From Phycisphaerales bacterium (GTDB lineage Bacteria > Planctomycetota > Phycisphaerae > Phycisphaerales > UBA1924): DNA of 64,000 bases. A model generated the notes under the pieces. That model did not search any database, had not been told where the DNA came from, and was given only the letters and a program-made list of their open reading frames with translations. Made by a program: the position numbers and the translations under genes. This document shows positions 1-64,000 of this stretch, piece after piece. The stretch spans positions 1 through 64,000 of the forward strand of contig JAHDXL010000003.1 of NCBI GenBank assembly GCA_023382935.1, read 5' to 3'. Each line of letters begins with the position of its first letter. Within the stretch, counting starts at the first letter, position 1.

Positions 1-356
1 TTGTACTGGCGGACGATCGCGGAGCCGGGCGGCGGCAACCGGGGATCGCGGCGGTCGCGCGTATCGAGCGATCGCACCATGGTGCGGATTTCGCCGGGCT
101 GCGGAGGGGAGGTGTACGAGCGAGGTGCCATCGTGCGGATCTCGGCGTCGTCGGCCAGTTCGGCCGCCCGCCGCTTGGCCCGCTCGCTCAGGTCGCCCTC
201 CGCGTTGGCCTGGATACGCCATGCGATCTTGCGGATCAGGTAGGCACGGTGGCGTGTGCGGCAGGCGTGGCCGTGGAGTTCCTCGTAGCGGTCCACCAAG
301 TCGCTGGTGGTCATCCGCTGAAGCTCGCCGAGTTGTCGTTCGATCGCATCAGACAT
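1..356 (-). CDS. DUF2924 family protein, C-terminus off the window
   Basis: Reading from position 356 on the minus strand gives about 118 residues with no stop before the window edge. The N-terminus has the DUF2924 pattern: a short helix (residues 4-15), then Y-L-I-R-K-I-A-W-R-I-Q, then L-S-E-R-A-K-R-R-A-A-E-L-A, and a late L-P-P-P-G-S-A-I-V-R that normally opens the second domain. The family's biochemical role is unknown. By general knowledge its genes usually lie beside a serine recombinase in prophages and other integrated elements; the recombinase, if present, would lie beyond position 1. An A-G-A-G-G-A stretch precedes the chosen ATG. The companion gene at 387-593 lies 30 bases upstream on the same strand. 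Family call firm; the mobile-element role is inferred. Confidence 0.85.
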   Translation of the reverse strand, partial: MSDAIERQLGELQRMTTSDLVDRYEELHGHACRTRHRAYLIRKIAWRIQANAEGDLSERAKRRAAELADDAEIRTMAPRSYTSPPQPGEIRTMVRSLDTRDRRDPRLPPPGSAIVRQY

Positions 357-386
357 GGGGATTCCTCTTCGCATCGGTCCGGAGCC

Positions 387-593
387 CTAACCCCGGGGCC
401 GTGCGGAGACACTGAGGTCTGCATGCTGCGGAAGTTCAAGTCGATCGGCGTCAGATTCCGCCAGGTCGCTTGGCTCCCGGGTGGAACGCGAACGTTCCGC
501 ATGGATGGCCCGCGCGAGGCCGAGCGCGAGGATGCTCGCGACTTCGGCGTCGCGCTCCGCGGGCGTCATGGTCTCTGGGTTCTGGGTTCGCAT
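387..593 (-). CDS. Small conserved companion of DUF2924/recombinase modules
   Basis: A 68-residue hydrophilic protein. It has an N-terminal M-T-P-A-E-R-D-A-E-V-A-S-I-L-A helix and a C-terminal R-L-E-L-P-Q-H-A-D-L-S-V segment. This resembles the small, uncharacterised protein that commonly sits between or before DUF2924 and recombinase genes. No catalytic motif is visible. The ATG at 593 is preferred because G-G-A-G lies six bases before it; an ATG at 605 in the same frame is the alternative. It is followed after 30 bases by the DUF2924 gene and is probably co-transcribed with it. Function unknown; the resemblance is from memory of the family context, so moderate confidence. Confidence 0.6.
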   Translation of the reverse strand: MRTQNPETMTPAERDAEVASILALGLARAIHAERSRSTREPSDLAESDADRLELPQHADLSVSARPRG

Positions 594-920
594 CGGGGGC
601 TCCATCCAGCCGGTGCAGCAATCGCTCCGGTAGTGGTTCCCTATGCAGCCGTCGCGCTATCTGCCCGCTTGTGAACCGGCGGGTCGATGTCGGCGGACCA
701 ATCCGAGCGGCTCCCGGTGCAGATGTGACTTCATCTGTCGCGCTCTCGTGAGCACCAACCCCTCTTGACCCGGGCACCCGGCGACGAGAGACGCGGAGAG
801 ACTTTGGGCCAAACTCGCGCCCGTGAGGCCCGACTGGGCAGGAGCCGGTTATGGACATGCCGAGCGGCAGAGACCTGGCCCACGAGGGGTGGCTCTCGCG
901 ATCCCTTCGGAACGTGGGCC
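594..920. other. Spacer without a recognisable gene
   Basis: Frames on both strands here give only short Arg/Pro/Ser-rich translations typical of high-G+C shadow frames. No RNA gene or insertion-sequence end is visible. The right part borders the tandem terminators downstream of the initiator tRNA. Confidence 0.5.
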
Positions 921-958
921 AAAACGCGAAAACGCCGCCGAGGTCTCTCGGCGGCGTT
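921..958 (-). terminator. Second of two tandem terminators after tRNA-fMet
   Basis: A perfect 12-bp inverted repeat (931-942 with 947-958, four-base loop) is followed on the minus strand by a T-rich stretch of the form TTTTCGCGTTTT. It lies directly behind the first tRNA terminator and would catch read-through. Confidence 0.7.
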
Positions 959-962
959 CCCT

Positions 963-998
963 GAAAACCAAAGGGCCGGTCGCTTTCGCAACCGGCCC
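963..998 (-). terminator. Rho-independent terminator of tRNA-fMet
   Basis: An 8-bp G+C stem (973-980 with 991-998) encloses a 10-base loop and is followed on the minus strand by TTTGGTTTT. It begins six bases after the tRNA 3' end. Confidence 0.8.
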
Positions 999-1003
999 GG
1001 CAA

Positions 1004-1077
<74 letters not shown>

Positions 1078-1254
1078 ATCAGGAGGTGACTCTAGGTTTG
1101 TCCGAAGCGATGGTCAATCAACGCCCGGATCGGACCACCGGATCATCGCCATGTACGCTTCGGAAGCAAGGCAAGCAACGAACAAGGCGATGAGGACTGC
1201 TGACGGTAGGTCAGAACCGTCGCGGTCCCCTTGCGGAGCGAGCCGGAATCTCCG

Positions 1255-2796
1255 TCAGCGCCGCCGTCGTGATCGGAACGCGACCGCTCCGCCCAGCAGG
1301 CCCATTGCCGCCGGTGTCGGCACCTGATAGCCCCCGACGTCGTAGCCGGCCAGGCCTCCGACGGCCTGCACTGACAACGAGGCCAGAGAGGTGTCGAACC
1401 GATCGTTGTACACCAGATCCCAGGCCGTCAGTTGCGTCAGCCCCGCGGTCTGGTACGAGAAGTCGAGATACTCATCACCCAAGAGCCCGTCGTTGGCATC
1501 CGCGTCGGTCCAGATGTGGACTCCGCCGAACCGGCGCTGATTGTCCCAAGGATCGACGTAGTTGGTTCCGAGCAGTTCGACATTCCAGCCGGACTGGCTG
1601 AGCACGTCGACCGAGGTGATCATCTCCTGCGAACTGGCCGCGAAAAGCCAGAACTCGTTGATGATGTTGCGCGCGTCGGGCAGGCCTGGCGAAACGCTGA
1701 AGACGAAACTGCCGCCCGTATCCGGGAGCGGATTAGGCGCGTTCTTGTTGCCACCCCTGAAGGCTTCCATGGTCTGCAGGTAGCGCACGAACACGCCGTT
1801 GTAGCGATCGAAGTCGGCGTTGGCGATTTCGAAGTGTGTGCCGTTCTCGTTCAGCGTGCCCGCGTAGTACAGTCGCTTCTGCTCATTGGCGTTCGGCGCC
1901 GCCCCGCCCGGCACCGGCGTGGGGTCGATCACGCGAGGGCCTTCCCTGAATCGACGCTGCTTGACATCGACCGCGTTCGGCGCCGCACGCCAGTTGGCCG
2001 GCGACGAGTCCCAGCCCGCGTCCTGGTCGCGGTTCCCGTCGTTGGACCGGGGCATCGGGTTCGAGTCAGGGTCCGCGAAGTAGATCGTGCCCTTCCCGGC
2101 GGTGTTATACCCCGCCACGGTGACGTTGTGAAAATTGTCCTTTTCCGGTTCGCGCCCCGCCCACCACAGTCCGGCCTGCGGCGTGCCGCGCCGCTGCTGA
2201 GCGGTCTTCTCGTACGACAGGCGCAGATCGACCGCGTCCTTGGCCGTGAAGATCGCTGCAAGATGCGAGAACAGCGTGCCCTTGCCCAAGTTCGATTCGT
2301 CACCGGTGGACGAGATGTACTTCACCGCGGCGCCCACCTGCTTGAACATCTGCACCAGCAACCCGTCGGGCTGATTGCGGGCGTCCCTGGAACTCTTGCC
2401 CACGCCGCGCGATTCGAGCACGTCGTTGAGCCCCTTGACCAGTTTCTCACCGTTCTGCCACTGCGCATCCAGACTGGTCTTGAATTTCTTGATCTGATCG
2501 GACAGTTCCTTGGCGTCGCCCGGGTTCACTGCCGCCCCATTGAAGGATCCGAAGACGGGTTTGCCCTTTTGACGCCAGTAATACAACTGGTTGGTCTTGC
2601 TCGCGTTCATGCACCAGCCACCGTTGGACTCCCACGTCGCGTCGCCGCGACGGTCGTTGCCCCAGCGCTGGTGCTGATAGGCGTCGGAGATTTTGGCCAT
2701 CCACACCGCCTGCGCCTGGCACGTCCCGCAGACCAGAGCCAGGCCCGCGGCCGCCCCAATCGTCCTCACCACAACGCTGCTTCCCCGGAAAGTCAT
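1255..2796 (-). CDS. Secreted PEP-CTERM-like protein with possible papain-like fold
   Basis: A 513-residue protein. A signal peptide spans about residues 1-29. The C-terminus is a PEP-CTERM-like tail: V-P-T-P-A-A, a short hydrophobic helix, then R-R-R-R, which would be processed by an exosortase/archaeosortase-type system. In the body, a G-G-W-C-M-N-A segment (Cys62) and a later H-N-V-T-V-A-G-Y (His223) with F-A-D-P-D (Asp242) are spaced like the Cys-His-Asp of papain-like peptidases such as the C39 or IdeS type. This is inference from motif order only. The ATG at 2796 is chosen because GAGGGAG lies eight bases upstream; an earlier non-ATG start at 2823 lacks this. No neighbour suggests a substrate. 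Confidence 0.75.
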   Translation of the reverse strand: MTFRGSSVVVRTIGAAAGLALVCGTCQAQAVWMAKISDAYQHQRWGNDRRGDATWESNGGWCMNASKTNQLYYWRQKGKPVFGSFNGAAVNPGDAKELSDQIKKFKTSLDAQWQNGEKLVKGLNDVLESRGVGKSSRDARNQPDGLLVQMFKQVGAAVKYISSTGDESNLGKGTLFSHLAAIFTAKDAVDLRLSYEKTAQQRRGTPQAGLWWAGREPEKDNFHNVTVAGYNTAGKGTIYFADPDSNPMPRSNDGNRDQDAGWDSSPANWRAAPNAVDVKQRRFREGPRVIDPTPVPGGAAPNANEQKRLYYAGTLNENGTHFEIANADFDRYNGVFVRYLQTMEAFRGGNKNAPNPLPDTGGSFVFSVSPGLPDARNIINEFWLFAASSQEMITSVDVLSQSGWNVELLGTNYVDPWDNQRRFGGVHIWTDADANDGLLGDEYLDFSYQTAGLTQLTAWDLVYNDRFDTSLASLSVQAVGGLAGYDVGGYQVPTPAAMGLLGGAVAFRSRRRR

Positions 2797-2999
2797 GACG
2801 CTGCTCCCTCTTGATAGGGCCACCGCCCGGCGAGAGACGCTCCGCCCCGGCGGTGTGCCCTCTGGCTGACGCTCTGGGTTTCTGCTCGTCCGGCTCGAGG
2901 CGCCCGAGGGACAAATGGACGTACTGACAGCGAAAACGCCGGGCCATTACTCACGCAACCGCCACCGGCTCGCTCTTCCGCCGCGCCATACCATGGCCC

Positions 3000-4298
3000 A
3001 TGCGCACCCACAACGTCCTTCTCATCGGCGGCGGCGGCCGCGAACATGCGCTGGCTTCGGCCCTGAAGCGCTCGCCGCGGCTCCAGACGCTGTGGATCAG
3101 CCACCCCTCCAACCCAGGCCTGGCCGAACTCGGAAACGCCGTCGACGTGCCCGTTGACATCCGCGAGGTCTATCGGCTCCGTCAGTTCTGCGATCACCAC
3201 GGCATCAGTCTGGTCGTCATCGGACCCGAGGATCCGCTGGCCGAGGGCTATGTCGACGCGCTGGCGTCTGAGAGTCGCCTGGTCTTCGGCCCGTCCAAGG
3301 CGGGCGCCATGCTCGAAGCAGACAAGTCCTGGGCCAAGCATCTCATGCGGGCCGCTTCGATCCCCACCGCCGACTCACGCGCGTTTGACGACCCCGAAGC
3401 GGCCGAGGCCTACGTGCAATCGCGCCCCGAGGCCCCGGTTGTCAAAGCCTCCGGGCTGGCCAAGGGCAAGGGCGTGTTCGTGTGCCGCACCAAGGACGAA
3501 GCGGTCCACGCCATCGACCAGATCATGCGACGGCGCGTCTTCGGCGACGCCGGACGGCGCGTGATCATTGAAGAGCGACTGGCTGGGCCCGAGGCCTCGC
3601 TCCTGGCGCTGGTCGACGGCTCCAACATCCTCGTCCTGCCGCCCTGCCAGGACCATAAGCGACTACGCGACGATGACCAGGGCCCCAACACCGGCGGCAT
3701 GGGCGCTTTCTGCCCCGCCTCGACAATTGACGACGCCATGATGTCGCGCATCGAACGCGAGATCATCGTCCCGACGGTGGACGCGCTGCGACGCGCGGGC
3801 ATCGATTATCGCGGCGTCCTCTACTCCGGGCTGATGCTTACGCCCGCCGGGCCCAAGGTGCTCGAGTTCAACGTCCGCTTCGGCGACCCCGAGTGTCAGC
3901 CGCTCATGGCCAAACTCGACTCGGATCTGATCGACCTGCTCGAAGCGACGGCCACCGGCACGCTCGACCAGATTGACGTGCGATGGAAGCCCGACGCCGC
4001 GGTCTGCGTCGTGCTCGCGGCCGACGGGTACCCCGAGAAGCCCCGCGCCGGGCATGTGATCGAGGGACTGGACGAGGCGGCCGCCGTTCCGGGCGTCACC
4101 ATTCAGCACGCCGGAACCAGGCGCGACGACCAGGGGCGCATCGTGACCGCCGGCGGACGGGTGCTCAACGTGACCGCGACTGGCAAGGACCTGGAAGAAG
4201 CACGGCAGCGGGCCTACGCCGCAGTCAGCCAGATTGCATTCCCCGGGATGCAGGTCCGTTTGGATATTGGGAGGGCTCCGGTGTCAACGGGCGCGTGA
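3000..4298 (+). CDS. purD: Phosphoribosylamine-glycine ligase
   Basis: A 432-residue GAR synthetase, the usual length. It joins phosphoribosylamine and glycine with ATP in the second step of purine synthesis, in the cytoplasm. Visible features are the N-terminal V-L-L-I-G-G-G-G-R-E-H-A-L loop, the ATP-grasp core with V-V-K-A-S-G-L-A-K-G-K-G-V (about 148-160), the N-T-G-G-M-G-A loop and the F-N-V-R-F-G-D-P-E-C-Q metal/ATP site. It stands alone; purN lies 34 kb away. No Shine-Dalgarno is seen. TACCAT lies five bases before the ATG, so the mRNA may be leaderless. Confidence 0.97.
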   Translation: MRTHNVLLIGGGGREHALASALKRSPRLQTLWISHPSNPGLAELGNAVDVPVDIREVYRLRQFCDHHGISLVVIGPEDPLAEGYVDALASESRLVFGPSKAGAMLEADKSWAKHLMRAASIPTADSRAFDDPEAAEAYVQSRPEAPVVKASGLAKGKGVFVCRTKDEAVHAIDQIMRRRVFGDAGRRVIIEERLAGPEASLLALVDGSNILVLPPCQDHKRLRDDDQGPNTGGMGAFCPASTIDDAMMSRIEREIIVPTVDALRRAGIDYRGVLYSGLMLTPAGPKVLEFNVRFGDPECQPLMAKLDSDLIDLLEATATGTLDQIDVRWKPDAAVCVVLAADGYPEKPRAGHVIEGLDEAAAVPGVTIQHAGTRRDDQGRIVTAGGRVLNVTATGKDLEEARQRAYAAVSQIAFPGMQVRLDIGRAPVSTGA

Positions 4299-4552
4299 CG
4301 AATATCCGGACCCAAGTCTTGGAGCCATGTCTAGTGGTCACATGACCGATTGAGGGGATTCCCGGAGACAAGGGTAAAATCGGGTGGTTCTCGCACCGTC
4401 TTGCGTGCCCCCGACAGCCGCTCCAAGAGGCCCAGATCCCCGAAAGCGTACAGGTTCGCTGGCCAACAGGCCGGGGCGCTGTATGTTCAGCCAGTAGAGG
4501 GGGTTCCATGCCGATACCTCCACGCGCTCCATAAGGAAGGGGAGGTCTCAAC

Positions 4553-6880
4553 ATGACCGTCAGACTGAGCCGTCGTGCGACGTGCCTGCTCACTGTGTCC
4601 GGGCTTGCCATGGGTGCCGCTGGGCAGGGATTGTCACCCTGTTCGGGCCCGCAGTTCGCCGGCTCGTTCTATGCCACCGGTGCGACGCCTTTCTCGATCG
4701 TTTCGGGCGACGTGAACGGCGATGGGGCACCGGATCTGGTTGTGCCCAACGCGACCACCAACCAGGTGGCCGTGCTGATGGGCAATGCGGACGGGTCATT
4801 CGGACCTCCAGCCCACTACAACGTGGGCAATCGCCCCTACGCCGTGGGAATCGGCGACCTGAACGGTGACGGAAAGCCCGACCTCACGGTGGCCAACAAC
4901 CTGGCCAACACGGTCTCGGTGCTCGCGAACAATGGCGACGGCACATTCAGCGCCGGATCGAGCCGGGCCGTCGGATCCCGTCCGTGGGCCTTGCGCCTGG
5001 CGGACCTCAACGGCGACTCACACCTGGATGCCGTGGTGGCCAACAACACGGGCAACAACGTGTCAATCCTGCTGGGCGCTGGAGACGGGACATTTGCGGC
5101 CGCGGTGAACTATGCGGCCGGCGCGGCGCCGTGGGGAGTTTCAGTGGGCGACCTCGACCACGACGGGGACGTGGACGTGGTGGTGGCCTGCCGAACTGGA
5201 CAATCGGCCTGCGTCCTGCTCAACAACGGGAACGGCACCTTCGCTGGCGCCGTCAACTATGACCCGGGCGACCAGCCGGTGTGCGTGGCCATCGGCGACC
5301 TGGACGGAGACACGCATCCGGACCTGGCGCTGGGCTGCCCGACAAGCAACACCATTCGCGTTCTGCCGGGCGCCGGCAACGGGACGTTCGGCGCGGCGAC
5401 GTCTTTCGCCAGCGGCAACTGGCCCCGCGCCATCGCGCTGATGGATATGGACGGAGACGGCGATCAGGACATGGGCGTGGCCAACTGGCTGGGCGACAAC
5501 GCCTCCGTGTTCCGCAATGACGGCGTGGGCAACTTCACGCTGGTGCGACATCTGGAAACCGGCACGGGCTGCATCGGCGTCACCGCGTCGGACATCGATC
5601 AGGATTCGGACCCCGATCTGGTCGCCTGCCTGTACAACGGCGCCGGTGTGATTCCGCTGATGAACCGTGGGGGTGGCGACTTCGCGGCCGCATCCACGTA
5701 CAGCGTCGGGCACAACCCCGACGCGGTCATCATGGCCGACCTGAACAATGACGGCCAAGACGACATCGCCGTGGCAAACCTCGCGTCAAACACCGTGTCG
5801 GTGCTCTTCGGCAACGGTGACGGGACGTTCGCTCCCGCGGTGAACTTCGCCGCTGGCGCGGGTCCGTCCAACCTGATCGCCGCCGACGTCAACAACGACG
5901 GGCATCGCGACCTGGTTGTGACGAACTACCTGGCCGGCGTGTCGGTCCTCATGAACAACCAGAACGGAACATTCGCATCGCCGGTGGGCTACGCGGTGCA
6001 GAACGCACCCTCGGCCGTGGACGCGGGTGACCTGAACAACGATGGCTTCGCCGATCTGGCGGTTTCCAACTATCTGTCCGACTCGATGAGCATCCTGTTC
6101 AACAACGGAAATGGCACCTTCGCCGCCGCGACCCACAAGGCGGCCGGAGACGGACCCCAGGACGTGGCGATCTTCGACGTCGACATGGACAGTGATCTGG
6201 ACATCGTGGCGGCCAACCTGATCGGGGACACTGTTTCCATCTTCAAGAACAACGGGAACGGGACGTTTGCCAACAAGGTCGACTTCGCGGCCGGCGACGG
6301 GCCGAACTCCATCGCCTACGCCGACTTCGACGCCGACATGGACATCGACATCGTGGTGTCCAGCCAGTTGGATCACACGATCCGGGCGCTGAGAAACACC
6401 GGCAACGGCTCGTTCAACATCCCCGTCGCCTATCCCGCCGGCCTGTCTCCCTACGACGCCAAACTGCTGGACATCGATCGCGACGGCGACGAGGACGTGG
6501 TGGTGGCGCTACTGGGAGAAAACCACGTGGCGGTGCTGCTCAACGAAAACTTCGGCACCTTTGCCCCGCCCATGCTGCACAACACGGGCCAGTCACCCAT
6601 CGCGGTGGCGCTGGGTTCGTTCGACGGCAAGGACCGCCCGGGCATCGTCGTCGCAAATGTCGACTCGAACGACATCACCGTGCTGCCCAACATCTGCACG
6701 GTCGAGGTGGTGTGCCGCCCGGACCTCAACGGCGACGGCGACCTGAACTTCTTCGACGTGCAGACCTTCCTGAACCTCTTCCAGAACAACGACCCTGCCG
6801 CCGACTTCAACGCCGACGGCACCATCAACTTCTTCGACGTGCAGCGATTCCTGAGCGCCTTCTCCGACGGCTGTCCGTAA
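4553..6880 (+). CDS. Secreted FG-GAP/VCBS repeat protein with dockerin-like C-terminus
   Basis: A 775-residue exported protein with an N-terminal signal peptide (residues 1-25, ending A-A-G-Q). About fourteen repeats of roughly 46 residues follow. Each carries a calcium-type D-x-[DN]-x-D-x-x-x-D loop (for example D-V-N-G-D-G-A-P-D) and an N-G-D/N-G-T-F strand, which fits an FG-GAP beta-propeller. The C-terminal 55 residues are a double dockerin-like unit, D-L-N-G-D-G-D-L-N-F-F-D-V-Q and D-F-N-A-D-G-T-I-N-F-F-D-V-Q, ending in D-G-C-P. The same unit recurs at 63696. Role likely adhesion or surface display; no enzyme motif. GGAAGGGGAGG precedes the ATG. A terminator follows. Confidence 0.9.
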   Translation: MTVRLSRRATCLLTVSGLAMGAAGQGLSPCSGPQFAGSFYATGATPFSIVSGDVNGDGAPDLVVPNATTNQVAVLMGNADGSFGPPAHYNVGNRPYAVGIGDLNGDGKPDLTVANNLANTVSVLANNGDGTFSAGSSRAVGSRPWALRLADLNGDSHLDAVVANNTGNNVSILLGAGDGTFAAAVNYAAGAAPWGVSVGDLDHDGDVDVVVACRTGQSACVLLNNGNGTFAGAVNYDPGDQPVCVAIGDLDGDTHPDLALGCPTSNTIRVLPGAGNGTFGAATSFASGNWPRAIALMDMDGDGDQDMGVANWLGDNASVFRNDGVGNFTLVRHLETGTGCIGVTASDIDQDSDPDLVACLYNGAGVIPLMNRGGGDFAAASTYSVGHNPDAVIMADLNNDGQDDIAVANLASNTVSVLFGNGDGTFAPAVNFAAGAGPSNLIAADVNNDGHRDLVVTNYLAGVSVLMNNQNGTFASPVGYAVQNAPSAVDAGDLNNDGFADLAVSNYLSDSMSILFNNGNGTFAAATHKAAGDGPQDVAIFDVDMDSDLDIVAANLIGDTVSIFKNNGNGTFANKVDFAAGDGPNSIAYADFDADMDIDIVVSSQLDHTIRALRNTGNGSFNIPVAYPAGLSPYDAKLLDIDRDGDEDVVVALLGENHVAVLLNENFGTFAPPMLHNTGQSPIAVALGSFDGKDRPGIVVANVDSNDITVLPNICTVEVVCRPDLNGDGDLNFFDVQTFLNLFQNNDPAADFNADGTINFFDVQRFLSAFSDGCP

Positions 6881-6903
6881 GCCGAACCGTCACTGAATCA
6901 GGC

Positions 6904-6939
6904 AAGGCCCCTGGCGCATGCCCGGGGCCTTGTTCGTTT
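6904..6939 (+). terminator. Rho-independent terminator after the FG-GAP gene
   Basis: An 8-bp stem AAGGCCCC/GGGGCCTT (6904-6911 with 6924-6931) is followed by TTGTTCGTTT. It separates this gene from the convergent acyl-CoA ligase. Confidence 0.8.
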
Positions 6940-7010
6940 CGGGGCGCAAGGCAATAGGCCGCCGCGGGGCACGCGACGGGCCACCGTGAAACACGGTTCG
7001 GGGGTTGATC

Positions 7011-8750
7011 TCAGACCACGTAGCCGGTGACAGCCTGTCCGCTCGCCTCGCCCCCGGCCTCCTGCCAGCGCTGCACCGCGGCGCGGATCCGGTTCTTCTG
7101 GATCTTGCCCGTCACCGTCATGGGGAACGAGTCGACAAACCAGAAGAGTTTGGGAATCTTGTAGTGCGCGATCTTGCCCTTGGCCCATGCCTGCAGTTCT
7201 TCACCGGTGACCTTGGCGCCGCCGCGCAGGCGGATCCACGCCCCCACTTCTTCGCCCATCATCTTGTCCGGCACGCCGAAGACCGAGATCTCCTCGATGT
7301 CCGGGTGCTCGTAGTAGAACGCCTCGATCTCCGCCGGGTAGATGTTCTCACCCCCGCGGATGATCATGTCTTTCAGTCGCCCGGTGATCGAGACATACCC
7401 GTCCTCGTCCATCACGCCCAGGTCGCCTGAGTGGAGCCACCCGGCCTCGTCAATGGCCTTGGCGGTTTCCTCGGGCTGCGAGTAGTACCCCCGCATGACG
7501 TGATACCCACGCATGCAGACTTCGCCCGGCACGCCGCGCGGCTGAATCTGCCCGGTCTCGGGCGAAACAATCTTGCACTCCTGGTGCGCGATCGGTTTGC
7601 CGACCGTCTGCGTGCGGTGCTCGAGCGTGTCAAGCGGGTTGGTCAGCGTGGCGATGGGGCTGCACTCGGTCTGCCCGTAGCCGATGATGATCTCGCGGCA
7701 GCCCATCTCGTTAATCACGCGCCGCATCAGTTCCGGCGGACATGGCGCCCCCGCCATGATTCCCGTCCGCAGACTCGACAGGTTGAATGACTTGAACTCG
7801 GGATGTTCGAGTTCGGCCAGAAACATCGTCGGCACGCCGTGCACGGCCGTGCACCGCTCGTCCTGGATCGCCTTCAGCGTCGCGCCGGCCTCGAAGTGGG
7901 GCGTCGCGATGACAATGCACGCGCCGTGCGTCAGACACGCCAGGTTCGACACCACCATGCCGAAGCAGTGATAGAACGGCAGAGGAACACACAGGCGGTC
8001 CTTCTCCGTGAACGACATCGCGTTTCCGATGAAGTATCCATTGTTGAGGATGTTGTGGTGGGTCAGCACCACCGCCTTGGGGAAGCCGGTCGTGCCGGAC
8101 GTGAACTGGATGTTCACCGGGTCATCGGTGTCCAGTTCGTCAGTCCGGGCCTTGACAGTGGCGTCGGTAACGTTTGCCCCCGCGTCGAGAAACTCGGCCC
8201 AAGTCATGAATCCGCGCACCCAGCGCTCACGCCGGTCCAGGTCCATCGGGTCGTAAATCACCACGCGCCGAAGGTTCGGTAGCAGATTGCACTTCAAGTC
8301 CGTCGGCTCGCAGTGGTCGGCCTCCGGCACCAGTTCGTGCAGCATGTCGCAATACTTCGACGACTTGAAACTCGGCATGAGCACCACGCAGTCGATCTGA
8401 GCCAGCCGCATCGCATGACGCAGTTCGTTCAGCCGGTAGGCCGGGTTGATGTTCACCAGTATCGCCCCGAGGCGAGCCGTGGCCATCTGCAACAGCACCC
8501 ACTCGAGGTTGTCGGTGGCCCAGATGCCCACGCGATCGCCGCGGGAGATGCCGATGCCGACCAGAGCGCGGGCAACCTTCTGCACTTCGGCGTCGAGTTG
8601 GGAGTAGTTCAGGCGCTTGCCTTGTGGAATGGAGACCACCGCTTCCGACAAGCCGTACCTGGAAACGATGTCCTTGAAGTGTTCATCGATGGTGCTGCCG
8701 AGCAGGGGAACTGGACCGCCAGAATGGGCGTAGGAGCGACTTTTCAACAT
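7011..8750 (-). CDS. AMP-forming fatty acyl-CoA ligase
   Basis: A 579-residue member of the ANL superfamily. It activates a carboxylic acid to an acyl-adenylate and transfers it to CoA. The full motif set is present: F-T-S-G-T-T-G-F-P-K-A-V (P-loop-like A3), G-Y-G-Q-T-E-C-S-P (A5), H-S-G-D-L-G (A7), G-R-L-K-D-M-I-I-R-G-G-E-N (A8) and the catalytic lysine in V-T-G-K-I-Q-K (A10). The overall form, including the D-H-C-E-P insert, fits medium/long-chain acyl-CoA synthetases rather than acetyl-CoA synthetase. Exact chain length cannot be read. GAGGTGAAACC precedes the ATG, and a TATACA box lies about 45 bases upstream. Confidence 0.93.
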   Translation of the reverse strand: MLKSRSYAHSGGPVPLLGSTIDEHFKDIVSRYGLSEAVVSIPQGKRLNYSQLDAEVQKVARALVGIGISRGDRVGIWATDNLEWVLLQMATARLGAILVNINPAYRLNELRHAMRLAQIDCVVLMPSFKSSKYCDMLHELVPEADHCEPTDLKCNLLPNLRRVVIYDPMDLDRRERWVRGFMTWAEFLDAGANVTDATVKARTDELDTDDPVNIQFTSGTTGFPKAVVLTHHNILNNGYFIGNAMSFTEKDRLCVPLPFYHCFGMVVSNLACLTHGACIVIATPHFEAGATLKAIQDERCTAVHGVPTMFLAELEHPEFKSFNLSSLRTGIMAGAPCPPELMRRVINEMGCREIIIGYGQTECSPIATLTNPLDTLEHRTQTVGKPIAHQECKIVSPETGQIQPRGVPGEVCMRGYHVMRGYYSQPEETAKAIDEAGWLHSGDLGVMDEDGYVSITGRLKDMIIRGGENIYPAEIEAFYYEHPDIEEISVFGVPDKMMGEEVGAWIRLRGGAKVTGEELQAWAKGKIAHYKIPKLFWFVDSFPMTVTGKIQKNRIRAAVQRWQEAGGEASGQAVTGYVV

Positions 8751-8947
8751 GGTTTCACCTCACTTGCAGGTGACTTTAGGATGCTCAAGTCTTGTATAGC
8801 AATCCAGTGTGACCGCCCCACTTGCTTGGAGGGTGCCACCGGCAGACAATCATCCCCGTGCCAGCAGGGGACCGGGTGTAGCCGGGCCCTGACCGGCGTG
8901 CCCGCGGAAGGCGGGTTGCCAGGAGCGAGAGTCCTTCTCGTTCATCC

Positions 8948-9205
8948 ATGTCCATCGAGAAATCCCGTTGGGTGCTCCCGCTGATCACCATGGCGGCGGG
9001 GGTTGGCGTCGCAGTGGTCGGGCGGGGGGTATACCCACACCCGGCAGCCCTGTGGTTGGCGCTGGGGGCTGCCTGCCTGATCGGGGTGGGGTTCTTCTTC
9101 CTATTCCTTGTGGTGGCAGAAGTTGCGACTGGCGGGCACAGGGAGCGCCGCGACGCCGCGACCACGCAGGAACCGGACAAGCCAAGCGGCAAGCGAGCCG
9201 CCTGA
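8948..9205 (+). CDS. Small two-helix membrane protein
   Basis: An 85-residue protein with two predicted membrane segments (about residues 9-27 and 34-59) and a charged C-terminal tail. No family is recognised. It is divergent from the acyl-CoA ligase and lies upstream of the RRM gene with its own promoter between. Hydrophobicity pattern and codon use support a real gene, but no Shine-Dalgarno is obvious. Confidence 0.6.
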   Translation: MSIEKSRWVLPLITMAAGVGVAVVGRGVYPHPAALWLALGAACLIGVGFFFLFLVVAEVATGGHRERRDAATTQEPDKPSGKRAA

Positions 9206-9263
9206 AACGGCGGAAAATCGGTTCCGGCCTGAAAAATCGGGCGGTGATTCCCTACTCGGGGCG

Positions 9264-9272
9264 TGGTATACT
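9264..9272 (+). promoter_or_regulatory. Extended -10 promoter of the RRM gene
   Basis: TGGTATACT (TG-N plus TATACT at 9267-9272) is a strong extended -10. No convincing -35 lies 16-18 bases upstream. The transcript would carry about 115 bases of leader before the GTG start, long enough for the cold-shock or autoregulatory control often seen with small RRM proteins, though none is shown here. Confidence 0.6.
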
Positions 9273-9395
9273 GTGTCTGCACGCCGACGTGCGGACCAAA
9301 GGTGGTCCGTGCGCACGGAGAGCCCGACGCTTCCTCCTTGCCCGAGTTCAAGCAGCGGTTTCACACGTTTCACGGGCAAGATGGAAGGTATCGCA

Positions 9396-9779
9396 GTGAT
9401 CAAGCTTTATGTCGGAAACCTCTCGTACACCACCACTGAAGACCGTTTGCGCGAAGTTTTTTCGGAGTACGGTGAGGTCGCCTCGGCCACCCTCGTCATG
9501 GATCGCGAGACCGGACGCCCCCGCGGCTTCGGCTTCGTCGAGTTCGTCGATGACGCTCAGGGTCGCGCTGCCATCGAGGCGGTCAATGGTCAGAACGTCG
9601 ACGGCCGCGACCTGACCGTCAACGAGGCCCGTCCGCGCGAGAACCGCGGTGGCGGTGGCTTCGGTGGCGGTGGCGGTGGTCGCGGCGGCTTCGGCGGCGG
9701 CCGTGGCGGCGGCGGTGGGCGCGGTGGCTTCGGCGGCGGCGGCCGTGGCGGCGACCGCGGCGATCGCGGCGGCTGGTAA
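9396..9779 (+). CDS. RRM RNA-binding protein with Gly-rich tail
   Basis: About 127 residues. It has one RNA recognition motif with both signature strands, L-Y-V-G-N-L (RNP2) and R-G-F-G-F-V-E-F (RNP1). A roughly 45-residue Gly/Arg-rich tail of G-G-G-G-R-G-G-F type follows. Such proteins bind single-stranded RNA and resemble the cold-induced Rbp proteins of cyanobacteria. The GTG at 9396 is chosen because G-G-A-A-G-G lies seven bases before it; an in-frame ATG at 9381 would add five residues but lacks a site. A strong terminator follows. The tail is compositionally biased and could drive phase separation; that is inference. Confidence 0.9.
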   Translation: MIKLYVGNLSYTTTEDRLREVFSEYGEVASATLVMDRETGRPRGFGFVEFVDDAQGRAAIEAVNGQNVDGRDLTVNEARPRENRGGGGFGGGGGGRGGFGGGRGGGGGRGGFGGGGRGGDRGDRGGW

Positions 9780-9804
9780 GCCATACCACCTCTCAATGCA
9801 CTTG

Positions 9805-9844
9805 GGGCCGGGCACTGCACGCCCGGCCCTTTTCATTTTCTTTC
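9805..9844 (+). terminator. Rho-independent terminator after the RRM gene
   Basis: A 9-bp stem GGGCCGGGC/GCCCGGCCC (9805-9813 with 9821-9829) is followed by TTTTCATTTTCTTT. Confidence 0.9.
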
Positions 9845-9860
9845 TCCGCCCACCCGCACG

Positions 9861-10895
9861 CTACCTCTGCACCGCCGCGCACGCGATCGAACTCCAGCCC
9901 ACGATCTCTACCCGCGGCGTCAGGAAGTGAGGCTCGACCGGCTCCTCCCGAAACAGGTCCGTGCTCAGGTACTTCTTGTTGCTGTCCGGCAGAACCGTCA
10001 CCACCACCGCGCCCGGGCCCGCTCGCTCGGCCAGCGCGATCGCCCCCACCACGTTGGCGCCCGATGAAATGCCGACCGCCAGCCCGCGCTGCGCGAGCAT
10101 CTGGGCCATCAGAATCGCGTCGCCATCCCACGCATCGACAACTTCATCCAGTTCGCCCAGATCCACGATGCTAGGAATGAACTCGTCCGAGATGCCTTGG
10201 ATGCGATGATGCCCAACCCGGTGCCCGGTGCGTATCGTCGGTGAATTGGCCGGCTCCAGCGGATGAACGCGCACGTTCGGATTCACCGCGCGCAGGCAAC
10301 GCCCCACTCCCATCACCGTGCCGCCGGTGCCCACGCCCGCGACGAACACGTCCGGCACCAGATCGATCGATGCCAGTTGTGCCACAATCTCAGGCCCGGT
10401 CGTCTGCTCGTGCGCGCACACGTTGGCGCTGTTGGCGAACTGCCGCGGCAGGAACACGTCCTCACGCCCCTTGGCAAACTCCTCGGCCATGGCGATGCTG
10501 CCGACAAACCCCCCCTGTTCGCGCGAGACGGGAATGATCTCGGCCCCAAAGGCCTGGATGATCAGCACACGCTCTCGGCTCATCCAGTCGGGCATGAAGA
10601 TCCGCACGGGATGCCCCAATGCTCGTCCGATCGCCGCGAATGACAATCCTGTGTTCCCGCTGGTCGCTTCGGCGATCGTAAAGCCCGCTCGCAGTTCGCC
10701 AGTCTGGTAGGCGTGCCGAACGATATGCAGGGCCATGCGGTCCTTGACCGAGCCGGTCATGTTCTCCTGTTCATACTTGGCAAAGATCGACAGCGGTCGG
10801 CCGTCGAGCCGGACGTCGAGCCGAAGCAGCGGCGTGTGGCCGATCATGGACTCAATGGCTGCGACGGGTGATTCCACGCCTGTCGATCCGGGCAA
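9861..10895 (-). CDS. Cysteine synthase family PLP enzyme
   Basis: A 344-residue fold-type II PLP enzyme, most like O-acetylserine sulfhydrylase (O-acetylserine plus sulfide to cysteine). Motifs are I-G-H-T-P-L-L-R-L, the PLP lysine in T-G-S-V-K-D-R, the substrate loop T-S-G-N-T-G, the phosphate loop G-T-G-G-T-V-M-G and S-S-G-A-N-V near the end. A 20-residue C-terminal extension ends in W-S-S-I-A. Cystathionine beta-synthase or another beta-replacement enzyme cannot be excluded. Start is uncertain: the TTG at 10895 has GAGAGGAG seven bases upstream and gives the normal N-terminus. A GTG at 10877 is the alternative. TATATT at 10961-10966 (minus) could be its -10. Confidence 0.88.
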
Positions 10896-11041
10896 AGGGC
10901 AACTCCTCTCACGCCGGCTTCTCGGCGCGCTTCCCCGGATCCTCAAAGCCAATGCTGAGCAATATATCCCAAATGCGGGGCACTTCCCAGTGGGGTTTGA
11001 CGGACCGGAACGGAAGCGTGTGCCCCAGGTACCCTCACTGT

Positions 11042-11503
11042 ATGCATAAGACCGATATCCGCAATGCGCCGACCTTCGGCCTCGTCGGAGACGTGTACGC
11101 CTTGCTCGTGACCGGCGAGCAGTCCGGCGGCTGCTTCTCGCTCACACACTCCATCGTGCCCCCGGGAAGCGGCCCCCCGCTTCACACCCACACGCGCGAG
11201 AGCGAGACCTTCACCATCCTCGAGGGTGTCGTGACCTTTTTTCAGGGCAGATTGGCGCCGGTTGATCTCGGCCCCGGGTCGGTGATCCATCTCGAAGCGC
11301 AGGTGCCGCACCGATTCGCCAACCTCAGCAACCGCCCGGCACGGATGCTGATACTAACGACGCCGGCGGGATTTGAACGAATGATCGTCGAAGCGGGCAC
11401 GCCGCTTCCGCCGGGCACCACCACTCCCGTCGAACCGACACAGGCGGACTTGGCACGCCTTCGGACCGCGTGCGAACGCGCGGGGATTGTGCTGCACGTC
11501 TGA
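11042..11503 (+). CDS. Cupin-domain protein
   Basis: A 153-residue single-domain cupin. Cupin motif 1 is [12 protein letters not shown] (two His and a Glu as metal ligands). Motif 2 is V-P-H-R-F-A-N with its His. The sequence resembles small quercetinase-like or storage-type cupins, but the substrate cannot be read. No Shine-Dalgarno; TACCCT ends six bases before the ATG, so a leaderless mRNA is likely. The gene is divergent from the cysteine synthase, and the two promoters share about 80 bases. Confidence 0.88.
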
Positions 11504-11587
11504 CCCCGGTGCTCGCGGGACGGGCTCTCCGCAGGTGGAGCCGGCAGCCCGGTCCCCGCTCGAACTCTCCGAGGAACAGCGCCGCGA

Positions 11588-12514
11588 CTACGGCAGCGCT
11601 ACGCCTCGCGCCGCCAGGTAGATGCGGTACCAACTCTCGCGGCTTAGCTGCACCGCCTCCCCGGCCACCGCGTCGCGGATGCGATCGGGTTGTCGGCTGC
11701 CGTAGATCGGCAGGATGACCGAGGGGTGTCGCAGCAGCCAGGCCATGAGAATGGCGGTGCGACTGACGCCGTGGGCGTGGGCTTCGTCGTCGAGCACGCG
11801 GACAAGTTGGGAGAGTTTCGGGTCGTCGCCCGGCGCACCGAAGAGGCGCCCGCCGGCCACGGGGCTCCACGACGTCGGCGTGATGCGCAGGCGATACAGG
11901 TCATCGACGGTGCCGTCTTCCAGCGGCGAGAGACGCAGCGGGTGCACCTCGATCTGGTTGCACACCAGCGGGCGGCTCAGACGCGACTGCAGGAGGGCCG
12001 TCTGGCTGCTGGTGAAGTTGCTCACGCCGAAGGAGCGCACCTTGCCGCTCGCGTGCAGGCGGTCGAAGACCGAGGCAACTTCGTCCGGGTTCATCAGCAC
12101 ATCGGGGCGATGCAGCAGGTACACGTCGATGGTTTCCACGCCGAGTCGCCGCAGCGAGCCCTCGCACGAGCGCTCGATCCATTCGGGCGAGAAGTCGTAT
12201 CTGTGCGGCGCGGTCGGCCCGCCGTCGCCCGCCCAGCGGATGCCGCACTTGGTGGTGATGATGATGCGATCGCGCAGACCGGGGTTGCCCGCGAGGAACT
12301 CGCCGAACACGCGCTCGCACTCGCCGTGTCCGTAGATGTCGGCATGGTCGAAGTGGTTGTATCCCGCCTCGACCGCCGCCGCGAACGCCGACATCGCCTC
12401 TCGTCGGCGGTCCGGCGTCATTTCGTCGCGGTTCCACGTGCCGAACGCACGCATGCAGCCATAGATCAGGCGCGTGGAACGCAGTTCAGACTCACCCAAC
12501 GCCACGGTCTGCAT
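11588..12514 (-). CDS. Aldo/keto reductase (YdhF-like)
   Basis: A 308-residue NADPH-dependent reductase of the AKR superfamily (TIM barrel). The catalytic tetrad is visible: Asp and Tyr in F-D-H-A-D-I-Y-G, Lys in T-T-K-C-G and His in Y-L-L-H-R-P-D. The closest pattern I recognise is E. coli YdhF. It reduces aldehydes or ketones in the cytoplasm; the natural substrate is unknown. GGAGGG lies six bases before the ATG. It begins 30 bases after the alcohol dehydrogenase on the same strand, so the two reductases probably form an operon. Confidence 0.92.
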   Translation of the reverse strand: MQTVALGESELRSTRLIYGCMRAFGTWNRDEMTPDRRREAMSAFAAAVEAGYNHFDHADIYGHGECERVFGEFLAGNPGLRDRIIITTKCGIRWAGDGGPTAPHRYDFSPEWIERSCEGSLRRLGVETIDVYLLHRPDVLMNPDEVASVFDRLHASGKVRSFGVSNFTSSQTALLQSRLSRPLVCNQIEVHPLRLSPLEDGTVDDLYRLRITPTSWSPVAGGRLFGAPGDDPKLSQLVRVLDDEAHAHGVSRTAILMAWLLRHPSVILPIYGSRQPDRIRDAVAGEAVQLSRESWYRIYLAARGVALP

Positions 12515-12544
12515 CGAACGCCCTCCGCAGATTCGCGCTTCGGC

Positions 12545-13591
12545 TCACTTCTTCAGCGAAGCCATGTCGATTACGAAGCGGTACTTCACGTCGCTGCGGA
12601 TCATGCGCTCGTAGGCCTCATTGATCTGGTCCATGCGGATCAGTTCGATGTCGCACACGACGTTGTGCCTGCCGCAGAAGTCGAGCATTTCCTGCGTCTC
12701 GGCGATGCCGCCGATGAGCGAGCCCGACAGGTGCCGCCGCGGCATCAGCAGCCCGAACACCCCCACCGGCTGCGGATTGGGCGGCGCGCCGACCAGCACC
12801 AGCGAGCCGTCGAGTTTGAGCATGCCGAGCAGTGCGTTGAGATCGTGGTCGGCCGAGACGGTGTCCAGGATCATGTCGAAACTGCCCGCGTGTCTGGCCA
12901 TCGCGTCGGCATCTTTCGAGATGATGACCTCGTCGGCCCCCAGCCGCCTGCCGTCGGCAACCTTGCTCTCCGACGTGGTGAACAGCACCGTGTGCGCGCC
13001 GAAAGCGTGTGCAAACTTCACGCCCATGTGCCCCAGTCCGCCGAGCCCGACGATGCCGACCTTTTTGCCCTTGCCGGCCCCCCAGCGCCGCAGCGGTGAA
13101 TAGGTCGTGATGCCCGCGCACAGCAGCGGGGCTGTCCGTGCCGGATCGAGATGCTCTGGCACCTTGAGCGTGAAGTCCTCGGTGACGACGATCCTCTCCG
13201 AGTAGCCGCCGAAGGTCATGCCGCCCGAGTGCTTGTCTTCACCGTTGTACGTGAACGTCGAGCCCTTGAGGCAGAACTGCTCCTGGTGCTGCCGGCAGTT
13301 CACGCAGGTGCGGCAGGAATCGACCAGGCAGCCCACGGCCGCGAGGTCTCCCGGCTTGAAGCGCGTGACCATTCCCCCCACGCGCGCGACGCGCCCAAGG
13401 ATTTCGTGCCCCGGCACGACGGGGTACGTCGTGAAGCCCCACTCGTTGCGGGCGAAGTGAATGTCGGTGTGACACACGCCGCAGTAGAGGATGTCGATCT
13501 CGACATCGGTGGGCAGCGGTTCGCGGCGCTGGATGGTGTACGGCCCGAGCGGGCTGGTGGCAGACTGGGCAGCGTAGGCCTTGGTGGGCAT
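12545..13591 (-). CDS. yahK: Zinc-dependent aldehyde/alcohol dehydrogenase, YahK type
   Basis: A 348-residue medium-chain dehydrogenase, very close in length and sequence pattern to E. coli YahK, an NADPH-dependent aldehyde reductase. It shows the catalytic zinc site (C-G-V-C-H-T-D, G-H-E), the four-Cys structural zinc loop (D-S-C-R-T-C-V-N-C and F-C), the Rossmann G-L-G-G-L-G-H-M-G and the conserved I-G-G-I-x-E-T-Q-E-M-L-D-F. A GGAG site precedes the ATG at 13591; the frame stays open further upstream without a better start. It is followed by the aldo/keto reductase, which suggests paired carbonyl detoxification. Confidence 0.92.
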   Translation of the reverse strand: MPTKAYAAQSATSPLGPYTIQRREPLPTDVEIDILYCGVCHTDIHFARNEWGFTTYPVVPGHEILGRVARVGGMVTRFKPGDLAAVGCLVDSCRTCVNCRQHQEQFCLKGSTFTYNGEDKHSGGMTFGGYSERIVVTEDFTLKVPEHLDPARTAPLLCAGITTYSPLRRWGAGKGKKVGIVGLGGLGHMGVKFAHAFGAHTVLFTTSESKVADGRRLGADEVIISKDADAMARHAGSFDMILDTVSADHDLNALLGMLKLDGSLVLVGAPPNPQPVGVFGLLMPRRHLSGSLIGGIAETQEMLDFCGRHNVVCDIELIRMDQINEAYERMIRSDVKYRFVIDMASLKK

Positions 13592-13771
13592 GGCAGACTC
13601 CGTGCTTGAACTGTCCCCGAACCCGGCGGCACGCCGGCGGGGAAGCATAGCGGCCCGCAGCCGGCTCAAGGTATCATCGACCGCGGCGGATGAAGCAGGC
13701 ATGAGCCGGATAGGCAGACCCCTCGACGCTTCCATTGCGTGCCGATGCACCTCGTTCGCCGGAGGTGGAGC

Positions 13772-15121
13772 ATGAGGTTGAAGGTGTGGCCGGGAGTGAT
13801 GGCAGGTGTTCTGGTGGGGGTTGCGACCAGCGCGCGATCGGACGACCCGCTCACCTTCGCCGCACAGCACTCGCCGATCTGCTTCGTTCACGTTTCTCCG
13901 CGCGGCGATGATGACACCGCGGACGGCTCAGAGGACCGCCCCTACGCAACGCTCGCTGCAGCCGCACGGAAGGCGCTCCCCGGCACCGCCATCCGCCTGG
14001 CTCCCGGCGACCATCCCGGCGGCGCAACGCTCGCGAACCTCGCCGGCACACCCGACGCACCCATCTGGATCGGTTCGGACCCGGAAGAAGCGCGGGCCAT
14101 CATCCGCGGCGGCGGCTCGGGGCTCCATCTCATCCGCCCCCGTTTCGTCGTGATCCACGATCTTGAGATCACCGGCGCCGACGGCAACGGGCTCAACGTC
14201 GACGATGGCGGTGATTACGACAGTGCCCAGGCCGCCCACCACGTGGCGTTCGAACGCCTCTTCATCCACGACATCGGGCGCGACGGCAACCAGGACGGAC
14301 TCAAACTCTCGGGGCTCCGCGACTTCCAGGTCGTTGACTGCGTCATCGATCGCTGCGGCGGCGCTCACTCAGGCAGCGGCATCGACATGGTCGGATGCCA
14401 CGCCGGGCTGATCGCCCGCTGCACACTGCGCGACATCTCCGGCACCGGCGTGCAATGCAAGGGCGGCACGAGCGACATCGACATCCGATGGTGCCGCTTC
14501 AACAACGCCGGCTTGCGCGCGCTCAACATCGGCGGCTCGACCGGGTTGGATTACTTCCGCCCGCCGCTTGATCCGAGAGCGGTCAACTGGGAGGCGAGAA
14601 ACGTGCGCGCGCAGCGCAACGTCATCGAGGGCTCGCAGTCCGCCATCGCGTTCGTCGGCGCGTCCGAATGCGTCGCCTCGGGCAACACCATCATCCGACC
14701 CGAAAAGTGGGTGCTGCGCATCCTGCAGGAAACCCGCACCGGACCCGGCTTCGAGTTCGGGCTTTGCGGCGACAACCGATTCGAGCACAACCTGGTATGG
14801 TTCGAGCGCCGCGCGGTCCGTTCCGGAGCCGAAGTCAACGTCGGCCCGGGCACGCGCGCCGAGAGTACGGCCTTCTCCGGCAACCTGTGGTTCGCGGGCG
14901 ATGACCCGACGCGATCGGCGCCAAGCCTGCCCAGCCGTGAGCAGGGGGCCGTCATCGGGCTTGATCCCCTCCTGAGCCACCCTGACGCAGGTGACTTCCG
15001 CCCGCGCGCGGGCAGCCCGGCGCTGAGCGCCTCCACCCGGCCAGTGGGCGTCGGCCCAATCGGGCGCGAAAGCGAGGCCGCCGATGCAACGATTGGCGCC
15101 TTCGCGGCAGTCGATGAGTAA
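13772..15121 (+). CDS. Secreted right-handed parallel beta-helix protein
   Basis: A 449-residue exported protein with a signal peptide (residues 1-23). After the mature start comes F-V-H-V-S-P-x-G-D-D-D-T-A-D-G-S-x-x-R-P-Y-A-T-L-A-A-A, the usual opening of pectate-lyase-type beta-helices. Many I-x-G/N-x-I turns follow (about residues 100-340). No catalytic site can be assigned, so lyase, hydrolase and structural roles all remain possible. GGAGGTGGAGC sits just before the ATG at 13772, which decides against an upstream ATG at 13745. No PEP-CTERM tail or dockerin is present. Confidence 0.85.
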   Translation: MRLKVWPGVMAGVLVGVATSARSDDPLTFAAQHSPICFVHVSPRGDDDTADGSEDRPYATLAAAARKALPGTAIRLAPGDHPGGATLANLAGTPDAPIWIGSDPEEARAIIRGGGSGLHLIRPRFVVIHDLEITGADGNGLNVDDGGDYDSAQAAHHVAFERLFIHDIGRDGNQDGLKLSGLRDFQVVDCVIDRCGGAHSGSGIDMVGCHAGLIARCTLRDISGTGVQCKGGTSDIDIRWCRFNNAGLRALNIGGSTGLDYFRPPLDPRAVNWEARNVRAQRNVIEGSQSAIAFVGASECVASGNTIIRPEKWVLRILQETRTGPGFEFGLCGDNRFEHNLVWFERRAVRSGAEVNVGPGTRAESTAFSGNLWFAGDDPTRSAPSLPSREQGAVIGLDPLLSHPDAGDFRPRAGSPALSASTRPVGVGPIGRESEAADATIGAFAAVDE

Positions 15122-15269
15122 ACGCCGATGAGTGTCCGCGCAGGGCGAAGTTGTCTCCGCCGAAATCCCCGAACTTGCGCAATCTTCACACGCTCTCACC
15201 CAACTGGTGCCTCCGTCGCCCGGTAGACTGAGCGGCTCGCGCAAGAGCGACTGGGAACAAGGATGAACG

Positions 15270-16118
15270 ATGCGTGTTTGGCCCCGGCTCTGCGCCTTTG
15301 CCCTCATTGAACTGCTCGTCGTCATGGCGATCATCGCCCTGCTGATCGGCATTCTGCTGCCAGCGCTGGCCAAGGCCCGCGAATCCGGCAGGTCGATCAA
15401 GTGTGCCTCGCAGATGCGTCAGAACGTGACGGGCATGGCGATGTACCAAGAAACCTTCGGCTTCTTTCCCCCGCACCAGATCCGCCTGCCCGACACCTCG
15501 CGCTATCGCTGGTTCCACGCGATGGCCGATTACAGCGCATCGCTCACCATCATCAAGTGTCCCAGCGTCGAAGACTGGGAGATTTCCCGCAACCACTCCT
15601 ACGGGTACAACTACAAATACCTGGGCAGTTTCCGCGAACAGCCGCGGCCCGACAACCCTTACCGCCCGTATGAAACCTTCCCCGTGCGCAGTGTGGAGGC
15701 GCCGTCATCCACCATCGCCTTTGCCGACACCGACGGCACCGGGCGCATCCTCGCCTACGAGCCTGAAGGCCCCAACCAGCACCCCGATCGCTTCGGCAAC
15801 CACGGATACGTGCTCGATCCGACCTTCATTCCGTTGCGCAGCGAGTCGGCCACCAGCGGGGGCACGCCGGAGAAATATGCGTGGCAGAACCACCGCACGC
15901 TGCTGAGCGAGCGGCATCTCGGTGGGTGCAATGCGGCGTTTGTCGACGGGCACGCCGCCAGAGTCGAGCCTGCCGAAGCCTACGGGGACAACCGCATGTG
16001 GAACGGACTGGGCTACGACCCAGGCACCGATCCGACCGCGCGCGACTTCCCGCGTGACCCGCACGTCAAATACAAGTACGACCCTTCGCGCGGGCAGGAC
16101 TGGCCCTACGGCCCGTGA
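15270..16118 (+). CDS. Type II secretion-like pseudopilin (H-X9-DG type)
   Basis: A 282-residue protein with a class III prepilin leader. The core F-A-L-I-E-L-L-V-V-M-A-I-I-A-L-L is preceded by Ala at the cleavage site; the usual form is F-T-L-I-E-L with Gly or Ala before it. The large C-terminal domain carries H-L-G-G-C-N-A-A-F-V-D-G-H, the H-X9-D-G signature of the expanded planctomycete pseudopilin family. These proteins sit in the inner membrane and are thought to extend into the periplasm; individual roles are unknown. A second, better-conserved example is at 56597. Confidence 0.88.
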   Translation: MRVWPRLCAFALIELLVVMAIIALLIGILLPALAKARESGRSIKCASQMRQNVTGMAMYQETFGFFPPHQIRLPDTSRYRWFHAMADYSASLTIIKCPSVEDWEISRNHSYGYNYKYLGSFREQPRPDNPYRPYETFPVRSVEAPSSTIAFADTDGTGRILAYEPEGPNQHPDRFGNHGYVLDPTFIPLRSESATSGGTPEKYAWQNHRTLLSERHLGGCNAAFVDGHAARVEPAEAYGDNRMWNGLGYDPGTDPTARDFPRDPHVKYKYDPSRGQDWPYGP

Positions 16119-16207
16119 ACACACCGGCAGAGGTCCGCGCGATTCGTGGGCTCGGCAACCAGCCTTCCTGCCCCCGCTGCGCCTGTCGGTGGTCGTCGAA
16201 AATGATC

Positions 16208-16879
16208 TCATCGACGCCGGCGCACCGTCAGCAGCCCGGCCGCCGCGAGCAGCGAACTCGCCCCGGGCGACGGAACGGCCCAAGTGTCGATCCACACCTG
16301 ATCCACGTACACGGGCAACTCGGTGAAGACGACTCCAAGTCCTCCGAAAGTGTCGCCCGGCTCGATCAGGAGGTCGTAGGCAGCCGTGCGCCAGCCATCG
16401 GGATGTGTGTACGCATCGGTCACCACGGCCGGTTCGTAGTCCGTGAAGAACCAGGGCGGATCGCCGCCGACCACGCCGACGCCGAAGTTCATCGGGGCCC
16501 CCCCGCCCGGCCAGTACGTGATCTGGAAGCGCACGAACATCTGCGCATATCCGGTGTAGTTGGAGATCGCAAACGCGAGTTCACCGGGGATCCCCCGATA
16601 CCCCACTTCCAGCACGCTCTGACGTCCGAAGAGTGTGTTGTGGACCAGCACTTCGCTGTCGATGTATGCGCGGGCACGAGGCTGAGTGAAAATGTCCGGG
16701 TTGGCCTGGTAGTACCCAGGCATGATCAAGCGAGGGCCCGAGCCCGCCAGCCCCCAGTAGTCCCACGCCGCCACGATGGTCTGGGGCTCCCCGCGCCAGT
16801 CGGCCGGGAACCAGTCGTCGCCCTTCGCCTGCGCTGCAAAGACCGCCACCACCGCGCCGCACAACAACCGCTTGAACAT
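16208..16879 (-). CDS. Secreted PEP-CTERM-like protein
   Basis: A 223-residue protein with a signal peptide (residues 1-19) and a PEP-CTERM-like tail: V-P-S-P-G-A, a hydrophobic stretch, then V-R-R-R-R. The middle is rich in aromatic residues and beta strands (for example F-V-R-F-Q-I-T-Y-W), suggesting a lectin-like or jelly-roll domain, but no family is recognised. GAGGAGGG lies six bases before the ATG. It converges with the pseudopilin at 15270. Confidence 0.8.
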   Translation of the reverse strand: MFKRLLCGAVVAVFAAQAKGDDWFPADWRGEPQTIVAAWDYWGLAGSGPRLIMPGYYQANPDIFTQPRARAYIDSEVLVHNTLFGRQSVLEVGYRGIPGELAFAISNYTGYAQMFVRFQITYWPGGGAPMNFGVGVVGGDPPWFFTDYEPAVVTDAYTHPDGWRTAAYDLLIEPGDTFGGLGVVFTELPVYVDQVWIDTWAVPSPGASSLLAAAGLLTVRRRR

Positions 16880-17039
16880 GGCATCCCTCCTCTCTCGAAG
16901 CGGCCGACCAGAAACGAGCCTCCCCCCAAAGGCCGCGCAAGAAGGATCTTGATGTCTGCAATTGTACTGACTTCACCCGGGGGTTGCGCCGGAATCTCGC
17001 GTTGCCCAACCGGCCCTGGTATGGGAGTACCATGCGGGG

Positions 17040-17858
17040 ATGAGCGTGAGACTGGCCCTCCGACTCCTCGCCCGCGCTGCCCGATACAGGTGGAAACTCA
17101 ACGCCCCGGAAATCGCGCGGATGCTGGCGGTGCTGCCGTCAGGCGGGTCGGCCATCGACATCGGCGCCCACAAGGGGGCCTACACCTTCTGGATGGCTCG
17201 GCGGGTCGGTCGCCGCGGCACGGTGCTGGCCATCGAACCCCAGCGCGGCGTTGCCGCCGGGCTGGCGCGATCAGTCTCTGCGTGGGGCTTGCACCAGGTG
17301 CATGTGGTGAACGCCGCTGCGTCGAATCGCTCGGGACAGGGCACGATCAACATTCCGCGCGATTCCACGCACGGCGCCTCGATGGGGGCGCTCGAGGCCG
17401 GGCGAGCCGTCGACATGACTCCCGTGCGCCTTGTGACGATCACGGAACTGGTCCGTGAGCACACACTCTCTCGCCTCGACTTCGTCAAGATCGACGCCGA
17501 GGGACATGAAATCGAGATCGTCGAAGGCGGGCTTGACGCCTTCCAACGACTCCGCCCGTCGCTGCTCGTCGAGTCCGAGGCCCGCGCCCATGGCGGCGGG
17601 CGCTCTCACCTCGACCGCCTGCGCGATTTGCTCGAACCGCTCGGCTACGTCGGCGCGTTTCACGATGGAAAGGCGTGGCTCCCGCTCGAAGCGCTCGACG
17701 TCGACCAACACCAGAACTATGGGCACGGGCGCTATTGCAACAACATCTTCTTCGCGCCAGAGCAAGATGTGAAGCAGGGCCATCGTACTCCGACGACGGC
17801 CTCGGAGGTAATCGCGGTTCAGCCGGAGATGCGAACACCGGCGCCTGGCAAGGCCTGA
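17040..17858 (+). CDS. FkbM family SAM-dependent methyltransferase
   Basis: A 272-residue methyltransferase. The SAM-binding motif I is A-I-D-I-G-A-H-K-G-A-Y-T (about 39-50), followed by the acidic A-I-E-P-Q. F-V-K-I-D-A-E-G-H-E is the FkbM signature. These enzymes O-methylate sugars or polyketides; the context gives no substrate. There is no glycosyltransferase nearby. TACCAT ends six bases before the ATG and no Shine-Dalgarno is seen, consistent with a leaderless mRNA. An out-of-frame ATG lies at 17032. Confidence 0.9.
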   Translation: MSVRLALRLLARAARYRWKLNAPEIARMLAVLPSGGSAIDIGAHKGAYTFWMARRVGRRGTVLAIEPQRGVAAGLARSVSAWGLHQVHVVNAAASNRSGQGTINIPRDSTHGASMGALEAGRAVDMTPVRLVTITELVREHTLSRLDFVKIDAEGHEIEIVEGGLDAFQRLRPSLLVESEARAHGGGRSHLDRLRDLLEPLGYVGAFHDGKAWLPLEALDVDQHQNYGHGRYCNNIFFAPEQDVKQGHRTPTTASEVIAVQPEMRTPAPGKA

Positions 17859-17864
17859 GGCCCA

Positions 17865-18359
17865 TCATCGCGTGCGGTGGTAGTGGGCTTCCATGAACGG
17901 CACCCACTTGCCGTCGGGCCCGGGCGCGCGTGAGCGCAGGATGCGGTGGTTGTCGTCCACGAACTCGATGATGTCCTGGTAGGGCATCAACTCTCCCGGG
18001 TTCGCCCCGGGCATCATGTTCGGGCCTTTGCAGTCGAGCGTGAGCACCTTGCCGCTTGCGTCGAGCGATCCTTCGTAGAGCCAGAGGTGGGTCATCACCG
18101 AAGCGATGAAGGAGCCGACGAACTTCTGGCGCTGCGGATCATAGCCGAGCGTCATGATGCTGCGAGACTCTCCGCCACCTGGCATCTCCCCCACGCCCTC
18201 GCCGATGGTCCACAGCCCGCCGAGGGAGCGCACGACCTCGCGCCCGCGGACCTTCATCGGGGGCTGGCCGGGGCCCGTCATGCACTCGCCCTCCATCTCC
18301 CATGGACCGACGAGACGGGCAAGCCACTTGTGCTGGTTCTGAGGTTCCGGGATCATCAT
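17865..18359 (-). CDS. DUF1579 family protein
   Basis: A 164-residue soluble protein matching DUF1579: N-terminal H-K-W-L-A-R-L-V-G-P-W, then R-S-L-G-G-L-W-T-I-G-E-G, then I-M-T-L-G-Y-D-P-Q-R-Q-K-F-V-G-S-F-I. The family is a beta-barrel of unknown function, probably a small-ligand binder. AGGAG lies eight bases before the ATG at 18359 (an ATG-ATG pair). The frame extends upstream but has no better start. It converges with the FkbM gene with six bases between the stops. Confidence 0.85.
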   Translation of the reverse strand: MMIPEPQNQHKWLARLVGPWEMEGECMTGPGQPPMKVRGREVVRSLGGLWTIGEGVGEMPGGGESRSIMTLGYDPQRQKFVGSFIASVMTHLWLYEGSLDASGKVLTLDCKGPNMMPGANPGELMPYQDIIEFVDDNHRILRSRAPGPDGKWVPFMEAHYHRTR

Positions 18360-18543
18360 CGGGTTCACTCCTGGCGCGCTTGGCGGCCACTGGACCGCAT
18401 CCGGGATCATGCAAGATAGGGCCTGTGGCGCTCGCACGCGCCGTCTCCGGCTGGCTGGATCCACCACTGCCGTTTCCACTTGATCCTGTTTCCCGCTTGG
18501 CCATCTCGCCACTCCCCCCGCCTCGAGGAAACATGATCACCGC

Positions 18544-18570
18544 TTGACTATTTCCAAAGCCACATACAAT
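18544..18570 (+). promoter_or_regulatory. Probable promoter of the SulP gene
   Basis: TTGACT (18544-18549) and TACAAT (18565-18570) are both close to consensus but only 15 bases apart, a short spacer. The predicted start would leave about 15 bases of leader before the ATG at 18593. Confidence 0.5.
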
Positions 18571-18592
18571 CCCGACTTTCCGGGATGGGTCC

Positions 18593-20317
18593 ATGACGCG
18601 ATTCGCACCGAAACTGATCACCTGTCTCCGTGAAGGCTACGACGCCAAGCGATTCCTCAAAGACCTGACCAGCGGCGTCACGGTCGGCATCATCGCCTTG
18701 CCGCTGGCGATGGCCTTCGGCATTGCCTCGCTGCCCGAGTCGGTTGTGCAGGAACTCAAAGCGATCAATCCCGCACTGACGCCTCCAGCCATAGGGCTGT
18801 TCACCGCCATCGTCGCGGGTTTCATCATCTCCGCCCTCGGTGGCAGCCGGGTGCAGATCGGCGGGCCCACCGGCGCGTTCATCGTTATCGTCTACCGCAT
18901 CGCGGCCGAGCATGGGTATGCGGGGCTGGCCACCGCGACCGGCATGGCGGGCATCATTCTGATCGTCATGGGCCTGGCCGGCTTCGGAAGGCTCATCAAG
19001 TTCATCCCCTACCCGGTCACCACGGGCTTCACGACCGGCATCGCGGTGGTGATCGCAACCACGCAGATCAAGGATCTTTTCGGGCTGCGGCCGATCGACG
19101 AGGTCGGCAATCCCGTGCCCATGCCGCCCGACTTCATTCCGAAGTTGCAGGTGCTGGCCGGCGCCTGGGATACGTACACGCTGCCGACCGCGATCGTCGG
19201 GCTGGCAAGCGTGATCGTGCTGTTCACGATGCGCAAACTGGTGCCAAGAGTGCCGGGCGCGATCATCGTGGCTGCCGCCAGCGCCGCGATCGTCTACTTC
19301 TTCCACATTCCCACCGAGACCATCGCCACCCGCTTCGGCGGCATCCCGCGTTCGATGCCCTTCGTCAACACCCACGGCTTCAGCCTCGGCCTAGCCCTGG
19401 ATTTGATCCCCGAAGCCACCACCATCGCGATTCTCTGCGCCATCGAGTCGCTGCTCAGTGCCGTGGTGGCCGACGGCATGACCGGATATCACCACCGTTC
19501 CGACACCGAACTGGTGGCGCAGGGCGCAGCCAACGTCGCAGTGTCGTTCCTATGGGGCATCCCTGCCACCGGCGCGATTGCGCGCACCGTCGCCAACATC
19601 CGCTCCGGCGCCACCTCGCCCGTATCCGGCATGGTGCACGCCGTCACGTTGTTGGTGATCCTGCTCGTCGCCGGACCGCTGGCCAAGGAGATCCCGCTTG
19701 CCGCACTATCGGCGATCCTCATGGTCGTCGCGTGGAACATGGCCGAACTCGACCACTTCCGCTCCATCCTCAAGAGCCCGCGGAGCGACGTGGTCGTGCT
19801 GCTGACCACCTTCGGGCTGACCGTACTGACCGACCTGACCATCGCCGTCATGGTCGGCATGGTACTCGCCTCCTTCCTGTTCATGCGGCGCATGTCCGAC
19901 CTGACCGGCGTGGGCGCCCTGGGCATTGCCGAGAACGGCACCGGCGAATCGGCGCCCGACACTCCGCAACTGCCCCCGCGCTGCGAGGCCTACGAGGTCT
20001 ATGGCCCACTGTTCTTCGGCACCGCCGACCGCGTCAAGGACACCCTGGCTGGCATGGAGAAACCCCCGCTCGTGTTCATCCTCCGCATGCGCCACGTCCT
20101 GTGCATCGACGCCACCGGGCTGCACGCGATCGAGGAACTGCACCGCAAGTGCAAACGCGGCGGCACCACGCTCGTGCTCTCGGGCGTCCACTCGCAGCCT
20201 GTCATGGCGATCGCCAAGTCAGGGCTCGATCAAGTCATCGGGCTCGAGAACATGTGCGGGTCCATCGACGAGGCGATCAAGCGAGCCCGCGCCATCGTCC
20301 AAGCCGCCGGTGCATGA
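18593..20317 (+). CDS. SulP family anion transporter with STAS domain
   Basis: A 574-residue inner-membrane transporter. The N-terminal part (about 20-430) has the hydrophobic segments of SulP/SLC26, with G-I-I-A-L-P-L-A-M-A-F-G-I-A-S-L near the start and G-G-S-R-V-Q-I-G-G-P-T-G-A-F in the conserved anion-binding repeat. The C-terminal STAS domain (about 465-570) is intact, with C-I-D-A-T-G-L-H-A-I. Members carry sulfate, bicarbonate or C4-dicarboxylates; the substrate cannot be assigned here, since no carbonic anhydrase or sulfate gene is adjacent. Confidence 0.93.
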   Translation: MTRFAPKLITCLREGYDAKRFLKDLTSGVTVGIIALPLAMAFGIASLPESVVQELKAINPALTPPAIGLFTAIVAGFIISALGGSRVQIGGPTGAFIVIVYRIAAEHGYAGLATATGMAGIILIVMGLAGFGRLIKFIPYPVTTGFTTGIAVVIATTQIKDLFGLRPIDEVGNPVPMPPDFIPKLQVLAGAWDTYTLPTAIVGLASVIVLFTMRKLVPRVPGAIIVAAASAAIVYFFHIPTETIATRFGGIPRSMPFVNTHGFSLGLALDLIPEATTIAILCAIESLLSAVVADGMTGYHHRSDTELVAQGAANVAVSFLWGIPATGAIARTVANIRSGATSPVSGMVHAVTLLVILLVAGPLAKEIPLAALSAILMVVAWNMAELDHFRSILKSPRSDVVVLLTTFGLTVLTDLTIAVMVGMVLASFLFMRRMSDLTGVGALGIAENGTGESAPDTPQLPPRCEAYEVYGPLFFGTADRVKDTLAGMEKPPLVFILRMRHVLCIDATGLHAIEELHRKCKRGGTTLVLSGVHSQPVMAIAKSGLDQVIGLENMCGSIDEAIKRARAIVQAAGA

Positions 20318-20380
20318 CCACCGGCACGACGCCCATGCATGGCGCTTCCCGCACGTCTTGAAGAGTCGCGGCAGACTGAA

Positions 20381-20680
20381 TCAGGATCTCTTGGCGCGCC
20401 TTTTCTCAGCCTCGCTCCGCATGATCGCATGCTTGCGGCGCACGCGCGCCGCCCGCAGTATGAACAGCCCCGGCACGCTTGGCAGCACGCCGCAGGCGCC
20501 GATCGCCGCGTGGATCAGCATGGTCCGCGGCAGGTCGGTGTTCTCGCCTACCTCGCTCTCGCCGAGCGGGTCTTCCATCGCGTGCTGATAGGTCTGCGCC
20601 AGCGCCGATACCGCGCCGTAGATGCCCCAGCCGGCAATGAGCATCCCCAGCACGATAAGCAACCACCCAAACGCGCGCAT
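20381..20680 (-). CDS. Small membrane protein, last gene of the pheA-scoA operon
   Basis: A 99-residue protein with two membrane segments (about residues 5-27 and 55-77) and a strongly basic C-terminus (K-R-R-A-K-R-S). No family recognised. It starts six bases after the stop of the preceding small membrane gene, so the two are surely co-transcribed and possibly form a complex. Confidence 0.7.
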   Translation of the reverse strand: MRAFGWLLIVLGMLIAGWGIYGAVSALAQTYQHAMEDPLGESEVGENTDLPRTMLIHAAIGACGVLPSVPGLFILRAARVRRKHAIMRSEAEKRRAKRS

Positions 20681-20686
20681 CGCACC

Positions 20687-20968
20687 TCACCTGCGCCAGA
20701 GCACTCCGATCGCGATCAGTGCACTACCCGCAGCCATCATCCCCACCAGCAATGGAGTCGTCGAGAGCAACTGCACCGTCCGTTCAAAAAAACCGTGCAG
20801 CGTCGACCAGCCCAGCCACTTCTCGAGCAGCCCGCTCCGCTCGAAGGCACGCCCAGACGCCAGCACGATCGCTCCAACCACCAGAATCACGCCCAGCAGG
20901 CGCATGGTGCGCACACGCCGCCTCGGGGTCCATCGCTTGCGGCGTCGGCGAGTGCGCTGCATCGGCAC
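20687..20968 (-). CDS. Small basic membrane protein
   Basis: A 93-residue protein. The N-terminus is very basic (R-T-R-R-R-R-K-R-W) and two hydrophobic segments follow (about 23-40 and 70-90). No family recognised. The GTG at 20968 has GGAG seven bases upstream; an ATG at 20962 is the alternative. It lies 36 bases after the cytochrome b562-like gene and six before the next membrane gene. Confidence 0.7.
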   Translation of the reverse strand: MPMQRTRRRRKRWTPRRRVRTMRLLGVILVVGAIVLASGRAFERSGLLEKWLGWSTLHGFFERTVQLLSTTPLLVGMMAAGSALIAIGVLWRR

Positions 20969-21004
20969 GGTGCGGCTCCGTGTGAGCGCCAGAGGCGATC
21001 ACGT

Positions 21005-21487
21005 TCACCCTTCGTCCTTCTCCTGAAACCGGTCGTGCCCCTGCTCACGCAACTTGAGCATTGGGCCCTTGATGACGTTCCACGCTTCGGACGCCCGACC
21101 GTCGATCACGTGCATCTCCAGCCGGCAGCACTCAATGAGCACCTCGTTCATCCGTCGGCGAAACTCGAGTTGAGCGGCCGCCTGATCGGCCTGCGGCAGC
21201 CCGGAGACCGTCGCGGGAGTGCGCGTCTTGGCGGTCCACGCTAACCGCTGCATGTCGTGCACACGCTCGAGCACCTTGGGACGCATGGCCGGGTCCGACA
21301 GGTTCTGCGCAATGAACTTGAGATGCCCGTTCATCGCGTTCATCAGCGTTTCCAGTTCGGTCGCCTGCGGGGCGCCCAGTGTCACCGCCGGCTGGCTCTG
21401 GGCCGTCGAAAGCACCGCCAGCGCCCCGATCGCCAGCACGCCGGCGCACGCGACCCAACGAAGCCACATGCTGCGACCAGCGGTCAT
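21005..21487 (-). CDS. Cytochrome b562-like periplasmic protein
   Basis: A 160-residue exported protein with a signal peptide or anchor at about residues 8-31. The mature part aligns by eye with the four-helix cytochrome b562. Met49 lies seven residues before an L-K pair, as the heme ligand Met7 of E. coli b562 does. His151 follows R-x-x-x, as ligand His102 does. Overall identity is low, and no CXXCH is present. If heme is bound it would be a non-covalent periplasmic electron carrier or stress protein like CpxP/b562 relatives. GGAGGGGG precedes the ATG. It begins 11 bases after scoA and precedes two small membrane genes. Confidence 0.65.
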   Translation of the reverse strand: MTAGRSMWLRWVACAGVLAIGALAVLSTAQSQPAVTLGAPQATELETLMNAMNGHLKFIAQNLSDPAMRPKVLERVHDMQRLAWTAKTRTPATVSGLPQADQAAAQLEFRRRMNEVLIECCRLEMHVIDGRASEAWNVIKGPMLKLREQGHDRFQEKDEG

Positions 21488-21498
21488 GGTCCCCCTCC

Positions 21499-22314
21499 TC
21501 AACCCTTGCGCGTCGTCCGCTGCTCGATCCGTTTCTCGCTGACCGTCTTCACGAACCGGTCGACGTAACTGCCCGGCGTGTGGACGCAATCCGGATCGAT
21601 CATGCCTGTCTCGACCACTTCCTCGACCTCCGCGATGACGAACTTCGCGGCCGTCGCCATCATCGGGTTGAAATTCCGCGCCGTCTTGCGATACACCAGG
21701 TTGCCGAATCCATCGGCCTGGTACGCCTTCACCAGCGCCAGGTCTGCGAACAGCCCTGTCTCGAGCACATAAGGTCTCGACCTGGCGTGCTGGCTCGCCT
21801 GGGCCGCACGGTCCATGTCCCGCAGCGAGTGCGCCGGCCCCCGCGCCGGGCGATTGAAGTTCTTGGTGTCGTCACTCGGACGCAGGAAGTCGCGCACCGT
21901 CTTTCCCTCGGCCACAACGGTTCCGAAGCCCGTGGCCGTGTAAAACGCCGGGATTCCCGCACCACCAGCCCGAATTCGCTCGGCCAGCGTGCCCTGCGGG
22001 TTGAACTCGACCTCGAGTTCTCCGTCGATGAACTGCTTCTCAAAGGTCGCGTTCTCGCCAACATAACTGGAAATCATCTTGCGGATCTGCCGGGTTCGCA
22101 GCAGCAGCCCCAGCCCCCAGTCATCGACTCCGGCGTTGTTGCTGATGCATGTCAGCCCCTTCACGCCCGTGTCGCGCAGGGCCAGGATCAACTGCTCGGG
22201 AATCCCGCATAGCCCGAATCCCCCCACCATCACGCTCATGCCGTCGTGAATGACGCCCCGCTCGCGCAGATCTGCAAACGCCGCGGCAGCCGACCCGTAC
22301 TGCTTCCTGCCCAT
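21499..22314 (-). CDS. scoA: 3-oxoacid CoA-transferase subunit A with an insertion
   Basis: A 271-residue alpha subunit of succinyl-CoA:3-ketoacid CoA-transferase, which moves CoA between succinate and acetoacetate. Family marks are V-G-G-F-G-L-C-G-I-P-E-Q-L, S-N-N-A-G-V-D-D-W-G-L-G-L-L, G-T-L-A-E-R-I-R-A-G-G-A-G-I-P-A-F-Y and Y-R-K-T-A-R-N-F-N-P. The usual length is about 230-240. Here about 34 extra, Arg/Ser/Asp-rich residues lie between the T-A-T-G-F-G-T region and Y-V-L-E-T. The catalytic Glu is on subunit B, whose gene is not next to it or elsewhere in the window. GGGAGG precedes the ATG. It follows pheA after 80 bases. Confidence 0.92.
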   Translation of the reverse strand: MGRKQYGSAAAAFADLRERGVIHDGMSVMVGGFGLCGIPEQLILALRDTGVKGLTCISNNAGVDDWGLGLLLRTRQIRKMISSYVGENATFEKQFIDGELEVEFNPQGTLAERIRAGGAGIPAFYTATGFGTVVAEGKTVRDFLRPSDDTKNFNRPARGPAHSLRDMDRAAQASQHARSRPYVLETGLFADLALVKAYQADGFGNLVYRKTARNFNPMMATAAKFVIAEVEEVVETGMIDPDCVHTPGSYVDRFVKTVSEKRIEQRTTRKG

Positions 22315-22394
22315 GCAAGACCTCCCGCCCGCATTGTACAATAAGCCGCCGCTGCGGCGCACCTCTCCGGCCCGGGCCGTTCTGCCGCCGAATC

Positions 22395-23603
22395 TCACAA
22401 AATCCGCTTTGACCGAGGGAAACTGCCCAGCACGATCAACTCGCGGCAGTGCTTCTCGGCCTGGCCCAGCGCCTTCTTCATGTTCGCATCGTCCCTGTGC
22501 CCCTGCGCATCGATGAAGAACGTGTACTGCCAGTTCTCACGTCCGCTTGGCCTCTTGTCAATGTGCGTCAGGTTGATCCCCGCCTCTTCAAACACCCGCA
22601 GCACCGATACCAGCGCCCCCGGGCGGTCGGCCGTGTTGAACATGATCGCCGTCTTGTCGTCCCCGCTTCGCTTGGCTCGCTGCTGGCTGAGCACGTAGAA
22701 CCGCGTGATGTTGTTCGGGTTGTCCTCGATTTCCTCGAACAGCGCCTGCAACCCGTACAACTGCCCCGCCAGCACCGAGCCGATCGCCGCCGAACCCGGG
22801 GGCGCCCCGATGCTGGCGGCGATCTTGTCCTCTTCCACCGCCGTCTGCGCCGCGCGGCTGGAACTCGGCGCCGCGATCAACTGCGCCTGTGGAAACTGCG
22901 TGGCCAGCCACAGGCGGCACTGTCCCAGCGCCTCCGGCTTGCTATGAATCCGCCGGATCTGGCTCGGCTCGCAGTTGGCCAGCAGCGCGTGGTGAATCGC
23001 AATCTGCACCTCCGCATACACCTGCACATGCCCGGCGTGCTCCTGCAGCGCCGACAACGTCTCCGAAATGCCCCCGCCCGTCGAGTTCTCGATCGGCACC
23101 AGCCCGTAGTTCACGTGCCCGCGCCGCACCTCCGTCACCACGCCGGCGATCTCGTGCAGATCCTCGAACGACACTGTGCTGCCGAACTGCTTGGTCGCCG
23201 CCAGGTGCGAGTACGACCCCGGCGGGCCCAGGTATCCGATGCGAATCGGGTGCTCCAGCGCAAACGATCCGCTCATCAACTCGCGGAACACCGCCTCGAT
23301 CGTCCGGTTGCCCAGCGGGCCGCGGTTCAGCCCAAGAGCACGCTCCAGCACCTCGGCCTCGCGATGCGGCGCGTACACCGGCGTGTCGCCCGCCTTCTTC
23401 AACTTCCCGATCGCCACCACCGTCTTCGCACGCTCGTTGATCAACTCCACGAGCCGGGCATCCAGTTCGTCGATCTTCTGGCGCAGCGCCCCCAGGGCCG
23501 CGCTCTGCTCGGCCGTTTCCGACGCCGACGCCTCGTCACGCGGGCGACTCCCCCCCGTGACACCCGAACCCTTGCCTGCCCTCCGAGCCTCTCGTTTGGC
23601 CAT
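22395..23603 (-). CDS. pheA: Chorismate mutase / prephenate dehydratase (P-protein)
   Basis: A 402-residue bifunctional enzyme converting chorismate through prephenate to phenylpyruvate, the route to phenylalanine. Domain order: AroQ-type chorismate mutase at about 36-115 (R-Q-K-I-D-E-L-D), prephenate dehydratase at about 120-300 (G-P-P-G-S-Y-S-H, I-E-N-S-T-G-G, and the catalytic T-R-F in N-N-I-T-R-F), then an ACT regulatory domain at about 312-395 where the usual E-S-R-P is D-K-R-P. The first 33 residues are a basic, low-complexity extension. AAAGGA precedes the ATG at 23603. First gene of the operon with scoA and the b562-like gene. Confidence 0.95.
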   Translation of the reverse strand: MAKREARRAGKGSGVTGGSRPRDEASASETAEQSAALGALRQKIDELDARLVELINERAKTVVAIGKLKKAGDTPVYAPHREAEVLERALGLNRGPLGNRTIEAVFRELMSGSFALEHPIRIGYLGPPGSYSHLAATKQFGSTVSFEDLHEIAGVVTEVRRGHVNYGLVPIENSTGGGISETLSALQEHAGHVQVYAEVQIAIHHALLANCEPSQIRRIHSKPEALGQCRLWLATQFPQAQLIAAPSSSRAAQTAVEEDKIAASIGAPPGSAAIGSVLAGQLYGLQALFEEIEDNPNNITRFYVLSQQRAKRSGDDKTAIMFNTADRPGALVSVLRVFEEAGINLTHIDKRPSGRENWQYTFFIDAQGHRDDANMKKALGQAEKHCRELIVLGSFPRSKRIL

Positions 23604-23719
23604 GCCCTGTCCTTTCGCACCTCCAGATCGGAAGTTCGTGACGCTATCCTTCGATCTCCGGGGCTCTTGTGCCACCCGCCCGGCAATCGGGGGGGCCAAA
23701 GTCCCAAAGAGTCGAGCGT

Positions 23720-24577
23720 ATGGAAACCAACGCCGCAGGATTCCTCCAGCAACTCCAGAACTTCGACCCGGCCGCAAGTCCGGTCTCCTTGCCGGTTCTG
23801 GTCGGCGTCGCCCTGGCCTGCGGGCTGGTGCTGTGGCTGTTCGGAAAGCAGGTTCTCAAGCCCATCATCGCCATTCTCGGCGGGGCCTGGGGCTCGGCCG
23901 TCGGCATCCTCGCCCCCACATGGTTCGGTATCACCATGATCGGCCACGTCCCCGCCGCGCTCGTCGGCATGGGCGTCGGCGCGCTCCTCGGCTCCCTGAT
24001 CGGAGTGGCCCTGTACCGAACGCTGGTCACCTTCACCACCGGGCTGGCGCTCGGCGTGGCCGGATTGCTGGTCAGTCTGGCCCTGCTCGCCTCACCGGCG
24101 GGCTCGCCCGCATCTGACTCCGACTCGCCCGACGTCGAGGCCGCACGCATCGTGGTCGGCGACGCCCCCCCACAAACCGTCTCCGACGCCACCGCCGAAG
24201 CGGCCCAGCGCGCCCAGCGCTTCGTCCGCGAATCGGCCCATGCCGTGCGCGTCCGATTCGACACGTTGAGCGAGGCCGATCGGCTCAAGGTACTCGGCTC
24301 GACGCTGGGCGGGCTGATCGCCGGCCTGATCCTCGGGCTGGCCGCCCCGGGGCGGGCCAGTGCCATGGTCACCGCCGCCTTCGGATCAGGGCTGTGGCTC
24401 TACTGCTTCGCGTGGCTCTCGGTCCAGCAGAACGCGCCGTGGGCCGACGCCCTGCGGCTCGGACCGGGCGGGTGGGCGATCACCTGGGCCATTGCGACGG
24501 CTGCGGGCATCGGCGCCCAACTCCTGCTCTGGGGCCACAAGCCCACCAAGCCCGCTGAAGCACCGGCAGCAAGTTAG
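23720..24577 (+). CDS. Multi-helix membrane protein of unknown family
   Basis: A 285-residue protein with about seven hydrophobic segments: one near 24-42, four clustered between 45 and 125, and three after 200, several rich in Gly and Ala. A hydrophilic loop at about 130-190 is Asp/Ala-rich. The Gly-rich helix pairs resemble membrane-spanning glycine-zipper folds (TMEM198/DUF4203-like), but I cannot confirm the family. Divergent from pheA; no operon partner. The ATG at 23720 is chosen because the upstream extension is Pro/Arg-rich. Confidence 0.75.
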   Translation: METNAAGFLQQLQNFDPAASPVSLPVLVGVALACGLVLWLFGKQVLKPIIAILGGAWGSAVGILAPTWFGITMIGHVPAALVGMGVGALLGSLIGVALYRTLVTFTTGLALGVAGLLVSLALLASPAGSPASDSDSPDVEAARIVVGDAPPQTVSDATAEAAQRAQRFVRESAHAVRVRFDTLSEADRLKVLGSTLGGLIAGLILGLAAPGRASAMVTAAFGSGLWLYCFAWLSVQQNAPWADALRLGPGGWAITWAIATAAGIGAQLLLWGHKPTKPAEAPAAS

Positions 24578-24810
24578 CCGTCGGCCTCATTGCCACAGAG
24601 AACACAGGGTTTGTTCCACTTCAACACGCAGTCACACGAAGTTTCAACCAGTCGGGAAAAAACAAGTAAACATGGATCGGACTCCAGGGAACCATGCCTG
24701 CCAGTGTCCGACCTTCTGATCCCTCTCTCCGTGCCGCCCGGTGAAATCCCATGGTCCATCGCACATCTGTGTGCCCTGTGGCCAAACACGGCTCAATGAC
24801 CTCACCCGAC
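24578..24810. other. Lower-G+C intergenic stretch, no gene seen
   Basis: This 233-base spacer is visibly less G+C-rich than its neighbours. It separates two convergent genes. No terminator hairpin with a clear T tract, RNA gene or repeat is evident. Confidence 0.4.
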
Positions 24811-25548
24811 TCAGCGCACAGGCCGGTCCGATTCGATCCGCCCGTCGTGCAGACGGATAATCCGCCTGCACCGCTCGGCCACGTTGTCTTCGTGCGTGAC
24901 CATCAGGATCGTGATCCCCGCCTGGTGCAGACGCCCAAAAAGATCAAGGATCGCGTTGCCCGTCTTCGAATCCAGGTTGCCCGTCGGCTCGTCAGCCATC
25001 AGCACCACCGGGTTGGTCACCAGCGCCCGCGCAATGGCCACGCGCTGCTGCTGCCCGCCCGACAACTCACGCGGACGATGTCCAAGCCGGTCGCCCAGCC
25101 CTACGCTCTCCAGCGCCTTGACCGCCCGCGCCATCCGCTCGCGCCTCGGCACGTCTTGGTAGAACAGCGGCACCGACACGTTCTCCTCGATCGTCAACTG
25201 CGGGATCAGGTTGAACGCCTGAAACACAAAACCGATCTTCTGCCCGCGGAAGTGCGAGAGTTCCTCGTCTGACAGTTGCGTCGAGGGCACCCCGTCGAGC
25301 AGGTACTCGCCGCCCGTCGGACGGTCCAAGCACCCCAGCACGTTCATCAGAGTGCTCTTGCCCGAGCCCGAGGCGCCCATGATCGCCACGTACTCGCCCG
25401 GCATGATCGTCACGTCGATGCCACGCAGCGCCTCGACCATGACCGAACCGTCCGGCTTGAAATACGTCTTGCGCACGTCGCGCAACTCGGCGACGGGCTG
25501 CAATACGCCCGGGCGTGCAGACTCACTGGCCACGGTCACCTGGGACAT
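24811..25548 (-). CDS. ABC transporter ATP-binding protein (MacB/LolD type)
   Basis: A 245-residue ATPase subunit with all motifs: Walker A G-A-S-G-S-G-K-S-T, Q-loop V-F-Q-A-F-N-L, signature L-S-G-G-Q-Q-Q-R, Walker B V-V-L-M-A-D-E-P-T-G-N-L-D and switch His in V-T-H-E. The pattern belongs to the MacB/LolD/FtsE group that works with FtsX-like permeases in mechanotransmission, lipoprotein sorting or efflux. No permease is adjacent, so the partner must be encoded elsewhere. TAGAGT ends six bases before the ATG; no Shine-Dalgarno. Confidence 0.92.
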   Translation of the reverse strand: MSQVTVASESARPGVLQPVAELRDVRKTYFKPDGSVMVEALRGIDVTIMPGEYVAIMGASGSGKSTLMNVLGCLDRPTGGEYLLDGVPSTQLSDEELSHFRGQKIGFVFQAFNLIPQLTIEENVSVPLFYQDVPRRERMARAVKALESVGLGDRLGHRPRELSGGQQQRVAIARALVTNPVVLMADEPTGNLDSKTGNAILDLFGRLHQAGITILMVTHEDNVAERCRRIIRLHDGRIESDRPVR

Positions 25549-25591
25549 GGGCAGACTCTAGCGCCAACCCGCCGTTCCGGCCCGCCCCCGC

Positions 25592-28354
25592 TCAGCACGT
25601 CACCACCCCCCGCAGCGCTTCCGGCGCCAGCGTGCGCGAGGGCGACTCCTCCCCTGAATCCAGCCACGCCAGGGTTTCACTTAGCAGCAGCCGACCCGGC
25701 TCGTCGTGCAGATCCAGGCAGCACACCGCCAGCACCCCCTTGCCCACCCGGGCGGCCGACAGTGCGTCATATTGCGGCACGCGGTTGACCATGTCGTGCG
25801 TATACAGCATCCGCACGTACGGTTCCATCGCATCCGCGATGTTCAGGTCGGCCACCGGCAGCACCCGGGTCCACGTGCGCATGAGATCGTAATCGAGCAG
25901 CCCCTCCACCCAGTCGCGCCCCAGCCGCGCCAGCGGGCCCCTGGCCCGAATCCACGGCACCTGCCCGAACCCGGTCACAAACTTGGTCGGCAACCCATCC
26001 TTCACCTTGCTCGGCAGGTGCAGCACGCGCCCGCCGTTCTCCAGCCAGCGCAGCACCGACCCGGTCAGGCGATGAGTCACCAGCACCCGCGTGCCGCGCT
26101 CCGGCTCGCCCTCGCCCCACCACTGCGCCGCGCTCGGCAGCAGCGACGACGGGTCGGGGTACCGCGGCTTCCACGACTCGTTCGGCAGCCCCCAGCCGCT
26201 CGAATACTTCAACTCCTCGAACGCCAGCGCCTGCTCTGCTGCCGTGAACTCGTTGCCGCCCAGGCACGCCACCTCGCGCGGCGCGGGCACGCCCTGCGGC
26301 AGCACCCAGATCGTCCAGGCGTTGCTCACGTCACCGATTTGGGCACGCACCCGCATCGCCGTCGGCCTGCGCACCGCGGGCAGGTCCAGTTCACCCGGGA
26401 AGAATCGCACCTGCCCCCTGGCTGCGGCGATCTCGATCCGCCGTGAGGCCGCCGGCACGCCGTCCATCGACACGCCCAGTTCCACCGCGCCCGACAGGTC
26501 GCTCGCCCCGTAGTTCGACACGCCGATCTCGATCGCCAGTCGCCGACCGCCCGTGAATCCGCGCCGTTCCTCAGGCGTGCGCAGCAGGAGCACGGCCTCG
26601 CCCATCCACGCCCGCATCGACGCCCCGTCAAACTTCCACTCGTCAAAATCATTCATGATCCCGCATGGGCACAGCGGCACGTCGCGCATCCCGTTGGCCA
26701 CCAGCCCGGCGTTGCGCTGATACCCCCGCACCAGTTCGGTCTGGAACTTCCGCCCCGCCTCGTTGTAGCGAATCCCGATCTCGCGGATCGCCCGGCTCGC
26801 GCCCGCGCCATCCAGCGCGTCGATCGACGCATTGATCTTCCGCACCGAGTCCAACCCCGGCGGCATCCACCAAGGCTTGACGCCCAGCGCGTCGTATCGC
26901 TCGACGTCTGGCCAGGAAACATACATCACGCTCTCGCCCATCACCATCGGCTTGGGTTCGCGCTCGGCCAGCGCCGCGTCAAGATCACGCAGGTAGGCCA
27001 CCCACCGCCCCGACCCCTCATACGTGTGTTCGTCATACAGGTCCGTCTTGCTCAGGTCGGTCCAGGCCAGAAAGGCCGTCTGGATCTGCACCAGACGATC
27101 CGACAGCAGGTACTTGGCCTGCTCCCACCACCACGCGCCCAGCCTCGGATTGAATTCCTCGTGCTCGCATGACCCGCTCACGATCGCCACGGACGGGTGA
27201 TTCCGGTCGCGACGGAAGAAACTCACAAACTGCTTTTTGTACTCTTCCACCCGCGCGTCGGACATGTCCGACTTCCACACCGGGTGCTCCTGCCACACCA
27301 GCATCCCCATCTCGTCGGCCACGTCGTAAAACCACTTCGGCGGATACCACATGCACACGCACACGCAGTTGAACCCGCGCTCGCGCAGCCCCGCGAACCG
27401 CCGCTGCAACTCCGCGCGCGTCGGCGCAGGCGCGATGTGCCCCGGCTCGTGCCCCCAGTCAAGAATGCCCGAAATGAAGATCGGCCTCCCGTTGAGCAGG
27501 ATGCGCTGCCCGTCGCCCGACACCTCCACGCGCCGGAAGCCGAATCGCTCGCACAACTCCTGCGAAACCCCCGCCTGCACGCGCAACTTTGCCCTCGCCC
27601 GGTACAGAACCGGGCTCTCGAGGCTCCACGCCCGCACCGGCTCAACCTTGAGCACGATCGCCCGCGACACGTAGTCCGGCTCGATCTCCACCGACGCGTG
27701 GGCCACCTGTACCCCATCCGGATCCTCGATCAGCACCTCGAGCCACCCGCCCGCGTGCCCCGGCTCCAGTTCGACCTCGACCCGAACCTCACCGGTGCGC
27801 ACGTCAGCGCTCACCCACAAGCCATCCGTGCGCGCACACAGGGCGCCGGTGCGCTCCAGGCGCACGTCCAGCCACACCCCGGCCGCCTGCATGCTCAGCA
27901 CGTCGTGAAAGCCCTTGGTGATGTGCCCACCCTGCTGCGGGTGCCCGTTCACCTCCTTCACAGGCCCCGGCCGAACACGATCGACGCGCAGCATGATGTC
28001 CAGTTCAACCGAGCCGCCGACCGCCCCGGTCAGTTCCAACCCGAACGGCGCCCAGTTGCCCGAGTGCTCCCCCACTTCGACGCCATTGACCCACGCCCGG
28101 CAGTCCGTAGCCACCGACTCGAACCGCAGCCACAGGCGCTCACCCGCCCCAAGTGGACGTTCCAGCCGCTCACGACGCCGATACCACACCACGTCGGGAC
28201 CGGAATCGGGGATGACGTGCTGCCAGGCCGCGGGGATCTCCTGCGTCACCGTGCCGCTTGTCGGAAACTTCTCAAACCAGCCGCCATCGATGCCGCGATT
28301 GCCAGGATCGGGGGCCAGGGTCCATGTGCCGTTCAGCGAGAGTGTCTCGTGCAT
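25592..28354 (-). CDS. Glycoside hydrolase family 2 enzyme
   Basis: A 920-residue GH2-type protein without a signal peptide. Domain order is a sugar-binding jelly-roll (about 1-175, with L-N-G-T-W-T-L at the start), an immunoglobulin-like domain (about 180-285) and the TIM barrel (about 290-600), then C-terminal beta domains. The acid/base Glu is probably in S-G-S-C-E-H-E, where the usual N-E is C-E. The nucleophile Glu is probably in M-V-M-G-E-S. The form is closest to beta-mannosidase or beta-glucuronidase branches; the sugar cannot be read. TACGCT ends six bases before the ATG at 28354. It is not in an operon. Confidence 0.88.
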   Translation of the reverse strand: MHETLSLNGTWTLAPDPGNRGIDGGWFEKFPTSGTVTQEIPAAWQHVIPDSGPDVVWYRRRERLERPLGAGERLWLRFESVATDCRAWVNGVEVGEHSGNWAPFGLELTGAVGGSVELDIMLRVDRVRPGPVKEVNGHPQQGGHITKGFHDVLSMQAAGVWLDVRLERTGALCARTDGLWVSADVRTGEVRVEVELEPGHAGGWLEVLIEDPDGVQVAHASVEIEPDYVSRAIVLKVEPVRAWSLESPVLYRARAKLRVQAGVSQELCERFGFRRVEVSGDGQRILLNGRPIFISGILDWGHEPGHIAPAPTRAELQRRFAGLRERGFNCVCVCMWYPPKWFYDVADEMGMLVWQEHPVWKSDMSDARVEEYKKQFVSFFRRDRNHPSVAIVSGSCEHEEFNPRLGAWWWEQAKYLLSDRLVQIQTAFLAWTDLSKTDLYDEHTYEGSGRWVAYLRDLDAALAEREPKPMVMGESVMYVSWPDVERYDALGVKPWWMPPGLDSVRKINASIDALDGAGASRAIREIGIRYNEAGRKFQTELVRGYQRNAGLVANGMRDVPLCPCGIMNDFDEWKFDGASMRAWMGEAVLLLRTPEERRGFTGGRRLAIEIGVSNYGASDLSGAVELGVSMDGVPAASRRIEIAAARGQVRFFPGELDLPAVRRPTAMRVRAQIGDVSNAWTIWVLPQGVPAPREVACLGGNEFTAAEQALAFEELKYSSGWGLPNESWKPRYPDPSSLLPSAAQWWGEGEPERGTRVLVTHRLTGSVLRWLENGGRVLHLPSKVKDGLPTKFVTGFGQVPWIRARGPLARLGRDWVEGLLDYDLMRTWTRVLPVADLNIADAMEPYVRMLYTHDMVNRVPQYDALSAARVGKGVLAVCCLDLHDEPGRLLLSETLAWLDSGEESPSRTLAPEALRGVVTC

Positions 28355-28415
28355 GCGCGCAGCGTAGACCGCACCCGGTTCGGGGAACAGGACGCCCACT
28401 CTGTCCCGATGCGAT

Positions 28416-28724
28416 TCAGGCGCGGACGCCGGCGGCTGGGCCCTTCCTCGACAGGGGGACGAGGCGGAGTTCACCGGCGGCACGGGCGGCCTCGAACATG
28501 CGGCGCGTCAGCAGATACTGCCTTTTTGCGTAGACCTTGGTCCGCCACAGCAGGTAGGGGACCACCAGCCCCAGCATCCCAAGCCAAACCACGAAGAGCA
28601 CGGTCAACAGCAGGCCCAGCGCCTGGGCCAGGCCAGCAAGCCCTTCCATGCCCTCCAGCCCGCCCAGCCCGTGTGCCCCCGTTCCCAGTGCAGCCAATCC
28701 GCCGGCGATGCTGTTGAGCAACAT
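28416..28724 (-). CDS. Small membrane protein downstream of glnS
   Basis: A 102-residue protein. A Gly/Leu-rich stretch (about 7-35) and a strong membrane helix (about 37-60) are followed by a basic tail. No family recognised. The ATG at 28724 is preferred: CCGGAGG, eight bases upstream, is a good ribosome site and forms the 3' arm of a hairpin. An ATG at 28781 would add 19 residues but would put that hairpin inside the coding region. Confidence 0.6.
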   Translation of the reverse strand: MLLNSIAGGLAALGTGAHGLGGLEGMEGLAGLAQALGLLLTVLFVVWLGMLGLVVPYLLWRTKVYAKRQYLLTRRMFEAARAAGELRLVPLSRKGPAAGVRA

Positions 28725-28753
28725 GAAGAAAGCCTCCGGTGTGCTCCGGAGGC
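28725..28753 (-). terminator. Hairpin after glnS, overlapping the next gene's ribosome site
   Basis: A perfect 9-bp inverted repeat (28731-28739 with 28745-28753, loop of five) is followed on the minus strand by TTTCTTC. It can end the glnS transcript. Its second arm contains CCGGAGG, the ribosome site for the small membrane gene, so it could also limit that gene's translation. Confidence 0.55.
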
Positions 28754-28799
28754 TATCGGTCATTCGGCTCGGCAGGTCCATGGAAAGTGTCGCGCCCGC

Positions 28800-30632
28800 T
28801 TACCCGTTGTCCTTGCCCTGCTCCCTGGCCCACGAGTCTTTGAGCGTGACCGTGCGATTGAACACCGGCCTCCCAGGCGTGGAGTCGGCATCGACGCAGT
28901 AGTACCCGAGGCGCTCGAACTGGAAGCGCCGGATGCCATCGCTCCACTTCGGTTCGTCGGGCAGCGTCGCCGCCAGTCCCTTCTCCAGTTTGCATCCCGT
29001 CAGCACGCGCAGCGAGTCGGGGTTGAGGTCGTCGAGATGGTTGTCGGTCGCGCGCCCGGGCTTGTCGGTCTTGTAGAGCCGATCGAACAGACGCACCTCG
29101 GCGTCGATACACTCGGCCGCGCTGACCCAGTGCAGCGTGCCCTTGACCTTGCGCACGTTGCCCTGCGCGTCGGGCGGTGGGCTTTCGCCCCCGCGCGTGT
29201 GCGGGTCATAGGTGCACTTCAGTTCGACCACTTCGCCCGCGGCGTTCTTCACCACCTCGTGACAGGTGATCCAGTAGCCGCAGCGCAGGCGCACCTCGCG
29301 CCCCGGCCCGAGGCGAAAGAACTTCTTGGGCGGATCTTCCATGAAGTCCTCGCGCTCGATGAACAACTCGCGCCCGAAGGCGACCTGGCGCGACCCGGCG
29401 GCCGGGTCTTCGGGATTGTTGATCACGTCGACGTGCTCGATGCGGTTCGGATCACCGCCGTCACCCCAGTTGGTGATCGTCACCTTGAGCGGATCGAGAA
29501 CCGCCATGCGGCGTGGAGCAACCTTGTTGAGGTGATCGCGCACCGCACGCTCGAGCCACCCGATGTCGTGGACGGCGTTGAACTTGGTCACACCCGTCTC
29601 GGCGGCAAAGGCCCGCAGCGACTCGGGCGTATACCCGCGCCGACGCAGCCCGCTGAGCGTCGGCATGCGCGGATCGTCCCATCCGCGCACATGCTTCTCC
29701 TCGACCAACTGGCGCAGTTTGCGCTTGCTGGTGATGATGTAACTCGGGTTCAGGCGCGCGAACTCGATCTGCTGTGGATGGTGGATCTTCTCGCCCCACG
29801 GGCTGCCCGGCCCGCGACCCTCGTTGATCGCGTCGATGAACCAGTCGTACAGCGGGCGGTGGATCTCGAACTCGAGCGTGCAGATCGAGTGCGTGATGCC
29901 CTCGATCGAGTCTTCCAGTCCGTGCGCCCAGTCGTACATCGGGTAGACGTGCCAAGCGTCGCCGGTGCGGTGATGCCGTGCATTGACGATGCGATACATC
30001 ACCGGGTCGCGCAGGTTCATGTTGGCGCTGCCCATGTCGATCTTGGCACGAAGGACCATGCTCCCGTCGGCGTGCCTGCCGTGGACCATCTCCTCGAACC
30101 GGCGCAAACTTTCTTCGATCGGCCGGTCGCGGAAGGGGCTCGGCGTGCCCGGGCGGGTCAGGTCGCCGCGGGTGGCGCGGATCTGCTCGGCCGACTGCTC
30201 ATCGACATAGGCCTTGCCCTTCTTGATCAACTCGACCGCCCAATCGTGCATCTGCCCGAAGTAGTCGGAGGCAAACAGGACGCCGGCCTTCGGGTCGTCC
30301 TCTCGCGCCCCGGGCCAGGTAAACCCCAGCCAACGCACATTCTCGATGATCGAGCGGACGTACTCTTCCTCCTCCTTCTCCGGATTGGTGTCGTCGAAGC
30401 GAAGCCGGCACGTCCCGCCATAGCGTTCGGCCAGCCCGAAGTTCAGGCAGATCGACTTGGCGTGCCCGATGTGCAGGTACCCGTTCGGCTCGGGCGGGAA
30501 TCGGGTGCGGACGATGGTGTAGTCGCCCGCCGGCCCCCACTTTCCGCCGGCGACGTCGGCGTCGATGATGTCGGTGATGAAATGCCGCGGCTCGGCGCCG
30601 GGAACGACTTTGGCAGAACTCGTTTCAGACAT
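28800..30632 (-). CDS. glnS: Glutaminyl-tRNA synthetase
   Basis: A 610-residue class Ib synthetase charging tRNA-Gln with glutamine. It has F-P-P-E-P-N-G-Y-L-H-I-G-H-A-K (HIGH motif, about 46-60), the paired F-D-D-T-N-P-E-K-E-E, and V-M-S-K-R-type S-K-R-K-L. The C-terminal two-barrel anticodon domain is complete. The full length is somewhat above the E. coli enzyme (about 554). Having GlnRS implies direct charging rather than transamidation for tRNA-Gln. GGAG precedes the ATG at 30632. It follows gltX on the same strand after a 148-base spacer. Confidence 0.96.
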   Translation of the reverse strand: MSETSSAKVVPGAEPRHFITDIIDADVAGGKWGPAGDYTIVRTRFPPEPNGYLHIGHAKSICLNFGLAERYGGTCRLRFDDTNPEKEEEEYVRSIIENVRWLGFTWPGAREDDPKAGVLFASDYFGQMHDWAVELIKKGKAYVDEQSAEQIRATRGDLTRPGTPSPFRDRPIEESLRRFEEMVHGRHADGSMVLRAKIDMGSANMNLRDPVMYRIVNARHHRTGDAWHVYPMYDWAHGLEDSIEGITHSICTLEFEIHRPLYDWFIDAINEGRGPGSPWGEKIHHPQQIEFARLNPSYIITSKRKLRQLVEEKHVRGWDDPRMPTLSGLRRRGYTPESLRAFAAETGVTKFNAVHDIGWLERAVRDHLNKVAPRRMAVLDPLKVTITNWGDGGDPNRIEHVDVINNPEDPAAGSRQVAFGRELFIEREDFMEDPPKKFFRLGPGREVRLRCGYWITCHEVVKNAAGEVVELKCTYDPHTRGGESPPPDAQGNVRKVKGTLHWVSAAECIDAEVRLFDRLYKTDKPGRATDNHLDDLNPDSLRVLTGCKLEKGLAATLPDEPKWSDGIRRFQFERLGYYCVDADSTPGRPVFNRTVTLKDSWAREQGKDNG

Positions 30633-30780
30633 GGTTGCTCCGGGCCAATCGTAGATCAGCGGGGCCTGTTTCCAACCGCCTGCGCGCAGGCGAGGGGGAC
30701 GTGAGCGACCCGGGGTACGGGCTTCTGCCACGGGCGCCATGCACGACCCTCTCCAACACGAGAAGGATGAGGTGGCCAGT

Positions 30781-32583
30781 TCAGATGACGCTCCCCCGAC
30801 ATTCCATCAGGCATCGCTCCACGCGCCTCAGCGTGCCTTCCCTGCCAATCAGGGCCAGCGTCTCGCCCAACCCCGGGCTGACGCTCCCCCCGGTCACCGC
30901 CACCCGCAGCGGCTGCGCGACCTTGCCCATGCCCAGCCCCCGATCCGTGGCGAAGGCGTGCAGAGCGGCGTCGATCGCCTCGGGTGCCCACGGGTCGACA
31001 CTCGCCAGCACCTTGCCAGCCCCTTCCAGTACCACCAACCCCGACGGCTCACCCTTGTGCAGCACCTTGCCGACGGCCTTGTCATCAAAGACAACTGCGT
31101 CGTCGGGCACGAGTGCAAAGCCGATCGCTTCGCGTGCATCGCTCAGCGTCTTCGTCCGAGGCCGCGCGGCCCGGGAGGCTACCTGCCACCTTGCCGCGTC
31201 GGCCCGCGCCCACGTCGCCAGTTGCTCGTCGAACCGCTCCGCCCAGCCAAGCCACAGGCCGGCGAACCGCTCATCCGTCAGCCCGTGCTGGATCGTGTCA
31301 GCGTTGAAGGCCAGCAGTTTCTCGCGGTCAAACTTCGAGTTGGTCTTCCCGATGCGATCCGTGTCAAACCTTGACGCCAGAAACGCCTGATCGAATCGCT
31401 CCAGGTCCGTGCCGTCGGCGTTCCTTTCTCCCGGGTTCCAGCCCAGCAGGGCGATGAAGTTGCACAGCACTTCCGGCAGATAGCCTGCCGCCCGGAAGTC
31501 CTCCACGTCGATCTCGGGCAGTTTCAGTCCCAGCGCCGCCGCAACCGCCCCCACCTGCTCGCGCCCCAACTGACGCTGCTTGTCCTTCAGCCAGACTTGC
31601 AGATCGGCGTCGGACAGCGACTGAAGGACCGCTCTCTCACGCTGGCGGCCCGTCGAATGCAGTCGCTCGACCAGACCCGCGACGCTTTCGATGCCCGCGT
31701 CGCGCACCGCCTTTTTTGCGGCCTTGTCCTTGTCCCGCTTGCTCATCTTCGTCGCGTCCAGATTGAAGATCAGCGGCATGTGCGCGTAGAACGGCGTGCG
31801 AAAGCCCAGCGCACGCTGCAGCGCGATGTGACGCGGCGTGTTGTTCAGGTGCTCCTGCCCCCGCAAGACGTGCGTGACGCCCATCAACTCGTCATCAACC
31901 ACCACCGCGAAGTGATACGTCGGAAACCCGTCGGCCTTGCGGATCACGAAGTCGTCCAGTTCCTCGGCCGGGAAGGTCACGTCGCCGAGCACACGGTCAT
32001 GCACAGTGATCGCTTGGCCTGGCATCTTCAACCGCAGCACGTGCGCCTCGCCGCGGCGCACCCGAGCCAGCGCCGCCGCGTGGTCATAGTCACCCCGCTG
32101 GCGATAGATGAACGTCTTCTTTTCGGCCTCGGCCGCCTTTCGCATGGCGCCGAGTTCCTCGGGCGTCTCGAAGGCGGGGTAGGCCAGCCCTGCCTCAAGC
32201 AGGCGGACGAACTCGCGCTCGTAGATGTCACGCCGTTGGCTCTGGTAGTAGGGCCCCACGCCTCGAGCATCGCCACCGTATTGGGCAGGTCGGCGCGACG
32301 AGCCGACAGCCTGGCCGCCGCTGCACACGTTCGGATCGGAAGGTCCATCGACCCAGAGAGGCCCGTCATCCCACCCGATGCCCAGCCAGGCGAGGTCTTC
32401 GAGGATGCCCCGGGCCGCGTCTTCGCTGGAGCGGGCCTGGTCGGTGTCCTCAATGCGGAGGAGAAATCGCCCGGCGTGCCTGCGGGCAAAGGCCCAGCAG
32501 AACAGGGCCGTGCGAGCCCCGCCAATGTGCAGGTGCCCGGTGGGGGAGGGGGCAAAGCGCGTGATAACGGGTCGATCGTGCAT
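30781..32583 (-). CDS. gltX: Glutamyl-tRNA synthetase with lineage inserts
   Basis: A 600-residue GluRS; E. coli's is about 470. Core motifs: F-A-P-S-P-T-G-H-L-H-I-G (HIGH), R-I-E-D-T-D, and K-M-S-K-R (KMSKS). Two inserts explain the length: about 25 residues before G-P-Y-Y-Q-S-Q-R, and about 60 residues between K-M-S-K-R and the D-F-R-A-A-G-Y-L-P-E-V-L segment, containing L-S-D-A-D-L-Q-V-W-L. I recall the second insert in other planctomycetes. No Shine-Dalgarno; TACCCT lies eight bases before the ATG. glnS follows on the same strand. Confidence 0.95.
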   Translation of the reverse strand: MHDRPVITRFAPSPTGHLHIGGARTALFCWAFARRHAGRFLLRIEDTDQARSSEDAARGILEDLAWLGIGWDDGPLWVDGPSDPNVCSGGQAVGSSRRPAQYGGDARGVGPYYQSQRRDIYEREFVRLLEAGLAYPAFETPEELGAMRKAAEAEKKTFIYRQRGDYDHAAALARVRRGEAHVLRLKMPGQAITVHDRVLGDVTFPAEELDDFVIRKADGFPTYHFAVVVDDELMGVTHVLRGQEHLNNTPRHIALQRALGFRTPFYAHMPLIFNLDATKMSKRDKDKAAKKAVRDAGIESVAGLVERLHSTGRQRERAVLQSLSDADLQVWLKDKQRQLGREQVGAVAAALGLKLPEIDVEDFRAAGYLPEVLCNFIALLGWNPGERNADGTDLERFDQAFLASRFDTDRIGKTNSKFDREKLLAFNADTIQHGLTDERFAGLWLGWAERFDEQLATWARADAARWQVASRAARPRTKTLSDAREAIGFALVPDDAVVFDDKAVGKVLHKGEPSGLVVLEGAGKVLASVDPWAPEAIDAALHAFATDRGLGMGKVAQPLRVAVTGGSVSPGLGETLALIGREGTLRRVERCLMECRGSVI

Positions 32584-32792
32584 GGGAGGAAAGGGTAGCC
32601 CGACCCGGCCCGGTACCGACCCGACCAAGGGTGGACGGTGACGAATCGAACCCTTGGCTCTCTCCTCGCGGAACGCTTACAATCGCCAATCGGTCCCTTG
32701 CCCATCACGGGCAGAGGCAACAACGCGGCTTGGGCTGCCCTTCGGGAAGGCTGGGCAGTTCACAGACTTCCGACTCGAAGGGAGGCTTCCGT

Positions 32793-34862
32793 ATGGCTGT
32801 ACGCAATCCTGCCGACATCCGCAACGTGGCACTGGTCGGACACGCCGGATGCGGCAAGACGACCTTGGCCGAACGCCTGCTGTTCGCCACCGGCACCATC
32901 CAGCGCATGGGAACGGTCGAGGAGGGCAACACGGTCAGCGACTTCACTGACGACGAGAAGAAGCACAAGCACTCCCTCCGCCCTTCCATGCTTCACTTCG
33001 AACACGAAGGACACATGATCAATCTGATCGACGCACCGGGAATGCCCGACTTTCTGGGGCACGCCATCAGCGTTTTCCCGGCCGTCGAAACCGTCGCCGT
33101 CGTGGTCGACGCGCACAAGGGCGTGGACACGGTGACGCGGCGCATGATGACCATCGCGGCCGAACGCAAACTCCCGCGCATGCTCGTCATCAACAAGATC
33201 GATGAATCCAACGCGGAGATCGAGCAACTGGTCGAGAACATCCGCGAGGAGTTCGGGCCTGAATGTCTGCCGATCAACCTGCCTCTGACCGACCGGTCTG
33301 ACGTGATCAGCGTCTTCGATGAGGAAGGCTCGGGCCAGACGCTGTTCTCCAGCGCCGAGGAGGCGCACCAGAAGATCGTCGAGCAGATCGTCGAGATGCA
33401 GGACGACCTGATGAACCAGTACCTCGAGGACGGCGACGACCACAACCTTGACAAGCAGAAACTGCACGACGCCTTCGAGGCCGCACTGCGCGAGGCCCAC
33501 CTCGTGCCAATGTGCTTCTGCTCGGCCAAGACCGGCGCCGGCATCAAGACCCTGCTGCACGTCTTCGCCAGCCTGCTGCCCAACCCGCTGGAGGGCAACC
33601 CCCGTCCGTTCATGAAGCGCAAGGGTGATGATGGCGAAGAAGTCGAGTATCACGCGATTCCCGACGCCTCCAAGCCCCTCATCGCCAACGTCTTCAAGGT
33701 GACCACCGACCCGTTCGTCGGCAAACTCGGCGTCTTCCGTGTCCATCAGGGCTCGATCCACGCCAAGAGCGAAGTGCTGGTGGGCGACCAGAAAAAGCCC
33801 ATCCGCATCGGGCATCTCATCAAGCGCCAGGGCAAGGACTCGCTGGAGGTTGAGGAGATCGGGCCCGGCGACATCGGGGCCGTGTCCAAGATCGACGAGG
33901 TCTTCTATGACGCGGTGCTGCACGAGGGGCACGACCTCGACTCATTGCACATCCGCGCCCTTCCCCTGCCCCGTCCGATGTACGGGCTGGCGCTGGACCT
34001 CAAGAACCACGCCGACGAGACCAAGTTCTCCAGCGCCATCCAGAAGATCATCTCTGAGGATCCCTGCCTGGTGCTCGAACGCATCGCCGCAACCAAGCAG
34101 ACCGTGCTGCGGGGACTGGGCGAACTGCACTTGCGCGTGGTCGTCGAGCGCATGAAAGAGCAGTTCGGCATCGAACTGGAAACCAGTCCCCCCAAGATTG
34201 CCTACAAGGAAACCATCACCGCCCGGGCCGAGGGGCATCACCGGCACAAGAAGCAGACCGGCGGCGCCGGGCAGTTCGGCGAGGTCTACCTGCGCGTCGA
34301 GCCCCTGCCGCAGGACCACGAGACCGGTTTCGAGTTTGTCAACGCCACCGTCGGCGGCTCGATTCCCAAGGGCTTCATGCCGGCCATCGAGAAGGGTGTC
34401 CGACAGGTGCTGGCCGACGGCGCCATCGCCGGGTATCCGTTTACCGGCGTGCGCGTCGAGGTCTACGACGGCAAGCACCACCCCGTCGACTCGAAGGAAA
34501 TCGCCTTCGTGACCGCCGGTCGCAAGGCCTTCATCGATGCGGTCAAGAAGGCCAAGCCCGTGCTCCTTGAACCCATCGTCACCCTCGAAGTCACCTGTCC
34601 TTCCGACTACATGGGCGACATCGCCGGCGACCTGTCCACCAAGCGCGGGCGCGTACAGGACACGCGCATGCTTGCCGGCGGCATCTGCACCGTCGTCGCC
34701 CAGGCCCCGCTCTCCGAACTCCAGAACTACTCCACCGAACTCAAGAGCATCACCGGAGGCTCGGGCTCCTACAGCATGGAATACAGCCACGACGAGAACA
34801 CTCCGCCCCACATCCAGCAGGAAGTGGTCGCCGCCTTCGCCGGACACAAGGAAGAAGACTGA
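32793..34862 (+). CDS. Elongation factor G-like GTPase (EF-G2/FusA2 type)
   Basis: A 689-residue translational GTPase with EF-G domain order. The G1 loop is G-H-A-G-C-G-K-T-T instead of A-H-I-D-A-G-K-T-T. The switch region reads G-T-V-E-E-G-N-T-V-S-D-F. G3 is D-A-P-G and G4 N-K-I-D. Domain IV/V signatures are present (T-G-G-A-G-Q-F-G-E-V, G-D-L-S-T-K-R-G-R). This loop pattern marks the FusA2-like paralogues, whose role differs from canonical translocation and is poorly known. A canonical EF-G is expected elsewhere in the genome. GGGAGG precedes the ATG at 32793; a strong terminator follows. Confidence 0.9.
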   Translation: MAVRNPADIRNVALVGHAGCGKTTLAERLLFATGTIQRMGTVEEGNTVSDFTDDEKKHKHSLRPSMLHFEHEGHMINLIDAPGMPDFLGHAISVFPAVETVAVVVDAHKGVDTVTRRMMTIAAERKLPRMLVINKIDESNAEIEQLVENIREEFGPECLPINLPLTDRSDVISVFDEEGSGQTLFSSAEEAHQKIVEQIVEMQDDLMNQYLEDGDDHNLDKQKLHDAFEAALREAHLVPMCFCSAKTGAGIKTLLHVFASLLPNPLEGNPRPFMKRKGDDGEEVEYHAIPDASKPLIANVFKVTTDPFVGKLGVFRVHQGSIHAKSEVLVGDQKKPIRIGHLIKRQGKDSLEVEEIGPGDIGAVSKIDEVFYDAVLHEGHDLDSLHIRALPLPRPMYGLALDLKNHADETKFSSAIQKIISEDPCLVLERIAATKQTVLRGLGELHLRVVVERMKEQFGIELETSPPKIAYKETITARAEGHHRHKKQTGGAGQFGEVYLRVEPLPQDHETGFEFVNATVGGSIPKGFMPAIEKGVRQVLADGAIAGYPFTGVRVEVYDGKHHPVDSKEIAFVTAGRKAFIDAVKKAKPVLLEPIVTLEVTCPSDYMGDIAGDLSTKRGRVQDTRMLAGGICTVVAQAPLSELQNYSTELKSITGGSGSYSMEYSHDENTPPHIQQEVVAAFAGHKEED

Positions 34863-34890
34863 TCTCGAACAAATCACTCGCCCAACGCAA

Positions 34891-34920
34891 GGGGAGGCTC
34901 TCAGCCTCCCCTTTTTGCTT
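34891..34920 (+). terminator. Rho-independent terminator after the EF-G-like gene
   Basis: A 9-bp stem GGGGAGGCT/AGCCTCCCC with a three-base loop (34891-34911) is followed by TTTTTGCTT. Confidence 0.93.
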
Positions 34921-35031
34921 GCCCGGGCTCTTCTCTCGCCGGGACCGGGCCACTCAGTCCGGAGGCATGGGTTTCAGTCTCCCCCCGCAGCGCAACACCT
35001 GCGCCGACTACTCGGACCTGCCCCTGCTCCC

Positions 35032-35061
35032 TTGACCGCACCGGCCCCCTTGCCCGATACT
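35032..35061 (+). promoter_or_regulatory. Promoter giving a probably leaderless transcript
   Basis: TTGACC (35032-35037), an 18-base spacer and GATACT (35056-35061) form a good housekeeping promoter. The ATG at 35069 starts eight bases after the -10, so transcription should begin at or next to the start codon. Confidence 0.7.
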
Positions 35062-35068
35062 GTGCGCC

Positions 35069-35371
35069 ATGAGCAGCGGCGACCCTGCCATCGCGAGCAC
35101 CATCGGTCCGGAAACCCCATCGGGCGCGGCGAGCCCCCGTTCGTCGCGCTTGGCCGGACTGATCGCCTCACGCGTGTACGCCTCGCCCGACAACTCCGCC
35201 CGCCCCCCGCGCACGATCATCGACTCGATCAACCTCGGCTCGCCCCCGACCGGCGGGGGGGCGCGTCCCGCCCATGCCGAAGCAGCCATCCCTTTCTACA
35301 CCAACCCTGCGCGGCGCAATGAAGTGGCCACGCAGATCGCGCTGGGTCGCTCGCTCGACGTCCAGGGCTGA
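35069..35371 (+). CDS. Small hypothetical protein
   Basis: A 100-residue soluble protein rich in Ala, Pro, Ser and Arg. The first 45 residues look disordered. No motif or family is recognised. Support comes from the consensus-like promoter placed directly at its ATG and from the absence of a competing frame. A short membrane anchor or signal is not seen. It converges with the lipoprotein gene. Confidence 0.55.
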   Translation: MSSGDPAIASTIGPETPSGAASPRSSRLAGLIASRVYASPDNSARPPRTIIDSINLGSPPTGGGARPAHAEAAIPFYTNPARRNEVATQIALGRSLDVQG

Positions 35372-35407
35372 GTCGTCGGCTCGCGGCGTCAGGAAAGAGT
35401 CTGCTGC

Positions 35408-35962
35408 TCAGCCAAACCAGCGCAGACGCCATACGCCCTGCTCGATCACGATGTCCACGAAGGTCCAGTTCAGATCCTGGGCCGCCTTGCCGTATAGCGC
35501 CAGGCGAAAGGTGTTCGGCCCCAGCGTCTCCAGATAAAGCCCGGGAGTGAACTCGCCCATCGGCATGCGGGCCAGCAGCGCCATCAGGTCTTCCTCTCGC
35601 CGTTTGATCTCCTTGAACGCCTCGGCCGGATCGAAGCCACGCTCGAGGAACTCACGCTTCGTCCGCTCGGAGAGAATCTGCTGCGTGAACAGTTCCTCTT
35701 CGTCCTCGGCCACCAGCCGGCGGATGTGCGTGAGCATCTGCAGCGCGTTGCGGGAGATCAGCGTGACCGTCCCGTCCTCGTTCTCAATCACGATCCTGCC
35801 GCCGGCCGGGGCTCCCGCGGCCGCAGGGTTGGGCCTTGTCTTGGCCGGGGTCTGGCTCTGGGCGCCGGGCAGGTGAGCCAGCGGCGGGTCGTAGGACACC
35901 ACCCGCTCATAGGGCTTACAGCCGGCCAGCACGCACGCGATCATCAGCACAAATCGAGTCAA
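35408..35962 (-). CDS. Putative lipoprotein coupled to nadB
   Basis: A 184-residue protein with a short signal peptide and a lipobox L-A-G-C-K (Cys16), so it is probably anchored as an outer or inner membrane lipoprotein. A Pro/Ala-rich linker (about 25-50) leads to an alpha/beta domain rich in Glu/Arg helices. No family recognised. The start is read as TTG at 35962, which overlaps the nadB stop (TTGA) and has GGAG eight bases upstream. An ATG at 35944 would shorten the signal peptide. Translational coupling with nadB is likely, but no functional link is evident. Confidence 0.75.
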   Translation of the reverse strand: MTRFVLMIACVLAGCKPYERVVSYDPPLAHLPGAQSQTPAKTRPNPAAAGAPAGGRIVIENEDGTVTLISRNALQMLTHIRRLVAEDEEELFTQQILSERTKREFLERGFDPAEAFKEIKRREEDLMALLARMPMGEFTPGLYLETLGPNTFRLALYGKAAQDLNWTFVDIVIEQGVWRLRWFG

Positions 35963-37620
35963 ACCAGCATCTCCGCTTCCACGGGCGCTTCGCGAGGCGC
36001 GGCGCTGCCGCGTCGCCACAGGTCGTGCACACGGAAGCGCTCGACAGGCCCGTCAAACTCGACGCGGGTATGGGCGCCGCGCGACTCCAGCCGCCATGAA
36101 GCCGACCGCGCCACCAGCGCGCCCACCAGCAACATGTTCTGGGTCTCCCACCCGAACGGTTCGTCAAAAATCTTGTCCAGCGTGTAGCGGGCCCAGAAAT
36201 CGAGCATCTCCACCGCATCTGACAACTTGCCCCCCGCTCGCTCGATCCCCACGTTGCGCCACATGGCCGAACGCAGGCTCGACCTCACGTCGGCCAGGTC
36301 GATCTCGCCTTGGTCGCTGGGACGGATGTCGCTGATAATGGGGACCGGGCCCTGTTTGCCGTTGGCCAGAGCCGTCCGCGCCGCCAGCGCCCCGGTGATC
36401 TGCCCGAACACCAGCCCCTCGAGCAGCGAGTTGCTGGCCAGCCGGTTGGCGCCGTGCAGACCGGTCGCCGACACCTCGCCGGCTACCAGCAATCCGGGGA
36501 CGTCTGTTCTCCCTTCTAGGTCGCACCGCACGCCGCCAATCATGTAGTGAGCGGCTGGATGCACTGGAATGAGATCCTTCGTAGGGTCGAGTTCAAAGCG
36601 TTTCAACTCGGCGGTGATGCCGGGGAATCGCTCCTCAAAGCCCCTGATGTGTCGGCAGTCGAGCCACACGTGCCGTCCGCCCTGACGCGCAATCTGCCGC
36701 ACGATGGCCCGCGCCACGATGTCGCGCGGGGCCAGTTCGGCCATCTCATGCTCACCCAGCATGAATCGGTTGTGCCCCTCATCGAGCAGGTACGCCCCCT
36801 CGCCCCGCACGGCCTCGGATATCAAACTGCGCCCCGCACCCGGCAGATACAGCGTCGTCGGATGAAACTGCACAAAGGCCATGTCCGCCACGGTCGCGCC
36901 GGCGCGGTACGCCATCGCCAATCCGTCGGCCGTCGCCGGCTTGGGATTGGTCGTCTCGCGGTACAACTGCCCCGCGCCTCCGCTGGCCAGGATGGTCGAA
37001 CGTGCCCAGATCATCTGCAGGCCGTAGCGCTCGTGATACGTGATCGCCCCCAGCACCGGCGAGCCCGGCTCCTGGCTGGGCGTGATCAGGTCGAGCGCGA
37101 AGCACTGGTCAAAGTATCGCACTCCGGGCACCTGCTCCATCTTCTCGAACACGCAGCGCTGCAACTCGCGCCCTGTCGCATCTCCAAAGGCGTGATAAAT
37201 GCGGTGCGCGTTGTGCCCGCCCTCACGCCCGACCAGCAGATGCCCGAGAGCGTCGCGGTCAAACTGCATGCCCCAGTCCACCAGTTCCCTGACGCGCTGC
37301 ACGCCCCGCTCGACGACCAGTTTCACCGCGCTCTCGTCGCAAAGCCCCGCGCCGGCCACCAGCGTGTCGCGCACATGCGACTCCAACGTGTCGTCCTCGC
37401 GCAGCACGCCCGCGATGCCTCCCTGCGCCCAGGCCGTGTTCGTCTGCCGGATGCTCTCCTTGGCCAGGATGATGACCTCGGCGCCCATCGACCCGGCCTC
37501 AATGGCCGCACGCACCCCCGCCACCCCCGCCCCGATCACCAGCACGTCCGTGAAGATCTGCGGCAAGAGGCTGGAACGGAAGGGAATCAGGTATCGACGG
37601 TCTTCCACGGGTCGCTGCAT
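35959..37620 (-). CDS. nadB: L-aspartate oxidase
   Basis: A 553-residue FAD enzyme oxidising L-aspartate to iminoaspartate, the first step of de novo NAD synthesis. It shows the FAD loop V-I-G-A-G-V-A-G-V-R-A-A, the Q-T-N-T-A-W-A-Q-G-G-I-A segment, H-N-A-H-R-I-Y-H-A-F-G-D-A-T-G and the active-site H-P-T-T-L-Y. The later H-Y-M-I-G-G-V and S-N-S-L-L-E-G-L-V-F-G follow. The length matches the family (about 540). nadA and nadC are not in the window. TACGTT ends six bases before the ATG at 37620, suggesting a leaderless mRNA; a TTG six bases earlier is the alternative start. Confidence 0.96.
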   Translation of the reverse strand: MQRPVEDRRYLIPFRSSLLPQIFTDVLVIGAGVAGVRAAIEAGSMGAEVIILAKESIRQTNTAWAQGGIAGVLREDDTLESHVRDTLVAGAGLCDESAVKLVVERGVQRVRELVDWGMQFDRDALGHLLVGREGGHNAHRIYHAFGDATGRELQRCVFEKMEQVPGVRYFDQCFALDLITPSQEPGSPVLGAITYHERYGLQMIWARSTILASGGAGQLYRETTNPKPATADGLAMAYRAGATVADMAFVQFHPTTLYLPGAGRSLISEAVRGEGAYLLDEGHNRFMLGEHEMAELAPRDIVARAIVRQIARQGGRHVWLDCRHIRGFEERFPGITAELKRFELDPTKDLIPVHPAAHYMIGGVRCDLEGRTDVPGLLVAGEVSATGLHGANRLASNSLLEGLVFGQITGALAARTALANGKQGPVPIISDIRPSDQGEIDLADVRSSLRSAMWRNVGIERAGGKLSDAVEMLDFWARYTLDKIFDEPFGWETQNMLLVGALVARSASWRLESRGAHTRVEFDGPVERFRVHDLWRRGSAAPREAPVEAEMLV

Positions 37621-37715
37621 CGACAAAACGTAGCGCGCCCGCCGACCCCGAAGCCTGCCCTCTCAAGACTCCCTGGTTCGCCGACCAGCCGCCCGGGCTT
37701 CCTATCCTCCCTCCA

Positions 37716-38108
37716 ATGAGCGAAAATGACCGCAATCTCGCCCTCCGCGTCGTCACCCGGCCCAGCGACACCAACCACTATGGCACCGTGTTCGGGGGCG
37801 TCATCCTCTCCTACATCGACCAGGCCGGATACGTCGAGGCCCGACGCCACGGCGCTTTCACCTGGGTCACCGCTTCCATCCAGCGCGTCGACTTTGCCGC
37901 ACCGGTCGGAGTGGGCGACGTCGTTTCCTTCTTCACCCGCACCTGTGCCATCGGCCGCACCAGTCTGACCGTCGGCATCGAGGTCGAGTCCGAGCGCGTC
38001 GAGTCCGGACGCACCGTCCACGTCACCAGCGCCACCATGACCCTGGTCGCCCTCGACGAGCACCACCGCCCCACCCCCATCACGCATGAGCACGGACGCA
38101 AGCCGTGA
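37716..38108 (+). CDS. Acyl-CoA thioesterase, hotdog fold
   Basis: A 130-residue hotdog protein of the YciA/BACH group hydrolysing acyl-CoA. Family marks are D-T-N-H-Y-G-T-V-F-G-G (with the catalytic-region Asn and Gly-Gly), the helix I-L-S-Y-I-D-Q-A-G and V-D-F-A-A-P-V-G-V-G-D-V-V. Chain-length preference cannot be read. TATCCT ends seven bases before the ATG. Its stop overlaps the GTG of purN by four bases, so the two are coupled. Confidence 0.9.
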   Translation: MSENDRNLALRVVTRPSDTNHYGTVFGGVILSYIDQAGYVEARRHGAFTWVTASIQRVDFAAPVGVGDVVSFFTRTCAIGRTSLTVGIEVESERVESGRTVHVTSATMTLVALDEHHRPTPITHEHGRKP

Positions 38109-38701
38109 ACGTCGCGCCGGCCAACCTGCTCGTCCTGCTTTCCGGCTCGGGCCGCACACTGCTGAATCTGGCCGACGCCATCGACCGCGGCGAACTGCCC
38201 GCTCGCCTCCGCCTGGTCGTCGCGTCCAGGCCGTGCCTCGGTGAAGAGCGCGCCCGCGCCAGGGGTCTTGACACGCGCATCATCCGCGGCGTCATCCCGC
38301 CTGAAGAACTCCTCGACCTGGCCCGCACCGCACAGGCCGACTGGGTCGTGCTCGCTGGATATCTCAAGATGGTCCGCATCCCCAAGCAACTGCGCGGGCG
38401 CGTCATCAACATCCACCCGGCGCTGCTGCCCGACTTCGGCGGCCCCGGCATGTACGGGCACCATGTCCACGAAGCCGTGCTGGCCGCAGGACGCACCGAG
38501 TCCGGTTGCACCGTGCACTTCTGCGACGATCGCTACGACACCGGCCCGATTATCCTGCAACGCCGCTGCCCGGTCTTGCCAGCCGACACGCCCGACACGC
38601 TGGCCGCCCGGGTCTTCGAGCAGGAGTGCATCGCCTATCCCGAGGCGCTGCGCTCGCTCATCACGCAACAGCGAACCGCGACCGTCAGGGAGGGGCTATG
38701 A
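38105..38701 (+). CDS. purN: Phosphoribosylglycinamide formyltransferase
   Basis: A 198-residue GAR transformylase, usual length about 200. It transfers formyl from 10-formyl-tetrahydrofolate to GAR, the third step of purine synthesis. Motifs: L-L-S-G-S-G-R-T-L-L-N-L (phosphate loop), the catalytic N-I-H-P-A-L-L-P (Asn, His) and the Asp in D-R-Y-D-T-G-P-I-I. Starts with GTG overlapping the thioesterase stop, and its own stop overlaps the next ATG (ATGA). Confidence 0.95.
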   Translation: MNVAPANLLVLLSGSGRTLLNLADAIDRGELPARLRLVVASRPCLGEERARARGLDTRIIRGVIPPEELLDLARTAQADWVVLAGYLKMVRIPKQLRGRVINIHPALLPDFGGPGMYGHHVHEAVLAAGRTESGCTVHFCDDRYDTGPIILQRRCPVLPADTPDTLAARVFEQECIAYPEALRSLITQQRTATVREGL

Positions 38702-40299
38702 ATCTCCTCGCCTCAACAAGCCCGGACCGCGAGCGATGGGTTCTGCCACGCTTCGGTGCCCGCAGGCCGCTCCCTCACGATCGCAGCGCGTCCTGGACAT
38801 GTGCGGTACTGGTGATTCTCCTCGCGCTCACCGCGCCCGCCTTCGGGCAGATCGAATCTCCCGAGGCTCCCTCGTCTGCCGCGGATCGCATTGCTTCTGA
38901 GTTCGAGCGCCGCGAGAAGTCATCCCAACTCCAGGCGCAGGCGGTCACCGCCTTTGAATCCGGCGACTACACGCTGGCCGAGGAAATCTTTGAAAAACAG
39001 GCAGAGGTTGACCCCGGCAACTTCACGGTCCACTTCAATCTCGCGTGCGTACGTGCCGTGCAGGGTGACGCCGACGAAGCCATGCAGCACCTGGTTGACG
39101 CCGTCAAGACTGGCTTCGTCGACGCCTATCAACTCCGCCGTGACCCGAGCCTGGCCTCGCTTCAGAACGACCCTCGTCTGCACGCGATGCTCGACCACTG
39201 GCCACGCATCATCGACGCGCACCGCGCCGCCAACACCGAGAGCGCCCAGCGCTGGATCGGCGAGCACGCCGAGCATCGCACGCTCCATGCCCTGCGCATC
39301 GAGTGTATTTCCAACCACGACGCGATCTCCACGGATGCGGCCGTGCGCGAACTCGAACTCGTCGCTGCCTTCGCGCACACCATCATCCCGGACATTCACG
39401 CCGCAGACCCGCTCGACCCCTGGGTCGTCGTTGCCCTGCCCGACCAGCGCCATTTCATGACCTGGTCGATCTCCACCTTCGGCCCTTCCGCCCGGCAGAC
39501 TTTCAGCCAGATCGGGGGCGCCTACGACCACGACGCCAGGCGCCTCGTCGCGATGGACCTGGGCGCCACACTGCGCCACGAGTTCTTCCACGTCCTCCAC
39601 TGGCGCGACATGTCACGCCGCGGAGTCGTCGCTCCCATCTGGATCCAGGAGGGCCTGGCCTCGCTGGTCGAAGATTGCGAAGTCCGCGGCGGCGCCGTCA
39701 AGCCCGTCCCCTCCTGGCGCACGAACATTGCCAAGCGCCTGGAGAAGAACGGCCGCCTGCCACCCATCGAAGAACTCACCCAACTTTCCCATGAGCGGTT
39801 TTCCTCGACGCGGCCACTGCGCCAGTATGCCCTCGCACGCACCTTCTTTCTCTACCTGCTCGATCGCGGCGTCCTCGCCCCGTGGTATCAGCGCACCGCC
39901 GCGGGCGACGCCGACGATCCTTCCGGGCTCAAGGCTCTGTCCAAACTGCTCGACCAGACACCCGAGCAGATCCACGCCGACTACCGCAAGTGGGTGTCTG
40001 CCCTGCCGATGGTGCCAGAAAACAGTGACGACCTCGACGTGACCATGGGCATGCGCCTGGAAACCGGCATCGGCGAAGGCCCGGTCATCCTCGGCTTCAC
40101 CATCGCGGCCGTACGCACCGAGAGCGGGCTCAAACTGCGCGACACCATCACCGCGATCGACGGACAGAGCACCCGCGACCTCCAGGAACTCATCCGTGTG
40201 CTGGGCGGCACACGCCCGGGACAGAGCATCACCATCGACTACCGGCGTGGCAAACTGGCCGGCCAGACCACCCTGACCCTGCGCGAACGGGTTGACTAG
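38698..40299 (+). CDS. Secreted or anchored zinc metalloprotease with TPR and PDZ regions
   Basis: A 533-residue protein. A hydrophobic segment at about 33-50 acts as a signal or anchor. TPR-like helices lie at about 78-165. The gluzincin-type active site is H-E-F-F-H (294-298) with a downstream W-I-Q-E-G-L-A-S-L (Glu318) as third zinc ligand, the pattern of DUF1570/peptidase MA-like proteins. A PDZ-like domain closes the protein (about 440-525: D-T-I-T-A-I-D-G-Q-S-T). The ATG overlaps the purN stop by four bases, an odd partner. Substrate unknown; periplasmic action is inferred. Confidence 0.85.
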   Translation: MNLLASTSPDRERWVLPRFGARRPLPHDRSASWTCAVLVILLALTAPAFGQIESPEAPSSAADRIASEFERREKSSQLQAQAVTAFESGDYTLAEEIFEKQAEVDPGNFTVHFNLACVRAVQGDADEAMQHLVDAVKTGFVDAYQLRRDPSLASLQNDPRLHAMLDHWPRIIDAHRAANTESAQRWIGEHAEHRTLHALRIECISNHDAISTDAAVRELELVAAFAHTIIPDIHAADPLDPWVVVALPDQRHFMTWSISTFGPSARQTFSQIGGAYDHDARRLVAMDLGATLRHEFFHVLHWRDMSRRGVVAPIWIQEGLASLVEDCEVRGGAVKPVPSWRTNIAKRLEKNGRLPPIEELTQLSHERFSSTRPLRQYALARTFFLYLLDRGVLAPWYQRTAAGDADDPSGLKALSKLLDQTPEQIHADYRKWVSALPMVPENSDDLDVTMGMRLETGIGEGPVILGFTIAAVRTESGLKLRDTITAIDGQSTRDLQELIRVLGGTRPGQSITIDYRRGKLAGQTTLTLRERVD

Positions 40300-40406
40300 C
40301 CCCCGCTTCTCTCGATGGTGTTCTCGCACATCTTGCGTCGCCCGTGCAACTGGGCGCTGGTGACCCGGGTATCCCTCCGTAGAACCACCTCGCACAGGAG
40401 CCCAAC

Positions 40407-41972
40407 ATGTCCGCGCCGATTGATGCCAGAGCATGGAACGCCGCACGCCACACACGTAGGCGGCGAGGTTGCCTGCTGCTGATCGTCCTGCCCCTGGGAG
40501 TGATCTCGCTCATGCTCGCCTGGGCCGGGGTGCGCCTGTTCGACAGGCCCAACATCGCGCGCAACTTCACCGCCGAGTTCAACACCCGATTCGAGAACAT
40601 CCCGGAAGATCAAAAGGCCTGGCCGCTCTACAGGCAGGCCATCATCGAGCGCCTGGCGGTGAAGCCTTCGGGCGACCTGTTGATGAACTGGCCCACATTT
40701 CCCGGCGGGCCCATGTGGGACGATTCAGCCGAGCAGATCGCAAAACTCCAGCCCGTGCTCGACAAGGTGCGTCAGGCCGCCGCCCTGCCCTGCTTCGGCC
40801 GCCAACTGAGCGACCGGCAGGATCCGGACATCCTCAGAGCCGAAGCCGCGGCCAATGGTCAACCCTATATCCCCGAGCCGCCCGGCGAGCCAAACCCCAT
40901 GATGCTGGGCGTACTCCTTCCGGACCCCGCCAACATGCGCAACTTCGCGAAGGATCTTTCGGTCGACACTTACTTTGCCGCCGAAGCCGGTCACGGCGAG
41001 CGCGCGGTGCGCAACTTCGAGGCCATGCTCGGGCTCAGTGTCCATGCACGCGAGTCCGAAACCCTCATCGGCCAACTCGTGCAGATCGCCATAGAAGCCC
41101 TGGCGGAGCGCCAACTTGCCCAAATCCTGAGCAACTACCCCGACCTGTTCGCCCGCGACCAACTCGAGCGCCTTCAAGCCGCATTCACCACCATCGGCCG
41201 CCCCGGACCCGCTCCGGACGAGGGCATCACTCGCTTCGACCTCAACATGACGATGGAGCGCGCCTTCTTCTACGACATCGTGCAACGCAGTTTCTCAGAC
41301 GACGGCAAGGGCAATGGGCACATGACCCTCGAAGGCGCACGCGTGCTCAGCACCATCGGCTCGCTCGGCGGCTCGACCGGAGAAAACGCTTCAATGATGG
41401 CCGCAGCCCTGCTCTCCGCCTCGCGCCGATCAACCGTCGACAAGTACGACGGCCTCATGGACCGCTTCGAAGCCGCCGCCGCCAAGCGTCCCTGGCAGCG
41501 CCAGCCCGGCGAACTGGAACTTGGAACGGAAGTCGAGCAACTCCACGCCAGCAAACTGGGAAGAGCCCGCTACCCACTCATCACCATGCTGATGCCCGCG
41601 CTGTCCAAGGCCGCGCTTCACAAAGATCTGGCCGACGCACGTCGCGACGCCGCCATCACCACCATCGCGCTGGCCCGCTACCACGCCGATCATCGGTGCT
41701 ACCCCGCCGCACTCTCCGACCTCATGTCCGACTATCTGCCCGCGCTCCCGCTCGATCCCGTCGATGGCCAGCCGCTGCGCTATCTCCACACGCCCCGGGG
41801 CCCGATCCTCTACTCACTTGGCTTCGACAAGGACGACGATCAGGGACGCGCACCCGAGAATTCGGACCTGGCTCAGCCGCTCGTGAGCACCTACCCCAGC
41901 GGCGACAAGGACGGCGATTGGGTTCTCTACCCTTCACCAATGCCCCAAGCCCCCGAGGAAAACGACAACTGA
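40407..41972 (+). CDS. Membrane-anchored protein with pseudopilin-like C-terminal domain
   Basis: A 521-residue protein of no recognised named family. A basic N-terminus and one membrane helix (about 22-45) anchor a large helical extracytoplasmic region. The last 130 residues contain R-D-A-A-I-T-T-I-A-L-A-R-Y-H-A-D-H-R-C-Y-P, then L-D-P-V-D-G-Q-P-L and Y-S-L-G-F-D-K-D-D-D. This order resembles the C-terminal part of GspG-type major pseudopilins, without the prepilin leader. AGGAG precedes the ATG. A role near a secretion or assembly system is inference only. Confidence 0.75.
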   Translation: MSAPIDARAWNAARHTRRRRGCLLLIVLPLGVISLMLAWAGVRLFDRPNIARNFTAEFNTRFENIPEDQKAWPLYRQAIIERLAVKPSGDLLMNWPTFPGGPMWDDSAEQIAKLQPVLDKVRQAAALPCFGRQLSDRQDPDILRAEAAANGQPYIPEPPGEPNPMMLGVLLPDPANMRNFAKDLSVDTYFAAEAGHGERAVRNFEAMLGLSVHARESETLIGQLVQIAIEALAERQLAQILSNYPDLFARDQLERLQAAFTTIGRPGPAPDEGITRFDLNMTMERAFFYDIVQRSFSDDGKGNGHMTLEGARVLSTIGSLGGSTGENASMMAAALLSASRRSTVDKYDGLMDRFEAAAAKRPWQRQPGELELGTEVEQLHASKLGRARYPLITMLMPALSKAALHKDLADARRDAAITTIALARYHADHRCYPAALSDLMSDYLPALPLDPVDGQPLRYLHTPRGPILYSLGFDKDDDQGRAPENSDLAQPLVSTYPSGDKDGDWVLYPSPMPQAPEENDN

Positions 41973-42111
41973 GCCGCGCCCTGCGCGTTGCATCTTGCGT
42001 TCCTGCTCGGATAGGTACGCACTGTCTCAGTCGGCACGCAACCGCCTTCTCAGAGTTCGCAGACAACTCTTGTGTCGTCGCGTTCCCCTTGGACCCCCTG
42101 ACTTGTATCGC

Positions 42112-42140
42112 TTGACAGGTTGTCCCAACCAATGTACGTT
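42112..42140 (+). promoter_or_regulatory. Consensus-like promoter of the frameshifted secreted gene
   Basis: TTGACA (42112-42117), a 17-base spacer and TACGTT (42135-42140). It is the best -35 in the window. It would give a leader of about 90 bases to the ATG at 42236, containing the tandem repeat at 42173-42206. Confidence 0.7.
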
Positions 42141-42172
42141 GTGTGAGTCGTCCTCGACATCGCCTCGACGTG

Positions 42173-42206
42173 GCAAACGCCTCGCCGGGGCAAACGCCTC
42201 GTCGGG
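42173..42206. repeat. Two tandem copies of a 17-bp unit
   Basis: Two adjoining 17-bp units (42173-42189 and 42190-42206) differ at one position, C or T at base 13. They lie in the predicted 5' leader of the gene at 42236. Confidence 0.85.
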
Positions 42207-42235
42207 CTTGATCTTCATACATGGAGGGCTGTTCG

Positions 42236-43440
42236 ATGAGGCGGTTCCCTGTTCAATTCTTCCTGCTCTCGGCAAGCCTCGCTGCCCCAACTGCATTCGC
42301 GCAGTTGAACGTGGAGCCGCTCACGCCGAACCCAACTGTCATGCTAAGTGAAGGTACTTCCACTCCTGCTCACAATGTCTCGACAATAAAGATCGTGAAC
42401 GGCGACTGGACCATCAAGCCGGTCTATCGAATCGAGAATCAAAGCCCGCGCGTGGCTGGCATGCTCGCTTTCCTGCGCCCCGGAGTCGCGGCTGGCTCGA
42501 ACCTGTCCGCCGTCTGGTACGAACGTCCCGCCGAGGAGTGCCAGAACTGGCTCGCAACTACCTGGGAAGGAGGTAGCGTCTGGGAGGCGATCCAGTCGAT
42601 CAAACTCGCCTGGCCATTCCCGATGAGCAGGATGCCTACTGGGAGGTGGAGTTCACAGAATCCGCAGGCGCGATCGAGCATCCCTTTCTGCTCGGTTTCA
42701 TGCAGCCAGACCAACTTGGACCCGTGGTCAATGGGCTCGATCCGACAACTCGAGCCGCCGTGGTTGAAACCCTCTCCGCCGTGGGCCATTCCGTTGCGAA
42801 CATCCCATTCGAGATCGGCGACCCGAACGCCGTTCGGACCTGGTTGATCACCGCTGCTCGCCTGTTCGAGGAACTAATCGGCCGCAACTTGCGCGATGCC
42901 GCCTTCACCGGCGCGATCGGCCCTTCTATTCACCGCGACGTTTCCTTTGTTCATCATGACGCGCCCGACTGGTTGTGGGATCTGTGCGACTGGTGGGTCG
43001 ATCAGCGCCAGGGACATTGCATTCCTCAAACGATCTACGGCGAGTGGCAGCCGGACGGACAGGCGTGCGCCTGTCGCACCGAGGGGCCCTGGTCCACGCT
43101 CTGCGGGAGTTTCACAGCCGACGCCCAAGGCAAGATCAAGTTCTGGATTCCCTGGCAGCCGCCACGGGGCACCTCCATCGAACTCTCGGTCGGTGTCGGA
43201 GCCCAGATCAACATCTGCGTGTGCATGTGGAAGCGCACGTGCACCGCCGAGTCGACCGTGCGCACCGTCACGCAGGTGAACCGTGACTGCTCGATGAGCA
43301 CGACCACAGAGCACGGGGGCCGGATGACCTTCACCTCCTACGCCTGGGAGTACGCATATCCGGCCGAGCAATGCCAGTTTTCGGCCAGGCCGACCAAGAT
43401 GCCGCCCAACGATCAGGAATGCGGACTGGAAAATCAACAG
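42236..43440 (+). pseudogene. Secreted protein gene broken by a frameshift
   Basis: The start is clear: GGAGGG lies seven bases before the ATG at 42236 and encodes a signal peptide (residues 1-21, ending A-F-A-Q). The frame makes sense to about residue 125, then becomes Pro/Arg/Ser-rich shadow. The sensible protein continues in the -1 frame from about 42613-42616 with I-P-D-E-Q-D-A-Y-W-E-V-E-F and runs, Trp- and Cys-rich, to about 43440. No slippery heptamer is present, so a one-base deletion or a sequencing error is likelier than programmed frameshifting. The second part also has no believable stop; it stays open through thyA, and the next gene starts inside it at 43419. No family recognised. 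Confidence 0.7.
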
Positions 43441-44144
43441 CGATCCCGACCCGATCCGCCTTGTGCGCCGCGATCAGGCGCGCCGCGCCGACGCCCCTGG
43501 CCCTCGTTGTCTGCTCGACTCTCTGCATGGGAGCATGGGCAGCGCTTTCACTCTCGCTCGTGCAGCGTGCAAGGCTGCTTCCCAGTCCGCATTCGCTCGC
43601 GACAGATTCGCCGATCACCGTCTCCTTCGGCCCCGACTGGATCGTCTCCCACACATCGACCTGGTGGGCGGACGACTCGAAGGTCGAGTTCGGGCGCACC
43701 GGCGCCATCATCCGCGACTCGGCCGGGCAGAGGATCTACTCGTCCTTTCCGCCCATCGCCGCGCGCGGGCGCATCCGCCACATCGGCCGTGAGCACGGGC
43801 CGAGCGTCATCGTCTCGCAACTGGCCTCCGGTTGGCCTCTGCGCATCTGGGCACGTCGCACATGGACGCCGACGGGCGCGACGGCCCACATCACGGAGCA
43901 GAACTTCCTGCCACTCCAAACCGCCTTGTCCGCGGCACTGGCTCTGGGCTGTGGCGCCGCAGCGGCCACCGTCATCCACGCGGGAAGCCGACTGCTCCTC
44001 ATTCAGATCCGCCGCTCCAGGAACCAATGCCCGGCCTGTGGCTACGTCCGAGCCGGGCTACCGCTCGCAGCCACCTGCCCCGAATGCGGGGCATCTCAGC
44101 CAACGCGCGTTCGCCACCGCCACGACGTACCCTCGCCTCATTGA
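43419..44144 (+). CDS. Membrane protein with C-terminal zinc ribbon
   Basis: A 241-residue protein with two membrane segments (about 26-45 and 165-190) around an extracytoplasmic domain. It ends in a four-Cys zinc ribbon, C-P-A-C-G-Y and C-P-E-C-G, on the cytoplasmic side. This topology (paired helices plus C-P-x-C-G ribbon) is frequent in planctomycete proteins of unknown role. The ATG at 43419 has only a weak AGGA site. It overlaps the end of the frameshifted gene upstream. No partner is evident. Confidence 0.75.
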
Positions 44145-44194
44145 CGGGGCGCGTTGGACACCCGATTCGCGCTCAGGCTCACTACACTGGCCCA

Positions 44195-44992
44195 ATGCGC
44201 CAGTACCTCGACCTGCTCGCTCACATCCTCGACCACGGCGTACCAAAGCACGACCGCACCGGCACCGGCACACGCTCCATCTTCGGTGCCCAACTCCGCT
44301 TCAACCTCTCCACCGGCTTCCCCCTCCTCACCACCAAGAAACTCCACACCCGCAGCATCGTCCACGAACTCCTCTGGTTCCTCGCCGGCGACACCAACGT
44401 CCGATCACTCCAGGCCCACGGCGTCTCCATCTGGGATGAGTGGGCCGATCCCGACACCGGCGAACTCGGCCCCGTCTATGGCCGCCAGTGGCGCTCCTGG
44501 CAGGCCCCCGACGGACGCGCCATCGACCAGATCTCCAACCTCGTCGATCAGATCCAGCGCAATCCCGATTCCCGCCGATTGATCGTCTCGGCCTGGAACC
44601 CCGCCGACATCGACCAAATGGCCCTGCCCCCCTGTCACTGCCTCTTTCAGTTTTATGTGGCCGAGGGTCGCCTGAGTTGCCAGTTGTACCAGCGTTCGGC
44701 CGACGTCTTCCTCGGCGTGCCTTTCAACATTGCCTCCTATGCCCTCCTCACCCACATGCTCGCCCAAGTCACCGACCTGGCGCCCGGTGAGTTCATCCAT
44801 ACCTTCGGCGACGTGCATCTCTACTCCAACCACGTCGAGCAAGCCCGCCTCCAACTCACCCGACAGCCCCGGCCCTTGCCGCGCCTGCGGCTCAACCCGG
44901 CCGTCCGCTCCCTCTTCGACTTCCGCTCCGAAGACATCGCCTTCGAGCACTACGACCCCCACCCGGCCATCAAGGCCCCCGTCGCGGTCTGA
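44195..44992 (+). CDS. thyA: Thymidylate synthase
   Basis: A 265-residue ThyA, the standard length. It methylates dUMP with methylene-tetrahydrofolate, giving dTMP and dihydrofolate. Motifs: D-R-T-G-T-G-T-R-S near the N-terminus, the catalytic Cys in [25 protein letters not shown] and the C-terminal A-P-V-A-V. folA follows 57 bases on and recycles the dihydrofolate. TACACT ends six bases before the ATG, with no Shine-Dalgarno. Confidence 0.98.
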
Positions 44993-45049
44993 AGGAGCCG
45001 AGCATCGAGTTCTCTGCGGTGCCCCGCCGCCCAACCCCTATCCTCTGCC

Positions 45050-45535
45050 ATGCTCGCGATGATCGTCGCCATGGGACGCAATCGAGTGATCGGCCGTGAC
45101 GGCGCCCTCCCGTGGCATCTCCCGGACGACCTGAAGTGGTTCAAGGAGAAAACCACAGGTCACGCGGTCATCATGGGCAGGCGGACCTGGGACTCGGTGG
45201 GCAAGCCCCTGCCCGGCCGCCGCTCCATCATCCTTTCTCGCTCGCTGGACCACGCCCCGAAAGGGGTCGAACTCGTCCGCACCCTGGATCAGGCGTTGGA
45301 TTTGTGCCGCGACGACCTGGAGCCGTTCGTGGTCGGCGGCGGCGAGATTTATCGGCTTGCCCTTCCGTTTGCCAGACGGATCTACCTGACGCTGGTGGAC
45401 TTGGAACCGGAGGGTGATGCCACCTTTCCCCTTCTGGGCCCGGAATGGGTGGTGACGTGGAGTCAGCCCCACGCTGCGAACGAGCGGCACCAAGCAGCCT
45501 TCGAGTTCCAGATACTTGAGCGTCATCCCTGCTGA
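45050..45535 (+). CDS. folA: Dihydrofolate reductase
   Basis: A 161-residue DHFR reducing dihydrofolate with NADPH, the usual partner of thyA. Seen: A-M-G-R-N-R-V-I-G, the L-P-W-H-L-P-x-D-L-x-W-F-K segment with the catalytic Asp, M-G-R-R-T-W-D-S and V-V-G-G-G-E-I-Y. TATCCT ends five bases before the ATG, so it probably has its own leaderless transcript besides read-through from thyA. Confidence 0.97.
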   Translation: MLAMIVAMGRNRVIGRDGALPWHLPDDLKWFKEKTTGHAVIMGRRTWDSVGKPLPGRRSIILSRSLDHAPKGVELVRTLDQALDLCRDDLEPFVVGGGEIYRLALPFARRIYLTLVDLEPEGDATFPLLGPEWVVTWSQPHAANERHQAAFEFQILERHPC

Positions 45536-45701
45536 CCCAGGCAAGCCGAACCAAGTCAGAAATCGATCGTAATCCAAACGACAAATCCCCGCTTGGCAGA
45601 GAGCCGGGGTTCTCGGTCGGAATCGTGCACCGAGAATCGGGCTTCGAGCGGACTCCGGCAAGAATCAGATCCAAATTTTGCGGATGGCCTGGACGGATTT
45701 G

Positions 45702-45729
45702 TTGCCGCTCTTGGGGGCTGATGTACCTT
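45702..45729 (+). promoter_or_regulatory. Promoter of array gene 1
   Basis: TTGCCG (45702-45707), a 16-base spacer and TACCTT (45724-45729), preceded by TG. The same elements with the same spacing precede array gene 2, although the rest of the upstream DNA differs. Confidence 0.65.
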
Positions 45730-45741
45730 CCAGTCGCCAGG

Positions 45742-45756
45742 AACGAGATGTTCGTT
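45742..45756 (+). promoter_or_regulatory. Inverted repeat in the leader of array gene 1
   Basis: AACGA-N5-TCGTT, 12 bases after the -10 box, within a shared CAGGAACGA context. The same half-sites recur before gene 2. It could be an operator or an mRNA structure. Confidence 0.45.
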
Positions 45757-45798
45757 GCATGGCCGAGTACCTGTTCGGTGTCCATTTGAGAAAGAGAA

Positions 45799-46436
45799 TG
45801 AGGAGAATCTCCATGAAGACTGCGTTCGCTCTTGCTGCTGTCGCCGGAATCGCCGCTGCCGCTTCCGCCCAGAGTTTCGAGATCTACATGGTTGCCCCGG
45901 CTCAGGTTGCCCAGGGCGCGACCTACACCGTTGAGGTGTGGGGCCATATCGTCGGCAGCCGCTGGGTCCAGGGCACCAGCGCGTTCGCCGGCTTCGGCAT
46001 CGACGCCATCGCCTCCAGCGGCGCCGCCGGCGTTGCCTCGATCACCACCTCCAGCATCGCCTCGTGGGCCGCTGGCTTCGGCTCCAACGGCATCGTTCAG
46101 GGCGCCAACCTGGTCAACACCTCGGGCGGGCAGTTGGCCAATCTCTTCGGCTTCCTGAATCCGAACATCAACATGAACAACCCGTTGATGCTCTTCACCT
46201 TCGATGTGACCGTCTCCAACTCGTACGTCGGCAACATCACCTACACCCCCGCCAATCCGAACCCGAACGGCGGTCTGTCGTTCTACCCCGTCAGCACGGA
46301 CGGCGCCTCGGTCATCGCTCCGAATGACGCTGGCACGACTCTGACCCTCACCGGCGCGACCACCCAGGTCATCCCGGCTCCGGCCTCGCTGGCCCTCCTG
46401 GGCCTCGGCGGCCTGGTTGCTCGTCGTCGTCGCTAA
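45799..46436 (+). repeat. First copy of an identical 638-bp direct repeat
   Basis: From the T of TGAGGAGAATCTCC to the stop codon the sequence is base-for-base the same as 46831-47468 when read by eye. Flanks diverge at once on both sides. The repeat holds the ribosome site and the whole coding region of array gene 1. Confidence 0.93.
45813..46436 (+). CDS. PEP-CTERM-like secreted protein, array gene 1
   Basis: A 207-residue exported protein. The signal peptide spans residues 1-19 (ends A-S-A-Q). The mature domain starts F-E-I-Y-M-V-A-P-A and has the beta-sandwich look of cohesin-like or choice-of-anchor domains (Y-T-V-E-V-W-G-H-I, N-P-L-M-L-F-T-F-D-V-T-V). The tail is P-A-P-A-S, a Leu/Gly helix and A-R-R-R-R, a PEP-CTERM-like sorting signal. 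It is identical to array gene 2 and clearly related to gene 3. AGGAG lies six bases before the ATG. Likely a surface or matrix protein made in quantity; that is inferred from duplication and good promoters. Confidence 0.88.
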   Translation: MKTAFALAAVAGIAAAASAQSFEIYMVAPAQVAQGATYTVEVWGHIVGSRWVQGTSAFAGFGIDAIASSGAAGVASITTSSIASWAAGFGSNGIVQGANLVNTSGGQLANLFGFLNPNINMNNPLMLFTFDVTVSNSYVGNITYTPANPNPNGGLSFYPVSTDGASVIAPNDAGTTLTLTGATTQVIPAPASLALLGLGGLVARRRR

Positions 46437-46731
46437 TCCGCGAACGACTTTGAGCCAACCCCTCGGCGCTGCCGCCTGACCTGCGGAGCAGCCGAGGCAG
46501 ATCAGAGATTCTCGTCGTACATCTGGTGAGCAGTCGGGCGGGCGGGGAACACCCCGCCCGCCTGCGCTTCCCGACCGTACACGATCGCCCGATGCGGACT
46601 GCGAAACAACACCCCCTAGTCAAGGGTATGAATGGAGGTCCGAAAATCTGGGCAGATCGTTTTTTGTTTGCGTGCCAACTCCCCAATTCGATCTTGACGC
46701 CCAAAAAGTGGCCACGAGATTCCGAATCGGG

Positions 46732-46759
46732 TTGCCGCCTTCCGGATCGCGTGTACCTT
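46732..46759 (+). promoter_or_regulatory. Promoter of array gene 2
   Basis: TTGCCG (46732-46737), a 16-base spacer and TACCTT (46754-46759), preceded by TG, as before gene 1. Confidence 0.65.
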
Positions 46760-46773
46760 CGGGACAGGTCAGG

Positions 46774-46788
46774 AACGAATCGTTCGTT
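46774..46788 (+). promoter_or_regulatory. Inverted repeat in the leader of array gene 2
   Basis: AACGA-N5-TCGTT, 14 bases after the -10, matching the element before gene 1 but with a different spacer. Confidence 0.45.
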
Positions 46789-46830
46789 TCCAAGCAAAGT
46801 CCTTGTTTGGTTCACACCAGAGTAGAGAAG

Positions 46831-47468
46831 TGAGGAGAATCTCCATGAAGACTGCGTTCGCTCTTGCTGCTGTCGCCGGAATCGCCGCTGCCGCTTCCGC
46901 CCAGAGTTTCGAGATCTACATGGTTGCCCCGGCTCAGGTTGCCCAGGGCGCGACCTACACCGTTGAGGTGTGGGGCCATATCGTCGGCAGCCGCTGGGTC
47001 CAGGGCACCAGCGCGTTCGCCGGCTTCGGCATCGACGCCATCGCCTCCAGCGGCGCCGCCGGCGTTGCCTCGATCACCACCTCCAGCATCGCCTCGTGGG
47101 CCGCTGGCTTCGGCTCCAACGGCATCGTTCAGGGCGCCAACCTGGTCAACACCTCGGGCGGGCAGTTGGCCAATCTCTTCGGCTTCCTGAATCCGAACAT
47201 CAACATGAACAACCCGTTGATGCTCTTCACCTTCGATGTGACCGTCTCCAACTCGTACGTCGGCAACATCACCTACACCCCCGCCAATCCGAACCCGAAC
47301 GGCGGTCTGTCGTTCTACCCCGTCAGCACGGACGGCGCCTCGGTCATCGCTCCGAATGACGCTGGCACGACTCTGACCCTCACCGGCGCGACCACCCAGG
47401 TCATCCCGGCTCCGGCCTCGCTGGCCCTCCTGGGCCTCGGCGGCCTGGTTGCTCGTCGTCGTCGCTAA
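46831..47468 (+). repeat. Second copy of the identical 638-bp direct repeat
   Basis: Exact match to 45799-46436, offset by 1032 bases. The absence of any silent difference implies very recent duplication or gene conversion. Confidence 0.93.
46845..47468 (+). CDS. PEP-CTERM-like secreted protein, array gene 2
   Basis: 207 residues, identical in protein and DNA to array gene 1, with the same signal peptide, beta-rich domain and Arg-cluster tail. It has its own promoter, the same inverted repeat in the leader and its own terminator, so the two copies are separate transcription units rather than an operon. Expression dosage is the simplest reason to keep both. Confidence 0.88.
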   Translation: MKTAFALAAVAGIAAAASAQSFEIYMVAPAQVAQGATYTVEVWGHIVGSRWVQGTSAFAGFGIDAIASSGAAGVASITTSSIASWAAGFGSNGIVQGANLVNTSGGQLANLFGFLNPNINMNNPLMLFTFDVTVSNSYVGNITYTPANPNPNGGLSFYPVSTDGASVIAPNDAGTTLTLTGATTQVIPAPASLALLGLGGLVARRRR

Positions 47469-47496
47469 CTCGGCTCGAACGGTCCGAGATCCAAAT

Positions 47497-47534
47497 CCAG
47501 AGCCCCGGCTTCGGCTGGGGTTCTGGTCTTTTTT
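47497..47534 (+). terminator. Terminator of array gene 2
   Basis: A 13-bp stem with a TTCG tetraloop (CCAGA...TCTGG at the base, two G-T pairs) is followed by TCTTTTTT. Confidence 0.92.
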
Positions 47535-47667
47535 GACCCTGAATGTCGGGGGGTTTTGCCTCACCCCCACTCAGACCGGGGAGCATTGAACCCAAACAAA
47601 ATATGCCGATGCCGGAAAAAGCCGCAAAAATTTTCTCGAATTCAGTGGGCGAAGTCCAATTCAGTAG

Positions 47668-47696
47668 TTGAATCGCGTGCCAGATTCGGCTATCTT
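47668..47696 (+). promoter_or_regulatory. Promoter of array gene 3
   Basis: TTGAAT (47668-47673), a 17-base spacer and TATCTT (47691-47696), closer to consensus than the promoters of genes 1 and 2. The leader is about 85 bases. Confidence 0.65.
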
Positions 47697-47736
47697 GTCT
47701 TTAACCCCATCTGAGAGAAGGGGGAGAGAACACAGA

Positions 47737-47753
47737 CCATTCGAGGCGAATGG
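47737..47753 (+). promoter_or_regulatory. Inverted repeat in the leader of array gene 3
   Basis: A perfect 7-bp inverted repeat, CCATTCG-agg-CGAATGG, about 30 bases before the ATG. It differs from the element of genes 1 and 2. Confidence 0.45.
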
Positions 47754-47786
47754 CATTCGTCTGTACCCTTGAGAGGAGAGCTTGAC

Positions 47787-48395
47787 ATGAAGAGCGTGTT
47801 TGCGATCGCTGCTGTTGCCGGTCTGGCCGGCGCTGCCTTGGCTCAGGACTTCACCATCTACGCCGTTGCTCCGGCTTCGGCCAACGTGGGTGACACCTAC
47901 ACGGTGGAGTTCTGGGGTCAGGTTGTTGGGGCCCCGTGGGTTCAGGGCACGAGCGCGATGGCGGGCTTCGGCGTTGACGCGCTGGGCACCGGCAACGTCG
48001 CCGCTGTCTCCACCGCCCACATCGCGGGCTGGGCTGCCGGCTTCGGAGTCGCCGGCGTGGTGAACGGCAACAACGTCACCGGTATCTCCGGTGGCCAGTT
48101 GGCCAACCTCTTCGGATTCCTGAATCCGAACATCAACATGAGCAACCCGATCCTGCTGTTCAGCATCGACGTGACCGTCGGTGGCTTCGGCGACATCACC
48201 TATATCGCCGGCAATCCGAACCCGAACGGCGGTCTGTCGTTCTACCCGGTCAGCACGGACGGCGCTTCGCGCGTTGCCCCGAATAACGCCGGCACCACCC
48301 TGACCTTCATCGGCGCGACCACCCACGTCGTTCCTGCCCCGGCTTCGCTGGCCCTGCTGGGCCTCGGTGGCCTGGTTGCCCGTCGTCGCCGCTAA
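47787..48395 (+). CDS. PEP-CTERM-like secreted protein, array gene 3
   Basis: A 202-residue paralogue of array genes 1 and 2. The signal peptide (ends A-L-A-Q) is followed by D-F-T-I-Y-A-V-A-P-A. Long shared stretches include G-G-Q-L-A-N-L-F-G-F-L-N-P-N-I and N-P-N-G-G-L-S-F-Y-P-V-S-T. The tail is nearly the same, with V-P-A-P-A-S and A-R-R-R-R. Codons in the shared stretches are also largely the same. GAGAGGAG precedes the ATG. A terminator follows. Confidence 0.88.
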   Translation: MKSVFAIAAVAGLAGAALAQDFTIYAVAPASANVGDTYTVEFWGQVVGAPWVQGTSAMAGFGVDALGTGNVAAVSTAHIAGWAAGFGVAGVVNGNNVTGISGGQLANLFGFLNPNINMSNPILLFSIDVTVGGFGDITYIAGNPNPNGGLSFYPVSTDGASRVAPNNAGTTLTFIGATTHVVPAPASLALLGLGGLVARRRR

Positions 48396-48430
48396 TCGAC
48401 GACTGCATCTGAGTTGCTGATACAACTCCG

Positions 48431-48472
48431 CGGCCCCGGTTGTTTCCGACCGGGGCCGTTCTCTTTTTCTTC
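48431..48472 (+). terminator. Terminator of array gene 3
   Basis: A 10-bp stem CGGCCCCGGT/ACCGGGGCCG is followed by TTCTCTTTTTCTT. Confidence 0.92.
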
Positions 48473-48544
48473 CTGCTGACAGAGTGCGGGTGTATCGTGC
48501 CGTCGCCGGGCGGGGCGGATCGGAAAGGCCGGTTGGAAACGGCC

Positions 48545-49072
48545 CTACTCGCCGTTGTACTGGATGACCGAGTGCAGGTCGGCGTAGTCGCGCAGGCGTT
48601 CGCGGCCGTTGAGATAGGTCAGTTCAATCAGCACGGTGATGCCAGCGATTTCGGCGTCGCACATCCTCACCAGTTCGCACGAGGCCTGCATGGTGCCGCC
48701 GGTGGCGAGCAGGTCATCGACGAGCAGCACACGGTGACTTCGGGCCAGCGCGTCGGAGTGGATCTCGAGCCGGTCAGTGCCGTATTCGAGGGCATAGTCA
48801 ACACCGTGCACGGAACGCGGGAGTTTGCCGGGTTTGCGGATGGGAACGAAGCCGGCCGAGAGGGCCTGTGCGATGGCGGTGCCGAAGATAAACCCGCGGC
48901 TCTCGGCGCCGATGACCAGGTCGATGCCCTTGCCGCGGTACGGGTTGGCCATCAGTTCGACCGCCAGGGCCAGCCCGCCGGGGTCGCTGAGCAGGGGCGT
49001 GAAGTCCTTGAACATGACGCCGGGCTTGGGGAAGTCTGGAACGTCACGGATGAATCGGGCGAGCGGATGCAT
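48545..49072 (-). CDS. apt: Adenine phosphoribosyltransferase
   Basis: A 175-residue purine salvage enzyme making AMP from adenine and PRPP. It has F-P-K-P-G-V-M-F-K-D-F-T-P-L-L near the N-terminus, E-S-R-G-F-I-F-G, and the PRPP-binding loop V-L-L-V-D-D-L-L-A-T-G-G-T. Length is typical. TATGCT ends six bases before the ATG on the minus strand. It is divergent from the GroES-like gene. Confidence 0.96.
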   Translation of the reverse strand: MHPLARFIRDVPDFPKPGVMFKDFTPLLSDPGGLALAVELMANPYRGKGIDLVIGAESRGFIFGTAIAQALSAGFVPIRKPGKLPRSVHGVDYALEYGTDRLEIHSDALARSHRVLLVDDLLATGGTMQASCELVRMCDAEIAGITVLIELTYLNGRERLRDYADLHSVIQYNGE

Positions 49073-49153
49073 GACAAGAGCATATTGCCAGACGCAGCGC
49101 GATGCGGGAAGAGCGGTGAACCGGACGGATCGCTGCCTCACGGCCGCGGCACC

Positions 49154-49181
49154 TTCAGAATCACGTGCAAACGCCTATGCT
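49154..49181 (+). promoter_or_regulatory. Promoter of the GroES-like gene
   Basis: TTCAGA (49154-49159), a 16-base spacer and TATGCT (49176-49181). The ATG at 49187 follows after five bases, implying a leaderless mRNA. No CIRCE heat-shock repeat is visible. Confidence 0.6.
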
Positions 49182-49186
49182 CAGAT

Positions 49187-49510
49187 ATGCCAAGTCCGCG
49201 TACAGACAAGTCGGAACTGGAGACCGTCGAGCCCATCGGCGCGCGCGTGCTGATCCGCAAGGACGAGGACAAGAAGCAGACCAAGACGGGCATTCATCTG
49301 CCGGACAAGATCGAGATTCCGACGCTGACGGGGCGGGTGGTGGCCATCTCGGCCCAGGTGGCCAGCGACGAGAACTATCCGATCCGGAAGTACGACCGCA
49401 TCCTCTTCAACCCCAAGCACAGCATCCCAGTGGACTTCGAGGGCGACAACCGCCTGTTCGTGGTCCCGGTCGAGGACGTGGTGGCGGTGTTCCGAAAGGG
49501 CAAGGAGTAG
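49187..49510 (+). CDS. groES: GroES-like co-chaperonin
   Basis: A 107-residue chaperonin-10. The fold pattern is present: V-E-P-I-G-A-R-V-L-I-R at the start, a mobile-loop region K-T-K-T-G-I-H-L-P, then G-R-V-V-A-I-S and V-P-V-E-D-V-V-A-V at the end. It is somewhat divergent: the usual G-G-I-x-L-P is T-G-I-H-L-P. No groEL is adjacent, so this may be a secondary GroES. The start at 49187 is fixed by the upstream -10 box. Confidence 0.82.
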   Translation: MPSPRTDKSELETVEPIGARVLIRKDEDKKQTKTGIHLPDKIEIPTLTGRVVAISAQVASDENYPIRKYDRILFNPKHSIPVDFEGDNRLFVVPVEDVVAVFRKGKE

Positions 49511-49643
49511 CCTCTCCGGGCCGGGCAGGCGACGCATTGGTTTTCCGGCACGGGCCAGACCTGACCCGCCGCTGGTCATGGCTGTGCAGACATGAAGTGG
49601 GTGAGCGGGGGCAAACCCTGCGCGTACGGCTTATGCTCCGGGC

Positions 49644-51056
49644 ATGCTCAGTTCTGCGGAGATGCTGTCATTGCCACTCGACCAACTTCCCGATCCGCTG
49701 CCGATCACGCCGATCGTGCGGCGGCCGGGTCAGTCGCCGGTTGCTTTGACCCTTCGCCCGCCGGGGTCGAAGAGCCTGACGAACCGTGCGCTGCTGCTGG
49801 CGGCTCTGGCCGAGGGAACGTCGACGATCCGGCATGCCTTGGTCGGGGCCGACGACGCGGAGCGCATGCTGGCCGCGATCGAGCAACTGGGTGCGCGGGT
49901 GCAGCGGGTCGATCCAACCACACTGCGCATCAGCGGTGTGGGCGGGTCGTGGCGGGTGTATCCCGAAGGCGTGGAGTTATTCCTGAACAACGCGGGCACG
50001 GCGACGCGGTTTCTCGCGGCCGCCGCGCTGCTGGCGACCGGGCCGGTGACCATCGACGGGAACGATCGCATGCGGCAGCGGCCGCTGGGCGAGTTAATCG
50101 GGGCGCTGCGCACGCTGGGCGCGCGGGTCGAGGAGTTGGGCAGGCCCGGGTGCCCGCCGGTGCGCATCACCCCGCCGCCGGACAGCCAGCCGTCGGTCGC
50201 GATGGTCAAGTTCGGGCAGACGCAATCAAGCCAGTTCATCAGCGGTCTCCTGATGGCGGCGTCGTGTCTGCCCGACGGGCTGACCATCGACCTGGGTCCG
50301 GAGCCGACGAGCGGCTCGTATATCGGAATGACGGTGCGGCTGCTCGACCAGGTGGGAGTGCGCGTACGCACGAGCGAGCAGATGCGCCTGATCCGCGTGC
50401 TGCCTGGACTGAGCGCCTTTGATCTCGACATCGAACCGGACGCGAGCGGAGCGACCTACTTCTGGGCGGCCGCAGTGCTCCTGCCGGGCGCGACGGTGCG
50501 CGTCACCGGGCTGGATGCGCACAGCATGCAGGGCGACGCGGGATTCCCCGAGCAGTTGGGGCGCATGGGCGCCTTCGTGCGGCGCAGCGAGGATGACGAG
50601 AACCCGTGGGTCGAATGTCGCGGGTCCGACAGTCTGACGCCGACGCTGACGGACATGGGCACGATGCCCGACGCGACAATGACGCTGGCGGTGTGCTGTG
50701 CCTTTGCTTCCGGCACATCGATCCTGCGCGGAGTGCGGACGCTGCGGGTCAAGGAGTGCGACCGCATCAGCGCGCTACAGACTGAACTGGGCAAACTCGG
50801 CGTGAAGGTGGAGTGCGACGTGAACGCCGACTCGGACGTGATGACGATCACGCCTCCGAACGAGGGCGGACGTGTGGGCGTGTCGGGCAAGTCCGATGCG
50901 CCCCGCGTGGAGTTTGACACCCACGACGACCATCGGATGGCCATGTCCCTGGCGCTAATCGGTCTGCGCCGCCCGAACGTGTGGATACGCAATCCGCGAT
51001 GCGTGGAGAAGACCTATCCGGACTTCTGGCGCGATCTTTCGAGGCTGTACGACTGA
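49644..51056 (+). CDS. aroA: 3-phosphoshikimate 1-carboxyvinyltransferase (EPSP synthase)
   Basis: A 470-residue EPSP synthase joining shikimate 3-phosphate and PEP in chorismate synthesis, upstream of the pheA reaction. Motifs: P-P-G-S-K-S-L-T-N-R-A-L, the L-F-L-N-N-A-G-T-A-T-R-F motif, S-S-Q-F-I-S-G-L-L-M-A and K-E-C-D-R-I-S-A with D-D-H-R-M-A-M-S near the end. It is longer than E. coli's (427), mainly by an N-terminal extension of about 25 residues. TATGCT ends six bases before the ATG. Confidence 0.97.
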   Translation: MLSSAEMLSLPLDQLPDPLPITPIVRRPGQSPVALTLRPPGSKSLTNRALLLAALAEGTSTIRHALVGADDAERMLAAIEQLGARVQRVDPTTLRISGVGGSWRVYPEGVELFLNNAGTATRFLAAAALLATGPVTIDGNDRMRQRPLGELIGALRTLGARVEELGRPGCPPVRITPPPDSQPSVAMVKFGQTQSSQFISGLLMAASCLPDGLTIDLGPEPTSGSYIGMTVRLLDQVGVRVRTSEQMRLIRVLPGLSAFDLDIEPDASGATYFWAAAVLLPGATVRVTGLDAHSMQGDAGFPEQLGRMGAFVRRSEDDENPWVECRGSDSLTPTLTDMGTMPDATMTLAVCCAFASGTSILRGVRTLRVKECDRISALQTELGKLGVKVECDVNADSDVMTITPPNEGGRVGVSGKSDAPRVEFDTHDDHRMAMSLALIGLRRPNVWIRNPRCVEKTYPDFWRDLSRLYD

Positions 51057-51150
51057 CGTCCGATCTCAGGCCCCTGATGCTGACGCGAACGGGAGGCACG
51101 CATCCAGCCTGAGGTAGCCAGTCACCACCATCACTTGCCGCATCAAAGCA

Positions 51151-51177
51151 CGGCAGCCCCGGTCGCCCGGGTTGCCG
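51151..51177 (-). terminator. Possible terminator of the POT transporter gene
   Basis: A hairpin with CGGCA/TGCCG and CCCGG/CCGGG arms and one mismatch; on the minus strand it is followed by TGCTTTGATG. Weak T tract. Confidence 0.4.
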
Positions 51178-51221
51178 TTCGCATCAGGATGTCGGGCCGA
51201 TCGACTGCGGCCCCGCCCGAC

Positions 51222-53381
51222 CTACTCGTCGCGCCCGCGGCTGAGTTTCTTCAGCCACGGCGAAGTCACCAGCACCAGCAGCCCCGCCCCGATCGACGTG
51301 GCGACGAACAGGAAGAAGAAGTTGGCCTGGCCGCCGAAATTCCACGGGAGTTTGATCTCGCCGGAGGCGATGTTCTCCACCTGACCGGCCATGAGTCCGC
51401 CGCCGAGGTTGGCGATGAAACTCGATACGAACCAGATGCCCATGAGCAGACTCATGAAGCGCACCGGCGCCACCTTGGTGACATATGACAGGCCCGTCGG
51501 CGACAGGCACAACTCGCCCACCGTGTGCCAGAAGTACGTGACCAGCACCATGACCATGCCTGCCCGGACGATGTTGCCGGCCTGCATGCTCTCATGCACG
51601 CTGCGGGCCGCGAAGAAGATGAACACGTAGCCCAGCCCCAGGAACAGCAGCCCCAGGGCGATCTTGACCGGCTGCGGCGGGTTGAGGTGTCGTCTGCCCA
51701 GCGCGCCCCACAGCCAGGCGAAGATGGGCGCTCCGATGATGATGAGCGCGGGATTCACCGACTGGAACCACGGCGTGGGAATCTCCTCCAGCCCGAACAG
51801 CCCGAACGAACGGTCGACGTAGCGATCGGTGAACAGGTTGATCGAAGAGCCGGCCTGCTCGAACGCGATCCAGAAGAACGCGTTGAAGAACATGAAGATG
51901 AAGATCGACGCGACCGGCGCGCGGTCCTCGGGGCGATTGATCGCGACAAACCAAATGCAGAACGCGATGATGAAACCCAGCATCGCGGCCGGCACCAGCC
52001 AGGCGCCCGTCGGCGTGCGGAAGATCCCCACCACGCTCGACCACAGGGCACCGATCAGCCCGAAGTGGAAGGCGGCCGCAAACAAAGCCGAGAGCGCAAA
52101 GGCCGCCACGATGAACATGGGCGCCGACCTGCCCTTGCCCTCAGGCGGCTCGCCGATGCCCTTGAGGTATATCGGGCGGCAGAACATGTAGAGCGCCAGG
52201 CCCGCGAGCATGCCGACGGCCGCGGCTCCGAAACCGTAGTGCCATCCAAAGCGGTACGCCAGCGTGCCGCACACGAAGTTGCACAGGAAGGCGCCCAGGT
52301 TGATGCCCATGTAGAAGATGGTGAAGGCGCCGTCTCGGCGCGGGTCGCCATGCGGGTACAACTGGCCCACCATGACCGAGACGCAGGGCTTGAAGTGCCC
52401 GGTGCCGATGACGATGAGCACCAGCCCGAAGATGAAGGTCGTCAGCCCCAACTGGTTGTACGCCATGTCGCCCAGGCCCGACACCGCCAGCATGATGTGA
52501 CCGGCCGCGATCGTCAGTCCGCCCACCACCATCGAGCGGTGGGTACCGATCATCTTGTCGGCGATCAGCCCGCCGAGAATCGGCAGCAGGTAGGCCAGTC
52601 CCGAGTACCACCCGTAGAGCGTCGAAGCGATGTCGTCCTTCCAGTTGCGCCCGCTGTCGTCGCGGTTGGTGCGGACGATGAGCACCGGCGCCTGTTCACC
52701 CGGCCCGAGTTGGCTGTCGGGCTTCACATCCACCGTGGTGCGCCCCGGCGCGTTGTTCACCGTGAAGTAGGTCCGCGAATCCTTGTCCGGGCGGGCGATC
52801 TCGATGCTGGCCTTGATGGTCGCGGTTCCAGGGTTGTGCAGTTCGAATCGCATCTCGGTCTGCTGGAAGGAATCCCGGTCGCCGCGGGTTCCCTTCACCA
52901 CCAGCGGCCCGGCCGCCCCATCCGCCAGGACCCAGGCGCTGGGCGCGTTCGGATCCGCGACAGCGCCGTTGCGCGACAACCGCCGCACCTCCAGCGCCGG
53001 CTCGCCCGTGACCGAAATGTCCCCGGTCACCTCGCTGCCTATCTGCGAGTCCACAGCGACGTAGATCGGCTGAGAATGCACGGCCGATGCGGCAACCCCG
53101 TTGGTCGAGCCCTCCACCTGCCGATACTCGGAAATAGTCAACTGGTTGGTGTAGACCCCGGGCATCAGTTGGTGCACCGCGATCACGCTGGTCAGGTAGA
53201 GCACCAGCAGCCCGCGCATGCCGTAGTAACTGAACCGCTCCCACATCTCCACAAGAAACAGCAGGAAGAGCCCCACGGGGTGCCCGAGGAACTCCCTCGT
53301 GTGCATGGGCCCGGAAGCGGCCCCACTGGTCTGCGCGGCGTCAGGGGCGTCGGGGGGAACGTTCGGCTTTCTGCTGTCCAT
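51222..53381 (-). CDS. POT family peptide transporter with inserted extracytoplasmic domain
   Basis: A 719-residue proton-coupled oligopeptide transporter (PTR2/POT, major facilitator fold). The first helix carries the POT signature E-R-F-S-Y-Y-G-M-R-G-L-L-V-L-Y-L. Helix 2 follows with S-T-L-Y-G-W-Y-S-G-L-A-Y-L-L-P-I-L-G-G. Between them, about residues 76-247, lies an extra hydrophilic domain of about 170 residues that normal POTs lack. It contains beta-rich repeats with I-S-V-T-G-E-P and F-E-L-H-N-P-G-T-A-T-I, like an abnormal-spindle/HYDIN-type immunoglobulin domain. Later helices and the F-K-P-C-V-S-V-M-V-G-Q-L-Y motif are intact. GAGGAAC precedes the ATG. It lies 160 bases after fumC. Confidence 0.92.
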   Translation of the reverse strand: MDSRKPNVPPDAPDAAQTSGAASGPMHTREFLGHPVGLFLLFLVEMWERFSYYGMRGLLVLYLTSVIAVHQLMPGVYTNQLTISEYRQVEGSTNGVAASAVHSQPIYVAVDSQIGSEVTGDISVTGEPALEVRRLSRNGAVADPNAPSAWVLADGAAGPLVVKGTRGDRDSFQQTEMRFELHNPGTATIKASIEIARPDKDSRTYFTVNNAPGRTTVDVKPDSQLGPGEQAPVLIVRTNRDDSGRNWKDDIASTLYGWYSGLAYLLPILGGLIADKMIGTHRSMVVGGLTIAAGHIMLAVSGLGDMAYNQLGLTTFIFGLVLIVIGTGHFKPCVSVMVGQLYPHGDPRRDGAFTIFYMGINLGAFLCNFVCGTLAYRFGWHYGFGAAAVGMLAGLALYMFCRPIYLKGIGEPPEGKGRSAPMFIVAAFALSALFAAAFHFGLIGALWSSVVGIFRTPTGAWLVPAAMLGFIIAFCIWFVAINRPEDRAPVASIFIFMFFNAFFWIAFEQAGSSINLFTDRYVDRSFGLFGLEEIPTPWFQSVNPALIIIGAPIFAWLWGALGRRHLNPPQPVKIALGLLFLGLGYVFIFFAARSVHESMQAGNIVRAGMVMVLVTYFWHTVGELCLSPTGLSYVTKVAPVRFMSLLMGIWFVSSFIANLGGGLMAGQVENIASGEIKLPWNFGGQANFFFLFVATSIGAGLLVLVTSPWLKKLSRGRDE

Positions 53382-53541
53382 CGGGGTTCCTCAACGTCGT
53401 GGCCTCACAAGATACTCGATCCGGGTCGGCTCCGCACGAGTCTGGTGCCTCAGCAATCCGCGACCATCACGGAGCGGTCGTGCTCGCGCCGGGCACGCGC
53501 CCCCGCGCTCTGGATTGGGGGCTCAGTTCAGCGCACCGTTC

Positions 53542-55002
53542 TCAGTCTTCGCTGGGGCGCGTCATGCTCATGGGATCGAGCAGGCGATTCAGTTCGGCTT
53601 CGGGCAGAAGTTTCTGCTCCAGCGCCAGTTGCCGCACCGTCTTGCCCTGCTTGTACGCCTCGTAGGCCAAGGCCGCCGAGCGGTCATACCCGATCGCCGG
53701 TACCAGCGAGGTGCACATCGCCAGACTGCCCTCGATCAGTTCGGCGCAGCGCTTTTCGTCGGGCTCCAAACCCAACAGCAGGTTGTCGGTGAAGACGTTG
53801 CAGGCGCCGGCCAGCAGGTCGATCGAGTCCAGCAGGTTGGCGATCATCATCGGCATCGCCACGTTGAGGTCCAGCAGCGAGCCGATGCCCCCGAAGCCCC
53901 CCAGCGTGATCGCCTGGTCGTTACCGATCACCTGGCAGCAGACCATGATGGCCGCCTCGCAGATCACCGGGTTGACCTTGCCCGGCATGATGCTCGATCC
54001 CGGCTGCACCGCGGGCAGTTTCAACTCCCCGATGCCGCAGCGCGGGCCGCAGCCCAGCCAGCGGATGTCGTTGGCGATCTTGCTCAAACTCACCGCGATG
54101 GTGCGCAGGTTTCCGCTCGTGCCCACGATCGCGTCACGCGCGTGCTGGGCCTCGAAGTGATTGGCCGCCTCGCGGAAGTGGATGCCGGTCTTGTGCATCA
54201 GTTCGGCCGCGACCATCGAGGCAAACCGCGGGTGGGTGTTGATGCCGGTTCCCACGGCCGTCCCACCCAGCGCCAGTTCGCTCAGCACGTGCAGCGAACG
54301 GTGCAGGCGCTCTTCGGCGTGCTGCATCTGGGCCGCGTATCCGCTGAACTCCTGCCCTAGGCGAATGGGCGTCGCGTCCTGCAGGTGCGTGCGCCCGATC
54401 TTGACGACGTGGTCCCACTTGTGGGCCTTCTCCTCCAGATTCGCCCTGATCTTCCCGATGGCGGGCAGGAGTTTGCGCGTGATGCCGATGGCCGCGGCGA
54501 TGTGCATGGCGGTGGGGAACGTGTCGTTGCTCGACTGCCCCATGTTGACGTGGTCATTGGGATGCACCCCGCCCTGCTCCAGGTATGTCGCGTCCTTGGA
54601 ACTGCCGATGGGCTTGCCCTTCTGCAGGCAGACGAGGTTCGCGATCACCTCGTTGGCATTCATGTTGGTGCTGGTGCCCGAGCCGGTCTGGAAGATGTCG
54701 ACCGGGAAGTGCCGGGCCAGTCCGCCGCGCTTCGTCAGTCCTTCCTCGATTTCGGCACAGGCCGACACGATAGCGTTCATCCGTCCTTCGTCGAGTTTGC
54801 CCAGTTTGTGATTGGCGTGAGCACAGGCGGCCTTGAGGGTTCCAAACGCCCGTATCACGTCGGCGGGCACAGGCCTGCCGGAGATCGGGAAGTTCAGCAC
54901 CGCCCGCTGCGTGGAGGCCCCGTACAGCACGTCCGCAGGGACGGGCATCGGGCCCATGGAGTCCTTCTCGATCCGGGTCTGCTCGTTGGACGTCGTCGAC
55001 AT
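53542..55002 (-). CDS. fumC: Class II fumarate hydratase
   Basis: A 486-residue fumarase interconverting fumarate and malate in the TCA cycle. It has T-G-S-G-T-S-T-N-M-N-A-N-E, H-P-N-D-H-V-N-M-G-Q-S-S-N-D, G-R-T-H-L-Q-D-A-T-P-I, and the superfamily signature G-S-S-I-M-P-G-K-V-N-P. The T-H-L-Q-D-A form favours fumarase over aspartase. GGGAGG lies five to six bases before the ATG. Confidence 0.96.
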   Translation of the reverse strand: MSTTSNEQTRIEKDSMGPMPVPADVLYGASTQRAVLNFPISGRPVPADVIRAFGTLKAACAHANHKLGKLDEGRMNAIVSACAEIEEGLTKRGGLARHFPVDIFQTGSGTSTNMNANEVIANLVCLQKGKPIGSSKDATYLEQGGVHPNDHVNMGQSSNDTFPTAMHIAAAIGITRKLLPAIGKIRANLEEKAHKWDHVVKIGRTHLQDATPIRLGQEFSGYAAQMQHAEERLHRSLHVLSELALGGTAVGTGINTHPRFASMVAAELMHKTGIHFREAANHFEAQHARDAIVGTSGNLRTIAVSLSKIANDIRWLGCGPRCGIGELKLPAVQPGSSIMPGKVNPVICEAAIMVCCQVIGNDQAITLGGFGGIGSLLDLNVAMPMMIANLLDSIDLLAGACNVFTDNLLLGLEPDEKRCAELIEGSLAMCTSLVPAIGYDRSAALAYEAYKQGKTVRQLALEQKLLPEAELNRLLDPMSMTRPSED

Positions 55003-55185
55003 GAAACCCTCCCTGGATGCCCTCGGAAGCCCAATCCTAGGGCCTCCCGGTCGGGACTTGGATGCCCGCCCGACTCCCGGTATGCTTCAAGGAACCGACC
55101 GCACCCCGCGGCCGAAAACTCGTCCGGATCAGGCTCGGCCCCGCTTCCGAGCCGGAGAGCGTCCGCCGAGTGCGAGGAGCCAAGC

Positions 55186-56571
55186 ATGAGCAGTCGACGT
55201 AGCGCCCGCCTCGTGTCTGGATTCGTCTTCACGGCCGGGCTGAGCGCCCTCTCCCCGGCCCAGAGTTACCACTACCAGATCAGCCCATACCTGACGCTCG
55301 TCGAGCCGCGTGAGTGGAAGATGTCGATCCGCCTGCAGGTGGACAACTTCGAGGACGAACGCATCCGCCCGGAGATTTATCAGTACCCGGTCAAGCGCAT
55401 GGACGTAACTGGGGGCTCGGTCTTCTTTCCCATCGTGCCCGCGACATCCTTCTCGCAGACGTCTCTCAATCACATCAAGTCCTCCCTGAGCCTCAACGAT
55501 CGCGTCGTGGACGACGAGGCTGAGGTCTTTGTTGATCGCGGAGACAAGCCGCTCCCGGCTGGCACGTTCCTGGCCGAATGGTCACTCGCCGAGTTTGCCG
55601 ACGTCCACCAGATGACCATGACACTGACGACGACGGGACGCTCGTGGGAGGTGCTTTTTGACGAGGAGCGCGCCACGCAGGTGGGCTGGCCGAAGGAACT
55701 CCCGCCGGTGCTGCAGGGGCTTTTCGAGCCGGAGATGTTCATCGACCGCGGGCCTTACGGACCTTATTCTCTCAGCGAGATCAAGAAGCAGGTGCTCGAA
55801 TGGACCGAGGGTGACCCCAGGGCCCTGCCTCCGGTGAAGACCGCTAAGTGGCTGGCGCTCAAGGTCGCCGAATGGTACAACCCGAGCGGGCGCGGGTTCG
55901 GGGGCCCCGTTGGAGAATCGAGCGACTATCAGCCCGTCACCGCCTTCGGCTCGTTCAGCGTCGACGGGCCCGAGTACGCGCTGAAGATGAAGCGCGGTTC
56001 CAAGTACAACATGTCGGTGCTGCTGGTGGCCTGCTACCGCGCCGCGGGAATCCCGGCTCGCCTCGTCATCGGATATGACTTCAGCGATCAACTCGCACAG
56101 TCGGAGACGATCGGCGACCACCTGCGCTGCTGGGTCGAGTTTGCGCTCTACGACGAAAACGAGACCGACGAGAAGAGGCGACTAACCTGGGTGCCCGTGG
56201 ACGTTGAGAAACTGCGGCTGACCGGCGCCGCGACCCAGCCCTTCGATCGCCCCATCGAGTACTTCGGCGCCAGCGATGAGTGGGACACCCTCATCCCGCT
56301 GGCGTTCCACTTCACGCCCTACTGGGCGCCCGGCGTGTCCTACGGCCGCTACAGGTTCGAGAGCGACGAGACGCGCCGGTATTACATCGACCGGTATCGG
56401 CTCGAACGCAACCAGGCGGCCTTTGCGCCGGCGCTGTGGTCGTGGAACGTGCTGCCGGGCCCGCCACGCTGGGCCGGGCAGTGGCTCGACTTCACGAAGG
56501 ACGCGCCGATGAATACGGAACTCGACCCGATGCCGCCGGAGGCGCGCCGCGGTCCCCTTCGCCGCAACTGA
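55186..56571 (+). CDS. Exported transglutaminase-like protein lacking catalytic residues
   Basis: A 461-residue protein with a signal peptide (residues 1-26). The N-terminal beta domain (about 30-185) resembles the domain before bacterial transglutaminase cores. The core follows: V-L-L-V-A-C-Y-R-A-A-G-I-P-A-R-L-V-I-G-Y, then H-L-R-C-W-V-E-F, then L-T-W-V-P-V-D. In active members a Cys stands about 12 residues before the R-A-A-G Arg and a His two before the W-V-E Trp. Here those positions are Lys and Arg; only the Asp is kept. So it is probably a binding or structural protein. CGAGGAG precedes the ATG at 55186. Confidence 0.8.
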   Translation: MSSRRSARLVSGFVFTAGLSALSPAQSYHYQISPYLTLVEPREWKMSIRLQVDNFEDERIRPEIYQYPVKRMDVTGGSVFFPIVPATSFSQTSLNHIKSSLSLNDRVVDDEAEVFVDRGDKPLPAGTFLAEWSLAEFADVHQMTMTLTTTGRSWEVLFDEERATQVGWPKELPPVLQGLFEPEMFIDRGPYGPYSLSEIKKQVLEWTEGDPRALPPVKTAKWLALKVAEWYNPSGRGFGGPVGESSDYQPVTAFGSFSVDGPEYALKMKRGSKYNMSVLLVACYRAAGIPARLVIGYDFSDQLAQSETIGDHLRCWVEFALYDENETDEKRRLTWVPVDVEKLRLTGAATQPFDRPIEYFGASDEWDTLIPLAFHFTPYWAPGVSYGRYRFESDETRRYYIDRYRLERNQAAFAPALWSWNVLPGPPRWAGQWLDFTKDAPMNTELDPMPPEARRGPLRRN

Positions 56572-56596
56572 GGGGGGGCGCCATGCGAGGTGATCA

Positions 56597-57409
56597 TCAC
56601 CAGGGGTAGCGCTCGATCCAGTCGGGCGTGGGCACGAAAGTAAAATCGTCGGTGGTGTGCACGACTTCGTCGCCGACGCCACGCGGCAGGCGCACACCCA
56701 CGCGCACGTGGTGATCGAGAAACAGCATGTTGGCGATCGGCTCGTCGCCGGTCTGCCGCCCGTACCAGTTCATCTCGTGGTCGTATCCATCATCCAGGTT
56801 GTAGAGCGAATGCGAAGCGATCACGACGGTGTGCGATGGCTGAACCACCGGAGGCATCTTTCCTCCGCCCGGAGGAATCAGCGTGCGGTAGCGCTCCTGT
56901 CGCGGGTCGTTGTCGGGTACGTGGTCATTCATCGTGTACGAGCATCCGACAAAGTCGTACATCGAATCGGTGCTCTCCAGCCCGGGGATCGGCAGGCCGG
57001 TGGCGCCGGCCCCGCGATCGGCGGGCGACTGAAAGGCCTCCAGTTCCACCACCGCGTCCACCTCGTCACCCGGCACGTCGAAGTCGACGACGTAGGAGTT
57101 GAGCGGTCGCCGCGCCGCTCCGATCTGGTCGATGCCGTAGAAGGGGAGTTCACCCTTTTTTCCGGCGAACAGGGCCCCGATGACCGCCTGTCCGCCTCCC
57201 GGCAGCGGGCCCCGGGCCTGCGGAAGCGTGTCGGGATAGTCGTTGAGGTACATGCCCAGCCCGATGCCGATTTGGCTCAGGCGAGAGCCGCACACGGTGC
57301 TTTGAGCGGCCTGGCGGGCCTTGCCCAGCGCCGGAAGCAGAACCGCGATCAACAGCGCGATGATCGCGATGACCACCAGCAGTTCGATGAGTGTGAAGGC
57401 TTGTCGCAT
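56597..57409 (-). CDS. Type II secretion-like pseudopilin
   Basis: A 270-residue protein with a textbook prepilin N-terminus: [17 protein letters not shown], Ala at -1 and a very short leader (M-R-Q-A). The periplasmic domain ends in a F-L-D-H-H-V-R-V segment, a variant of the H-X9-D-G motif. It starts 10 bases after the GH38 stop and is therefore probably co-transcribed with the mannosidase. Planctomycetes have many such proteins, and a link to glycan uptake is only suggested by position. Confidence 0.88.
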
Positions 57410-57419
57410 GGCTCACACC

Positions 57420-60400
57420 TTACACAACCGGCGTCTCGGCCGCGAGGGTGACGATCTGAAATGGTCGAACCTCGAATACCGTGCGCGCGCCGTCATGCAC
57501 AAAGCCGGGCAGGGGTATCACCCTCCGCTCCAGGAGGTCCACGCTGCGGACCATGCCGACCGGAACGCCCCAGTCCACTTCGCACCGCCCGCGGGCCCCG
57601 TGGCGTTCGACCAGGCGCAGCGCCAATCCGCCCCGCTCGCCCGGTTTCAGGGCCGCCACCTGTACGCATGCCGGACCCCGCATGTTCAGGCGGAAGGGCA
57701 ACCAGTTCTGTCGAGTACCGGGCCCGCCTCCAGCGATGCGCACGGCAAACGGGTGGTTGAGCATGGCCTCGGCCTGGATGAGCAGGTCACCGGCGCGCCA
57801 ATCCCCGTCGTGCAACATGAGGCTGTACGTAAAGGTGTGCTCACCGACATCCGCCTGCGGATCGGGGGTTCTCGGGCTGCGCAGCAGCGTCAGCCCCATG
57901 TGCGAACCGTGGCACGAGTGCCCGTACTTGCAATCGTTGAGCAGCGCCACGCCGAAACCGGGCTCGGCGACGCTCATCCAGCGGTGCGCAGGTACCTCAA
58001 ACGCCGAAGCCTCGGCGGGCGTACTGCGCGTGGTGCGGCGCTCGATGTGCCCGAACGAGAGGTCATACGTCGCAAAGGTCGCGTGTACATCCACCGGGAA
58101 CAACGCCCGCAGCAGCGTGTGTTCCTCCCGCCAGTCAATCCACGTTTCGATGTCCAGGCGCGGCGACGCGGCACGCAGCACGAACCGCTGCCTCATGCGG
58201 CTGGCACGCCCGAGCGCCCGCTCGACGGCGATCGCGCCCAGCCCGGGCCCGCGCTCGATGGTCGTACAGTCGAGCATGGAAACGACAGGCCGGGCGTTGC
58301 GCTCGTGCTCGGGGTCAATGTCCCACGCATCCCACAAACGCGGGCGGTCGTCGTACAGCACCAACTGGTTGAGCGGAATCGCACGCCCGTCGGCGCTGCA
58401 CGTCACCGCATCGCGATCGGCCCCCGGCCGGCGCAAACTGACGATGCGGGCGAGGCTGTCAAGGCGCACGGACAGGTGCTCGTTCTGCAGCGACCAGTCC
58501 CCCACTTCGACCGTGGGCGGCGCCGGCGCGGCGAAGGCATCGACCACGCGCACGCTCATCGCCGGCAGTCGCTGCACGATCATGCTCACGTCGCCGCGGG
58601 TCAGCCCGATCCAGTCGCTTGACAGGGGGTTGACCACAAGCACCGGGTCGCGCATGCCTTTGGTATCAGCCTGCCCGGCCAGCGCTGCGACCGAGGCTGC
58701 GATGTCCTGATCGACCAGTTCGGCGATGCGACGATGATCTCTCTCGGCGTCCACGTACACCTCGGAGATCGACGAGCCCGGCAGGATGTCGTGAAACTGG
58801 TTGAGCAACAGCAGTTTCCACACCTCATCGAGCCCCCCCCGGCAGGCCTCGCCGCGTCCGGCCAGCACCGCCAGCACCTCGGCCAGGCGCAGGCGAGACT
58901 CGCCGACGGCGTTGGCCTTCTTGACGCCCGCATGCGTGGTGAGCGTACCGCGGTGATAGTGCAGGTACAACTCACCGTCGCAGACCGGGAGCCCGGCAGG
59001 ACCGGTTTCCAACCGGTCAGCCCGCGCATGCAACTCATCGCAGAACGCATGGCACCCCTCGAAGCGCACCCGTGCCAGCCCTTCCGCTTTGTCAGCCAGT
59101 TGCGCGTTGAGGAAGGTCCAGTCGGTCGGTCCGCCGCCCCCGTCCCCGAAGCCGTAGGGCTGGAGCCACACGCCCAGCGCATCCTTGCCCTCGGCCCGCG
59201 ACTGGCCGCGTCGCAGTTCCTTCGGCGTGTTGGTCGCGTTGTAGTCCTGCCCGGGCGTGAGATGGCTGAGCACCTTCGTGCCGTCGATGCCGCGCCACCA
59301 GAAGTTCACCCACGGAAACTCGTCACGGTCGGACCACCACAGTTTGTTGGTGATGAAGGTGTCAAGCCCGGCCAGCGCCATGATCTGCGGGATGATGCCG
59401 GAAAACCCGAAGGTATCGGGCAGAAACAGCAATCTCTGCCGCACCTGTTCGCCGAAGTTTTCACGCCAGAAGCGCTCGCCGTGGATGATCTGGCGGACGA
59501 GTGATTCGCCGCTGGGCACGTTGGCGTCGGGCTCGATCCACATGGCGCCCATCGGCTCCCAGCGTCCCTCGACCACACGCGCCTTCACCTGTTCGAACAC
59601 CGCCGGGCTGCTCTCCTTCACCCACGCATACTGCTGCGCCTGGCTGCACAGAAACACGTATTCCGGGAAGCGCTCCATCAGGCGCAGGGCGTTGGTGAAG
59701 GTGCGCATGGCTTTGCGCCTTGTCTCGGCGATCGGCCACAGCCACGCGGTGTCCAAGTGGGCGTGTCCGACGGCAAAGCACGTCGTCGCCGACGGGGCCG
59801 CGCCGTTGTGCAGGGCGCAATCAGCCTCGGCCAGCGCCTGCTCGAAGCCGGAGCGCGGATTATGCACGTCGAACATCGCGCGGACCTGCTCCATCCGCCG
59901 AGCCAGATCGCGCGCCCGCCCCGAGCCTTCGGGCAACTGCTGGATCAGATCGGCGGCGAAGGTGAGTGTGCGGTGAAGGCGCCAGGCTATCTCGTCGAAG
60001 GTCGCCAGTTCGCAGCGCGTGAACAGACCCGGGTCGTCGGTCGCCCACCGCTGGGCCATCTCGAGGCTATCCCACTCGAAAGCCTGCACGCCGAACGGGT
60101 GGTTGCATGCCGCCTCGACCATCGCCTCCACCGGCTCTCCGCCGCGGGCGGACTCGAAAAGAATGGCCGCGTCGCGGTTGAGGTCCAGGCCCTGCACCGG
60201 CACGCCCCGCAGATAAAGCAGCGCCTCCGTGCCGGAACTGAACCGCAGCACGACGCGCTGACTGGCCATCTCGGCAGGCACGTTTCCACGCACGCGGAAC
60301 CAGGCCGTCGACCACTTGGGCCCGAAACGGAAGCCGGTCTGAATCGGGCGATACTCGGCCCGCACGGCCTGTTCGTACGGAATGCGATCGGTGCATTGAA

Positions 60401-60506
60401 ACACCGAGGCCTCCAGCGGGCAGGCGAGCGCATGCACGAGTGGACGAATGACCTGGTCGGCGAACACGCGCAGGCGCTTGGCTGCGAAGAGGTTCTCTTC
60501 AAACAT
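57420..60506 (-). CDS. GH38 alpha-mannosidase
   Basis: A 1028-residue family 38 glycosidase releasing alpha-linked mannose. The N-terminal domain (about 1-230) leads to the seven-stranded catalytic barrel. The zinc site starts G-H-A-H-L-D-T-A-W-L-W (His250, Asp252), and the nucleophile is Asp364 in F-L-P-D-T-F-G-F-S. The three-helix bundle and C-terminal beta domains follow. No signal peptide, so it acts in the cytoplasm. TACACT ends seven bases before the ATG at 60506, and no Shine-Dalgarno is seen. The frame continues upstream over the fucosidase gene, but that is shadow. It is divergent from the fucosidase-asparaginase operon, 72 bases apart. Confidence 0.95.
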   Translation of the reverse strand: MFEENLFAAKRLRVFADQVIRPLVHALACPLEASVFQCTDRIPYEQAVRAEYRPIQTGFRFGPKWSTAWFRVRGNVPAEMASQRVVLRFSSGTEALLYLRGVPVQGLDLNRDAAILFESARGGEPVEAMVEAACNHPFGVQAFEWDSLEMAQRWATDDPGLFTRCELATFDEIAWRLHRTLTFAADLIQQLPEGSGRARDLARRMEQVRAMFDVHNPRSGFEQALAEADCALHNGAAPSATTCFAVGHAHLDTAWLWPIAETRRKAMRTFTNALRLMERFPEYVFLCSQAQQYAWVKESSPAVFEQVKARVVEGRWEPMGAMWIEPDANVPSGESLVRQIIHGERFWRENFGEQVRQRLLFLPDTFGFSGIIPQIMALAGLDTFITNKLWWSDRDEFPWVNFWWRGIDGTKVLSHLTPGQDYNATNTPKELRRGQSRAEGKDALGVWLQPYGFGDGGGGPTDWTFLNAQLADKAEGLARVRFEGCHAFCDELHARADRLETGPAGLPVCDGELYLHYHRGTLTTHAGVKKANAVGESRLRLAEVLAVLAGRGEACRGGLDEVWKLLLLNQFHDILPGSSISEVYVDAERDHRRIAELVDQDIAASVAALAGQADTKGMRDPVLVVNPLSSDWIGLTRGDVSMIVQRLPAMSVRVVDAFAAPAPPTVEVGDWSLQNEHLSVRLDSLARIVSLRRPGADRDAVTCSADGRAIPLNQLVLYDDRPRLWDAWDIDPEHERNARPVVSMLDCTTIERGPGLGAIAVERALGRASRMRQRFVLRAASPRLDIETWIDWREEHTLLRALFPVDVHATFATYDLSFGHIERRTTRSTPAEASAFEVPAHRWMSVAEPGFGVALLNDCKYGHSCHGSHMGLTLLRSPRTPDPQADVGEHTFTYSLMLHDGDWRAGDLLIQAEAMLNHPFAVRIAGGGPGTRQNWLPFRLNMRGPACVQVAALKPGERGGLALRLVERHGARGRCEVDWGVPVGMVRSVDLLERRVIPLPGFVHDGARTVFEVRPFQIVTLAAETPVV

Positions 60507-60578
60507 GATCGTCAGTGTATTGGAGCGTGCGCGCCCGGCGAGGGTCTGGTACGCTGAATGACCCGAAAGGAGTCCACC

Positions 60579-62609
60579 GTGCGCATTCTGCTGCTCATGC
60601 TCATCGTCGCGGCCTGCCTGGTCAGTTACGCCCGCTCGGCCCCGCCCGACGACCAGCGCATGGAGTGGTGGCGCGAGGCCCGCTTCGGCATGTTCATCCA
60701 CTGGGGGCTCTACTCGGTTCCCGCCGGCGAGTGGAACGGGCAGACCGGGCACGGCGAGTGGATCCGCACAACGGCCCAGATCCCCCTGGAACAGTACGAC
60801 CAGTTGCTCGAACGCTTCAACCCAGTGGAGTTCGATGCCGACGCGTGGGTGAAGATGGCCAAGGACGCGGGCATGAAGTACATCGTGATCACCAGCAAGC
60901 ACCACGATGGATTTGCCCTGTTTGACTCGAAGGTGTCGGACTTCGACGTGATGGCGACGCCCTTCCAGCGCGACATCATGGCCGAACTGGCCGCCGCGTG
61001 CGAGCGCGAGGGCATCGTCATGTGCTGGTACCACTCGATCATGGACTGGCACCACCCCGACTACCTGCCCCGGCGCACCTGGGAGACCAACCGCCCGGTG
61101 GGCGACGCCGACTTTGAACGCTTCGTCGAATACCTGCACGCCCAGGTGACCGAACTGCTCACCAACTACGGGCCCATCGGCATCATGTGGTTTGACGGGG
61201 AGTGGGAAGCGACTTGGAACCACGACCGCGGACAGGCGCTCTATGACCTCTGCCGCAGGCTTCAGCCCGACGTGATCGTCAACAACCGCGTTGACGTCGG
61301 GCGCGGAGGCATGGCCGGATTCTCCGATGACGGGTACGCGGGCGACTACGGCACGCCCGAGCAGGAAGTGCCGGCCACTGGGCTGCCCGGCGTCGACTGG
61401 GAAACCTGCATGACCATGAACACCCACTGGGGCTGGAACCAGAACGACACCAACTGGAAATCCACGCAGGAACTCATTCGCCTCCTGGTGGACATCGCCA
61501 GCAAGGGAGGCAACTTCCTGCTCAACATCGGGCCGCGCGCCGACGGCACTTTCCCGCCGCAGTCCGTCACACGACTCCAGGAGATCGGCAACTGGATGAA
61601 ACTGAACGGCGAGTCGATCTACGGCACCACGGCCAGCCCGTTCGACGCGCTGCCGTGGGGGCGTTGCACGATGCGCACGGGTAAGGAAACCTCGACGCTC
61701 TACCTGCACGTCTTCGACTGGCCGAAGGACGGGGTGCTGTTGGTGCCGGGGCTGGGCAGCCCGATCCGCTCGGCGAGGCTCCTGAGCGACAACGATCGCC
61801 CGCTGGCGTGGGAGCGCGGAGATTCGGACGTGCGGATCACGCTCCCGCCGCTCGCACCCGATGCGCGGTGCAGCGTGATCGCGCTGGAGGTGGAAGGCAC
61901 GCCGGTGGTGTATGAGGCGCCGACCATCGAGGCAATCAGTTCGCAGTTTGTCGATTCTGCCGAAGTTTCGCTGAGCACGCGCTCGAAACTGGAAGTACGT
62001 TTCACGACCGACGGGAGCGAGGTCGGGCCCGACTCGGCGGTCTATCGCGCACCGATCAGGGTCACCTCGTCGGGGGTGGTCAAGGCGCAGTCGTTTGATC
62101 GGGGGCGAGCGGTCAGCGCCGTCACCAGCCGCGCCTTTGAGAAGGTTCTGCCGTGGCCATCGCGCAGCGTTCCGGCCCGCGCCGGGCTGCTGGAATTGAC
62201 GTACAGGGGCGACTGGAACAAATTGCCCGACTTTTCAGCGTTGACGCCGACCGGGTCGCGCCTGGTCGCCGAATTCGGGCTGCCCGCGGGTTTCAAGGAA
62301 GAGTCGGTCGGACTGGTGCAGCGCGGCGTGCTGCGCATCGACGAGCCGGGCATGTACCAGTTCATGCTCACCAGTGACGACGGCGCCCGCCTGTATATCG
62401 ACGGGCGTTTGGTACTGGATAACGATGGGCTGCACTCGCCGGTGGCCGTGACGGGCGTGGCGCCGCTGAACTCGGGCGGACACGACATACGAGTCGAGTG
62501 GTTCAACAAGTCCGGCGGCGTAGCGCTGGAACTGAAGATGACCAGGGCCGGGGGCGCGCTGGCGCCGATCGATCCGGCGCGACTGACGCATGAGGAGGAT
62601 CGCCCGTGA
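60579..62609 (+). CDS. Secreted GH29 alpha-L-fucosidase with PA14 domain
   Basis: A 676-residue exocellular or periplasmic fucosidase. The signal peptide spans residues 1-21. The GH29 barrel starts W-W-R-E-A-R-F-G-M-F-I-H-W-G and has S-K-H-H-D-G-F-A-L-F. The nucleophile is Asp206 in M-W-F-D-G-E-W. A chitobiase-type domain (about 430-500) and a PA14 carbohydrate-binding domain (about 525-650: M-Y-Q-F-M-L-T-S-D-D-G-A-R-L-Y-I-D-G) follow. The GTG at 60579 is chosen because AAAGGAG lies six bases upstream; an ATG at 60558 is the alternative. TGGTACGCT at 60548-60556 is a likely -10. The stop overlaps the next start by four bases. Confidence 0.95.
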   Translation: MRILLLMLIVAACLVSYARSAPPDDQRMEWWREARFGMFIHWGLYSVPAGEWNGQTGHGEWIRTTAQIPLEQYDQLLERFNPVEFDADAWVKMAKDAGMKYIVITSKHHDGFALFDSKVSDFDVMATPFQRDIMAELAAACEREGIVMCWYHSIMDWHHPDYLPRRTWETNRPVGDADFERFVEYLHAQVTELLTNYGPIGIMWFDGEWEATWNHDRGQALYDLCRRLQPDVIVNNRVDVGRGGMAGFSDDGYAGDYGTPEQEVPATGLPGVDWETCMTMNTHWGWNQNDTNWKSTQELIRLLVDIASKGGNFLLNIGPRADGTFPPQSVTRLQEIGNWMKLNGESIYGTTASPFDALPWGRCTMRTGKETSTLYLHVFDWPKDGVLLVPGLGSPIRSARLLSDNDRPLAWERGDSDVRITLPPLAPDARCSVIALEVEGTPVVYEAPTIEAISSQFVDSAEVSLSTRSKLEVRFTTDGSEVGPDSAVYRAPIRVTSSGVVKAQSFDRGRAVSAVTSRAFEKVLPWPSRSVPARAGLLELTYRGDWNKLPDFSALTPTGSRLVAEFGLPAGFKEESVGLVQRGVLRIDEPGMYQFMLTSDDGARLYIDGRLVLDNDGLHSPVAVTGVAPLNSGGHDIRVEWFNKSGGVALELKMTRAGGALAPIDPARLTHEEDRP

Positions 62610-63694
62610 ACGTGTCGGATCGAAGGGAGTTTCTGGTCGCCATGAGTGGAGCCATGCTCGCACCCGCCGCCTTTGGTTCGCAGGACGGACAGCCGGCCGC
62701 AGTGCGTTCACCCGGCGACGATCATCGCGGCAAGTGCGTCATCGCGTCGGGCAACGGGCTGTGGGACGACGGCTCCGGATGCGTCGTCGAGGCGATGAAG
62801 TGGCTCAACGAGGGGCGCGACCCGGTTGACGCCGTCGTTGCGGGCGTCACACTCGTCGAGGACAACCCGGCCGACCACTCCGTGGGGCTCGGCGGGCTGC
62901 CCAACGAGGACGGGGTCGTGCAACTCGACGCCTCGGTCATGCACGGTCCCACGCACAAGGCCGGCTCGGTCGCCGCGCTGGAAAGCATCCGGAACGCGGC
63001 CGCGGTCGCGCTGCGCGTGCTCAAACACACCGATCACGTCATGCTGGTCGGCGAGGGCGCCAAGCGTTTCGCCCTGCGCATGGGCTTCAAGGAAGAGAAC
63101 CTGCTCACCGACGAAGCCCGCGAAATCTGGCTGAACTGGAAGCGCAACCTCAGCCCGGACGATGACTGGCTCAACGAGGGACAGGGCGAGTTTCCCCCCG
63201 CCGCTCACCGGCGCGTCGGGCCCGATCAGCCCTTCACCTACGGCACCATCAACTGCTGCGCCGTGACCGACGACGGCACGCTGGCCAGTTGCACGACGAC
63301 CAGCGGACTGAGTTACAAACTCCCCGGGCGCGTGGGCGACTCGCCGATCGTCGGTGCGGGCATGTACGTGGACAACGACATCGGGGCGGCCGGCGGCACC
63401 GGGCGCGGCGAAGCGGCCATTCAGAACTGCTGCGCCTACGAGATCGTCCGCGCCATGGGCGAAGGCAAGACGCCCACCGAAGCCTGCCTGCATGCGCTCA
63501 AGCGCGTCGCCGATCGCACGCGCGAGAAACGCCTGCTCAATGACAAGGGGCAGCCCAACTTCGGTCTGGTGCTCTATGCCCTGCGCAAGGACGGCGCCTA
63601 TGGCTGCGCGTCGTTCCATCCCGGCTACCGCTACGCCGTGCACGACGGCGTCACGGCACGGCACCTCAACGCGGCCACCCTGTTTGAAGGTTGA
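62606..63694 (+). CDS. Glycosylasparaginase (aspartylglucosaminidase), Tat-exported
   Basis: A 362-residue Ntn-hydrolase cleaving the GlcNAc-Asn bond of N-glycopeptides. The N-terminus has a twin-arginine signal, S-D-R-R-E-F-L, then a hydrophobic stretch ending A-A-F-G. The precursor is expected to self-cleave before Thr214 in T-Y-G-T-I-N-C-C; T-T-S-G-L-S-Y-K and G-A-G-M-Y-V-D-N-D-I-G-A-A complete the site. The family residue before the Thr is usually Asp; here it is Gly. The GTG start overlaps the fucosidase stop and has GAGGAGG upstream. Together they form an operon for glycoprotein breakdown outside the cytoplasm. Confidence 0.93.
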   Translation: MNVSDRREFLVAMSGAMLAPAAFGSQDGQPAAVRSPGDDHRGKCVIASGNGLWDDGSGCVVEAMKWLNEGRDPVDAVVAGVTLVEDNPADHSVGLGGLPNEDGVVQLDASVMHGPTHKAGSVAALESIRNAAAVALRVLKHTDHVMLVGEGAKRFALRMGFKEENLLTDEAREIWLNWKRNLSPDDDWLNEGQGEFPPAAHRRVGPDQPFTYGTINCCAVTDDGTLASCTTTSGLSYKLPGRVGDSPIVGAGMYVDNDIGAAGGTGRGEAAIQNCCAYEIVRAMGEGKTPTEACLHALKRVADRTREKRLLNDKGQPNFGLVLYALRKDGAYGCASFHPGYRYAVHDGVTARHLNAATLFEG

Positions 63695-63695
63695 A

Positions 63696-64000
63696 TCAAC
63701 AGCCCGCAGCAAAGTCATTCAGGAACTTCTGCACGTCGAAGAAGTTCCACACGCCGTCAACGTTCAGATCGGCCGTCGGGTCGAGATCGGCAAACGCATT
63801 GAGAAACGCCTGCACGTCGAAGAAGTCCAGGCTACAGTCGTGGTTGAAGTCCCCGAAACACGATCCGGGGGCAGGCTTGAAGGCCAGGTGATCGATGGCC
63901 CAGCCATCGGCGTTCTGGCTGCGGATCTCGACCTCCCGAATCACCCCGCCACACGCGTCGATGCGAATGTAGCCCATCCGCCCGGACGACAGGGGCAGCC
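63696..64000 (-). CDS. C-terminus of a secreted dockerin-type protein
   Basis: The last 101 residues of a protein whose start lies beyond the window. A segment V-E-I-R-S-Q-N-A-D-G-W-A-I-D-H-L-A-F precedes the dockerin-like pair D-F-N-H-D-C-S-L-D-F-F-D-V-Q and D-L-N-V-D-G-V-W-N-F-F-D-V-Q, ending A-A-G-C. This repeats the terminal unit of the FG-GAP protein at 4553. The first segment is like the end of secreted choice-of-anchor proteins. It converges with the glycosylasparaginase with one base between the stops. Confidence 0.85.
   Translation of the reverse strand, partial: LPLSSGRMGYIRIDACGGVIREVEIRSQNADGWAIDHLAFKPAPGSCFGDFNHDCSLDFFDVQAFLNAFADLDPTADLNVDGVWNFFDVQKFLNDFAAGC

Follow-up and report, generated by a model that had tools for sequence, protein, structure and literature searches.

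In the 64,000-nucleotide stretch of Phycisphaerales DNA analysed here (the window), three adjacent genes quite probably form an array of small exported cohesin-fold PEP-CTERM proteins, each gene its own transcription unit, in which genes 1 and 2 have been homogenised by recent gene conversion beneath old promoters. Each protein would combine a likely signal peptide, one cohesin-fold β-sandwich and a PEP-CTERM-type tail, and processing of the tail by exosortase would place the domain at the cell surface or in the exopolysaccharide matrix. Genes 1 and 2 would retain separate, long-diverged versions of one promoter, with an operator-like inverted-repeat box. The conversion would have equalised their coding units by overwriting gene 2 with gene 1 sequence, halting at the limits of homology, the ribosome site and the stop codon. 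The identity block, flanks, synteny, exosortase gene and box are direct observations, and the locus presents a case of coding units, and not promoters, apparently having been homogenised.

The array is positioned between folA and apt-groES-aroA at a locus that is conserved across genera. These gene names, and thyA, are presumptive, being given by the look of the sequences; folA neighbours were scored with a motif regex, and low-complexity false matches were removed by eye. The features of the locus are as follows.

44195-44992, + strand: thyA-like gene, left edge of the conserved locus (also beside folA in L046, L064 and L109-L111)
45050-45535, + strand: folA-like (dihydrofolate reductase) gene, adjoining the array on the left (homologues beside other arrays)
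45701-45798, + strand: upstream region of gene 1, diverged homologue of that of gene 2
45799-46436, + strand: identical block, copy 1 (ribosome site to stop)
45813-46436, + strand: gene 1, 207 aa, with likely signal peptide (by eye), predicted cohesin-fold domain and PEP-CTERM-like tail
46371-46433, + strand: PEP-CTERM-like tail of gene 1, residues 187-207 (TIGR02595 15.4 bits, cut-off 16; Pfam 17.5, cut-off 20.7)
46537-46562, + strand: G+C-rich inverted repeat 3' of gene 1, without a T run (by eye; unflagged in the terminator scan)
46731-46830, + strand: upstream region of gene 2, orthologous to its G001 and G042 counterparts
46831-47468, + strand: identical block, copy 2
46845-47468, + strand: gene 2, protein the same as that of gene 1
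47497-47526, + strand: terminator-like hairpin 3' of gene 2
47787-48395, + strand: gene 3, paralogue, 202 aa, PEP-CTERM tail above the TIGR02595 cut-off (16.9 against 16 bits)
48430-48459, + strand: terminator-like hairpin 3' of gene 3
48545-49141, - strand: apt-like gene, right edge of the locus (homologues at relatives' loci)
49187-49510, + strand: groES-like gene (homologues at relatives' loci)
49644-51056, + strand: aroA-like gene (homologues at relatives' loci)

Positions 45799-46436 and 46831-47468 match base for base over exactly 638 bp, confirming the ribosome-site-to-stop identity of genes 1 and 2 reported by the first-pass annotation. The block starts 2 bases 5' of AGGAGAATCTCC and ends with the final base of TAA, and both copies specify one 207-aa protein sequence. 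Gene 3, described there as a diverged paralogue, is just that, its protein being 71% identical to that of genes 1 and 2. No other direct repeats of at least 40 bp were found within the window. It is very unlikely that the assembler merged two real, slightly different copies into one consensus. The genome is in 35 contigs, the contig of a same-genus relative (G002) stops 95 bp inside gene 2, as expected if a repeat breaks assembly, and the genome yielded no 16S rRNA gene, which is a hint only; absence of this gene is common in short-read assemblies. However, the window spans both copies with differing flanks and without any N, and homogenised pairs occur in separate assemblies too, though the artefact could affect these as well. 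Whichever is the case, the promoters, compared below, still speak for two old genes.

Outside the block, the flanks of genes 1 and 2 were said to be unrelated except for promoter elements. This is borne out downstream (score 7; highest shuffle score 25), and the upstream regions prove to be diverged versions of a shared promoter, with 92 of 126 aligned bases identical (score 71 against a shuffle maximum of 15, n=200). The region upstream of gene 3 shows no relation to those of genes 1 and 2, and alignment of its downstream flank, made with no shuffle control, gave short chance-like matches only. Relatives conserve the region upstream of gene 2 and likewise that upstream of gene 3. A sigma-70 scan yielded a single weak site, with 0.4 expected, and is therefore uninformative on promoters. 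The idea that each gene has its own promoter is plausible, given these conserved regions and the terminator-like hairpins 3' of genes 2 and 3; gene 1 is followed only by the repeat without a T run. We infer that every array gene is its own transcription unit.

The first-pass annotation left the choice between recent duplication and ongoing gene conversion. Conversion between two older copies fits the sequences better, because the gene 2 promoter is nearer to its counterpart in the sister species G001 (115/134, score 178) than to the gene 1 promoter. Gene 1 compared with the same G001 promoter gives 91/127 and a score of 73. The gene 2 upstream region is even nearer to that of G042, a member of another genus (score 123), than to that of gene 1 (score 67). 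The 91 aligned upstream columns comprise 49 that agree, 25 private to gene 1, 8 private to gene 2, 5 private to G001 and 4 in which all three sequences differ; three other alignment lengths gave a similar picture. The sites private to gene 2 or to G001 number 13; a recently copied gene 1 should seldom agree with G001 at these, yet it does so at 8 (P = 0.00016, 0.0057 and 0.033 at assumed per-site chances of 15%, 25% and 33%). In the coding tree, G001 gene 2 and G042 form a group that excludes the window pair (95% support), in conflict with the aroA species tree. Separate trees from the two halves of the coding region have weak support.

An alternative that we regard as unlikely is that the coding unit was copied once, lately, beside a pre-existing diverged promoter, making conversion unnecessary. 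Zero changes across 638 bp favour it, and the pair at locus L061 looks like a recent duplication, promoter included, with 95/100 identical upstream bases and a 538-bp exact run from the start codon. AU tests of recent duplication do not reject it at the 5% level (upstream region, p = 0.091; coding region, p = 0.060). Against this, the limits of the copy would have to coincide with the ribosome site and stop codon, and it would have to land next to a homologous promoter whose divergence, over the various stretches aligned, is 27-41% of sites; the site patterns and coding tree contradict it. The promoter comparison favours conversion, although the tree tests leave duplication unrejected. The first-pass annotation had named clearly divergent orthologues of the two copies in relatives as counting against it, and half of this is seen. 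The promoter of gene 2 has an orthologue in G001, where the coding region has diverged; in the same-genus relatives, G001 and G002, the position of gene 1 falls either at the end of the contig or past it. A left-flank test of these two sister genomes found neither thyA nor folA. The upstream region of gene 1 could simply be fast-evolving, a possibility that counts against conversion.

Other arrays at the folA-linked locus also display exchange or recent copying. In G019, from another genus, array genes A, B and C are a mosaic: of 82 polymorphic sites, A and C match at 35 in a row, within an exact run of 309 bp (permutation P = 0.0001, the lowest value this test can give), and B and C have a 184-bp exact run in common (P = 0.009). 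The flanks of A and C are unrelated. The downstream flanks of B and C are similar (score 30 against a shuffle maximum of 17), and exchange there therefore partly extends past the coding unit. A reading in which gene 3 evolves in concert with genes 1/2 was considered and set aside: sites group 32 by genome, 41 by gene and 14 in the third way, a mixed signal, and their clustering along the gene (24 runs against 36.9 expected, P = 0.0018) could also be produced by position-dependent selection. The array resembles known prokaryotic concerted evolution (PMC6053082) in that paralogues within a genome are made alike. The survey reported there counts 26 genes with long-lasting recurrent concerted evolution, mostly key members of pathways, whereas the subject here is a surface-protein array.

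All three proteins have PEP-CTERM-type tails, and MKTAFALAAVAGIAAAASAQ was judged by eye to be a likely N-terminal signal peptide. The tails score around the cut-offs: with TIGR02595 (16 bits) gene 3 reaches 16.9 and genes 1/2 15.4, and with Pfam PF07589 (20.7) the values are 18.7 and 17.5, so that none of the three reaches the Pfam cut-off; the array genes are absent from the 21 places in the genome found with the Pfam model. The genome encodes an exosortase (TIGR02602, 114.1 bits, cut-off 105.55; C3:230011-230736) within an exopolysaccharide (EPS)-type locus, next to EpsE-, PrsT- and EpsG-like genes that each fall below their equivalog cut-offs. PEP-CTERM proteins are described as low in Cys and basic residues and high in Thr, Ser and Asn in their mature parts, and as typically without homology beyond the tail (Haft et al., 2006; PMC1569441). 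The mature parts of all array proteins have no Cys and one Lys/Arg each; their composition is T 10.2, S 9.6 and N 9.0% in genes 1/2 and T 9.3, S 5.6 and N 9.3% in gene 3, where Ser, unlike in that description, is not raised. The array also matches the described system in the C-terminal order of short motif, hydrophobic stretch and arginines, in the presence of exosortase and EPS-type genes, and in apparent single transcription units with frequent duplication and loss; it differs in having PAPAS in place of PEP. The tail, the exosortase/EPS-type locus and the mature parts without Cys and with a single Lys/Arg uphold the earlier suggestion of a surface or matrix protein, and the array proteins would accordingly be located at the cell surface or in the matrix.

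The mature domain, residues 20-186, was left unnamed by the first-pass annotation and yields to structure prediction. AlphaFold2 models were built from alignments of relatives hand-picked from the loci (30 and 27 sequences). The model of the gene 1/2 protein is moderate (pLDDT 73.4) and matches cohesin structures with Z 12.5 over 140 aligned residues at 3.0 Å. That of a syntenic relative is better (pLDDT 90.6), aligning 132 residues with 2vo8 (135 residues) at 2.6 Å and Z 13.6, and cohesin stands in the title of 41 of the 44 first matches listed for it. The CLIPPER, pilin, integrin and BslA domains were rejected as the fold; they are among the structural matches, but with Z below the cohesins where listed. 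Prediction thus gives the mature domain a cohesin β-sandwich fold, and this syntenic PEP-CTERM family gains a predicted structure. By sequence, cohesin PF00963 is absent from the 8 Pfam families matched by 30 family members at E ≤ 1, the family profile matches the genome's own cohesin with a probability of 0.4%, and its search against solved structures gave nothing convincing (best E 0.99). With no match to the cohesin sequence profile, the domain is therefore not filed as a cohesin family member. It is like the type I/II cohesin modules (PF00963) of cellulosomal and non-cellulosomal proteins in predicted fold; unlike them, the array protein has no recognisable sequence similarity, is single-domain and carries an exosortase-type anchor.

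The array proteins may have an adhesive or docking function, and that they bind dockerins is a guess. Dockerins above the cut-off occur in 42 of the 46 genomes searched, the bacterium's own among them. That genome contains 10 such places alongside one recognised cohesin; its dockerins include the tail of 4553-6880 in the window, C8:59746-59892 and C3:176663-176806. The array proteins are candidates for the missing dockerin partner in dockerin-rich genomes. We nevertheless lean toward the fold being a purely structural or adhesive matrix unit that binds no dockerin. The lack of a sequence match to the cohesin family, or of a convincing one to solved structures, points this way, as does G001, which carries the array with no dockerin match, and the adhesin (CLIPPER), pilin, integrin and BslA domains among the structural matches; the abundance of dockerins and the preponderance of cohesin titles speak for docking. 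The 'Planctosome' of freshwater Phycisphaerae (PMC6461901) is comparable in its many dockerins and in its proposed adaptor, which a cohesin/HYR/dockerin protein of this genome resembles. The anchor proposed for that system is instead a lamin-tail domain, and neither PEP-CTERM nor exosortase occurs in the main text of that paper. A wider proposal, which we hold as tentative and rather doubtful, is that the folA-linked Phycisphaerales arrays are unrecognised exosortase-anchored single-domain cohesins that dock dockerin proteins at the surface, are kept uniform by conversion and are co-switched by a palindromic operator.

The inverted-repeat box lies upstream of genes 1 and 2.

45739-45756, + strand: inverted-repeat box upstream of gene 1, AGGAACGA-N3-GTTCGTT
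46771-46788, + strand: inverted-repeat box upstream of gene 2

The box recurs in related bacteria. Its consensus, A(C/G/T)GAAC-N5-GTTCGTT, is present at 11 loci, 51-64 bp 5' of a single PEP-CTERM gene or of two such genes; the count leaves out reverse-strand readings of the same palindromes (four, L060-L063) and repeats from overlapping loci. No further sites at ≤1 mismatch were found in the 767 kb of partly overlapping DNA fetched. An RNA hairpin was considered and rejected: its folding energies fall in the usual range (z -0.59 and -0.70) and the arms, by eye, do not covary, and a DNA site is therefore preferred. The box is probably an operator, through which genes 1 and 2 may be regulated. 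It may resemble the Gram-positive LexA site, with different spacing. Conserved DNA upstream of PEP-CTERM genes, as far as the description by Haft et al. (2006; PMC1569441) extends, is of sigma-54 type and found in Proteobacteria only. The array element differs from it in being an inverted repeat of other sequence, in Planctomycetes, and could be the Planctomycete counterpart.

Genes 1 and 2 of the array encode the same 207-aa protein, and the product of gene 3 is 71% identical to it, in agreement with the first-pass annotation of gene 3 as a diverged paralogue. The features are:

45739-45756, inverted-repeat box upstream of gene 1
45813-46436, + strand, gene 1, 207-aa protein
46771-46788, inverted-repeat box upstream of gene 2
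46845-47468, + strand, gene 2, same 207-aa protein
47787-48395, + strand, gene 3, paralogous protein

Each protein has a signal peptide (putative, judged by look), a domain of ~160 residues and a tail (...PAPASLALLGLGGLVARRRR). The TIGR02595 (PEP-CTERM) model scored the gene 3 tail above its cut-off (16.9 versus 16) and the tails of genes 1 and 2 slightly under it (15.4). The Pfam PEP-CTERM model identified 21 places in this genome, 11 above its cut-off; genes 1, 2 and 3 are absent from the 21, and none reaches that cut-off. The genome also encodes an exosortase above its cut-off, whose neighbors are a polysaccharide export protein, a PrsT-like TPR protein and an EpsG-like kinase, all three under their equivalog cut-offs.

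The two DNA-identical copies described in the first-pass annotation were confirmed: genes 1 and 2 share exactly 638 bp without any difference (45799-46436 versus 46831-47468). No further direct repeats of at least 40 bp were detected within the 64-kb window. By flank alignment, the regions upstream of the two genes are diverged homologues and the downstream flanks are unrelated. The region upstream of gene 2 agrees with its counterpart before gene 2 of G001, a sister species, in 115 of 134 bases and with that of gene 1 in the window in only 92 of 126; it scores 123 against the first array gene of G042, from another genus, versus 67 against gene 1. The gene 1 upstream region is equally distant from both gene 2 regions. 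Across 91 aligned positions of the three upstream regions, gene 1 alone differs at 25, gene 2 alone at 8 and G001 alone at 5. These comparisons suggest that the split between genes 1 and 2 is older than that of the species, though the two coding units show zero difference. In the coding tree, G001 gene 2 and G042 group together with the shared window sequence outside, which suggests that the sequence of gene 2 was replaced by that of gene 1. Topologies expected from a recent copy gave 0.091 and 0.060 in AU tests, and are thus disfavoured, not rejected. No report on PEP-CTERM proteins and gene conversion was found among the open-licence papers searched; a single review there names both PEP-CTERM and Phycisphaer- taxa.

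Genes A, B and C of G019, from another genus, are mosaics; the flanks of A and C are unrelated, and B and C are similar downstream. A near-identical pair in locus L061 (5149-5769 and 6001-6621) agrees at 95 of 100 upstream bases and is exactly alike for 538 bp beginning with the start codon; it diverges at the 3' end and looks like a recent duplication. In the same-genus relative G002, the contig ends 95 bp into gene 2, as if a repeat had broken the assembly. G002 also carries a paralogue fragment with an internal TGA (C25:214835-215209, L043), and an extra paralogue in the window's genome (C10:4933-5549, L045) gives two matches in different frames, a pseudogene or an assembly error.

The array lies between genes that we take to be thyA-folA on one side and apt-groES-aroA on the other. 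Among 28 loci in named genomes, 11 match the query across nearly the full length; folA adjoins the array in seven of these, and apt, groES or aroA in three more. G019 has PEP-CTERM genes of the array family next to and past folA, and G042 has folA, three array genes, a fourth match (tblastn), then apt, groES and aroA. In a less biased test of linkage, folA was sought in 61 genomes, including that of the window, and matched in 22; a PEP-CTERM-like gene lies within 1.5 kb in six of the 22 (own genome included), compared with a chance expectation of 2-5% per genome given 21-60 such genes. Two of the six linked genes (G028, G060) look unlike the array family and one (G023) is a distant relative. 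Locus L059 (RHKP01000017.1), titled 'Cyanobacteria bacterium CYA N2_1', shares its gene order with the window genome and is placed with it in an aroA tree; the cyanobacterial label looks wrong.

The inverted repeat AGGAACGANNNGTTCGTT occurs twice in the window, before genes 1 and 2 (0.03 expected, two mismatches allowed). Exact copies precede array genes of G001, G042, G019, L064 and L065 at a near-equal distance, and L060-L063 carry variants that depart from it at one base (at two bases in L060). This first form and a second, ACGAAC-N5-GTTCGTT, were sought with one mismatch allowed in 766,940 bases of fetched loci, overlaps included. Reverse readings and L086 aside, every site precedes a PEP-CTERM gene (tail regex); in L086 the locus end truncates the gene. 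With G012, the box is present in 11 loci from several genera (the window, G001, G042, G019, L060-L065 and G012, the loci outside the window being L058, L108, L046, L060-L065 and, from G012, L021), 51-64 bp from the start codon. L081, L082, L109, L112 and L113 lack it, and no copy precedes gene 3 or most of the remaining array members. In the own genome, the search also covered 91.5 kb in 20 stretches around other PEP-CTERM genes (20 of the 21 Pfam places and one further place); the first form was absent there at up to one mismatch, and the sole site with two mismatches is in stretch L136. The box is a candidate operator for a regulator. The available text of Haft et al. (2006; PMC1569441) describes conserved upstream DNA for PEP-CTERM genes in Proteobacteria only, whereas this box occurs in Planctomycete loci.

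An AlphaFold2 model of the array protein, built with 30 aligned sequences, is a beta-sandwich (pLDDT 73.4, pTM 0.70), whose top structural match is cohesin 4uyp_C (Z 12.5, 140 aligned, 3.0 Å). The protein of L063, a syntenic relative from another MAG, gave a better model (pLDDT 90.6, pTM 0.82): cohesin appears in the title of 41 among the first 44 structural matches, the best being 2vo8 (Z 13.6, 132 aligned, 2.6 Å), and a plainly different protein first comes up in row 45. Foldseek E-values were modest (best 3.5e-5), with 13 chains at ≤0.001, including three BslA and one CLIPPER. None of the 30 family members matched the cohesin sequence profile at E up to 1. By prediction, the family has a cohesin fold and lies outside the cohesin sequence family.

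On these models, the array proteins could be additional, unrecognised cohesins that act as docking partners for dockerins, but they have no sequence similarity to cohesins, and G001 has the array and no dockerin matches. A search of 46 genomes detected dockerin domains in 42, including that of the window, which has 17 dockerin places (10 above cut-off) and a single Pfam cohesin. The latter lies in a cohesin-HYR-dockerin protein (C8:57736-59892; L119, L114; HYR 17.5 bits, under its cut-off) that resembles the adaptor of the 'planctosome' as proposed in the available text of PMC6461901. No report on PEP-CTERM and cohesin was found among the open-licence papers searched; adhesion is suggested for archaeal dockerin and cohesin proteins in the available text of work that mentions dockerin and exosortase. 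Dockerin matches reach 71 in a single genome (G008); the search for cohesins covered the window's genome and recognised the one above. Within the window, 4553-6880 (+ strand) encodes a likely secreted 775-aa repeat protein with a dockerin-like C-terminus (Pfam Dockerin_1 E 0.006, under cut-off).
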